Below, one piece after another: positions 1-45,469 of a stretch of 45,469 bases of DNA. Position numbers and translations under genes: made by a program. Position 1 is the stretch's first letter; each line of letters opens with the position of its first letter. Under the pieces are notes generated by a model, which ran no database searches, had not been told where the DNA came from, and worked only from the letters and a program-made list of their open reading frames with translations. This DNA is from Bdellovibrionales bacterium (GTDB taxonomy: Bacteria; Bdellovibrionota; UBA1018; JADZFF01): contig JADZFF010000167.1 of assembly GCA_020850015.1 (NCBI GenBank), positions 1-45,469 of the forward strand, written 5' to 3'.

Positions 1-853
1 CAAGCGTCAGCGTATCGATGTCCGACGCCTCCGAAACGGGAGATGCTCCGCCTTCGAGGTTTTTCCAACCCTTGAGAGACTTGCCGTCGACCTCCGCGAT
101 GGCGAATCCATCCGCGAAAACCGGCAACCTCCCGGCGAGCTCCCCTGAGGCATCGACGCCGAACGAGGCCCCGTCGAAGAGGATCTCGTCATTGGCGCCC
201 CACTGGTTCACGTAGAGCACGGGTGCGCCGAGCTCGCGCGCGACGGCCGCGTGGAGGTCCTCGCGATGCGTACGTTTTCCCTGCTCAAAGGGGCTGGCCG
301 ACGCCGAAAGCACCAGAGCCACCCCGGATTTCCGGTACTGCTCGATGGGATCCGTGCCGTACAGGCGCCTGCCCCAGACGGCATCACCGCCCCAAAGATC
401 CTCGCAGATGGCGAGCGCGACGGGAATCCCGTCGCAGATCCAGGGTTTCACGGCCTTGGCGGGTTCGAAGTACCGGGCCTCGTCGAAGACGTCGTAGGTG
501 GGGAGCAGGGTCTTGGCCTGCGTATGCGCGATCCTTCCCCCCTCGAGCACGCTCACGCAGTTGAGCGCCGGACGGCCCGTGGCCTCGGGGTTCCGGCCCA
601 CGTGCCCCACGATGAGCGCGCAGGTCTTGCCTCTGGTGAGGGCGGCGAGCTGCTCCACCGCGCGCTCGTTGCGCTCGAAGATCTCCGGGCGCTCGATCAG
701 GTCGTGCGGCGGATAGCCGCAGACCCCCAGCTCCGAGGTCAGCAGCAGTCTGGCGCCCGACTCACAAGCGCGGGCGTAGGCCTTTTCCAGGAGCGCGACG
801 TTGTCGTCGAAGGCGCCTACGACGGGTGCGATCTGAGCGAGAGCCACGCGCAT
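1..853 (-). CDS. nadE: Glutamine-dependent NAD+ synthetase, N-terminal nitrilase (amidase) domain; truncated by window edge
   Basis: Reverse-strand reading from ATG at 853: MRVALAQIAPVVGAFDDNVALLEKAYARACESGARLLLTSELGVCGYPPHDLIERPE...VALAICEDLWGGDAVWG...VLYVNQWGANDEILFDGASFGVD; open to the window edge; GGAG upstream at about 861-870. Absent from the ORF track because it has no stop inside the window. Confidence 0.9.
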   Translation of the reverse strand, partial: MRVALAQIAPVVGAFDDNVALLEKAYARACESGARLLLTSELGVCGYPPHDLIERPEIFERNERAVEQLAALTRGKTCALIVGHVGRNPEATGRPALNCVSVLEGGRIAHTQAKTLLPTYDVFDEARYFEPAKAVKPWICDGIPVALAICEDLWGGDAVWGRRLYGTDPIEQYRKSGVALVLSASASPFEQGKRTHREDLHAAVARELGAPVLYVNQWGANDEILFDGASFGVDASGELAGRLPVFADGFAIAEVDGKSLKGWKNLEGGASPVSEASDIDTLTL

Positions 854-904
854 CGGGCACCTCCTGAAAGACCATCCCCGTGGCCGGGCGGGGACGCCTC
901 GACC

Positions 905-1333
905 CTAGAAGCGGGCGAGGACTTCCGACTTGTCGAAGAAATAAGCGATCTCGCGCTCCGCGGAGACCGGGCTGTCGGACCCGTGGACGGCGTTGGCCTC
1001 GATACTGTCGGCGAAGTCCTTGCGCAGGGTACCGGGCGCGGCCTTGGCCGGATCCGTGGCACCCATGATCTCGCGGTTCATGGCCACTGCGTTCTCGCCT
1101 TCCAGCACCATGAGCACCACGGGGCCCGAGGTCATGAACCGGACCAGGCTCTGGAAGAAGGGGCGTTCCTTGTGTTCGATGTAGAACCCTTCCGCCTTCT
1201 CGCGCGAAAGCTGCGTGAACTTGGCGGCGGCGATGCGTAGGCCCCGGCTCTCGAACCGCGACATGATCTGACCGATGGCGTTCTTGCTCACCGCGTTCGG
1301 CTTGATGATCGAAAAAGTCTATTGAATCGCCAT
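905..1333 (-). pseudogene. ndk: Nucleoside diphosphate kinase with in-frame TAG at codon 5 ([21 protein letters not shown]...); possible pseudogene, readthrough gene or sequence error
   Basis: ORF 905..1291 is Ndk-like (...[80 protein letters not shown]). Upstream in the same frame are the conserved N-terminus [10 protein letters not shown], a TAG at 1321-1319, an ATG at 1333 and GGAGG 10 nt before it. Confidence 0.85.
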
Positions 1334-1562
1334 GTTCTACAGGCCTCCGTATTTCCCCGTGTATAGCGCCAAGGGGGCCCGGGGCCAACAGCAATTTTGT
1401 TCGGTGAGGCGGGGGCAACATCCTTGACTGCATGCGTCAACATTCTCCGCAGGGAAGGCAGGCCTTTCTAGCCCGCCTAGCCTCCGCGCCACCGCTGCCG
1501 CCCCAGGTGAGAGATTCACTCGGAGCGTTGACCCCTCCGCTCCTCAGGCCTAGTCCAGGGCC

Positions 1563-2138
1563 ATGTTTGATCTCACTCTGCTCCCTGCGCTCGTGTTCAC
1601 GGTTTCAGCCTCACTGTTCAGCGGCGCTGATGCTCCGTTTCTCCAGCATACGGGCCCGGGCTTCGACAGCTACCTAGCCCAGAATCTGCCCTACGCGCCC
1701 GTGCCAGCCTTCGTAAGTGATGTGGAGCGCGAGTTCGGGCTCACGCTTCGCACTCGCGGCGAAGCACATGTCACCGTGATCACGCCCCCCGAGGCGATCC
1801 GCCTCGGCTCCCACCTATCCATCCAGCGCATTCACGAGCTCGCGTCGCCTGAGGTCCAGCGGGCTGCCTTGGTGCCGATCTGCCTGGGGCGGGGTCAGAA
1901 GGCCTTAGGCGGACGCCTGGAGTCGACCTTCTTCGTCGTGCTCAATTCAAGCGATCTCCTGGATCTGCGTCGGCGCATTGCTTTCGAGTTCCAAACGGCA
2001 GGGGGTGCCCCCGAGGCCTTCGACGCCGAGTCTTTCCACCCGCACATCACGCTGGGATTCACCCTGCGCGACCTTCACCTTCAGGATGGCGTAATCAAGG
2101 ACGAGCGCTCCTGTGTGGCCGCGCTCGCGGTGAACTGA
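1563..2138 (+). CDS. Secreted 2H phosphoesterase superfamily-like protein
   Basis: Signal-peptide-like N-terminus and two HxT motifs (HVTVITPPE and HPHITLGF) typical of 2H phosphoesterases. Confidence 0.6.
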   Translation: MFDLTLLPALVFTVSASLFSGADAPFLQHTGPGFDSYLAQNLPYAPVPAFVSDVEREFGLTLRTRGEAHVTVITPPEAIRLGSHLSIQRIHELASPEVQRAALVPICLGRGQKALGGRLESTFFVVLNSSDLLDLRRRIAFEFQTAGGAPEAFDAESFHPHITLGFTLRDLHLQDGVIKDERSCVAALAVN

Positions 2139-2161
2139 GCGCCGCAGGCGCGATCCGGCGA

Positions 2162-3034
2162 TCAGCCTCGGTACGCGGCCTGGAGCGTGGAGCCCAGCGC
2201 GGCCGGGCTCCGGGCGATCTTCACGCCCGCGCTCTGCAGGGCCTGGAACTTCTCTTCGGCCGTGCCTTTGCCGCCCGAAATGATGGCGCCCGCATGGCCC
2301 ATGCGCTTCCCGGGAGGCGCGGTGGCGCCGCCGATGAAGCCCACGACTGGCTTCTTCATCTCGCGCTTGATGTACTCCGCCGCCTCTTCCTCGGCCGAGC
2401 CGCCGATCTCGCCGATCATGACTACGGCTTCGGTGACCGCGTCGCGGTTGTAGGCTTCGAGCACGTCGATGAAGTTCGTGCCGTTCAGGGGGTCGCCGCC
2501 GATGCCCACGCAGGTGCTCTGGCCGATGCCGAGCTGCGTGAGCTGGTGCACGGCCTCATAGGTGAGCGTGCCCGAGCGCGACACCACGCCCACCTTGCCG
2601 GCCTTGTGGATGGCGCCCGGCATGATGCCGATCTTGCAGGCCCCGGGCGTGATGATGCCCGGGCAGTTCGGACCGATGAGCCTAGATTTCTTGCCCATCA
2701 TGAAGGATTTCACGCGCAGCATGTCCGTGACGGGGATGCCCTCGGTGATGCAGACCACGAGCGGAATTTCGGCGTCGACGGCCTCGCAGATGGCGTCGGC
2801 CGCGAAGGGGGGCGGCACGAAGATCATCGTGGCGTTGGCTTTCGTGCGCTCCACGGCCTCAGCCACGGAGTCGTATACGTCGAAGCCCTCGTGCTTCGTT
2901 CCGCCCTTGCCGGGTGTGACGCCGCCCACGACGTTCGTGCCGTAGCTCTGGCAACCTTTGGCGTGGAAGGAGCCGGCAGAGCCGGTGATCCCTTGAACGA
3001 GAAGCTTGGTATTCTTGTCGACCCAGATGCTCAT
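2162..3034 (-). CDS. sucD: Succinate-CoA ligase subunit alpha
   Basis: [45 protein letters not shown]...[21 protein letters not shown]...[17 protein letters not shown]; start overlaps sucC stop (ATGA). Confidence 0.97.
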
Positions 3035-4215
3035 TTTACCGCTCCCACGACCTTTTTCGCGGCGTCGGCCAGGCCGTCGGCCGGGGTGATCTTGAGACCC
3101 GACGAAGCTAGGATCTTCTTGCCCTGCTCCACATTCGTGCCTTCGAGCCGCACGACGAGCGGAACCTTCAGCGAAAGCTCCTTGGCCGCGGCGATCACGC
3201 CCTCGGCGATCACGTCGCACTTCATGATGCCGCCGAAGATGTTCACCAGGATGGCCTTCACCTTGGGGTCCTTCAGGATGATCTTGAAGGCCTGCGTGAC
3301 CTTCTCCTGGTCGGCGCCGCCGCCCACGTCCAGGAAGTTCGCGGGCTCTCCACCCTCGAGCTTGATGATGTCCATGGTGGCCATCGCGAGCCCGGCGCCG
3401 TTCACCATGCAGCCGATGTTCCCATCGAGCGCGATGTAGGCGAGACCGTACTTGGAGGCCTCCACGTCCTGCGCGTTCTCCTCCTGGAGGTCCCGCATCT
3501 CCATCACGTCCTTCTGACGGTAGAGGCCGTTGTCGTCGAAGCCGAACTTGGCGTCGAGGGCCATGAGCCGGTTGTCTTTCGTGACGATGAGCGGATTGAT
3601 CTCCACGAGGGAGCAGTCTTTCTCGAGGAAGCACTTGTAGAGCCCGCCGAAGAAGGCCATCGCCTCTTTCGTGAAGCTGGCTTCGAGCTTCAGGGCGCGC
3701 ATGAGCTTGCGCGCGTGGAAGGGCTGAAAGCCCAGCTTCGCGTCCACGAAGATCTTGTGGATCTTCTCGGGGTGGCTGTGGGCCACCTCCTCGATGTCCA
3801 TGCCGCCTTCGGTGGAGGCCATGATCACGACGCCGCCCATGGAGCGGTCGATCAGCACGCCCAAGTAGAGCTCGCGGGCGATGGCCGAGCCTTCTTCGAT
3901 CCACACCTTGTGCACGACCTTGCCCTGCGGGCCGGTCTGGGGAGTGACGAGGGTCTTGCCCACGATCTCGGTGGCGGCCTTCTTCACTTCGTCCACGGAC
4001 TTGCAGACCTTCACGCCGCCGGCCTTGCCCCGCCCGCCCGCGTGGATCTGGGCCTTCACGACCCAGACGCTGTTCTTGCGCTCACGCGCCAGATCGTTCG
4101 CCGCCAGCTCCGCGCGCTCGGCGAGCTTCTCTCCGCCTTCAACGATGCGGCCCTCCGGCACGGCCACGCCGAACTTCTTGAGGAGCTGCTTGGCCTGGTA
4201 CTCGTGGATGTTCAT
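3031..4215 (-). CDS. sucC: Succinate-CoA ligase (ADP-forming) subunit beta
   Basis: [25 protein letters not shown]...[18 protein letters not shown]...[18 protein letters not shown]. Confidence 0.97.
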
Positions 4216-4221
4216 GAAACT

Positions 4222-5166
4222 TTAGGCTCCCAGCTTCTTCATCGCCTCGACGAGCTCTTTCACGGCGTCGCAGGACTTCTGGAACATGGCCTTCTCTTCC
4301 GAGTTCAGCTCCAGGGCGGGCACGCCCTCCAGGCCCTTCGCGCCAAGCTTCGCGAGCACGCCGCAGAAGAGGCCGTTCTGGCCGTACTCACCCTTGAGGA
4401 GCACGGCGCAGGGAAGGATGCGCTTCTTGTCGCGCACGATGGCTTCCGCCATCTGCACGGCGCTCGCGGCCGGGGCGTAGTACGCGGAGCCCGTCTTGAG
4501 CAGACCCACGATCTCGGCGCCGCCCTTGCGGGTGCGGTCCACGATAGCGTCGATTTTTTCTTTGGGGAGCATCTGCATGAGCGGCACGCCGCCCACGGTG
4601 ACGTAACGGGGCATCGGCACCATGGTGTCGCCGTGGCCGCCGAATACGAAGGCCTGCACGTCCTCCACCGAGGCATCGCAGGCCTCAGCGATGAAGGCGC
4701 GGAAACGGGCGCCGTCGAGCACGCCTGCCATGCCGCGCACGCGCTCGCGCGGGAAACCCGAGGCGTCGAGCGCCACGTGGCACATGGCATCGAGCGGGTT
4801 CGACACGATGATGATCACGCAGTTCGGGGAGTGCTTGGCCACCTGAGTGGCGCACTCCTTCACGATCTTGGCGTTGGTGCCCAGGAGGTCGTCGCGGCTC
4901 ATGCCGGGCTTCCTGGGAATGCCGGCCGTGATGATCACGACGTCGGAATCTTTGGTCAGCGCGTAGTCGGCGCCGCCCTTGAGGCGGCTGTCGAAGCCTT
5001 CCACCGTCGAGGCCTGGAAGAGGTCGAGCGCCTTGCCCGCGGCGGAGTCGCCGTTGATGTCGATCAGCACGACATCGCAGAGCTCCTTGGAGGCGGCCCA
5101 GTGAGCACAGGTTGAGCCGACGAAGCCGGCGCCGATGACCGAGATCTTGGGTCTGCGTTGAGCCAT
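4222..5166 (-). CDS. mdh: Malate dehydrogenase
   Basis: [25 protein letters not shown]...[28 protein letters not shown]...[23 protein letters not shown]. Confidence 0.96.
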
Positions 5167-5265
5167 GATGGAATCTCCGTGGATGTCGATAATTCGTGGG
5201 TTTTACTAGGTATACGGGAAGCGGGCGCGATTTTCCAGCCGGGGGTTGGAAAGGATCCCCAGCGC

Positions 5266-6372
5266 CTATTCCACGCGAACGGGCAGCACCTTGGGCGGAG
5301 CGATCTTGGCGGGCACGATGACCTCCATGAACCTCGACGCTGACGCAGGGCTTCGGCTACCGTCGGCGGTTACGGCCCGCACGGACCAGAGGTACTTGCC
5401 ATGCTGCACACGGCTCAAGGGAAGTGACGGAATCTTGGAGCGGATCACGCGCTCCTCGGCATCGGGGTCTTCCTCCCCAGCGGCGGCGGCGGGCCGAAGC
5501 ACCACCTCGAAGACCAGGTCTTTCTGGGCCTCCGCGCTGCCTTCTTCCGGCAACTTCCACTGAAGGCGGGGCACCTCGCCCGTGGTGAGATCAAACACCG
5601 CATCAGAAGAGGGGAATACCACCTCGGGCGTGGCCGGCAGCTTGGCAACGGAAACCAGCTCGCCACCCGAGGCCATGGCCTGAGCGGTTTCCGAAACATC
5701 GGCCTCGGCGATGCTGGAGGTCAGAGCGACAGGTTCCGGGGCAGCCTGTTCCTGGGCCTCACGCGCGCCACTGGTTCCGGAAGTCACCGCCACCGGGGGC
5801 GCTTCCTGTGGCGAAGCCTGGGCCACACCTTCCCGAACGGTTTCCACCGGGGGCGGCGGCACATAGACCTGCTCCACCTCCTCCACCTGAACACGTGCCG
5901 CCACGGGTTCGGGGAGGGGCGTGGCCTGAGAGACGGAACCCTCGGAGCCGGGCGCCGCAGCCGCCGGTTTTCTGACGGGCGGAGGCGCCGCGGCGAGAGT
6001 GATCTTCTTGCGCGCTTCTTTGGCCACGCGCACCCGGCCCGTGCCGCTCAGGAACTGGAGCTGAAGCTCTTCGGAGCTCCCGGTCAGAACGATCATGGAG
6101 CCCTCTGAGAGGAGCACCTCTCCGCCCGCATAGAAGGCTAGCGTGGCCGTGCCGTCCTCGCCCGTGGCGATGGTGTCGCCAGCTCCGAAGAGCGTACCGC
6201 CCCCGGCCCGGTCCCAGGTCAGCTGGTTTAATCCAAGACGACGCACCGTACCATCTGCCATACGGAGCACGGCCACCGGCTCGCGCGCCTGGTTGAACAA
6301 ACCCGCCAGGTCCGCCCAGAAGAGCGCCCCGAAGATCAGGCTCATCAAGACGAGTGCACCGGTTCGAAGCAT
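5266..6372 (-). CDS. FecR domain-containing protein
   Basis: N-terminal TM segment; FecR-like GTVRRLGLNQLTWDRAGGGTLFGAGDTIATGEDGTATLAFYAGGEVLLSEGSMIVL; Pro/Ala-rich middle; C-terminal Fn3/Ig-like region. Confidence 0.75.
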   Translation of the reverse strand: MLRTGALVLMSLIFGALFWADLAGLFNQAREPVAVLRMADGTVRRLGLNQLTWDRAGGGTLFGAGDTIATGEDGTATLAFYAGGEVLLSEGSMIVLTGSSEELQLQFLSGTGRVRVAKEARKKITLAAAPPPVRKPAAAAPGSEGSVSQATPLPEPVAARVQVEEVEQVYVPPPPVETVREGVAQASPQEAPPVAVTSGTSGAREAQEQAAPEPVALTSSIAEADVSETAQAMASGGELVSVAKLPATPEVVFPSSDAVFDLTTGEVPRLQWKLPEEGSAEAQKDLVFEVVLRPAAAAGEEDPDAEERVIRSKIPSLPLSRVQHGKYLWSVRAVTADGSRSPASASRFMEVIVPAKIAPPKVLPVRVE

Positions 6373-6382
6373 TCCGACTCAC

Positions 6383-6488
6383 TGATCGGCGGTCCGGCGG
6401 TATCCGATTACTTTTTGATGCCTGGCGCGTCAGGGCCCTGACGCGCCCGGCCTCCAAAAGTAATCGGATACCGCGGGCCTGCCGATCA
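6383..6488. repeat. 106-bp interrupted-mismatch palindrome (two 53-nt arms, 47/53 matching, no gaps) filling the divergent intergenic region
   Basis: Arm tgatcggcggtccggcggtatccgattactttttgatgcctggcgcgtcaggg (6383-6435) against reverse complement of 6436-6488, tgatcggcaggcccgcggtatccgattacttttggaggccgggcgcgtcaggg. Confidence 0.95.
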
Positions 6489-6497
6489 GAGTAGCGG

Positions 6498-9104
6498 ATG
6501 CGTCTGACCATCGGTCGCAAACTCAATGGCTTAATCGTCGCCCTGCAGCTCATGAGCATCTGCGGGGTGGTGGTGCTTGCCGTTCAGCTGTTCACCTCGG
6601 ACCTCGAGGGGCTGCTGCGCAAGGGCACGCTCGACACCTCGTCGATCCTGGCCACCCGCGTGCGCGCCGAGATGAAACACGTGGCCGAGCGCGCCCGTAC
6701 CCTGGGCGCAGCCTCACTCGAGGACTTCAAGTACCCCGAGGACCGGTTGAAATTCCTCCAAGACAACCTGGCCGTGGACGCGCAGTACGTCGCGCTCTCG
6801 GTCTACCGCCGCGACGCCGGGGGCGCCACCTTCGCCCCACAGTGGCGCATCGTGCACCCCGAGGTGGAAAAGCGGCTTTCGCTGAAGGCCGACGATTTCA
6901 AGGCCCTGGACACCTCCTCGCCTCTCGACCTGGAGTCCGTCTCCAAAGGGGGCGTGGACTTCACGGTGGCGCGCCTCGCGGACGGCTCGCCGATCCTCCG
7001 CATGGCGCTCCCTTTCGTGAAGCGCTCGGACGGCAGCTTCTCCCAGCTCCTCGTGATGGAGCTGCAGCAGGAGAAACTCACCTCGCTCTTCGCCGAGTCG
7101 ACCTCTTACTCGAGCTTCCTGCTCGATAGCCGCGGCACAGTGCTCGGCTCCACGGATCCCAAGGCTTTCCCTCTGGGCTTCCCGATGGGTCAGAGCCCCG
7201 TGTTTGAACGTCTGCGCCAGAACAAGGACTCGGGCCAGATCGACTACACCGACTCCGAGGGCGAAACCCAGATGGCGGGTTTCCGCGCCGTGGGCTTCGC
7301 GAACCTCGCCGTCGTGACCCAGGTACCGATCGCGCGCGCGCGCGTGGCGCAGTCGCAGCTCCTTCGCCGCACGGCCTTCCTGGCCGGGGCTTTCCTCTCG
7401 CTCGCGCTCGCGCTGGGCTTCTGGTTCTCGCAGGGGATCACCGGCCCCATCCGCGCCCTGGCCGACGCCGCCCGCAGGGTGAAGGACGGCGATTTCTCCG
7501 TACGGCTCCCTTCGAAAGCGAAGCCCGGGGCCGAGGCCCAGGGCGACGAGGTTCAGCAGTTCGCGGGCACCTTCAACGAGATGGTGGGCGGCCTCGAGGA
7601 GCGCGACCGGGTGAAAGCCACCTTCGCGAAGTTCCACTCCAAGGAGATGGCCGAAAAAGTTCTGAGCGGCGAGCTGAAGCTCGGCGGAGAGCGCAAGGAC
7701 GCCACCGTGTTCTTCTCTGACGTGCGCGGCTTCACCGCCATGAGCGAAAAGATGGACCCGGAACAGCTCGTGCAGATCCTGAACCGCTACATGACCCGCA
7801 TGGTGCGCGTGATCTTGGAGCACGGCGGGATCGTGGACAAGTACGTCGGCGACGCCATCATGGCCGTCTGGGGCGTGCCACTCTCGAAGGATGGCGACGT
7901 GGAGCGCGCGGTGCGTGCCTGCATCGACATGCGGATATCCCTGGCAGAGCTGAACGAGGAGCTCATCAATGAGGGTTTGCCGGTGCTGAAGATCGGCATG
8001 GGCCTGAACCACGGCCCACTGATCTCGGGCAACATCGGCTCCGAGGAGCGCATGGAGTTCACCGTGATCGGCGACACCGTGAACACGGCCTCCAGGATCG
8101 AGTCGCTCACGAAGGCCTTCGGCACCGATCTCCTGGTGAGCCAGGAAGTGGTGAATCAGTGCGAGGGCCTCTTCGTGGTGGAGAAAGCCCACGAGGCGAA
8201 GGTGAAGGGCAAAGCCGAGGCGCTCGTGATCTACAAGGTGAACGGCACTATCGAAGAGGGCCGCGAGGTGCTCGTGGAGACCCCCTACAGCTCGTACCCC
8301 GCCGAGAAGAGCGACAAGGTAGAGAGCACGGGCGAGGAGAAGGAGAAGGAGAAAAAGACCGCGAAGCTCGAGCAACCCGCCACGACGCCGGCGACTGAGA
8401 CCGCGCCGCAGATCGAGGCGTCGGAGCTCCGCCAGCTCTGGCAGGACCAGGCCGAGCTCGGGGTGGTGCGGGAGCTCTTCGGGCTGATGCGCGAGGGACT
8501 CACACTCCCTGATTTCTGTTCGCGCACCCTGGAGATCGCCGCGGATCTGTTCCAGATGAATCACGCGCTGTTCCTTGAGTTGCGCGACGGCGTGGACCAC
8601 GGCAGCGTGCAGCTTTTCACCCGCGCACAGTACGGGGCCTCCGGCGCAGAGGCCTCCTGGTCGGGGCAGGACCTCTGGGACCGCTTCTGCGAGGCGGACC
8701 GAGCCGAGGTCCAGGAATTCCTGGGCCACCAGGGCGCGAACGCCCTCCTGCTCGAGGGCCCCATGGATGAGGATGCTCTGCTCGGCGGCGGAGGCTCCGA
8801 TCTCGAGGAGGAGATCGACACGCCGGACGAGCAGGCCGAGCTCCACCTCTCCAAGCGCATCGTGGCGGCCTTTTACGGCGCCGCCCCCGAGAGACCGGAA
8901 GTGCTGCTCATCCCCCTGGTGATCCGGAGCCGGCTCTACGGCTGCCTCGCCTTCTACGGATCCCCCGACCGCATGTGCGGCCGGGACGAGATCTTCCTGT
9001 CGGCGACTCGTTTCGGCGAGGCCGTGGCCACCCTCCTCGAATACCGCTTCATGCTGGCCTGGACGAGAGACTTGGGAACGGAGAATGAAGCCGCTGCTGC
9101 GTAG
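6498..9104 (+). CDS. Class III adenylate/guanylate cyclase with periplasmic sensor, HAMP and C-terminal GAF-like region
   Basis: TM helices flank a periplasmic region; HAMP-like ITGPIRALADAARRVKDGDFSVRLP; cyclase core VFFSDVRGFTAMSEKMDPEQLVQILNRYMTRMVRVILEHGGIVDKYVGDAIMAVWGVP...FTVIGDTVNTASRIE. Confidence 0.9.
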   Translation: MRLTIGRKLNGLIVALQLMSICGVVVLAVQLFTSDLEGLLRKGTLDTSSILATRVRAEMKHVAERARTLGAASLEDFKYPEDRLKFLQDNLAVDAQYVALSVYRRDAGGATFAPQWRIVHPEVEKRLSLKADDFKALDTSSPLDLESVSKGGVDFTVARLADGSPILRMALPFVKRSDGSFSQLLVMELQQEKLTSLFAESTSYSSFLLDSRGTVLGSTDPKAFPLGFPMGQSPVFERLRQNKDSGQIDYTDSEGETQMAGFRAVGFANLAVVTQVPIARARVAQSQLLRRTAFLAGAFLSLALALGFWFSQGITGPIRALADAARRVKDGDFSVRLPSKAKPGAEAQGDEVQQFAGTFNEMVGGLEERDRVKATFAKFHSKEMAEKVLSGELKLGGERKDATVFFSDVRGFTAMSEKMDPEQLVQILNRYMTRMVRVILEHGGIVDKYVGDAIMAVWGVPLSKDGDVERAVRACIDMRISLAELNEELINEGLPVLKIGMGLNHGPLISGNIGSEERMEFTVIGDTVNTASRIESLTKAFGTDLLVSQEVVNQCEGLFVVEKAHEAKVKGKAEALVIYKVNGTIEEGREVLVETPYSSYPAEKSDKVESTGEEKEKEKKTAKLEQPATTPATETAPQIEASELRQLWQDQAELGVVRELFGLMREGLTLPDFCSRTLEIAADLFQMNHALFLELRDGVDHGSVQLFTRAQYGASGAEASWSGQDLWDRFCEADRAEVQEFLGHQGANALLLEGPMDEDALLGGGGSDLEEEIDTPDEQAELHLSKRIVAAFYGAAPERPEVLLIPLVIRSRLYGCLAFYGSPDRMCGRDEIFLSATRFGEAVATLLEYRFMLAWTRDLGTENEAAAA

Positions 9105-9708
9105 CGCGAGGATCGGACTGCTGGCGGTATTGGCGGCCACCCTCCTCTGCGGCGTTTCCGCGCCCGCGGCGGAAACGGAGCCCTCCCTCTCGGAAAACGA
9201 CGAGTCGCGTCCTGTGCCCATTGCCCTTCGGCGAGGCTACGCCTTCGCGAAGAGCCGGTTCTACCTGCTTCGGTTCGCCGCCGAGCTCAGTCTCACATCG
9301 GAAGCCGGCGCTCCGGACGACACGCTCGGCACGCTCGGCTCGGGAATGATCCAGTGGAGGCCCGGCTGGCGCTACCAGGAGATCGCCGAGGTTTGGGCAG
9401 CACTTGGCGCCATGCCCTACCGGAGCGAAGTCTACGCGGCGGGCCTGGGCTTCGTCGCCCTGGATCTGCGGGGTGGCGTCGCGACGCGGGCCTGGCGCGG
9501 CGCTTGGGTCGGACTGCACGGCGGGAGACAACGGTGGCTGCTCGATGCGCCGAACAGCGTGGATGATCTCTGGCTGGGCGGAGTGGACATCCGCGTCCAC
9601 GCGAACCCCAAGAGCAAGCTTCAGCTCTGGTTGGTGGGCGGCGCCACGAAGCTCTTCGGCGAGCGCCACTACTTCTGCTTCAGGCTCGGAATGGAGATCG
9701 CGTGGTGA
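9085..9708 (+). CDS. Predicted secreted / outer-membrane beta-rich protein, unknown function
   Basis: Signal peptide (MKPLLRSARIGLLAVLAATLLCGVSAPAAE); alternating hydrophobic strands; C-terminal aromatic residue (FCFRLGMEIAW); overlaps the cyclase 3' end. Confidence 0.55.
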   Translation: MKPLLRSARIGLLAVLAATLLCGVSAPAAETEPSLSENDESRPVPIALRRGYAFAKSRFYLLRFAAELSLTSEAGAPDDTLGTLGSGMIQWRPGWRYQEIAEVWAALGAMPYRSEVYAAGLGFVALDLRGGVATRAWRGAWVGLHGGRQRWLLDAPNSVDDLWLGGVDIRVHANPKSKLQLWLVGGATKLFGERHYFCFRLGMEIAW

Positions 9709-10241
9709 AGCCATCGATCGCCCGGCTCGCCCTCCCTGCGATCCTTCTTTCGGGCTGCGGCGGAGTGGCTCTTCCCACGGAGCTCGAGGGACGCTGGGCC
9801 ACCGGCTGCGTGACCTATGTCAGCGGGAACGGCGCCTCGCTCGATTCCGATGTCCTCATCCAGAAGAACTTCGCGAGAGTTTCCTATCGGGCCTATGTGA
9901 GCGGCGATTGCACGGGAGAACCAGAGAGCCAAGGCGAGCACCGCCACCTGTTGCAGATCGGGGAAATGGATCCCCGCCTTGAAGACCCCAACCGGATCAC
10001 TCTTAATCTGATCCAGTTCCACTGGACCGAGTCTTCGTTCATGCACACGAGCTGGAATGGCGACGCGTTCATCGGGACTTACCTCCCCGAAGAGCTTGGT
10101 CGGCTCCAACGCTACACGATTTTCGAGCTCGTAAGCAGCCGCGAGCTCAAGATCGGGTATCAGGTGGACGCCTACGACGGCCTCACGCCGGAGCGCCGGC
10201 ACGTTGATTTCGCTCCCTACACTTATGTCCGGTCGAACTAG
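9702..10241 (+). CDS. Predicted lipoprotein, unknown function
   Basis: Lipobox-like LLSGC (PAILLSGCGG); overlaps the preceding CDS by 7 bp. Confidence 0.65.
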   Translation: MVKPSIARLALPAILLSGCGGVALPTELEGRWATGCVTYVSGNGASLDSDVLIQKNFARVSYRAYVSGDCTGEPESQGEHRHLLQIGEMDPRLEDPNRITLNLIQFHWTESSFMHTSWNGDAFIGTYLPEELGRLQRYTIFELVSSRELKIGYQVDAYDGLTPERRHVDFAPYTYVRSN

Positions 10242-10347
10242 GATCCAATCACCGTCCGGCCAGGGCCGCTCTTTCCAGGGCGCAGGACCATGAAATCTTA
10301 TTTTCCTTGAAGTAACAGTGAGTTCCATATATGACGCGCCGAGCCAT

Positions 10348-10873
10348 ATGAACCTAAGATCACTCTCTTTCGTCTCGCTTTTGTCGATAGCCTTGGGGTT
10401 AAGCGCGTCCGCGTGCCGTGGACCCACGGGCCCTCTCCCGGTGGGGCTGGTCTGGGAAAACGAGTTCCGGGCCTTTGGTCCCGCCTTCATCCGCGACCTC
10501 ATGGAGGCCGACGGGGTTCGGGTGCTTTGGTGGAACATCGAATCCCACCACCACAACGAACGGCTTCGAGGATCATAACCCCTGGGCCCCCTCGATCGGA
10601 ATCTCAGGAGCCTGATCCTCTCCGGGGCCAAGCCCGATGTGCTCGGGTTCGGTGAGTTCGAGCCCAGGGGCCTTTCGGAACAGATGCGGCAGCTGCTGGA
10701 CTCCGAATACCCCTACTCGGAGTTCGGTGCGCCGAAGGCTGCCCTTCAGCGTCGCGCCGGTGAAGATCGATCACAGCTTCGTCAACGGCGGAGCGCGCTT
10801 CCGCGCCGCTCGGATCCTCCATCTCCAAGGCTCAGACCACTACCCGATCTACTCGGTGGTGGGCCGGCCCTGA
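10348..10873 (+). pseudogene. Decayed endonuclease/exonuclease/phosphatase (EEP) family protein
   Basis: Pieces in different frames: MNLRSLSFVSLLSIALGLSASAC...VRVLWWNIE (frame A), NGFEDHNPWAP (frame B), LDRNLRSLILSGAKPDVLGFGEFEPRG (frame A after TAA), LPFSVAPVKIDHSFVNGG...LQGSDHYPIYSVVGRP (third segment). Middle of the domain is missing. Confidence 0.7.
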
Positions 10874-10977
10874 GACTTTCACTCGAAGAACACCGATTTT
10901 TCCACGCCTTTCAAGCGCTTGCTGCAGTACGCGAATTCCGCGCGAACTCTCCCGCGTTCCAGGTATCCTGAAAAGGC

Positions 10978-11964
10978 GTGATGCATTTATTCCTGGGTCA
11001 GAACGGACACAGCCTGAGGCCTTCAGCTCCTTTCGCGACGCTGCTCCTCCCAATGCTAATGGCCTCATCGCCGGCCCGGGCCGATGCCGAGTGCGCCAAC
11101 CCTATCGCCACATCGGGGCGCGTGGACATCCAACGATTATGCCGGGGTGACGAGCTTCACGTGATCACCCTTCGCCAGAATCAGCCCGAGGAGAGCACCG
11201 AGGAGATCGCCGCGCGGGGGCACGTGCTGCGCGACACCGGCGCCTGGCAGATCCAGAACAGCTACCCGAACCAGCCCACCCTCTCGATGGCCACGAGCGC
11301 GCGAATGTATTTTCTCTTTCCCCGCGTGCGGCGTCCCACCGCCACGGTGCTCCCGGACGGCGGAGTAAGGGTGCGCACCGCCTCGCTGATGGAGTTCGAG
11401 CTCGACCCTGCCACGGGCCTCATCCGCTCGATGACGGGCGGTACCTACAGCGAGAACGCTCAGGTGACGACGACCAACAACGCCGGTGTCACCCTGACCG
11501 GGTTCGATGGGATCAGGCTCGACGTGGGATATCGCCGGGGAGCCGCCCCCCACGAGCGCCCGGACGCTCGATCCACCTTCACCGACGCCGCTGGCCGGAC
11601 TTGCCGGGTTGGGAACCGCGAGATCTTCAACTACATCTATCGAACGGATCCGACGACTGGGCGGACCCACCTCATGGACGTCGTGCAGATCCACCAAACC
11701 GACGCCGCGTTGGCCGATTTTCTCTCCACGCATTCCGCCGCCTGCCGGAGGCTCGACATCGGAGTGCTTCGCAACCCTCCCGTTCCGCTGGACGAGGCGG
11801 TGGGCCGCACCTTGGGCGGTCTGGACGCAGTACCGGGAACGGGCACTCCGATCGCGCCGGTGGAGATCCCCACGGCGAGCGATGCAACGGAAACCGAGCG
11901 GCCCGAGAGCCCGATCGAGTCGCTGTCCGACGTCGGAACGCTCGCCTCGCCGACGGCGCGCTAG
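10978..11964 (+). CDS. Secreted protein of unknown function
   Basis: 328-aa ORF with N-terminal hydrophobic segment ending ARADAECANP; convergent with icd with a 1-bp gap. Confidence 0.6.
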   Translation: MMHLFLGQNGHSLRPSAPFATLLLPMLMASSPARADAECANPIATSGRVDIQRLCRGDELHVITLRQNQPEESTEEIAARGHVLRDTGAWQIQNSYPNQPTLSMATSARMYFLFPRVRRPTATVLPDGGVRVRTASLMEFELDPATGLIRSMTGGTYSENAQVTTTNNAGVTLTGFDGIRLDVGYRRGAAPHERPDARSTFTDAAGRTCRVGNREIFNYIYRTDPTTGRTHLMDVVQIHQTDAALADFLSTHSAACRRLDIGVLRNPPVPLDEAVGRTLGGLDAVPGTGTPIAPVEIPTASDATETERPESPIESLSDVGTLASPTAR

Positions 11965-11965
11965 G

Positions 11966-13291
<1,326 letters not shown>

Positions 13292-13323
13292 GGGCGGACT
13301 TTACGCAAAGGGGGCGCGGCGGG

Positions 13324-13989
13324 TCAACCTTTAGAAGGCCGGCCGTCGGTGAATCGGCTGCGCTCGCCCGGGCCCCGGAGCACCTCGATCCTGCGCGTGG
13401 CCATGAGGGCAACCTCCGCCGGATCGTGAGTCACCACGATCAGGGGGACCGGCGTCAGCCGGTGAAGCTCCAAAATCCAATGCGCCTGGTCGGCCTTGAG
13501 GCCCGCGTCGAGACCGGTGAACGGCTCATCGAGGAGTAGCACCCTCGGCTTCCACACCAACGCGCGGGCCAGCGCGACTCTTTGCCGCTCGCCGCCGGAA
13601 AGGCGTTCCACTGAATCGGCTTCCCTCCCGGCAAGACCGGCCCGGGCCAGATACTCCACGCCTCTCGCATTGCGTTCAAACCTGGGCATGCCTCTCAGAG
13701 CGAGCCCAAGGACTGTATTTTCCAGAACATTGAGATGCGGAAGGAGCGCTTGATCCTGGAATACCACTCCCACGCCGCGCTCTTCGGGCCGGAGCTTTGT
13801 CAGCTCTTCCTCCCCAAGGAAAATCCGGCCTTCCTCGGGTCGACGCAGTCCGGCGATCCACCGCAGAACCGTCGTCTTGCCACAGCCGCTCGGCCCTACG
13901 AGCGCCAGCCGCTCGCCGGGGCTGACGCTGAAGTCCGCCTCGAGCTCGAGCCGACCAATTCGGCCGCGGAGCCGCTCCAAACGCATCAT
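13324..13989 (-). CDS. thiQ: ABC transporter ATP-binding protein, ThiQ-like
   Basis: Walker A GPSGCGKTT, signature LSGGERQRVALARAL, Walker B VLLLDEPFTGLD; coupled to a ThiP-like permease and ThiB-like binding protein. Confidence 0.75.
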   Translation of the reverse strand: MMRLERLRGRIGRLELEADFSVSPGERLALVGPSGCGKTTVLRWIAGLRRPEEGRIFLGEEELTKLRPEERGVGVVFQDQALLPHLNVLENTVLGLALRGMPRFERNARGVEYLARAGLAGREADSVERLSGGERQRVALARALVWKPRVLLLDEPFTGLDAGLKADQAHWILELHRLTPVPLIVVTHDPAEVALMATRRIEVLRGPGERSRFTDGRPSKG

Positions 13990-15590
13990 GACCGCGCCCT
14001 CCGGAGGGCGGGCACCGCTGCAAGCGCCACGCAGAGAAGTCCCAGCAGCGCCGCCGCCGCGCGCGCGTCCTCCACTCGGTGGCGCGCCGCCCACCTCGCC
14101 ACGAGCAGGCTCAGGGGCACCAGCCGCTCGGAATAGAAGAGGGTGACGGCCGCGAGCTCCCCCAGCGCGAGCGCCGCGAGCATGCCCGCCAGCACAAGTA
14201 CCGCCGGGCGCCACCTGGGTCCCTCCGCGAGCCGCCAGGCCTTGCCGGCCGAAGCGCCCAGCGTCCGCAGAATCTCGTAACGGGCGCGGGGGAATCCCCC
14301 CTTCATTCCATGCAACGCCCGGTGAGCGATCGGAAGGAGCGTGGCCGCCTGCACCGTCACGATGGCCCAGAAACTCCCCTCGAACGGATTCACCAGGCCC
14401 GAGTAGGCGAACCAGAAACCCAACCCGAGCACAAGCGCCGATAGCCCCGCGGGCACCGCGCAGGCCGCCGAAACCGCGCGCGCCCAGAAGGGCGCACGCG
14501 ACTCGCAGAGCGCGGAGCCTGCCACCGCGGCGCCCGCCACCGCGAGCGCCGTGGCCGCCGAAGCGCCCGCCAGGGCCACGGAGACTCCGGCGGCGCTCAG
14601 GAGCTCGGCCCGCTCGGGACCATCCAACGTCAGCCACCCGGCCACGCGGGGAAGCCGTGCAAGGGTCGCGGCCACCGGTACCAGGAAAAGCGCGGCGCCA
14701 CCGGCCGCGAGCCAAGCCGTCGAGCGGGGCGCTTGCAATGGCGGCTCCACGCTTGCCGTCGCGGCCGCTGGCTCCCTCTCCAGAAGCAGCGCCGCGAACC
14801 AGGGGGCCAGGCCCAGAACTCCCTGCCAGAGCGCGCAGGCCGAGGCCGCGGCGAGATCGAGCCCCGCCGAGCGAACCGAGGCCACGAGCGCTGTCTCGAG
14901 CGTCTCCACCGGCGGGCCGCCGCCCAGCAGCGTGACGAGCGCGAAGCTCATCACGCAGAAACTGAACGACTGAAGCGCCGCCACCAGGGCCGGGCGCCTC
15001 ACCGCCGGAATCACCACGAACCTCAACACACCGGCCCATCCGGCGCCGAGCGTCCGCACCGCCTCGATCTGGCGCGCGGGCACGGTGGCCCGAGCGCGGG
15101 CCACCCAATGCGCGATCCAGGGAGCGTTGAATGCCACATGCGCGGCCACCACAGCGCCCACGCCGAAGGGAAGTCCCAGGGCCAGCCAGCCAACGCCCGC
15201 CACCACCGAGGGCACGCCGAAGGGCGCCGCGAGGAGCGCCAGGGCCAGCCGGGAACCCGGCGCGCTCGCCGCCATCTTCGCGCCCACCCAGATCCCCAGG
15301 GGAAGCCCCAGGGCCGCGGAAATCGCCACACTCCACGCCGCCTGCCAGGCCGTGAACGCCGCCACGCCCGCCACCTCCGGGGAGATCGCGGCCATGACCA
15401 CACGCTGGTAGAAAGGTTCGAGCCCCGCGCCCACGCGCCCCACTCCGCGAGCCAGGGAAAGCAGCGGTACTCCCACGGCGAAGATCCAGTACGCCGAGAC
15501 GCCGACGAGCAGCAGCGCTCCGAGACGCCACAGGCTCTCATCGCCCACGGCGCCCGCATAGCGGCCGTCCTGCCGCGAAGTCCCGATCAC
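13986..15590 (-). CDS. thiP: ABC transporter permease with two fused permease halves, ThiP-like
   Basis: Two repeats of permease-type helices; GTG start at 15590 overlaps the thiB-like stop (GTGA); stop overlaps the downstream ATPase start (ATGA). The ORF-track extension to 16043 is antisense-type read-in through the upstream gene. Confidence 0.75.
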   Translation of the reverse strand: MIGTSRQDGRYAGAVGDESLWRLGALLLVGVSAYWIFAVGVPLLSLARGVGRVGAGLEPFYQRVVMAAISPEVAGVAAFTAWQAAWSVAISAALGLPLGIWVGAKMAASAPGSRLALALLAAPFGVPSVVAGVGWLALGLPFGVGAVVAAHVAFNAPWIAHWVARARATVPARQIEAVRTLGAGWAGVLRFVVIPAVRRPALVAALQSFSFCVMSFALVTLLGGGPPVETLETALVASVRSAGLDLAAASACALWQGVLGLAPWFAALLLEREPAAATASVEPPLQAPRSTAWLAAGGAALFLVPVAATLARLPRVAGWLTLDGPERAELLSAAGVSVALAGASAATALAVAGAAVAGSALCESRAPFWARAVSAACAVPAGLSALVLGLGFWFAYSGLVNPFEGSFWAIVTVQAATLLPIAHRALHGMKGGFPRARYEILRTLGASAGKAWRLAEGPRWRPAVLVLAGMLAALALGELAAVTLFYSERLVPLSLLVARWAARHRVEDARAAAALLGLLCVALAAVPALRRARS

Positions 15591-16642
15591 CGGTCCCTCC
15601 CCGATCCGGCCTTCCTCACCGCGCTCGTCCACCTGCTGAGGATATGCGAAGGATCCAGCGTGGCGGGAGGGCGGGTCGCGAGCTTCGGCAGCCCCTCGAA
15701 GGCCGGGGGAAGCTTCAGGCCTTCGCGCGCGGGCAGCATCCAGTTCAGGGTGGGAAGTAGCTCCTGCGCCCGCCTGGAAATCAGGAACTCCAGGAATTCT
15801 CCGGCGCGTTCCCGCTCCACGCCCGTCAGCCCCGCCAATCGGGCCGCGCCTTCCACCTGCACGGGGTGCCCGTCCTCGAGCTCGAGCGCCCGATACCGCC
15901 CCGAAGAGTCGCCCTGGGCCGCATGGTAGGCCTGGCTCGTCACATAGCTCCACACGAGCGGCGCCCTTCCGTCCAGGAACAGCCCGTAGGCCTCGTCCCA
16001 CCCCGACGGCAGCGCGAGCCAGGAGGCGGCCAGGCCCCTCCAAAGCTTGGAGAAACCCGCATCGCCGCCGGCGGTCGTCCAGGTGTGCAGCGCCAGCACG
16101 AGCCCCGGCGACGAAGTGCGTGGATCCTGCAGCACGAATTTCTTCCGATACTCGGGCTTCAGCAGATCCGACAGCTTCCGCGGCGGCGCGAGCTTCAAAC
16201 GCTCCAGTGCGACGGTGTCGGCCATGAGCGTGAGGGGGCCATAGTCGAATGGAACAAAGCCGGACTCGATCCGCAGGCCTGGAACCAGGTCACCCTCGCC
16301 GGCGAGCTTCGGGAGCTCGGCGTCCATCAGGTGCCGCAGGCGCGGCCAGAGATTCTGGTCGAAGCCCACGAAGACATGGGCGCTCGGCCCGCGGGACGAA
16401 GCCTCAAGCTCCGCGCGCGCGGTCATCTGCCCGGCATCGCCGGACGGAAGCAGCTTCAACGAGCACCCGCAGCTCTTTTCGAACTCCTGAGCAAGCGCCT
16501 GAAGCCAGCCACCCGGGGCCGCGAGTGTGTCGTAGGTGGCGACGCGAAGCTCGGGGGCCGGAATGCGCGGGCTTTCCGCGTTCTTTCCGTCGCAACCCAC
16601 CAGGCTCATTCCCAGCGGCACCCAGATCCATAGGCGGTACAT
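15587..16642 (-). CDS. thiB: Thiamine ABC transporter substrate-binding protein, ThiB/TbpA-like lipoprotein
   Basis: Lipobox-like SLVGC; RVATYDTLAAPGGWLQALAQEFEKSCGCSLKLLPSGDAGQM...VFVGFDQNL...ESGFVPFDYGPLTLMADT resembles TbpA motifs (TYDSF, C-x-C-x-LKL, GFVPFDYG). Confidence 0.75.
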   Translation of the reverse strand: MYRLWIWVPLGMSLVGCDGKNAESPRIPAPELRVATYDTLAAPGGWLQALAQEFEKSCGCSLKLLPSGDAGQMTARAELEASSRGPSAHVFVGFDQNLWPRLRHLMDAELPKLAGEGDLVPGLRIESGFVPFDYGPLTLMADTVALERLKLAPPRKLSDLLKPEYRKKFVLQDPRTSSPGLVLALHTWTTAGGDAGFSKLWRGLAASWLALPSGWDEAYGLFLDGRAPLVWSYVTSQAYHAAQGDSSGRYRALELEDGHPVQVEGAARLAGLTGVERERAGEFLEFLISRRAQELLPTLNWMLPAREGLKLPPAFEGLPKLATRPPATLDPSHILSRWTSAVRKAGSGRDR

Positions 16643-16648
16643 CGGGTC

Positions 16649-16712
16649 TCCTTACGCCAGCATGACCTGGGTCTAGTACCGGGCTGGACGAGCTCAGCGG
16701 TGCCTGGGCGGC
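16649..16712 (-). ncRNA. Candidate TPP (THI-box) riboswitch, divergent 5' half
   Basis: Transcript-sense GCACCGCUGAGCUCGUCCAGCCCGGUACUAGACCCAGGUCAUGCUGGCGUAAGGAG-acccg-AUG. The 3' half resembles the canonical ...CUGAUCUGGAUAAUGCCAGCGUAGGGA, with P5 base pairs swapped (CCAG/CUGG for CUGG/CCAG); GCUGAG motif present; its end contains the thiB SD. Confidence 0.5.
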
Positions 16713-17002
16713 GGCTCGCGATCCGGCGCGCCCTCGTCATCCGGGTCCGCGTCGGCGTCGGCGTCGACGGAGAGATCAGCCCCCCGCCCCTCGCCCTTCT
16801 TGGGCTTCAGGAGGCGGATCTTGCTCGACGTGCGGTCGTCGGCCTCGAGCTCGAAATCCCAGAGCACCTCGCAGTTCTGAAGATGCGCGGTGGTTTCCTC
16901 GTTCCGGGCCTGAAGGTGCACGATGCCGTTCTCGAACACCGTCACGTAGGCGTTCTCGACGTAGGATCCTTCCTCGCCCGGATAGAAGAACACGACCCTC
17001 AT
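16694..17002 (-). CDS. Small conserved-looking protein of unknown function with acidic tail
   Basis: MRVVFFYPGEEGSYVENAYVTVFENGIVHLQARNEETTAHLQNCEVLWDFELEADDRTSSKIRLLKPKKGEG...; purine-rich SD (AAGGAAGGG) before ATG at 17002. ORF track extends to 17167, but the upstream part does not look coding. Confidence 0.6.
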   Translation of the reverse strand: MRVVFFYPGEEGSYVENAYVTVFENGIVHLQARNEETTAHLQNCEVLWDFELEADDRTSSKIRLLKPKKGEGRGADLSVDADADADPDDEGAPDREPPPRHR

Positions 17003-17157
17003 CGCGGGCCCTTCCTTCAACACGCCGCCTCGCGTGCGGCCACGAAGCATGCGGCCGAACCAGCCTGCCCTGGGCGGGGCGGAGGGGCTTGGGGAATGGG
17101 GGCGTCTGGAACCGGGTTTCGATGAGCTCACAGCGCATTGCATAATGCACCCCCCTA

Positions 17158-17186
17158 CCCCAGGCAAGCCCCCCCTTGGCCTGGGG
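17158..17186. repeat. GC-rich inverted repeat upstream of nadA
   Basis: CCCCAGGCAAG ... CTTGGCCTGGGG, arms complementary apart from one extra G. Confidence 0.6.
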
Positions 17187-17226
17187 GAACCTTGTCATAA
17201 CCCCATGAAAGAAGTAGGTAACTGGG

Positions 17227-18189
17227 ATGTCCCAGGCCTTGCCCAAAGCGCCCTACGGGGGCCTTCCCGCCAATCTCCTCGAGGCCTTCGCCGCCCTGAA
17301 GAAGGAACGCGGCGCCGTGGTGCTGGCCCACTATTACCAGGAGCCCGAAATCCAGGACGCCGCCGACTTCGTGGGCGACAGCCTGGAGCTCGCGCGCTTC
17401 GCCCAGAAGTCCCAGGCCGGGACGATCCTTTTCTGCGGCGTGCACTTCATGGCTGAGGGGGCGAAGATCCTGAACCCACGCGCCCGCGTGCTCATGCCCG
17501 ACCTTCGCGCCGGCTGCTCGCTCTCGGACTCTTGCCCGCCCGAGGCTTTCGCGCGGTTCCGGGCCCGACACCGGAACGCCTTCGTGGTGAGCTACATCAA
17601 CTGCTCGGCCGCGATCAAAGCCCAGAGCGACGTGATCTGCACGAGCTCCAACGCCGCCCGCATCGTGGAGCGCGCGCCAAAGGATCGCCCCGTTATCTTC
17701 GCCCCGGACCGCAATCTCGGCGCCTGGGTGGCCGGACAGACCGGACGCGAGCTTCTACTCTGGCAGGGCACCTGCATCGTTCACGAGACCTTCTCCGAGC
17801 GCAAGATCATCGATCTGCAAACGCGCCATCCGGAGGCCGAGCTGATCGCGCACCCCGAGTGCGAGCCCTCGCTGCTCGCGCGCGCCGTCTTCGTGGGCAG
17901 CACCTCGAAGCTCCTGAAGCACGTCATCGAGAGCCCCAAGCGCGCTTTCATCGTCGCCACGGAGTCGGGAATCCTTCACCAGATGAAACTCAAGGCGCCG
18001 GGCAAGACCCTCATCCCCGCGCCGCCGAACCAGAACTGCGCCTGCAACGAGTGCCCCTTCATGAAGCTCAACACGCTCGAGAAGTGCTACCTGGCACTTC
18101 GCGACGGCGCGCCCGAGATCACGATGGACGAGGAGCTGCGCCTGAAGGCGCTCGCTCCATTGGAGCGCATGCTGGAGTGGTCGGCATGA
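17227..18189 (+). CDS. nadA: Quinolinate synthase
   Basis: [54 protein letters not shown]...[14 protein letters not shown]...[19 protein letters not shown]. Confidence 0.97.
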
Positions 18190-18878
18190 CGGACTCGCTG
18201 CGCGGGCCTCAGCCCCATCCCGGCTGGAAACCCGGCGACGCGGTGGAGATACCGCACGGGCGGTGGATCGGGCTCGATATCGCCACGCTCGATCCGGCCG
18301 CGGGCTACAAACTCCTGATCGGCTCGATCGTGCCGCGGCCCATCGCCTGGGTGTCCACCGTGAGCGCGAGGGGCGTGACCAACGTCGCGCCCTACAGCTT
18401 TTTCAACGGCGTGGCCTCGAAACCGCTCTCGCTCGCATTCTCGATCACCCGGCGCCCCGACGGATCTGACAAGGATACGCTCGCCAACATCCGCGCCACC
18501 AACCAGTTCGTGGTGAACAGCGCCAACGAGTGGATGGCTGAAGCCATGCACCAGACCTCGGGGGCCTACGCACCCGGCGAAAGCGAGTTCGCGAAGGCCG
18601 GGCTCACGCCTGAACCCTCCGTCGAGGTAAAGCCTCCCCGCGTGAAGGGCGCAGCGGTGCAGATGGAGTGCGAGCTTCTGAAACTCGTGCCGATCGGCGA
18701 CGGTTCGGTGGGTTCGGCGCATCTCGTGATCGGCAAAATCCTGATGATTCACGCGCACGAAAGCGTGTACCACGACGGCAAGATCGACCTCGCGGCCTAT
18801 AAGCCCCTCTCGCGCCTTGCGGGCGACTCCTACGGGCGCGTGGCCGGAGTGTTTGATCTCGAGCGTCCCAAGGTCTGA
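18186..18878 (+). CDS. Flavin reductase family (DIM6/NTAB-like) protein
   Basis: [50 protein letters not shown] overlaps nadA stop (ATGA). Confidence 0.85.
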
Positions 18879-18896
18879 CCCCAGGAGGGAATGCGC

Positions 18897-20198
18897 ATGT
18901 CGAAAGAGCTGAAGTACCAGACGGGTTTCTGGAACCACTTCGAGACCGAGGCGGAGCCGGGCACTCTCCCGCGCGGGCAGAATTCGCCTCAAGCGGTGGC
19001 GAAGGGGCTCTACGCCGAACAGCTCACCGGCACCTCGTTCCTGGCGCCGCGCCTGCAGAATCTCCGCTCCTGGCTCTACCGAGTGCGGCCCACGGTTTCG
19101 CAGCAGACAGGCGGCTTTACGCCGGCCTCCTTCCCCGCGATCCGCACCTTTCCCTGCGAGGGCTCGGTGGCCGACCCCACGCCCCTGCGCTGGGACCCGA
19201 TCTCAACACCCTCGGCGGCGGCCGATTTCCTCGACGGGCTCGTGACGTCCGCCGGAAACGGCGACGCCGCGGCCGGAGCCGGCATCGCCGTCCACCACTA
19301 CGCCTGCAACCGCTCCATGTCCGCGAGCGGAGGCGGCCGTTTCTTCTGCAACGCAGACGGTGAACTGCTCTTCGTTCCCGAGCAGGGCACGATCCAGCTT
19401 CGCACCGAACTGGGCCGCCTGGACCTGCCGCCTGGCTGGATCGGCGTCGTGCCCCGGGGAGTGAGATTCCAGGTGGAGCTTCCGGCGGGCGCCGCTCGCG
19501 GCTACGTCTGCGAGAACTACGGCGCGGCGCTTCGGCTCCCGCCTCTGGGCGTGATCGGCGCGAACGGGAATGCAAACCCGCGCGACTTCGAGACGCCCGT
19601 GGCCTGGTACGAAAAACGCGAGGGCGCCTTCGAGCTCGTCACGAAATACGAAGGCGGGCTTTGGAGCACGCCGTTATCGCACTCACCGCTCGACGTCGTA
19701 GCCTGGCACGGCAACTACGCGCCCTACCGCTACGACCTCTCGCGGTTCAACACGATCAACACCGTGAGCTTCGACCACCCCGACCCTTCGATCTTCACGG
19801 TGCTCACCGCGCCCTCAGACACCGAGGGCGTGAGCAACGTGGACTTCGTGATCTTCCCTCCGCGCTGGATGGTGGCCGAGCACACCTTCCGCCCCCCCTA
19901 CTTCCACCGCAACGTGATGAGCGAATACATGGGGCTCGTGAAAGGCGAGTACGACGCGAAGGCCGGGGGCTTTGTGCCCGGAGGCGCGAGCCTGCACAAC
20001 TGCATGAGCGGGCACGGACCCGACGCCGCGAGCTTCGAAGCGGCGAGTAAGGCCGAGCTCGGGCCAAAGTACCTCGGTGACACGCTCGCGTTCATGTTCG
20101 AAAGCCGCTACCCGTTTCGCGTCACCCCGAAGTGGGCCGCGCGGGCGCAGAAGGATTACTTGAAGTGCTGGGATGGGTTCAAGCCGGGGATGAGCTGA
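18897..20198 (+). CDS. hmgA: Homogentisate 1,2-dioxygenase
   Basis: [27 protein letters not shown]...[16 protein letters not shown]...[11 protein letters not shown]...[36 protein letters not shown]. Confidence 0.96.
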
Positions 20199-20746
20199 GG
20201 ACGCAGGTCCGAGCCCGCGCCCGAAGCCTCCAGCTCGGCCTTCATCCGCTCGAGCCCCTTCTGGAAGTGCTCGCTCAGGGCCAGGTTCACAGTTCCCTTG
20301 AAGTAACCTCCGATGATGGGGGGCAGGGTTCCGGTGTCCGTCCAGGTGATGTTGAAGCCGCCTTCGGTGGGGGTGTAGAGGATCGCGCCCGAGCCGTTCC
20401 TCTCGTCGGACTCGATCGCCGTCTCGTACTCGATTCCGCGGGAAGGGTCGGCCTTCAGGATCCAGATCTGGCCGCGCCCGCTCTTCGGTCCGCTCCACTT
20501 GTACCAGGCGCCCACGCCGCTCGCGCTCTCCGAAAACTCCACGACCCGCTCGGGGTCGTCGGTTTTCACCACGAGCCACTCCTCCCACTTCCGGAAGTCG
20601 CCGACCCGCGAGTAGATTCTTTGCGCCGGCGCGCGTACCGTGACGGCTGCGCCCGCCACCCATTGGCGCGGCAGAGCCACTCCGACGATCACGAAAAGAA
20701 CCGCGAGCACGCCGAACGCCAAACCCAGGCCCTTCAGGAATTTCAT
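20156..20746 (-). CDS. SRPBCC / polyketide-cyclase-like membrane-anchored protein
   Basis: N-terminal TM ([25 protein letters not shown]) then [21 protein letters not shown], typical of the SRPBCC fold; 3' end overlaps the hmgA 3' end on the opposite strand. Confidence 0.75.
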
Positions 20747-20813
20747 CGTCCGCTGATCGTAACATGGGACGCCTGGCACCAGCGAGAGGAGGTACCGCCA
20801 CGGCCAACCCTGA

Positions 20814-22631
20814 TCAGAGCTTCATCCACCGATCCAGCACGGAATCGCGCCCGTAGATGTCTTTCCTGAATTGCATCGCCCCGTCGCGATCCGCCCAGGC
20901 GGTGAAGTAGACGATGAACACGCTCACGTCGGACCGGTATCGAAGCTCCCAGCTCTCCCCGGTTTCGATCTTGGCCTCGATCTCCTCCCAGTCCTCCTCC
21001 ACCTTCGGCTGCTTCTCTCCGGCGGGCACGCCACGCTCGATGAAATAAAGCTCGCGCGCCAGGCTCATCGCCCGTTGAACGCGAAGGCAGCCCGAGCTCT
21101 GGCGTTTGTCGCGCCCCTTGAAGAGCGCCTTGTCCGGAGAGTCGTGCAGATAGACGTCGAAGGGGTTGGGAAAGAGCATCTTCACCTTGCCCAGCGGATT
21201 GCGAGGCCCCGGCTCCTGCCGGAAGATCACGCGGTAATGTTCGAGCGACTCCGCGCTCCAGTCGATCTCCGCCATGGGCACATCCACCCAGTCGCCACCC
21301 TGCTTCCGCAGTGCTCGAATTCCGCGCTTCGATAACGCCTCAGGGTCCTTTCTCACCGCGGGCTCAAGTTCCTCGCGGGCAATCCGCGCGGGGATCGTCC
21401 ACGTTGGGTTGAAACTCAGCGTGGACACCCGGCTCGAAAAAACGGGCGTGCGCAGGTAATCCTTCCCCACGAGCACTTGTGAGTAGAGGCGCTCCTTGCC
21501 GAGGTCCACCAGGCTCAGGCTGTAGTCGGCGATGTTCACGACGACATACCGATCCCCGAGCGTCCGGGGCAACCAGCGCCAGCGCTCCAGGTTCAGCTCC
21601 AACTGCCGCACCCTCGCGGAGAGCGTGGTACCCAAGGCATCCAAGGTCTCCTCCCGCAGGATGCCGTCCGGAGTGAGCCCGTGGCGCTGCTGAAACCTCT
21701 TCACCGCCGAGGCCAGTTGAAGATCCGGATCAGCCGTTCCCGACTCCTCGAGATCACCCAGATGGCGCAGCCACCCAGCCAGAATCCGCCCAGACCGGCT
21801 TGTGGCGTCGATCTCGGTGTTGCCGCGCAGCAGCCTTGGGAGCGCGCGATTCCAGCTACGCGCGAGCTCACGGTACTTCTGGAGGCTCTCCTTCATCCGC
21901 GTGTAGGCGGGGTGCTGCGGCTCCAGCACGTTCATCACCTCGTTCACGCTCGCGGGCCACTCCTTCGCCACCTCCAGTAGGTCTTCGCGGCTCTTCCTCA
22001 CCACCCGGAGCGTCCACTCCGGGTCCATGAGGTCGGGGTCCACGCGGCCCCACATCAAATCGGCCGCGAGCTGGAGCATGCCGTCGGTGAGCGTGGCGTC
22101 GAACCGCGCGGCCGCGGGGGCGTCGAGCCCCTGAAGAGGATCCTCTTCAGGGGGTGCCTGCGAGGCACGTCGCTGCGGCTTCCTCGCCGGCGGCGGCTCC
22201 ACGCGCGCCATCAGCTTCCTGAGCTCGGGCACCCGGTAGAAGGCCGAATCCAAGCCAGACTCACGCGCCCGCTCGAGCCTCGCCAGGGCGATGCGCCCGG
22301 CGCCGGAGATCCGCCCCCGCTCGAACCACAGAGGCCGGTAGTCTCGGAGCCGGTACACCTCCACCAGGGCCTCGCTCTGCCTGAATCGCCTCCGGATCGG
22401 CCGCTCAGTCCAGGAGGTGGCCGTCCCGGGCGCGGGCTTCACCTCAGGCGGTACACCGGTCCACTGAACAAAGAGCTGAACAGCCCGCGTGATCGCCGCC
22501 GTCCTGCGCTCGGCGAGCAGCTCTTCCTCGGACTTGGGCGAGAGCAGAGCGCAGCCGCCAGCGAGAACGCCCAACATGGCGAGAACCGCCGCGAGAGCCC
22601 ATCCGGATCTGCTGGGAAGCACCGGACTCAC
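20814..22631 (-). CDS. L,D-transpeptidase, YcbB/LdtD-like lipoprotein with peptidoglycan-binding domain
   Basis: Lipobox-like LAGGC; ...LQLASAVKRFQQRHGLTPDGILREETLDALG (PG-binding); VVNIADYSLSLVDLGKERLYSQVLVGK...; catalytic SSGCLRVQRAMSLA. Confidence 0.88.
   Translation of the reverse strand: MSPVLPSRSGWALAAVLAMLGVLAGGCALLSPKSEEELLAERRTAAITRAVQLFVQWTGVPPEVKPAPGTATSWTERPIRRRFRQSEALVEVYRLRDYRPLWFERGRISGAGRIALARLERARESGLDSAFYRVPELRKLMARVEPPPARKPQRRASQAPPEEDPLQGLDAPAAARFDATLTDGMLQLAADLMWGRVDPDLMDPEWTLRVVRKSREDLLEVAKEWPASVNEVMNVLEPQHPAYTRMKESLQKYRELARSWNRALPRLLRGNTEIDATSRSGRILAGWLRHLGDLEESGTADPDLQLASAVKRFQQRHGLTPDGILREETLDALGTTLSARVRQLELNLERWRWLPRTLGDRYVVVNIADYSLSLVDLGKERLYSQVLVGKDYLRTPVFSSRVSTLSFNPTWTIPARIAREELEPAVRKDPEALSKRGIRALRKQGGDWVDVPMAEIDWSAESLEHYRVIFRQEPGPRNPLGKVKMLFPNPFDVYLHDSPDKALFKGRDKRQSSGCLRVQRAMSLARELYFIERGVPAGEKQPKVEEDWEEIEAKIETGESWELRYRSDVSVFIVYFTAWADRDGAMQFRKDIYGRDSVLDRWMKL
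22128..22153. repeat. 26-bp perfect palindrome inside the L,D-transpeptidase CDS
   Basis: CCCCTGAAGAGGA|TCCTCTTCAGGGG, two exact 13-nt arms with no spacer. Confidence 0.9.
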
Positions 22632-24169
22632 CGATAAGACCAGGTCGTCCCCTGAGCGCTGTCCTTGAGGATCACGCCCCGGGCCGCGAGCTCATCGCGG
22701 ATGCGGTCGGCGCCGGCGAAGTCCTTGGCCGCGCGCGCGGCCTTGCGGTCAGCGATGAGCTTCTCCACCTCTTCGGCGCCGGGCAACCCGGCGCTGCCCG
22801 CGCCGGCGGGCGCCGCGGCCATGCGCTCCTGCGCGCGCTCGGCCCGCATGCGCGAAAGATCGGCGAGGAACTTGTCCGGGTCGAGCCGGCCGACGCCAAG
22901 CACCCCGCCGATATCCTCTTCCATCACCCGGATGAGCTCGCCCGCACCCAAGGCGGCAGACGGGCTGCCCGCCGAGCGCGGCTCCTGCATCAGCCGATTG
23001 AAAGTCCGGACCAGCGTGAAGAGCACCGCGAGCGCGCCGGGGGCATTGAGATCAGCGGCGAAGTGGTCGTCGATCTCCTTACGGGCCTTCTGACAGCTTG
23101 CCGCGAACTCGCCCCAGGCGCTCTCGGCCATGGCGTCGCCCATGCCGTACTTCCGGCCAAGCGCCGCGCGAGCGAGCTTCTTCGCCTGATAGAGACGCTC
23201 CAGGCTGTCGAAGCTCTGCTCCAGTGCCTCGTCCGTGAAGTCGAGGATGGTGCGATAGTGCACGCCCAAAAGCAGCTGCCGCGAAACCTCGGCGCCGTAG
23301 CGCCCCAGAAAATCGCGCGCGAGCATGAAGTTGCCCAGGCTCTTCGACATCTTCTGCTTGTTGATGTTCAGGAAGCGGTGGTGCACCCAGTGCCGCACGA
23401 AGGGTTTCTTTCCCGAGGCGGCCTCGCTCTGCGCGATCTCGTTCTCGTGGTGCGGGAACACCAGGTCCTCGCCGCCGTGGTGCACATCGATCTGAGTCCC
23501 GATCCACTTGGCCGACATGGCCGAGCACTCGATGTGCCAGCCCGGACGGCCCTTGCCCCAGGGGGAATCCCAGGCGGGCTCGCCGGGTTTGGCGGGCTTC
23601 CAGAGACTGAAGTCGAGCGGGTTGCGCTTCTTGTCGTTGATCTCCACGCGCGCACCGGCCATGAGATCATCGAGGTCACGTCCCGCGAGCTTTCCGTAAC
23701 CCGGGAACTTGTCCACGCCGAAGAACACCTCGCCGTCCACCACGTAGCCCTGCCCCGCCTGGATGATGTCGCCAATCATCGCAATGATCTCCGGGATCGT
23801 CTCGGTGACCTTGGGCTTGTGGGTGGGCTCAAGCATGCCCGCGAGCGCGTAGTCCTTCTCCACCTCCTGCGTGTACTTCTTCGCCACGGCCTCGGGGGAG
23901 CTGCCCTCGTCGTGCCCACGCTGGATGATCTTGTCGTCAACGTCCGTGTAGTTGCGGACGTAGTTCACCTCGTAACCCGCGCGCTTGAAGTAGCGGAACA
24001 TCATGTCGGCCACGAGGCCGCTTCTGAGGTTCCCGATGTGGATGAGGTTGTAGACCGTGGGCCCGCATGAATAGAGGCTGAGCTTGTCGGCGACCTGCGG
24101 CTCGAGCTTCTCGCGCTTTCCCGAAAGCGTGTTCGTGAGCCAGATCTCCCGCGGCGCGCTCTTGCTCAT
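22628..24169 (-). CDS. cysS: Cysteinyl-tRNA synthetase
   Basis: LYSCGPTVYNLIHIGNLRSGLVADMMFRYFKRAGYEVNYVRNYTDVDDKII; KMSKSLGNF. Confidence 0.97.
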   Translation of the reverse strand: MSKSAPREIWLTNTLSGKREKLEPQVADKLSLYSCGPTVYNLIHIGNLRSGLVADMMFRYFKRAGYEVNYVRNYTDVDDKIIQRGHDEGSSPEAVAKKYTQEVEKDYALAGMLEPTHKPKVTETIPEIIAMIGDIIQAGQGYVVDGEVFFGVDKFPGYGKLAGRDLDDLMAGARVEINDKKRNPLDFSLWKPAKPGEPAWDSPWGKGRPGWHIECSAMSAKWIGTQIDVHHGGEDLVFPHHENEIAQSEAASGKKPFVRHWVHHRFLNINKQKMSKSLGNFMLARDFLGRYGAEVSRQLLLGVHYRTILDFTDEALEQSFDSLERLYQAKKLARAALGRKYGMGDAMAESAWGEFAASCQKARKEIDDHFAADLNAPGALAVLFTLVRTFNRLMQEPRSAGSPSAALGAGELIRVMEEDIGGVLGVGRLDPDKFLADLSRMRAERAQERMAAAPAGAGSAGLPGAEEVEKLIADRKAARAAKDFAGADRIRDELAARGVILKDSAQGTTWSYR

Positions 24170-24170
24170 C

Positions 24171-25718
24171 TCAGGCCAGCCCCATCTGGCGCTTGACCAG
24201 ATTCACGCGCTTGAGCACGCCCTCGCGCCCCAGGAGCGGAATCACGAGCTTGAGCTCGGGACCATGCGCCTGGCCGGTGGCGGCCACGCGCATGGGCATG
24301 AACAGGAGTTTGCCCTTCGAGCTCGTCTTCGCGCCCACTTCCTTCTGGATGTCGGCCACGTCCTGCTCCGTGAGCTTCTCAGGGCGAGCCTGCAGAGCCG
24401 CCTCGAAAGCCTTCACCACGTCGCCCGCGGTGGGCTGCGAAAGCACCTCTTTCGCCGAGGCGTCGAGCTCGCCCTCCGCCCCAAACAAGAAAGCCGCTGC
24501 CTGAGGGAGCTCCGAGATCAGGTTCACGGAGCCCTTGACGGCCTCCATCACCGAGATCAGCCAAGCTTCGGAATTCTTTTTCACCCCTTCCGCAACGGCG
24601 GGCAGCTCACTCGCCTCGAAGTACGGGCGTGCGAGCTTTGCCACTTCAGAACCGCTCAGCGCCTTGATGTAGAAGGAGTTCATCCAGAGAAGCTTTTGCA
24701 TGTCGAATACGGCAGCGGCCTTCTGCAGCCCATCGAGCGAAAATGTTCTGATCAACTCGGCTCGCGACAGGATCTCCGGGTGCCCCGAAGCGGGTTTGAG
24801 CTCCGCCGGCGGCCACCAGCCCAGGAGCGAGAGGAAGTTCAGCATGGCGTCAGGCAGGAATCCCTTGGCCAGGTAGTCGTGCGTGGAGGTGTCGCCGTTG
24901 CGCTTGGAAAGCTTCTGGCGATCGGAGCCCAGCACCATCGCCATGTGTGCGAATTTCGGAACCGGGAAGCCCAGCGCCTCAAACAACATGATCTGCTTCG
25001 GGGTGTTCGCCAGGTGCTCCTCCGCGCGCAGCACGTGGTTGATCTTCATGAGCGCGTCGTCCACCACGACGGCGAAGTTGTAGACAGGCATCCCCAGCCC
25101 GTCGCCAAGCCCCTTCTCAAGCTCTTCGTCGGTGGGGGTGCGCGTGATCATGAAGTCGCCGATGGTTCCGGCTTTGAAGGTCACGGTGCCGCGTACGGCG
25201 TCGTCGAAGGCGATATCCTGGTCGGGGGCCATGAAGCGGATCCCGGCCTTGTCGCCCTTCTTCAGGCGCGCGTCGGCCTCAGCGCGCGAAACCTTGCGGC
25301 AGGTGCCGTCGTAGAGGGGCTGCTTGCCCATCTTCATCGCCACCTCGCGTTTGCGGGTGATCTCCTCGTCCGTGCAGAAGCAGTAGAAGGCCTTGCCCGC
25401 GTCGAGCAGCTTGCGCGCGTGGTCGGCGTAGATGCCCATGCGCTCGGACTGCCGGTAGGGCCCGTAGGGGCCCGGCTTGTCCGGGCCCTCGTCGTAATCG
25501 ATGTCGAGCCCGTGGATATCGGACATCATCAGCTGCTCGCTCTCGCGAGTGGAGCGCTTTTGGTCGGTGTCCTCGATGCGAAGGATCAGCTTCCCGCCTC
25601 GGTTCTTGGCGTAGAGCCAATTGAAGAGCAGCGTGCGGACGCCGCCGACATGGAGGTAGCCCGTGGGGCTCGGAGCGAAACGAACCCGGACTTCGGCATC
25701 TGAGGGAGCAAGGGCCAC
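24171..25718 (-). CDS. gltX: Glutamyl-tRNA synthetase
   Basis: VRFAPSPTGYLHVGGVRTLLFNWLYAKNRGGKLILRIEDTDQKRSTRES; KLSKRNGD. Confidence 0.97.
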   Translation of the reverse strand: MALAPSDAEVRVRFAPSPTGYLHVGGVRTLLFNWLYAKNRGGKLILRIEDTDQKRSTRESEQLMMSDIHGLDIDYDEGPDKPGPYGPYRQSERMGIYADHARKLLDAGKAFYCFCTDEEITRKREVAMKMGKQPLYDGTCRKVSRAEADARLKKGDKAGIRFMAPDQDIAFDDAVRGTVTFKAGTIGDFMITRTPTDEELEKGLGDGLGMPVYNFAVVVDDALMKINHVLRAEEHLANTPKQIMLFEALGFPVPKFAHMAMVLGSDRQKLSKRNGDTSTHDYLAKGFLPDAMLNFLSLLGWWPPAELKPASGHPEILSRAELIRTFSLDGLQKAAAVFDMQKLLWMNSFYIKALSGSEVAKLARPYFEASELPAVAEGVKKNSEAWLISVMEAVKGSVNLISELPQAAAFLFGAEGELDASAKEVLSQPTAGDVVKAFEAALQARPEKLTEQDVADIQKEVGAKTSSKGKLLFMPMRVAATGQAHGPELKLVIPLLGREGVLKRVNLVKRQMGLA

Positions 25719-25771
25719 GCGATCCGCCTTCGGTTCGAGCAGGGGATCTGACGCGGGTCCAGGCTGGGGCC

Positions 25772-26254
25772 TCAGGACGCGAAGATGGTCTGGATTTCCT
25801 GCTCGATGGTTTCTTCCTTGGTCTGACGAGCCAAGGAAATCTCTTTTACCAGCAAGTGCTTGGCCTGATCGAGCATTTTCCGCTCGCCGAAGCTCAGGTC
25901 TTTGCTGTGACGGAGCAGGAACAGATTGCGGAGAACTTCGGCGATCTCGTACACGGAGCCGGTTTTGATTTTCTCCATGTACTCGCGATAGCGGCGGTTC
26001 CAGGTGGTCTGGTCGATCTTCACGTCGCGGTTCTTCAGAATGGAGTACACGCGCTTCACGTCCTTGTCCGTGATGATGCTGCGCAGCCCCACGGAGTCAG
26101 CGTTGTCGGTCGGGACCATGATGGTCATCAGGTTATCGACGACCTGGAGCACGTAGAACGACTTCTTCTTGCCGCCCACTTCGCGCTCTTCGATCCGCTT
26201 CACCACCGTCACACCGTGAGCGGGGTAAACTGCGTTGTCACCGACCTTGAACAT
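25772..26254 (-). CDS. CarD/CdnL family transcriptional regulator
   Basis: MFKVGDNAVYPAHGVTVVKRIEEREVGGKKKSFYVLQVVDNLMTIMVPTDNADSVGLR...WNRRYREYMEKIKTGSVYEIAEVLRNL. Confidence 0.93.
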   Translation of the reverse strand: MFKVGDNAVYPAHGVTVVKRIEEREVGGKKKSFYVLQVVDNLMTIMVPTDNADSVGLRSIITDKDVKRVYSILKNRDVKIDQTTWNRRYREYMEKIKTGSVYEIAEVLRNLFLLRHSKDLSFGERKMLDQAKHLLVKEISLARQTKEETIEQEIQTIFAS

Positions 26255-26408
26255 GAAACCTCCAACCGTTGCCCAGAGGCTTGTTGCTCTGAGCGAGGTG
26301 CGCCGTTTTCCCGTTGTTCGCGATGCCCGGTCCTGATAGACGGGGCCCGCGTCCAGGGGCTTGCGCAACGCACCTAACAAACGAACTTTGTTTTAAAAAA
26401 CCTGGGCG

Positions 26409-26437
26409 ACTTTACCACGTATCAAGGCCTGCGTCAA
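26409..26437 (-). promoter_or_regulatory. Candidate sigma70-type promoter for carD-gltX-cysS
   Basis: Reverse strand TTGACG-N17-TAAAGT, about 150 nt upstream of the carD start. Confidence 0.55.
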
Positions 26438-26677
26438 ACCCGACTCACTCTTATCCCTATTCCCTTGGTTGCCATAACTTACTGTATTTATAGGTATATT
26501 TCCAATGCTTGGGCTCGGAAATGGGTTGCTGACGAGCTCAGACCGCCGCCCCTCCCAAGAGAGCAAGGCCGGGGCCAGCCCTTGGGCGACTCAAGTCATC
26601 GGAGATTCTGGCGCCAATACGCACCAGTGCCCCATGAGCTGTCTACGCTCTAGCCAGAAGGGCCAAGGTTCGAGGCA

Positions 26678-28420
26678 CTAGCCCTTCAACAGATCAAAGG
26701 GGTACTCACCCCGCTCGTAGAGCGCTTCAGCCACCTTCTTCATGACCTCGTCCGCGTTGCGAACCATGCCCTTGAAGTTGGCGCGAACCCGGCGAGCCGC
26801 CAGGAAGAAGAAGGTCTCCGCCAGGTCCATCTCGAGGGCGCACTTCTCGGGTTGCCCCCCGGCGTCTTCGAGGGCCCGCGACACCCGCGAAAGCACCGCG
26901 GTCATCGCGAAGAAATCGACCGCCACCTCGGCGATCCGCTTCTGCGCGAGCTGCATGAGGTGGATCTGGTTGCCGTGCCGGCGAAGCGCCTGCTCCACCT
27001 GATTCGCGAGCTCCACCGCGGTCTCCTCCAGGAAAGCCGCGTGCTTCTTGAGGGCGGGATGGGACTTGGTGAGGGTCACGCCCATCACACTGCGTTTGAT
27101 CTTTCGCACCGCGAAGTCGCTCACGGGCCCAAGCCCCTGAAGCGGATGTTTGATCGCCTTGGCGAGACCCGCGAGCTCCTCGCCCGGCCCCTGCATCCCC
27201 GAGAGGGCGACGAAGGCCCGGAGGATCTCGTTCGTGCCCTCGAAGATTCGGTTGATGCGGGCGTCCCTGAGCCAGCGCTCGTAGGGATACTCCTTCATGT
27301 AGCCGGAGCCCGCCCAGATCTGCAGGTTCTCGTCGACGCATTCCCAGAGCATCTCGGATGAGAAGATCTTGGCCGCCGCGCTCTCCATCGAGTAGTCCAC
27401 GTCGCCTCGGTCGATCAGCGAGGCGGTGAGGAAAGCCATGCTTTCCGCAGCGTACGTGTTCGCAGCCATGCGGGCGATCTTCTCCTTGATCATCCCGTAC
27501 TCGCCGATCTTCTTCTGAAACTGCACGCGCTCGTTGGCGTGTTCCACCGAAGCCTTGATGCAGTTACGGGAAACGCCCACGCAGCCGGCGGCAAGGCCCA
27601 GACGCCCGTGGTTCAACACGCCCATCGCCACCTTGAATCCCTTGCCGACCTCTCCCAGCACGTTCTCGACGGGCACCTTCACGTTGTCGAAGTGAACGGC
27701 GTTCGTCCACGACGCGCGAATTCCGAGTTTGTGCTCGGCCGGCCCCGTGGTCACACCCTCCGAAGGCATCTCCACCATGAAGCAGGAGACCTTTTCCTTC
27801 TTTTCCCCCTTCTCCATCACCTCCGCCTTCGCGAAGACGGTGTAGAAGCTCGCGATGCCGCCGTTCGTGATCCAGAGTTTGCTGCCCTTGAGCAGGTAGT
27901 GCTTTCCATCCGGAGTGAGCGTGGCCTTGGTTTGAATCGAAGCGGCGTCCGAGCCGCTGCCCGGCTCGGTCAGGCAGTAGGCCGCGATGAGCTGCCCCGA
28001 GGCAAGGCGCGGCAGGTATTTCGCTTTCTGGGCGGGCGTTCCGAAAAGGAGCAGCGCCTTGTACCCGATGCTCTGATGGGCGCCCAGCGTAACGGCCAGG
28101 GAGCCGTCGTGCGAGGCCACCTCCTGCATCACCCGTGCGTAGCCACGCTGGGGCAGGCCGAGCCCGCCCAGATCCTCGGGCACCGCCAGGCCCATGAGCC
28201 CGAGCTCCGAGAGGTAGTTGACGATCTCCCGGGGCATCTCGCCCTTCTCGTCCCACTCGGCTGACTTCACGTGGTCTCGCGCGAACTTCGCGAGCGTATC
28301 GACGATCATCGACACCGTTTCGCCGACGGCCGGATCCATCTTCGGAAACGGGAAAACGAACTCCTCGCGGATCTCGCCGAAGAAGAGCGACTTCAAGAAA
28401 CTGTGGGTATCGTTGCTCAT
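26678..28420 (-). CDS. Acyl-CoA dehydrogenase family protein
   Basis: YCLTEPGSGSDAASIQTKATLTPDGKHYLLKGSKLWITNGGIASFYTVFAK...LQIWAGSGYMKEYPYERWLRDARINRIFEGTNEILR. Confidence 0.94.
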   Translation of the reverse strand: MSNDTHSFLKSLFFGEIREEFVFPFPKMDPAVGETVSMIVDTLAKFARDHVKSAEWDEKGEMPREIVNYLSELGLMGLAVPEDLGGLGLPQRGYARVMQEVASHDGSLAVTLGAHQSIGYKALLLFGTPAQKAKYLPRLASGQLIAAYCLTEPGSGSDAASIQTKATLTPDGKHYLLKGSKLWITNGGIASFYTVFAKAEVMEKGEKKEKVSCFMVEMPSEGVTTGPAEHKLGIRASWTNAVHFDNVKVPVENVLGEVGKGFKVAMGVLNHGRLGLAAGCVGVSRNCIKASVEHANERVQFQKKIGEYGMIKEKIARMAANTYAAESMAFLTASLIDRGDVDYSMESAAAKIFSSEMLWECVDENLQIWAGSGYMKEYPYERWLRDARINRIFEGTNEILRAFVALSGMQGPGEELAGLAKAIKHPLQGLGPVSDFAVRKIKRSVMGVTLTKSHPALKKHAAFLEETAVELANQVEQALRRHGNQIHLMQLAQKRIAEVAVDFFAMTAVLSRVSRALEDAGGQPEKCALEMDLAETFFFLAARRVRANFKGMVRNADEVMKKVAEALYERGEYPFDLLKG

Positions 28421-28440
28421 GTAGCCTCCCGATTTTTCCC

Positions 28441-28538
28441 TGACACGGTCACTTTACGGGCACGCGCGCGGCGCGTCCACCAGCGAGCGCGGATCCGACA
28501 CATTGTCGCGCGGATTCGGGCCTCATGACAGATTGTCA
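28441..28538. promoter_or_regulatory. Cluster of three related inverted-repeat sites upstream of gspC (candidate operators)
   Basis: TGAC-acg-GTCA (28441-28451), CGACA-cat-TGTCG (28496-28508), TGACA-gat-TGTCA (28526-28538); the last two centres are 30 bp apart. Confidence 0.5.
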
Positions 28539-28562
28539 AATGCGCCGCACCGGCGGGGCGTC

Positions 28563-29804
28563 ATGCCCCCGTCGATTCCCGGCCTCCCACGCTCCCAGGC
28601 CAAGCCGAAGGACGGCGGCGGTGAGCGGCGCCTGGCACCGGACTTGCGATACCGGAGGTTGGTGGCACGCATTTCCTTCGAGGAGCTGAAAGCACGCGCT
28701 CGCGAGACCTTCGCCTCGTGGCGCGAGCGCGCGGGAGCGCTGGTGGAACGCGCGCGCTCCCGCTTGCCCAGGCGGCCCGCCGGCGTGGAGAACGCCCCTC
28801 TGATCGAAGATCCATCCCTCAAAGGGCCCAAGGCCTGGGTGATGCGCGCGAAGCGCGAGCTTCCCCGCCTCGCGGACCTGGCCTCCGCCATGGGCGAGAA
28901 GGCGCTCCAATCGCTGAAGGCCGGCGGGATCGGCGCCTGGGGAACGGGCACCGCGGTCGTGCTGAGCGCCTGGTTTCTGGCGGACGTCACGGCCTTGATG
29001 CTCGAAAGCTACGTGCCTGAACCGCCCGCCGTCTTCACGGGCGCCGGCGGAGGGCAAGGCGAACGCCCCAAGATGGTGGGGGCCTACGACGGTATCGCGC
29101 GCAGAAACCTGTTCAACAGCCGTGGGCTGATTCCGGGCGAGGGCGGGCCCACCCAGCCGGGCCAGACCGAGGATCCGGATGGACCATGCATCAACCGCAC
29201 GACGCTCACGCTGAATCTCCTCGGCACGCTCATCACCCGCGACAAGGTCCACTCCATCGCGACGATCGAGGACCGGGGAAGCAACGACGTCTACCCCGTG
29301 CGAGCGGGGGACGAGGTCCCGTCGAAGCTGCGCGTGGTCGACATCGAGGCCCGGAAGGTCTGCTTCGTGAACCTCTCCACGGGCCGCAAGGAGTTCATCG
29401 ATCTCCCCGAGGACGAAGCCGTGAGACCGGCCAGAACCGCCACCAGGCCGGCGCCCTCGACCGGGGGGATCGCCAAGAAAGGCCAGACCCAGTTCAACGT
29501 CCCCCGCACCGAGATCGACTCCGCCATGTCCGATCTCAACAAGGTGCTCACGCAGGCCCGGGCGGTGCCGCATTTCGAGAACGGCGTGCCGGCCGGCTAC
29601 AAGCTGTTCCAGATCGTGCCGGGGAGCATCTACGACAAACTCGGGCTCACGAACGGCGACGTGATCGCCGGGGTGAACGGCGAGCCGATGGCGGACCCAT
29701 CGAAGGCCTTCGAAATGTTGAATGAACTGAAGTCCTCGAAGCACGTCGAGATCAACATCAAGCGTAACGGCAAAGAAGAGACTCTGGTCTACGACATCAA
29801 CTGA
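28563..29804 (+). CDS. gspC: Type II secretion system protein GspC (PDZ-containing)
   Basis: Single TM, HR-like domain (GAYDGIARRNLFNSRGL...HSIATIEDRGSNDVYPVRAGDEV), C-terminal PDZ (AGYKLFQIVPGSIYDKLGLTNGDVIAGVNGEPM); first gene of a gsp operon. The start is uncertain (alternative GTG at 28662). Confidence 0.88.
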   Translation: MPPSIPGLPRSQAKPKDGGGERRLAPDLRYRRLVARISFEELKARARETFASWRERAGALVERARSRLPRRPAGVENAPLIEDPSLKGPKAWVMRAKRELPRLADLASAMGEKALQSLKAGGIGAWGTGTAVVLSAWFLADVTALMLESYVPEPPAVFTGAGGGQGERPKMVGAYDGIARRNLFNSRGLIPGEGGPTQPGQTEDPDGPCINRTTLTLNLLGTLITRDKVHSIATIEDRGSNDVYPVRAGDEVPSKLRVVDIEARKVCFVNLSTGRKEFIDLPEDEAVRPARTATRPAPSTGGIAKKGQTQFNVPRTEIDSAMSDLNKVLTQARAVPHFENGVPAGYKLFQIVPGSIYDKLGLTNGDVIAGVNGEPMADPSKAFEMLNELKSSKHVEINIKRNGKEETLVYDIN

Positions 29805-29812
29805 ACGCGGAG

Positions 29813-32257
29813 ATGACCATGGAACGAGAACACGACACCGCCTCTTCAACGCAGATCCGCTGGCTCAGCCTGGCAGCGGCGGCCACGGCGCTGATCGCGG
29901 CGGCCGCCATGGTGTCGCTGAACGCGCTCGCCGAGACGGGCGACGAGGGCGCGGCGGGCTTCGAGCCCGGGGCGCGCACCTTCAACAACCCCTTCGCGAA
30001 TACGCCGCCGCCCCCGCCTGAGGCCGACGACATCGGCTCCGAGGAAGATTTCGCCGGCGAGCCCCCGCCTCCGCCCCCGGCGCCGGAACCTCCGCGTTAC
30101 ACCCCGCCCTCCAGGGGCGGCGGCGGCGCGCGCGCCGGGGGGGGGACCTCGGATCCGGCGAAGGACGTTCCAGAGCCGCAGAAGACGGAGAAGGGCGTCG
30201 CCGTGGGCGGCAACCCTCCCTCCGGAGTGATCACGCACAAGGAGGTGGATCCCCTGGAGCTGGATTCCGAGACCGGGTTCGGCGCCTCCGAGGTGGTGAC
30301 GGACTTCAACTACCCTGACGTCGACATCCTCGATCTCGCCAAGACCATGGGTAAACTCACCGGCAAGAACTTCATCTTCGACAAGGACGTGAAGGGCCGC
30401 GTGTCGATCGTCTCCAACTCCCCGATCAGCGTTGGCGACGCCTGGCGCGCTTTCCTGACGGCGCTCGACATGAACACCTTCACGCTCATCCCCTCGGGCC
30501 GCTACATCCGCATCGCGCGCCAGCGCGACGCCCGGGACAAGCAGATCAGCACCTACACCGGCGACAGCGGGCCTGACACGGACGCCTTGATCACCCGGGT
30601 GTTCTCCCTCAAGTACATCGGCGCGGAGGAGATCGCGCGCACCTTCCGGAGCTTCATGCCCGCGAACTCCCGCATCATCCCGCACCAGCAGACCAACACC
30701 GTCATCGTCACCGACACGGGCTCCAACATCTCCAAGCTCGCCAAGATGCTCGAGTTCCTCGACGTCGAGGGCTTCGATGCCGGCATCGAGGTCGTGCCCG
30801 TGAAGTACGCTTCGGCCGTGGAGCTCGCGAAACTCATCGACACCCTTCTGCCGGGAACGACGGCCGGGGTGAAGCCCGGCGGAGGCGGCGCGCGCCTCGG
30901 GGGTTCGCAGTTCCAGGCCCGCCGCACCAAGGAGGGCGGGATCATCAACACCATCATCTCCGACGAGCGCACCAACACCCTGATCGTGCACGCCAACAGC
31001 AAAGGCGCGGACGAGGTGCGCGCGCTCGTGGCCAAGCTCGACCGCAAGCTCCCCTCCACCGCCGGGGGCGGAAAGATTCACGTCGTCTACCTTCAGTACG
31101 GCGACGCCGAGAAGATCGCTACCACTCTGAACAACCTGAGCTCGCAGTCGGGTTCCGGCGGCGGCTCCGCCGGCAAACCGGGCCTCGGCACGAACCCCAC
31201 GAACCAGGCGCTCTTCGAGGGCAGCATCAAGGTCAGCGCCGACAAGTCCACCAACTCCCTCGTGATCACGGCCTCTCCCTCGGACTTCTCCGTGCTCCAG
31301 CGCGTGATCGGACGACTCGACATCCCGCTCGACCAAGTCTACGTCGAGGCGGTGATCATGGAGATGAGCATGGGGAAGGACTTCAGCTACTCCTCGAACG
31401 TGGCCCTTCCAAACGCGGACGGTGCGCTCCTGCTGGCGCCCAACAACGACCTCGTCGCAACCCTAGCGAACCCTCTCGCCCAACGCGGGCTCGTGATCCC
31501 CATGCCCCTTGGGAAGGAAACAACGGTCACGATCAATGGCCAGTCGAAGAAGGTTTCGAGCGTCTTGGGCCTGATCAAGGCCTTGCAGACTAATTCCAAC
31601 GCCAACGTGCTCGCTACGCCCCAGATCCTCACGCTCGACAACACCGAGGCGAGCTTCGAGAGCGCGGAGCGCATTCCGGTGCCGAACAACACCATCAGCC
31701 AGACCGGACAGGTCAGCGCCGGTTTCAACAAGGAGCGGGTGGGCCTCTCGATCAAGATCAAGCCGCAGATCAACAAGGTGTCCGACTTCGTGAAGCTCGA
31801 CATCGAGACCACGCTCGAGGACTTCTCGGGCCGCCAGCTTCCCTCCGCGGTGGAGCAGTTCGCGCTCGCGACTTCCGAGCGGACGGCGAAAACCTCCGTC
31901 GTGATAGGCGACAAGGACACGGTGGTGCTCGGCGGACTTGTGCGCGACAAACGCACGGACACTGTCTCCAAGGTGCCGATCCTCGGCGACATCCCGCTCC
32001 TGGGTTGGCTGTTCCGGTCGAAGACCTCGGCCATGGAGAAGACGAACCTGATCGTGTTCATCACGCCGCACATCATCCGCGAGTACGAGAAGATGCGCGC
32101 GCTTCTGGATCGGAATCTCCAGCAGCGCGATCAATTCATCGAGAGCGCCACCGGCGGTGAGGACAACCTGCGCGAATACCGCGACGAGATGATCCGCGGC
32201 CTTCCTCCCATCGAGGAGATCATGGGCTACAAGGAACGGAAGAGCGTGACACAATGA
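29813..32257 (+). CDS. gspD: Type II secretion system secretin GspD
   Basis: N0/N1 domains (VDILDLAKTMGKLTGKNFIFDKDVKGRVSIVS) and secretin core (DQVYVEAVIMEMSMGKDFSY...VLATPQILTLDNTEASFE...KTNLIVFITPHII). Confidence 0.96.
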   Translation: MTMEREHDTASSTQIRWLSLAAAATALIAAAAMVSLNALAETGDEGAAGFEPGARTFNNPFANTPPPPPEADDIGSEEDFAGEPPPPPPAPEPPRYTPPSRGGGGARAGGGTSDPAKDVPEPQKTEKGVAVGGNPPSGVITHKEVDPLELDSETGFGASEVVTDFNYPDVDILDLAKTMGKLTGKNFIFDKDVKGRVSIVSNSPISVGDAWRAFLTALDMNTFTLIPSGRYIRIARQRDARDKQISTYTGDSGPDTDALITRVFSLKYIGAEEIARTFRSFMPANSRIIPHQQTNTVIVTDTGSNISKLAKMLEFLDVEGFDAGIEVVPVKYASAVELAKLIDTLLPGTTAGVKPGGGGARLGGSQFQARRTKEGGIINTIISDERTNTLIVHANSKGADEVRALVAKLDRKLPSTAGGGKIHVVYLQYGDAEKIATTLNNLSSQSGSGGGSAGKPGLGTNPTNQALFEGSIKVSADKSTNSLVITASPSDFSVLQRVIGRLDIPLDQVYVEAVIMEMSMGKDFSYSSNVALPNADGALLLAPNNDLVATLANPLAQRGLVIPMPLGKETTVTINGQSKKVSSVLGLIKALQTNSNANVLATPQILTLDNTEASFESAERIPVPNNTISQTGQVSAGFNKERVGLSIKIKPQINKVSDFVKLDIETTLEDFSGRQLPSAVEQFALATSERTAKTSVVIGDKDTVVLGGLVRDKRTDTVSKVPILGDIPLLGWLFRSKTSAMEKTNLIVFITPHIIREYEKMRALLDRNLQQRDQFIESATGGEDNLREYRDEMIRGLPPIEEIMGYKERKSVTQ

Positions 32258-33981
32258 CCGCCGCCCCGCCGCTCCAGTACCTGCACGGCTTCCCCCGCTT
32301 GGGGGAGATCCTGCTCAAGCACACCTCCCTCACCCAGGAGCAGCTCGAGAAGGCGCTCGAGCTCCAGGGCAAGGAAGGCGGGGTGCTCGGCGAGATCCTC
32401 GTGAAGAAAAACTTCATTCTTCCGCACGAGATCATGAAGGCGCTCTGCGTGCAGCTCGACTTGCCCTTCGTGGACGACCTCAAGCCCAACGAGATCGATC
32501 CCGCGCTCGTGGCGGGCCTCTCCATCAACTACGCCAAGACCAAGGAGATCGTGCCCGTGGCGCGCCGGGTGCGCGCCGACGGCTCCGAATACCTCGAGGT
32601 CGCGGTAGCAGACCCCTTCAACAAGACCGCCGTGGAAGACCTTCAGGTCCTCACCGGCATCCCGGTGGAGATCGTGGTTTCCACCCCGAACCGGATCCAG
32701 GACGCGATCAACCGCGTCTACGAACGAAGCACGGCGAACCTCGTGGGCGAGATCGGCGGGGAATTCGACGAAACGATGGATCTCGAGGGGCCCATCGACA
32801 TCCTGGAGGCCACGGAGGACGACGCGCCCGTCATCAAGTTCGTCAACTCGCTGCTCTTCCGCGCAGTGAAGGAAAAGGCCTCCGACATCCACATCGAGCC
32901 CTTCGAGAAGGAGTTCGTCGTCCGCTTCCGCGTCGACGGAGTGCTCAACGACATCATCCGCCAGCCCAAACGCGCTCACGCCGCCATCTCCTCCCGCATC
33001 AAGGTGCTCGGGCAGCTCGACATCGCGGAGAAACGCATGCCGCAGGACGGCCGCATCAAGATCAAGGTTGCCGGCAAGGACATCGACATCCGCCTTTCCA
33101 CGGTCCCCACGATCCACGGCGAACGGGTGGTGATGCGTATCCTCGAACAGACAGGGCGCGTGCTGGAGCTCGAGCAGCTTGGGTTCACGTCGCGCAGCCG
33201 CGTGGAGCTCAACAAGCTGATCTTCCGCAAGTACGGCATCCTGCTCGTCACGGGCCCCACGGGCTCCGGAAAGTCGACGACCCTGAGCTCCTTCCTCGTG
33301 AAGCTCAACAGCCCCGAGCGGAACATCCTCACCGTCGAGGATCCGATCGAATACCAGATCGCCGGCATCGGCCAGGTGCAGGTCAATCCCAAGATCGAGC
33401 TCACCTTCGCCCGTGCGCTCAGGAGCTTCCTCCGCCAGGATCCGGACATCATCATGGTTGGCGAGATCCGCGACCGGGAAACCGCCGAGATCGCGATCAA
33501 CGCCTCCCTCACCGGCCACCTGGTGCTCTCCACGATTCACACGAACGACGCGGCGAGCGCGCCGAACCGGCTGATCGACATGGGCGTGGAGCCCTTCCTC
33601 GTGGCGAGCTCGCTCATCGGGATCGTGGCGCAGCGGCTGATCCGCAAGGTCTGCAAAGCTTGCCGAGAACCCTATGACCCGCCCGAGTTCGATCTCCTGG
33701 AGCTCGGGATGAAAAAGATCCCGGACGGCGTGCAGATCTACAAAGCCAAGGGCTGCCCGGCCTGCTCGAACAGCGGCTACGCCGGCCGAACCGTCACGCA
33801 CGAGCTCATGGTACTCAACGACGACATCCGCTCGATGATCGTTCGCCAGACTGACGCAGGAACCATCAAGCAGGCGGCCCTCAAACAGGGCATGATCCCG
33901 CTCCGGAACGATGTCATCCAGAAGGTTCTCGAGGGCAATACGACCGTCGAGGAGCTCATGAGGGCCACGCACGCCGATTGA
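32254..33981 (+). CDS. gspE: Type II secretion ATPase GspE
   Basis: Walker A GPTGSGKSTTL; EDPIEYQIAGIGQVQVN; RQDPDIIMVGEIRDRETAEIAINASLTGHLVLSTIHTNDA; CxxC region CKACREPYDPP...CPAC. Confidence 0.97.
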   Translation: MTAAPPLQYLHGFPRLGEILLKHTSLTQEQLEKALELQGKEGGVLGEILVKKNFILPHEIMKALCVQLDLPFVDDLKPNEIDPALVAGLSINYAKTKEIVPVARRVRADGSEYLEVAVADPFNKTAVEDLQVLTGIPVEIVVSTPNRIQDAINRVYERSTANLVGEIGGEFDETMDLEGPIDILEATEDDAPVIKFVNSLLFRAVKEKASDIHIEPFEKEFVVRFRVDGVLNDIIRQPKRAHAAISSRIKVLGQLDIAEKRMPQDGRIKIKVAGKDIDIRLSTVPTIHGERVVMRILEQTGRVLELEQLGFTSRSRVELNKLIFRKYGILLVTGPTGSGKSTTLSSFLVKLNSPERNILTVEDPIEYQIAGIGQVQVNPKIELTFARALRSFLRQDPDIIMVGEIRDRETAEIAINASLTGHLVLSTIHTNDAASAPNRLIDMGVEPFLVASSLIGIVAQRLIRKVCKACREPYDPPEFDLLELGMKKIPDGVQIYKAKGCPACSNSGYAGRTVTHELMVLNDDIRSMIVRQTDAGTIKQAALKQGMIPLRNDVIQKVLEGNTTVEELMRATHAD

Positions 33982-33998
33982 GGCGCGCCGGATGAACC

Positions 33999-35213
33999 AT
34001 GCCGATCTTCGACTACAAAGCCCTCTCGAGGGACGGGAAATCGCAGAAAGGGATCGTGGAGGCCGAGTCCGCGAAGGCCGGCCGGGCGAAGCTCAAGAAG
34101 CAGGGCCTCCTGGTGACGGAGATCCGCGAGAAGAACGCCTCGCGCTCCGCGAACTCCGGCGGACTCCCCTTTTTCTCCGGAAAGGCGAGCATCAAGGACG
34201 TCTCGATGATGACGAGGCAGCTCGCGAGCCTCGTGAAGGCCAACATCCCGCTCGTGGAGTGCCTCAACGCGATGGTGGAGCAGACGGAGAAGGACGCCCT
34301 GAAGGTGGTGCTCACGCGCGTGCGCGACGACGTGAACGAGGGCACCTCGCTCGCCAAGGCGATGGCCCAGCACCCACGCGTCTACGACACGATTTTCATC
34401 AACATGGTGGAGGCGGGCGAGGCCTCCGGCACGCTCGGTCTCGTGCTCCTGAAGCTGGCCGACCTGAAGGAGGCCCAGCTTCGCCTGAAGAACAAGGTCG
34501 TGAGCGGGATGACCTACCCCGCCCTGATGATGGTCGTGGCGATGGGCCTGCTTGTCGGCATCTTCGTCTTCGTAATCCCGCGGCTCACCAAGATCTTCGA
34601 CTCGATGAACAAACCCATTCCGGCGATCACCAAGGCGCTGATCCTGGTCAGCGACCTCCTCACGAACTGGTGGTTCCTCTTCGCGTTCGCGGGATTCGTC
34701 GGCGCCACGATGTTCACCCGTTACATCAACTCGAAGACCGGCCGGCCGAATTGGGACTCCTTCAAGCTCAGGGTTCCGGTGGTCGGCCATCTCGTGAGGA
34801 TGATCGCGATCACCCGCTTCGCGAGCACGATGTCCACCCTGCTGGGGAGCGGCGTGCCCATCCTGACCGCGATGGCGATTTCTCGGAATCTCGTCGGGAA
34901 CGTCCTGATTTCAGCGGCGATCGAGAAGGCCCGCGAGAACATCACGGAAGGGCAGTCGATTGCCGACCCGCTCAAGCGGAGCGGGGAATTCCCGCCCATG
35001 GTGATCCATATGATCGCCATCGGAGAGCGAACGGGCGAGTTGCCTCAGATGCTCGCGAACGTCTCGGAGACCTACGAGGAGCAGGTCAACGCCGCGATCG
35101 AGGGCATGACCGCGATGATGGAGCCCCTGATGATCGTCGGGATGGGCGGAGTCGTGGGCTTCATCGTGGTCTCGATCTTCATTCCACTTCTAGAGATCAG
35201 CAATATTCAGTAG
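33999..35213 (+). CDS. gspF: Type II secretion inner-membrane protein GspF
   Basis: MPIFDYKALSRDGKSQKGIVEAES...MMTRQLASLVKANIPLVECLNAM...; two GspF-type repeats. Confidence 0.96.
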   Translation: MPIFDYKALSRDGKSQKGIVEAESAKAGRAKLKKQGLLVTEIREKNASRSANSGGLPFFSGKASIKDVSMMTRQLASLVKANIPLVECLNAMVEQTEKDALKVVLTRVRDDVNEGTSLAKAMAQHPRVYDTIFINMVEAGEASGTLGLVLLKLADLKEAQLRLKNKVVSGMTYPALMMVVAMGLLVGIFVFVIPRLTKIFDSMNKPIPAITKALILVSDLLTNWWFLFAFAGFVGATMFTRYINSKTGRPNWDSFKLRVPVVGHLVRMIAITRFASTMSTLLGSGVPILTAMAISRNLVGNVLISAAIEKARENITEGQSIADPLKRSGEFPPMVIHMIAIGERTGELPQMLANVSETYEEQVNAAIEGMTAMMEPLMIVGMGGVVGFIVVSIFIPLLEISNIQ

Positions 35214-35249
35214 AAAACTTCCCATCAACCCACACGAGGAGAAACAACG

Positions 35250-35711
35250 ATGAAACTGAAACGCATGTTTGAGGTATCGAGCAAAACAACCGCCGGCGAG
35301 CAGGGATTCACCCTCACGGAGATGCTGATCGTGATCGCGCTGATCGGCGGCGTAATGGCGCTCGTGGGCACGCAGCTCATTGGCCGCTACCAGCGCGCCC
35401 GGGTTGACTCCACCAAGATCCAGATCAAGCAGCTGCAGACCGTCCTGAACCAGTTCCAGCTCGACTGCGGCTTCTTTCCAGACACCGACCAGGGTCTGGA
35501 CGCGTTGGCCGCCAAGCCCACGGGACGCGAGTGCAAGAACTACGACCCCGCCGGCTACGTCCAGGGGGGCAGGGTGCCGAAAGATGGCTTCAACAACGAT
35601 TTCCTCTACGAGTCCGACGGGCGCAAGTACGAGATTATCTCGCTCGGCGGGGACGGCAAGGAGGGCGGCGAAGGGATCGACGCCGACATCTCCTCGAACG
35701 AGACGGAGTGA
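35250..35711 (+). CDS. gspG: Major pseudopilin GspG
   Basis: Prepilin site EQG-FTLTEMLIVIALIGGVMALVG; LDCGFFPDTDQGLDALAAKPTGRECKNYDPAGYVQGGRVPKDGFNNDFLYE. Confidence 0.96.
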   Translation: MKLKRMFEVSSKTTAGEQGFTLTEMLIVIALIGGVMALVGTQLIGRYQRARVDSTKIQIKQLQTVLNQFQLDCGFFPDTDQGLDALAAKPTGRECKNYDPAGYVQGGRVPKDGFNNDFLYESDGRKYEIISLGGDGKEGGEGIDADISSNETE

Positions 35712-35715
35712 CCGG

Positions 35716-36330
35716 ATGAGGCCGCGGAGAGCATCGGCCGCGGGGCGCGCCGATCAGGGATTCACCCTGATCGAGATGATGATCGTGATGGCGCTCATCG
35801 TGCTCATCTCGGTTCTTGCCCTGCCGAACCTCTCCGCGGTGTTCCGGCTCTCCTTGAGCGCTTCCACGCGCGAGATCGCGTCTCTTCTGCGAGAAGCCTA
35901 CAACTCCGCCATCATCACCAAGCGCGTGTACCGGATGGCGTGGGACCTCAAGAACAACCAGTTCTGGGTGGAGGCGGGCCCGGACACGGTGCTGCTCGAC
36001 AGCAAGGAGGCGCGCGACCTGCGCGACCAGCGGGGCGGGGACGGCGTGACCACGGGCGGCCAGTTCCAGCAGGACAAGACCGTCAGCCGCAAGAAATCCG
36101 AGCTCCCTCAGGGCGTTCGCTTCGAGGACGTCGTGACGGAGCAGGCCAAGGAGCCGATCGTGGAGGGCATGGCCTACAGCCACGTGTTCCCCCACGGTTT
36201 CACGGAGCAGACCGTCGTGCACCTGCGCGACAGCCAGGACCACCAGCTTTCTCTCGTATTGCTGCCCCTGGGCGGGAAGCTGAAGATGGTGGACGAGTAC
36301 CTGAGCCCGGAGGACGCGTTCGGTGAATGA
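35716..36330 (+). CDS. gspH: Pseudopilin GspH
   Basis: ADQG-FTLIEMMIVMALIVLISVLALPNLS prepilin motif; position in operon. Start at ATG 35716. Confidence 0.88.
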   Translation: MRPRRASAAGRADQGFTLIEMMIVMALIVLISVLALPNLSAVFRLSLSASTREIASLLREAYNSAIITKRVYRMAWDLKNNQFWVEAGPDTVLLDSKEARDLRDQRGGDGVTTGGQFQQDKTVSRKKSELPQGVRFEDVVTEQAKEPIVEGMAYSHVFPHGFTEQTVVHLRDSQDHQLSLVLLPLGGKLKMVDEYLSPEDAFGE

Positions 36331-36832
36331 GCGTGGCTTCACCCTCATGGAGACGATGATCGCCATGGCGATCACCGTGTTCGTGTTCACCTCGATCCTG
36401 CTGGTTGAGTCCGCGAGCCTCTCGGCCCTCGAGAAGGCCCGGCGCATGAACGTGGTGGCGATGCTCTCGCAGCGGGCCATGGCGGAGGCGGAGATGGAGT
36501 TCGAGGGCAAACCCTTCAAGGAGGTTCCCAAGAAAAAGGAAGGCCGGTTCAAGGCGCCCTATGAGGACTACGCCTGGGGCCGCGAGATCCGCGAGGTGGA
36601 GTTCCCGAACCTCCTGGGCGGCGCGATCTCCTCGGGCTCTTCGTCGGAGGACGGCGAGGCCGACAAGTCGCAGATGGCCGACATGATGGGAAAGATCATG
36701 ACTAACTACCTCTCGAAGGCGGTGCGGGAGGTGGTCGTCACGGTCAGCTGGGAGAAATCCGGCGCCTCGCAGAGTTTCGCCGTCTCAACCTATTGGGTAG
36801 ATCTGAACAGTGAATTCAATCTCAACCCGTGA
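36323..36832 (+). CDS. gspI: Pseudopilin GspI
   Basis: MNERG-FTLMETMIAMAITVFVFTSILLVES; operon position. Confidence 0.88.
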   Translation: MNERGFTLMETMIAMAITVFVFTSILLVESASLSALEKARRMNVVAMLSQRAMAEAEMEFEGKPFKEVPKKKEGRFKAPYEDYAWGREIREVEFPNLLGGAISSGSSSEDGEADKSQMADMMGKIMTNYLSKAVREVVVTVSWEKSGASQSFAVSTYWVDLNSEFNLNP

Positions 36833-37601
36833 AGACGGATTCACGCTGCTCGAGGTGCTGATCGCCTTCGCCCTCCTGCTCTTCATCACCCTGATCACCT
36901 ATTCCAAGGTGGCGCAGTCTTATCGGCTCCGCGACAAGTTCCTGACCGAGGGCGACTTCCACAACTCGATCGCATCGGCCGTCGAGGTGATCTCGCGCGA
37001 CGTTTCGATGCTTTACTCGCCCGTGATCATGGTGCCTCGCAAGGACAACGACCCCAACCCTCCGGACGCCGAGACCCAGAAGGCCATCGCCGAGGGCGAT
37101 CAGACGCGGGGGAGCAAGTTCTGGCTGGGCGTGATCGACGTGTCCGGCGTGCGGGCCATGCACTTCACGGGCGAGGAACGTTCGCTCCGGTTCGTGGCCG
37201 CGTCCCACGTTCGCGTCTACCGCGAAAGACCTGAGTCGGTGTTCGTGAAAGTGCATTACTCCCTCGAAGACGACCGTGAGGCCCCCGAGGCTCTTCAGGG
37301 TACCTCGATCCTGGTGAAGCGCATCAACACCAGCGCCTTCGATCCGGAGCTCGACGACAAGGAGGGTTACAGGGTTTACCGGCTGCTTCCCGGGATCAAG
37401 AACATGAGCTTCCGCTACTTCGAGAAGGCGAAGGAACGCTGGCACAGCCGCTGGGACTCGGAAACCCAGGATTTCCGGTACCGGATCCCCGATCTGATCG
37501 AGCTTGCGATCGAGGTCCAGGGCACCGAGACCCTCAGCTTTCAGGGCAGTTATCTATTCAGGCCGGAGATTCCGATCTATGGAATTCATCCCAGCCTTTA
37601 G
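36810..37601 (+). CDS. gspJ: Pseudopilin GspJ
   Basis: REDG-FTLLEVLIAFALLLFITLITYSKVAQSY; operon position. Confidence 0.88.
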   Translation: MNSISTREDGFTLLEVLIAFALLLFITLITYSKVAQSYRLRDKFLTEGDFHNSIASAVEVISRDVSMLYSPVIMVPRKDNDPNPPDAETQKAIAEGDQTRGSKFWLGVIDVSGVRAMHFTGEERSLRFVAASHVRVYRERPESVFVKVHYSLEDDREAPEALQGTSILVKRINTSAFDPELDDKEGYRVYRLLPGIKNMSFRYFEKAKERWHSRWDSETQDFRYRIPDLIELAIEVQGTETLSFQGSYLFRPEIPIYGIHPSL

Positions 37602-38994
37602 GAAGACCCTCATGCGCGCCTGGCGCCGAAGCCCCGCGGGGGACGAGCGCGGCGTGGCGCTCTTCATGGTCGTGGCTTCGGTCGCGGTCCTGGTGATTCT
37701 CGCCACCGAGTTCATCTACATTGCGCAGATCAATCAGCGCGTGGCCTACGACTCGGCCGACAAGGTGCGGGCGCACTACGTGGCCAAGAGCGGGCTGAAG
37801 CTCTCGCTTCTCAGGCTGAAGGCCTACCAGCACATCAAGGGCTACATCAGCGGGGGCGCCGGGGGAGGCGGGAACAACCTCAGCTCCATGGTGCCGAAGG
37901 GGCTCGTCGAGCGGGTCTGGAGCTTCCCGCTGATTTTTCCGGTGCCCACCGATCTTCCAGGAATGAGCGAAGTTCAGAAACTGGCACTCAAGAAATTCCA
38001 GGATGACAGCGCGCTAGTGGGCTCCTACTCCGCGTTGATCGAGTCCGAATCTGCGAAATTCAACCTGAACCAGATCCTCGCCCCGTTCGCCCCGAAGAAA
38101 GAGGAGGCAAAAAAGGACTCGAAAAAGCCCGGAACCCCGGCCCAGCCCGCCTCCCCCGACCCCGATGCCGATCCCGCCGATCCGGACGCCAAGAACCCGG
38201 ACCAGAAACCACAGTTCGATCCCGCGAAGGCGCGGCAGTCGCTGCAGGATTTCCTGACCGAGATCTTCGCCAAGAAGGCCGAGGAAGACGAGGATTTCGG
38301 CGACCTCTACCGAGATCTCACGATGGAGGAGCTCGTCGACGCGATCGCCGCCTGGTCCGATCGAAGCTACGAGCGGCGATTCCCCGCCGCCGGGAGCGAC
38401 ACCCTGCCACTGAAGAGGGGGCCCTTCTACTCCCTTACCGAGCTTCACATGGTTCCGCTGATGGACGACGGCCTGTTCAATCTCTTCGCCCCGAGCCTCA
38501 CGGTCAGCCCCACGCCGGGCATCAACGTGAACACAATGCCGAAAGAGACTCTCCGCGCCCTGATTCCCGGGCTCACGGAGGAGGAGGTGAAGGAGTTCTT
38601 CGAGTACCGCGACTCGCAGAAGGAGGACAACCTGTTCAAAACCGTCGAGGATTTCCTGAAGTACGCCGAGAACAACTTCGGCGTGTTCCGCGGCAGCCCG
38701 AGCGAGGTGAGTGACTTCAAGGCGAAGCTGGAGGAGCGCAACATCCGTCTGCTCACGGACGAAAGCGAGTTCAAGATCACGGTCATCTCGCAGGTGAACA
38801 ACGTCTCGAAGCAGCTCGAGGCCTACGTCACCCTCGCGGGCCCAAAAAAGGAACAGAATCCGGGCCAGCCTCCCGCGGGCGGGCAGAACCCGGATCAGCC
38901 GCCGGCGCCGGGCCAGGGTACGCAGCCCGGATTCCCGGAGGGGCCGCTCCCCCCGGAATCTGGCCTGAAAATCCACTTCATGAGAATCTACTAG
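37579..38994 (+). CDS. gspK: Minor pseudopilin GspK
   Basis: GDERG-VALFMVVASVAVLVILATEFIYIAQINQRVAYDSADKVRAHYVAKSGLKLSLLRLK; INVNTMPKETLRALIPGLTEEEV. Start at ATG 37579. Confidence 0.92.
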   Translation: MEFIPAFRKTLMRAWRRSPAGDERGVALFMVVASVAVLVILATEFIYIAQINQRVAYDSADKVRAHYVAKSGLKLSLLRLKAYQHIKGYISGGAGGGGNNLSSMVPKGLVERVWSFPLIFPVPTDLPGMSEVQKLALKKFQDDSALVGSYSALIESESAKFNLNQILAPFAPKKEEAKKDSKKPGTPAQPASPDPDADPADPDAKNPDQKPQFDPAKARQSLQDFLTEIFAKKAEEDEDFGDLYRDLTMEELVDAIAAWSDRSYERRFPAAGSDTLPLKRGPFYSLTELHMVPLMDDGLFNLFAPSLTVSPTPGINVNTMPKETLRALIPGLTEEEVKEFFEYRDSQKEDNLFKTVEDFLKYAENNFGVFRGSPSEVSDFKAKLEERNIRLLTDESEFKITVISQVNNVSKQLEAYVTLAGPKKEQNPGQPPAGGQNPDQPPAPGQGTQPGFPEGPLPPESGLKIHFMRIY

Positions 38995-39013
38995 GGACGG
39001 AAAGGAACGAGAC

Positions 39014-40666
39014 ATGAGGGTACTGAGCATCGATCTCGGAAGCTGGTCCGTCAAAGCCGTGGAGCTCGACACCTCCTTCGGCCGGTACGAGATCCACGAC
39101 TACCACGAGGAGCGGGTTCGCGAGGGCCAGACGCCCGCTCAGACCGCTGGCCGGATGGTCCGCGCCCTGAGCCGGGCTCCGGAGGCTATCGTCGTTGGCC
39201 TGCCCCAGGGCAAGGTCACCTTCCGCAACCTCCACCTTCCCACGCGCGACCGCAGGGAGATCCAGAACGCCATCGCCTTCGAGCTCGAGGATGAGCTTCC
39301 CTTCGAGACCGACGACTCCGTCTTCGACCACTCGATCCTCTCCCAGGGCAGCGACGGGACTCATGTCCATATCGCCGGCACGCTCAAGCGTCACGTTGCC
39401 GAGCTCCTGGCCGAGCTCCAGGAGGAGGGAATCGATCCCGACGTCGTCACCACGGAGGCCTGGGCCATCCGCGGCCTCATCAACCGGATCGTCGACAAGG
39501 GCGTGCAGGAGTCGCCCGTCATGGTGGCCTGCCTGGGAGATGCCCACAGCACCCTCCAGGTCCACTGGAAGGGGTTTCCCGTGCTCTCGCGCCGCGTATC
39601 CTGGGGCGGGAAGCAGGCCACGGAGGCTCTCGCCCGGCACTATGGGATCCCGCGCGAGGAGGCCGAGAACGCGAAGATCCAAAGCGGCTTCATCCTGGCA
39701 TCCGAACCGCGCGGCCGCGCGACCCCGGATCAGATCGAGTTCTCCGATGCGCTGATGGAGGGCCTGAAGCCTCTATTCACCGAGATCCGGCAGACGGCGC
39801 TTTCCGCGCGGAACCTCACTCAGATGGAGCTCAAGTCCATCTTCCTCTGTGGCGGCACCTCGTTGCTTCCCGGTCTCCGCTCCGTCCTCGAGGAGCAGAA
39901 CCAGCTTCCCTCCTATCCCGCGCAGGCCCTGAGCGCTGTGTCGCTTTCCGGCCTGAGCTACTCGGAGGAAACAGACGCCTCCCAGCCCATCGCCGCCGCC
40001 CTGGCGCTGACCCAGGTGGGGCAGGAGCGCGGCAAGACGCCCAATCTCCGCAGAGGCGAGCTCTCCAAGGCCGGGGCCTCGCAGGGGATCGACTTCAAGA
40101 CTCTGCGGAAGCCGCTCATCGCGGCGGGCTCCGTGGCGGCGAGCCTTTTCCTCAGCCTGGCCTTCCAGTCCTCCGTCTACGACTCGCGGATGGAGGAGCT
40201 CGACCTCCAGGTGGAGCGTTCGCTCAAGACCTTCTTCGGCCCGCTCTCGGCCAGCGCAGTCCGGACTTACCTCTCCAACCCCGAACGGCTGAAACGGGCC
40301 GTCCGATCTGAGCTCGAGAAGGAGCGTGAGATCTCGGCGCTGTTCAACGAGAATCCCCACTCCCCCTTGGATTTCCTCAACTCGCTCTCGGGCGCCGTGC
40401 CCAAGGACATCGTCGTGGACATGGTGAGCTTCACGGTGGGAGCGGCCCCAGGCACGCCCTACGACCGGTCCGCGGCCGAGCGGGGCGGAGTCTCGTTCGT
40501 GCTGGAGAGCAAGGAGAGCGAGGAACGCCTGGAGCGCCTCCTCGGAGGCCTCCTCGCGGGCGTGCGCAAGGAGGAGAGCGCTACGCTGCCCCCCGGCCAG
40601 GACGGCAAGCAACGCTTCAAGGTCTCCTTCAGCGGAACCCCCACGGAGTCGTCGTATGGAAAATGA
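39014..40666 (+). CDS. gspL: Type II secretion protein GspL (PilM/actin-like N-terminal domain)
   Basis: MRVLSIDLGSWSVKAVELDTSFGRYEIHDYHEERV...; TM segment near the middle; operon position. Confidence 0.85.
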   Translation: MRVLSIDLGSWSVKAVELDTSFGRYEIHDYHEERVREGQTPAQTAGRMVRALSRAPEAIVVGLPQGKVTFRNLHLPTRDRREIQNAIAFELEDELPFETDDSVFDHSILSQGSDGTHVHIAGTLKRHVAELLAELQEEGIDPDVVTTEAWAIRGLINRIVDKGVQESPVMVACLGDAHSTLQVHWKGFPVLSRRVSWGGKQATEALARHYGIPREEAENAKIQSGFILASEPRGRATPDQIEFSDALMEGLKPLFTEIRQTALSARNLTQMELKSIFLCGGTSLLPGLRSVLEEQNQLPSYPAQALSAVSLSGLSYSEETDASQPIAAALALTQVGQERGKTPNLRRGELSKAGASQGIDFKTLRKPLIAAGSVAASLFLSLAFQSSVYDSRMEELDLQVERSLKTFFGPLSASAVRTYLSNPERLKRAVRSELEKEREISALFNENPHSPLDFLNSLSGAVPKDIVVDMVSFTVGAAPGTPYDRSAAERGGVSFVLESKESEERLERLLGGLLAGVRKEESATLPPGQDGKQRFKVSFSGTPTESSYGK

Positions 40667-41270
40667 ATCGCGCATCCGGGTCGCCTGGAAGCAGCTCATG
40701 GATAAGCTCGGCGAGCAGCAATGGTTCCGCGAACTCAAGGCTAAATGGGACGAGCTCGATCCCCAATCGCGCAGGAACGCGAGGGTTGGGGGCCTGGCCG
40801 CGGTCGCGCTCACCGTCGGTGGCATCATCCTCAGCTCGATGTACACGGTGGCCGCCAAGAGATCCGATTTCAACGACAAGTCCGAGATTCTCGGCATGAT
40901 CCGCAACGCCAGCGAGGAGATGCGCAGCCTGAAGGGAGGCAGCCGCCCCGCTTCCGCTGATGGCATGCCCAACTGGCCGGCCTACTTCCGGGGCAAGGCC
41001 ACGAACGCGGGACTCGACGCGTCCACGATCACCGTCTCGACGGAGAAGAAGGGAAACTCGGGGAACAGCACGATCGAATCCATGTTCGACGTCAGCCTGA
41101 AGCGGGTGAACGTGCGGCAGCTCGCCAAGTACGCCTTTTACCTCCAGAACGGGGAACAGCCCGTGAAGCTCAAGCACCTCAAGATCGACACGGACGGGGA
41201 CGAGGGGCATCTGAACGCTTCTCTGGACGTTTCCGCCTTCTCGCTCAAAAAAAAGGAGGATGAAAAATGA
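40656..41270 (+). CDS. gspM: Type II secretion protein GspM-like
   Basis: Single N-terminal TM after LMDKLGEQQWFRELKAKWDELDPQSRRNARVGG; between gspL and gspN. Confidence 0.72.
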   Translation: MENESRIRVAWKQLMDKLGEQQWFRELKAKWDELDPQSRRNARVGGLAAVALTVGGIILSSMYTVAAKRSDFNDKSEILGMIRNASEEMRSLKGGSRPASADGMPNWPAYFRGKATNAGLDASTITVSTEKKGNSGNSTIESMFDVSLKRVNVRQLAKYAFYLQNGEQPVKLKHLKIDTDGDEGHLNASLDVSAFSLKKKEDEK

Positions 41271-42244
41271 GCCCGGCCGGTCAGGAAGCTTTTACGGGCG
41301 CGGAAGGAACGCAGGAGATCCAGGCCCCGGGCCGGCTGGCCAGACTCAGGAAGTATTCCGCCTGGGGCTTCTGGGCCGCGGTGTTCGTCGTCTGCCTCAT
41401 CCTTTTCACGGTCATGAAGTTCCCCGAAGCCCGGATCAAGGCGCTGATCCAGGGCCAGATCAACTCCGCGCTGGCGCCCCAGGGCGTCAGCGTGATCGCG
41501 CAGGAGGCCTCGCTCAGCATCTGGAGAGGCCTGCGCTACGAGATGGGCGACGTATCCCTGCGTTTCGCGAAGACGGGCAAAACCGTGCGGCTCGACCGCC
41601 TGCTGGTGAAACCGAGCATGCTCGGATTGATTTCTGGAACGATCGCAGGATCCGCATACGCCGAGAGAGGCGACAGCGAGCTCGGGTTGGACTTTGCGGT
41701 GAAGGGCACCCAGGCCGACCTGAGCGTGGATCTCGAGGATGTGGATCTGGGCAAGCTCGGGCTCGTGGAGGCGATGGCGGGAGTTCCCGTGGCGGGGCTG
41801 CTGAACGGGTTCGCCGAGCTTGAGGGCGACCTCAATAACCCGCAGAGCTGGGAGGCTTCCGCCGAGCTCAAGGCGGCCCACGTGAAGATCTCCGAGCAGC
41901 GCGTGCTCGCCTTCAAGATTCCCGAGATCGGCATCGCCGCTTCCGAGATCCGGCTGAAGGCCACCAAGGGAAAGCTCGAGCTCCGCCAGGTTCGGCTCGG
42001 GGATCCCAAACGGAAACCCGCCGACGACCTCACGGCCACGCTCACGGGCGACGTCAACCTCCAGAGAAACCTGATGGCAAGCGGGCTGAAGGTGAATGCG
42101 CGTTTCTCCCTTTCGCAGAAGGTCCTGGGCGCGCTGCCCCTCATCGACGCCTTCCTCGGCCCCGGCAAGCAGGCGGACGGCACCTATGCCTTCGACCTCT
42201 CGGGCAGCCTGGGTTCGCCGGTGCCGGTGGCGGTGAAACGCTGA
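41267..42244 (+). CDS. gspN: Type II secretion protein GspN-like
   Basis: N-terminal TM, AsmA/GspN-like beta-rich protein (FPEARIKALIQGQINSALAPQGVSVIAQEASLSIWRGLRYEMGDVSLRF). Confidence 0.75.
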   Translation: MSPAGQEAFTGAEGTQEIQAPGRLARLRKYSAWGFWAAVFVVCLILFTVMKFPEARIKALIQGQINSALAPQGVSVIAQEASLSIWRGLRYEMGDVSLRFAKTGKTVRLDRLLVKPSMLGLISGTIAGSAYAERGDSELGLDFAVKGTQADLSVDLEDVDLGKLGLVEAMAGVPVAGLLNGFAELEGDLNNPQSWEASAELKAAHVKISEQRVLAFKIPEIGIAASEIRLKATKGKLELRQVRLGDPKRKPADDLTATLTGDVNLQRNLMASGLKVNARFSLSQKVLGALPLIDAFLGPGKQADGTYAFDLSGSLGSPVPVAVKR

Positions 42245-43098
42245 TGGAACCGCAATCCCCTTTCGACCGCCACCTCCGGAGGGCTCTGGAAAACCATCTC
42301 GACGTGGAAACCGGCGCCACGCCCCCTAATCTCGCGGAGGCCATGGCCTACAGCCTCCTGCTGCCTGGAAAGCGTATCCGACCGCGCCTGACGCTGGCCT
42401 GCGCGCAGATGGTCGGGCTCGTGGAGGCCGCCTCGATCCCGGCGGCTGTCGCCGTGGAGACGCTTCACTGCTTCACGCTGATCCACGACGACCTCCCATG
42501 CATGGACAACTCCGACACCCGGCGCGGGAAGCCGGCCAATCACAAAGTTCATGGAGAGGGCTTGGCCCTGCTCGCGGGCGACGCCCTCATCGCGTTGGCC
42601 TACAAGGCGCTGTTCGAGGCGGCTCCGCACGTCACGGCCACCGGATTCCACGCTGCCCTGAACCGCTTCACCGATACGCTCGGTGCGAGCGGCGTGACCG
42701 GCGGCCAGGCGATGGAAATGCTCCTCAAGCCCGACAGCGGCCCTGATGCGGTGAGGAAGATGCACGCGGCGAAAACCGGAGCCCTCTTCAAGGCGGCCCT
42801 CCTTCTTCCCAAGGACCTCTCGGAGGTGGCCGCGGAGGGCGACGGCGGCCAATCCATCATCACCTTCGCCGATGAGCTCGGATCCGCTTTCCAGGTGGCG
42901 GACGACCTCGCCGACCTCGCGGAGGAAAAGGGCGATCGCGCCTCATTCAATGTCTTCAACCACGGCGACAAGGGTTTCCTCCTCAACGAAGCTACGACCG
43001 GGCTCGAGATCGCCACCCGCCAGCTGCACGAGATCTGGGGCGAATCGGCCGCCGGCCTGGTCGCGATCAGCAACGAGGTCAAAGCCCGGCTTCGCTAG
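42244..43098 (+). CDS. ispA: Polyprenyl synthetase (farnesyl/geranyl diphosphate synthase)
   Basis: LPGKRIRPRLTLACAQMVG; first Asp-rich motif LIHDDLPCMDNSDTRRGKPANHKVHGEGLALLAGDAL; second FQVADDLADLAEEKGD; TGATG overlap with gspN. Confidence 0.93.
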   Translation: MEPQSPFDRHLRRALENHLDVETGATPPNLAEAMAYSLLLPGKRIRPRLTLACAQMVGLVEAASIPAAVAVETLHCFTLIHDDLPCMDNSDTRRGKPANHKVHGEGLALLAGDALIALAYKALFEAAPHVTATGFHAALNRFTDTLGASGVTGGQAMEMLLKPDSGPDAVRKMHAAKTGALFKAALLLPKDLSEVAAEGDGGQSIITFADELGSAFQVADDLADLAEEKGDRASFNVFNHGDKGFLLNEATTGLEIATRQLHEIWGESAAGLVAISNEVKARLR

Positions 43099-43110
43099 GC
43101 TGGTCGCGCG

Positions 43111-44784
43111 TCACTGCCGAAAGCGGCTGAAACCCCGAGGGTAGAGCGGCGGATTCGACTCCCAGTACCGATCCACCGCACGATAACGCCGCGCCACGAC
43201 CTGAAACAGGTTCGCGTGAGCCGGAATCCTGCCGAAGTAGTCCACGGGGTCCGCCGCCATGCTCGCCGGCAGATCCTTAAATGGCGCACCGTAGTCAATG
43301 ATCTCGGAGTGCGGGACCTCCGGCGCGAAACCTCCGAACACAACGCCTCCGTCCGCGGCCTGTCCGCCTCCGCTCCCGCCTCCGCCCGAATAATTCGAAC
43401 CGGACGCGGCCGCGCGGTCGCCCTCCCCCACGGGCTCGGCGCTGGGTGCGGTACCGGCGCCCGCGCCCAGCCCTCCACCGCCCCCGGATTTCCGCCCGCT
43501 GCCCTGGGGCGCCCCCGGATTCGGATTCAGCGCGTTCAGATCACTCGGCGGATTCAGCGCAGGCGCGGGATCCGCCCCCCGCCCCCCGCCCAGACCCGTC
43601 GCCGTCGCGGCCGTCGAACCCTCGCCGCCGGTGCCTCCAGGCCCGCTCGAGCGCGGCCCTTTTCCGTCTTCGGATCCGCCGATTTCTGGCCCCCCAGCCT
43701 GGATCGCAGGGGTCACCACCGTTTGTGAGATCGTCACCGACGAAGGCCCGAGACCCGCTTCCACCAGCACGCGTAGGGCGCAGGTCTCGCGGAGCTGAGC
43801 CATCAGGATGTCCAGGTTGAACTTCATCAGGGCCTGGGCCATCTCCTCGGACTCGAACTGCTTGCGGGCGCAGAGCTCGCGGGCACGCTTGCCGGTTTCG
43901 TCCATCCGCGAGAGAACCCGCTTGGCCTCCGCGCTCTCGGAGGCGCCCGAGAACTGGCCGTCGAGCTCCGCCGTGCCGCGCTTGCGCGTGGCCTCCACCT
44001 CCGGAAGCACCTCTCGGATGTACGAGTACTCGCAGGTGGGCACGAGCTTCGTGCCCTGCGGGTTCTCACGGAGCCGCTTCTGGTAAAGATCCCGCTGCTC
44101 GAAGGTGGCGAAGTACAGGAAGGCGTCCTTCGATCCCTCCACCGGGAGCGAAGGCAGGACCTTGCGAAGCTCGTTCAGAAGATCAGCGTTGATGCCTCTC
44201 TCTCGCAACTCCTTTACGATCTTGTAATGGGCCGCGCCCACGGCCTCGCCCGTCTTGAAGCCCACCACTGCCCCGGCCATCGAACCCACGATCTGGCCGC
44301 CCCAAACTCCGACAGCGGCACCCGCTGCGCCGCCGGCGCCGGCGCCGACAAGGCCGCCTCCGACGGCACCCACCGCGGCACCAGCGAGCGATCCACCCAC
44401 GGCGCCGCCCATTTGGGCGACGAGCACATAGAGGAGATTTCCATTGATGTCTTCCATCACGAAAATGCCGTCGCCAGCCCCCTTGCGGGACCTTTGCTCA
44501 ACGGCGGTTCCCGGGGCGCTCCCAGGAGCCGGCGTTTCCGGGAGTTCCTCGTCGAGCAGCACCTCGAAGTCGAGCTGGAGCGAGAAGTCAGGCTCCACCT
44601 CCGCGAGGGTCGACCGGTAGCCGCCGCACTGAAACGGCTGGTCCCAGCTGGTGACGCCCTCGGCGACGGCCGTACCGAAGCCCTTGGCCTCGTCGGACAG
44701 GTCGGCGGCTTGCGCGGCAGGGGATACTGAAACCGCGCAGGACAACGCCAGGAACGCCCCAACGTGATTCCACGAACGAGTCAT
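43111..44784 (-). CDS. Secreted glycine-rich protein with glycine-zipper-like segment, unknown function
   Basis: Signal peptide (MTRSWNHVGAFLALSCAVSVSPAAQA); GGAVGGSLAGAAVGAVGGGLVGAGAGGAAGAAVGVWGGQIVGSMAGAVVGFKTGEAVG; Gly-rich low-complexity region. Confidence 0.7.
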   Translation of the reverse strand: MTRSWNHVGAFLALSCAVSVSPAAQAADLSDEAKGFGTAVAEGVTSWDQPFQCGGYRSTLAEVEPDFSLQLDFEVLLDEELPETPAPGSAPGTAVEQRSRKGAGDGIFVMEDINGNLLYVLVAQMGGAVGGSLAGAAVGAVGGGLVGAGAGGAAGAAVGVWGGQIVGSMAGAVVGFKTGEAVGAAHYKIVKELRERGINADLLNELRKVLPSLPVEGSKDAFLYFATFEQRDLYQKRLRENPQGTKLVPTCEYSYIREVLPEVEATRKRGTAELDGQFSGASESAEAKRVLSRMDETGKRARELCARKQFESEEMAQALMKFNLDILMAQLRETCALRVLVEAGLGPSSVTISQTVVTPAIQAGGPEIGGSEDGKGPRSSGPGGTGGEGSTAATATGLGGGRGADPAPALNPPSDLNALNPNPGAPQGSGRKSGGGGGLGAGAGTAPSAEPVGEGDRAAASGSNYSGGGGSGGGQAADGGVVFGGFAPEVPHSEIIDYGAPFKDLPASMAADPVDYFGRIPAHANLFQVVARRYRAVDRYWESNPPLYPRGFSRFRQ

Positions 44785-44785
44785 T

Positions 44786-44798
44786 CCCCCCCCCCCCC
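44786..44798 (-). repeat. G13 homopolymer (C13 on + strand) in ribosome-binding position of the 557-aa secreted-protein gene
   Basis: Reverse strand cttc-GGGGGGGGGGGGG-A-ATG. Confidence 0.85.
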
Positions 44799-44906
44799 GA
44801 AGTGATTTCTGACCCCAATAGCGAGGGTACCACAGCCGAAAAGAAGCCGGCTATGTGTCGGCGGCGACGCGGGCCTGGCGGCCCCGCGACGGGCGCGCGG
44901 CCCCAC

Positions 44907-45403
44907 TAGAGTTTGAAGAACTCCGAAAGCGGCGTACGCGCCAGCTGCTGAAGCCCCTGAAGCTGCGCGCGGAGCTTTTCCAGACGGTCCCTGCGCACGC
45001 GCTGCTCGCCACCCACAAGGCCGCGTTCCTGCTTGAAGGCCTTGAGCTGCCCCTGACCACGAAGCTCGCGGAGACGCTTGCGCGCGCCCTCGATGGAGTA
45101 GCGCTCCTGGTAGAGCAGGTGCTTGATCAGGAGGAGCGTCTCCACGTCCGCGCGGCGATACACGCGCTGGCCGGTGGAGGACTTCTCGGGAGAGATCATC
45201 GGGAACTCCGACTCCCAGTACCGCAGGACGTAGGGTTTCACGCCCACGAGGTCGGAGACGTCCCCGATGCGAAAAAATGTTTTGTCGGGGATCTGAATAG
45301 GTAGGGACTGTTGGACGGGAACTTCACCACCGGGGGCGTCAATTTTCCCACCCCCTAAGGATTCAGCTGCCCCCTCCTGGGGTTCGCTGCCAACGACGCT
45401 CAC
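44907..45403 (-). CDS. MerR family transcriptional regulator
   Basis: [74 protein letters not shown] start overlaps the upstream stop (GTGA). Confidence 0.92.
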
Positions 45404-45469
45404 TCGTCGCCATCCTCGTCATCGTCGTCCTTAGACGACCTGCGCCGAATGGAGTCGGGCTGAATCGGC
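45400..45469 (-). CDS. C-terminal fragment of an upstream gene with acidic tail (product not determinable)
   Basis: Reverse strand ...[25 protein letters not shown] overlapping the MerR GTG start; continues beyond the window. Confidence 0.45.

Follow-up and report, generated by a model that had tools for sequence, protein, structure and literature searches.

Between a leftward FecR-like gene and a rightward class III cyclase gene of a Bdellovibrionales bacterium, an intergenic region of 125 bp is occupied by a palindrome of 106 bp, which raises the question of whether this sequence is a regulatory device of the locus or came to stand there in another way. In the window (the whole stretch of 45,469 nt analyzed here, contig JADZFF010000167.1), the arms 6383-6435 and 6436-6488 pair without gaps at 47 of 53 positions around the centre CAGGG|CCCTG (axis 6435/6436), which reconfirms the palindrome described in the initial annotation; the leader sequences quoted there for both genes are also correct. 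A weaker symmetry extends outward to 6373 and 6498, where an inverted-repeat search gives 63-nt arms matching at 84% (6373-6498). Three of the six arm mismatches fall within a repeat element at 6399-6472 and three in its flanks. Folded as single-stranded DNA, this 74-nt core reaches -33.7 kcal/mol versus -9.4 ± 2.0 in 200 dinucleotide shuffles (z -12.4), none of which matched the real energy. In an Rfam scan of 6300-6600, nothing came up except microRNA models matching a hairpin below threshold. Both outer ends of the palindrome, 6383-6390 and 6481-6488, read GCCGATCA and lie outside the repeat, at 10 nt from the FecR-like start codon (6372, minus strand) and 9 nt from that of the cyclase (6498).

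Each arm of the core follows the unit GGTATCCGATTCCC-NNN-TGATGC-N5-GCGTCA, where TGATGC and GCGTCA form a small inner hairpin, and is followed by the centre and then the mirror image. The pattern GGTATCCGATTCCC-NNN-TGATGC, with up to three mismatches, finds 20 arms in the 3.44-Mb genome, spread over 13 contigs, and its reversed control gives 0 matches there; the conserved blocks are thus not specific to this locus. BLAST with the whole region places copies on C101, C58, C25, C28, C82, C18, C26, C197 and others, many of them matching on both strands, and the block AAAAGTAATCGGATACCGC recurs on C101 with one mismatch; the copy counts come from these pattern and BLAST searches. Dimers are present on C168 (the window), C25, C28, C58, C68, C135 and C197, as well as on C18, where the contig end cuts the dimer, and single arms on C26, C82, C63 and C101. 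Most copies adjoin ORFs or stand between them, those on C197 and C101 being ambiguous in the mechanical ORF list. The copies on C18, C26, C28, C68 and C82 are located about 30 nt or less from a contig end, as would be expected for a repeat that breaks the assembly, and the true copy number is probably higher.

A comparison of seven aligned dimers shows 98.7% of arm cells paired. In 11 of 34 arm pairs both partners have changed, and none of 500 shuffles reaches this covariation score; the variable positions differ among copies, while within any one copy the two arms agree. In the window copy, the left arm departs from the family consensus by CCC>ACT after GGTATCCGATT, and the right arm departs from the left at three positions in all, made up of the change of TGATGC to GGAGGC and of one loop base. 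With its TGATGC lost, the right arm is decaying. Regarding the insertion sites, the copies on C101 (L006 ~1489-1544) and C135 (L083 690-774) are centred in the short palindromes CGTTTGC|GCAAACG and CGTCTG|CAGACG, and the copy on C58 (L007 1444-1538) has the flanks TGA|TCA, also a short palindrome; the flanks of the C197 copy are not palindromic. A preference of the element for palindromic targets, as reported for some REP families (PMC3733652), is hinted at by these flanks.

A candidate for the enzyme that moves these repeats is encoded in the same genome, where four Y1_Tnp matches are found and one, an ORF on contig C127, is over the Pfam cut-off. This ORF contains PNHIHM and YVYRNPVRAGL, the HUH motif and catalytic tyrosine motifs of a REP-associated tyrosine transposase (RAYT), and matches NCBIfam REP_Tyr_transpos (NF047646) with E=1.8e-22 and 79.8 bits, just below the 80-bit cut-off, and PDB TnpArep 4er8 with E=1.4e-5, being the clearest RAYT gene of the genome. 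Inverted copies of the repeat flank it at C127:6944-6966 and 7673-7695. Its protein is matched in 26 of 57 relatives, and, among the orthologues examined, five clearly possess their own inverted termini of 37-43 nt, of which several end in GCGTCA. Because the RAYT stands between inverted copies and the RAYTs of relatives have their own inverted termini, the 6399-6472 element is identified as a dimer of the terminal inverted repeat (TIR) of the C127 RAYT; its identity as a REPIN-type element, taken by itself, is nearly certain. The inverted REPs and their short spacer form one hairpin, the family is multicopy, dispersed and mainly extragenic, and the cognate RAYT is flanked by the REP. Within the order, the RAYT orthologues at L138, L139, L141, L142 and L143 show long, lineage-specific inverted termini, several with the inner motif GCGTCA. 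The other Y1_Tnp-like ORFs, on C177, C29 and C199, are below the cut-off and have no copy of the present repeat within the loci examined around them. These three (L061, L062 and L063) constitute a second, weakly RAYT-like set of open frames of 225-271 aa with similar sequences, in at least three copies.

The inverted REP doublet with a short spacer, able to form a hairpin, resembles the REPINs of Pseudomonas fluorescens SBW25 (Bertels and Rainey 2011, PMC3116915), and so do its dispersal, the associated tyrosine transposase gene and the compensatory changes between arms, which were reported earlier in that system. However, the present family has a different end sequence, GGTATCC, and lacks the GTAG tag, the tetranucleotide being absent 5' of the palindrome, where the repeat arms begin GGTATCC. 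Also, copies are found on about 13 contigs instead of the hundreds of copies of SBW25, and the window copy is placed between divergent genes, whereas, according to PMC3733652, REPs otherwise stand mostly between genes that converge or that run in the same direction. As in the CGTC-tagged REPs of the same study, a CGTC motif is present within each arm (GCGTCA), but that class was rejected: here CGTC is paired in the small hairpin instead of being an unpaired tag, and the family flanks a RAYT gene, while CGTC REPs are reported without an associated transposase. With GTAG absent and CGTC paired, the closest class is that of the TIRtrons/TIRYTs (Di Nocera and colleagues 2013, PMC3733652), mostly of subclass 2.1 (PMC6006769), which share with the present family a RAYT-like gene with long flanking terminal inverted repeats, as well as repeats that lack GTAG and occur as dispersed dimers. 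Unlike in TIRtrons, the GGGGWSAS motif is absent here, and several TIRs of the present lineage have GCGTCA at the inner end.

A comparison with relatives indicates what the locus looks like when the palindrome is absent. The divergent FecR-like/cyclase arrangement recurs in G005, G016 and G035, whose cyclase is at about 61%. Tblastn with the FecR-like protein extends it, through weaker matches, to L027, L095, L096 and L092, and the remaining cyclase loci have a leftward ORF at the same place. At 13 orthologous loci, the divergent reading frames are 61-183 bp apart, and palindrome arms measure 4-7 nt at best (one of 10/12), against 48/54 in the window; among 57 relatives, a single related repeat arm was found, in G035. 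Because the divergent pair exists in relatives without a long palindrome, the 6399-6472 element is best read as an insertion between the two genes. A true empty site was not seen among the relatives searched, as cyclase identity reaches only about 61-63% in the nearest of them and none belongs to the same family. Moreover, the -10 boxes described below are separated by 30 bp in L090/L091 and by 16 bp in the window when the element is set aside, and therefore the history of the insertion is not a simple cut and paste: either some sequence was lost or the ancestor differed.

The mirrored leaders are a separate feature, older than the palindrome. The sigma-28 (FliA) promoter consensus of E. coli is TAAAGTTT-N11-GCCGATAA. 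Scored against dinucleotide shuffles, this consensus gives a Fisher p=2.8e-9 over 26 directions at 13 orthologous loci with the window excluded, a value that is too small as the loci are related, and p=0.007 for each direction in the window. In 12 of 14 loci, counting the window, CCGA precedes the start of the leftward (FecR-like) ORF by 11-14 nt. Most relatives (L089-L093, L095, L097-L099) show a conserved sigma-28-like -10 box about 8-11 nt ahead of the start codon of the cyclase-divergent ORF. In L090 and L091, inspection finds TAAA and TTGA in the 30 bp between two CCGAAAA boxes, and this intergenic region is predicted to hold two overlapping, opposed promoters of sigma-28 form. FliA is encoded in the genome (C120, E=5.3e-54, truncated by the contig edge) and is present in all 27 relatives searched. 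There are seven flagellin-domain matches in the genome, and the flagellin upstream regions gave no more than modest sigma-28 matches. On its own, GCCGATCA is not rare (nine sites in the GC-rich window), and the general pattern TNAA-N16-SCCGAW is no commoner in the window than by chance; in a genome BLAST, the GCCGATCA-like matches on C184, C143 and C15 stand before no convincing start codons, and no genome-wide regulon is shown. Taken together, the orthologous promoters suggest that a flagellar-type sigma factor has the FecR-like/cyclase pair as a conserved target within the order, and the position of the -10 boxes, so near the start codons, suggests that transcripts made under FliA would be nearly leaderless.

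These comparisons bear on the explanations offered by the initial annotation. An inverted duplication of promoter plus leader would account for the flanks outside the element being mirrored too (GATCGGC on both sides), but the core is present at many unrelated loci, the mirrored flank motif occurs in both directions in orthologues without the palindrome, and the blocks kept in both arms turn out to be the ends and the inner motif of a dispersed transposable repeat. Sigma-28-like promoters that match in both directions also stand in the orthologues; the mirrored leaders therefore do not stem from a duplication of the present segment, and such a duplication is very improbable. Mirror-image control of the two genes is nonetheless probable, given the same -10-like boxes at the same distance from the start codons and the sigma-28-like promoters both ways in orthologues. 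A coupling of FecR and the cyclase by a locus-specific operator or cruciform agrees with the strong hairpin, yet is equally hard to sustain when orthologous pairs lack the palindrome and the same sequence stands beside unrelated genes elsewhere; the kept blocks, which had been taken as a sign of selection, thus give no evidence for an operator. The least probable explanation is a contig folded back on itself at the hairpin. Such events do exist in this assembly: in C28 (L009 1501-1601) and C68 (L020/L078 1501-1602), what follows the palindrome is an exact reverse complement of what precedes it, retracing the flanks over the last 26-27 nt of the contig, and these fold-backs are assembly artefacts at perfect REPIN hairpins. 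In the window copy, however, the arms differ at 3 of 37 positions, the flanks differ, and two different genes, paired in relatives too, stand on the two sides, in agreement with the earlier view that no read artefact is involved.

If the element is an insertion into an older promoter region, what matters is its position relative to the -10 boxes. The element stands between the two boxes with an 8-nt flank on each side and, because it fills the gap in this way, TAAT falls exactly 16 nt upstream of each GCCGATCA, 16 being the predominant spacing in orthologues. The arrangement TAAT-N16-GCCGATCA on both sides, with similar pairs in orthologues, is like that of E. coli sigma-28 promoters, although the spacing is one base longer and the -35, matched at three of four positions, is partial and inside a mobile element. 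The remaining 19 matched arms read GAAT, not TAAT, at this position (GGTATCCGATTC). TAAT either arrived with the inserted dimer, as the arms of one copy stay alike, or was selected after the insertion. We favor, with moderate confidence, the insertion of a REPIN into a bidirectional sigma-28-like promoter, its ends supplying a putative -35 on both sides. That the same G-to-T change was fixed in both arms because it restored the -35 in both directions, keeping the genes co-regulated, is a more tentative proposal.

The main competitor is an insertion devoid of any promoter role, neutral debris beside genes whose transcription depends on other signals or on the -10 boxes alone. The decay of the right arm, the incomplete match of TAAT (3/4) to the -35 and the dispersal of the family regardless of the FecR-like/cyclase pair speak for it, but the intergenic region measures only 125 bp and the boxes are 9-10 nt from the start codons, so that the promoters nearly must overlap the element, and the N16 spacing on both sides is the same as in most orthologous promoters. 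Neutral debris is therefore possible but somewhat doubtful. The coordinates of the features are collected in Table 1.

Table 1. Features of the FecR-like/cyclase intergenic region and its two genes in the window
Feature	Position	Strand	Evidence
REPIN-type element, inverted dimer of 34-nt REP/TIR, centre GGGCCC	6399..6472	.	same-genome copies; fold z -12.4
Left REP arm GGTATCCGATTACTTTTTGATGCCTGGCGCGTCA	6399..6432	+	family alignment, fold
Small hairpin TGATGC-CTGGC-GCGTCA in left REP arm	6416-6432	+	fold
Right REP arm, mirror of left arm	6439..6472	-	arm comparison, family alignment, covariation
Putative sigma-28-type -10 box GCCGATCA, FecR-like gene, 10 nt before start codon	6383..6390	-	orthologue comparison
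Putative sigma-28-type -10 box GCCGATCA, cyclase gene, 9 nt before start codon	6481..6488	+	orthologue comparison
Putative -35 TAAT, FecR-like gene, in left REP arm, 16 nt from -10 box	6407..6410	-	sequence, orthologue promoters
Putative -35 TAAT, cyclase gene, in right REP arm, 16 nt from -10 box	6461..6464	+	sequence, orthologue promoters
FecR-domain-like protein, 368 aa	5266..6372	-	Pfam FecR E=0.0053, below cut-off; L089 orthologue above cut-off
Sensor protein, HAMP + class III adenylate/guanylate cyclase domain, 868 aa	6498..9104	+	Pfam Guanylate_cyc E=1.9e-27, HAMP 1.2e-7

Under the co-option that we favor, a non-autonomous dimer of the RAYT terminal repeat, presumably mobile as a single-stranded hairpin through an IS200/IS605-like HUH transposase, would have inserted between the -10 boxes of the older bidirectional sigma-28-like promoter of the FecR-like and class III cyclase genes. 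Both GCCGATCA boxes would have survived, the element ends probably replacing both -35 elements (TAAT-N16-GCCGATCA), and both genes would probably still be expressed, each from a promoter that mirrors the other and takes its -35 half from the element. In this scheme, the repeat family, its association with the RAYT, the lack of the palindrome in relatives and the promoter-like motif common to the orthologues are read from the sequences themselves, and transposition by the C127 RAYT, the use of sigma-28 and the function of the new -35s are inferred.

Finally, what seemed to be a unique regulatory palindrome becomes a mobile-element insertion of a known kind. The interest of the locus would then reside less in the element than in its ends, which may act as promoter parts in both directions. 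If this co-option is true, one symmetric insertion gave promoter halves to two genes at once, which would represent a simple route for REPIN-type repeats to rewire divergent promoters.
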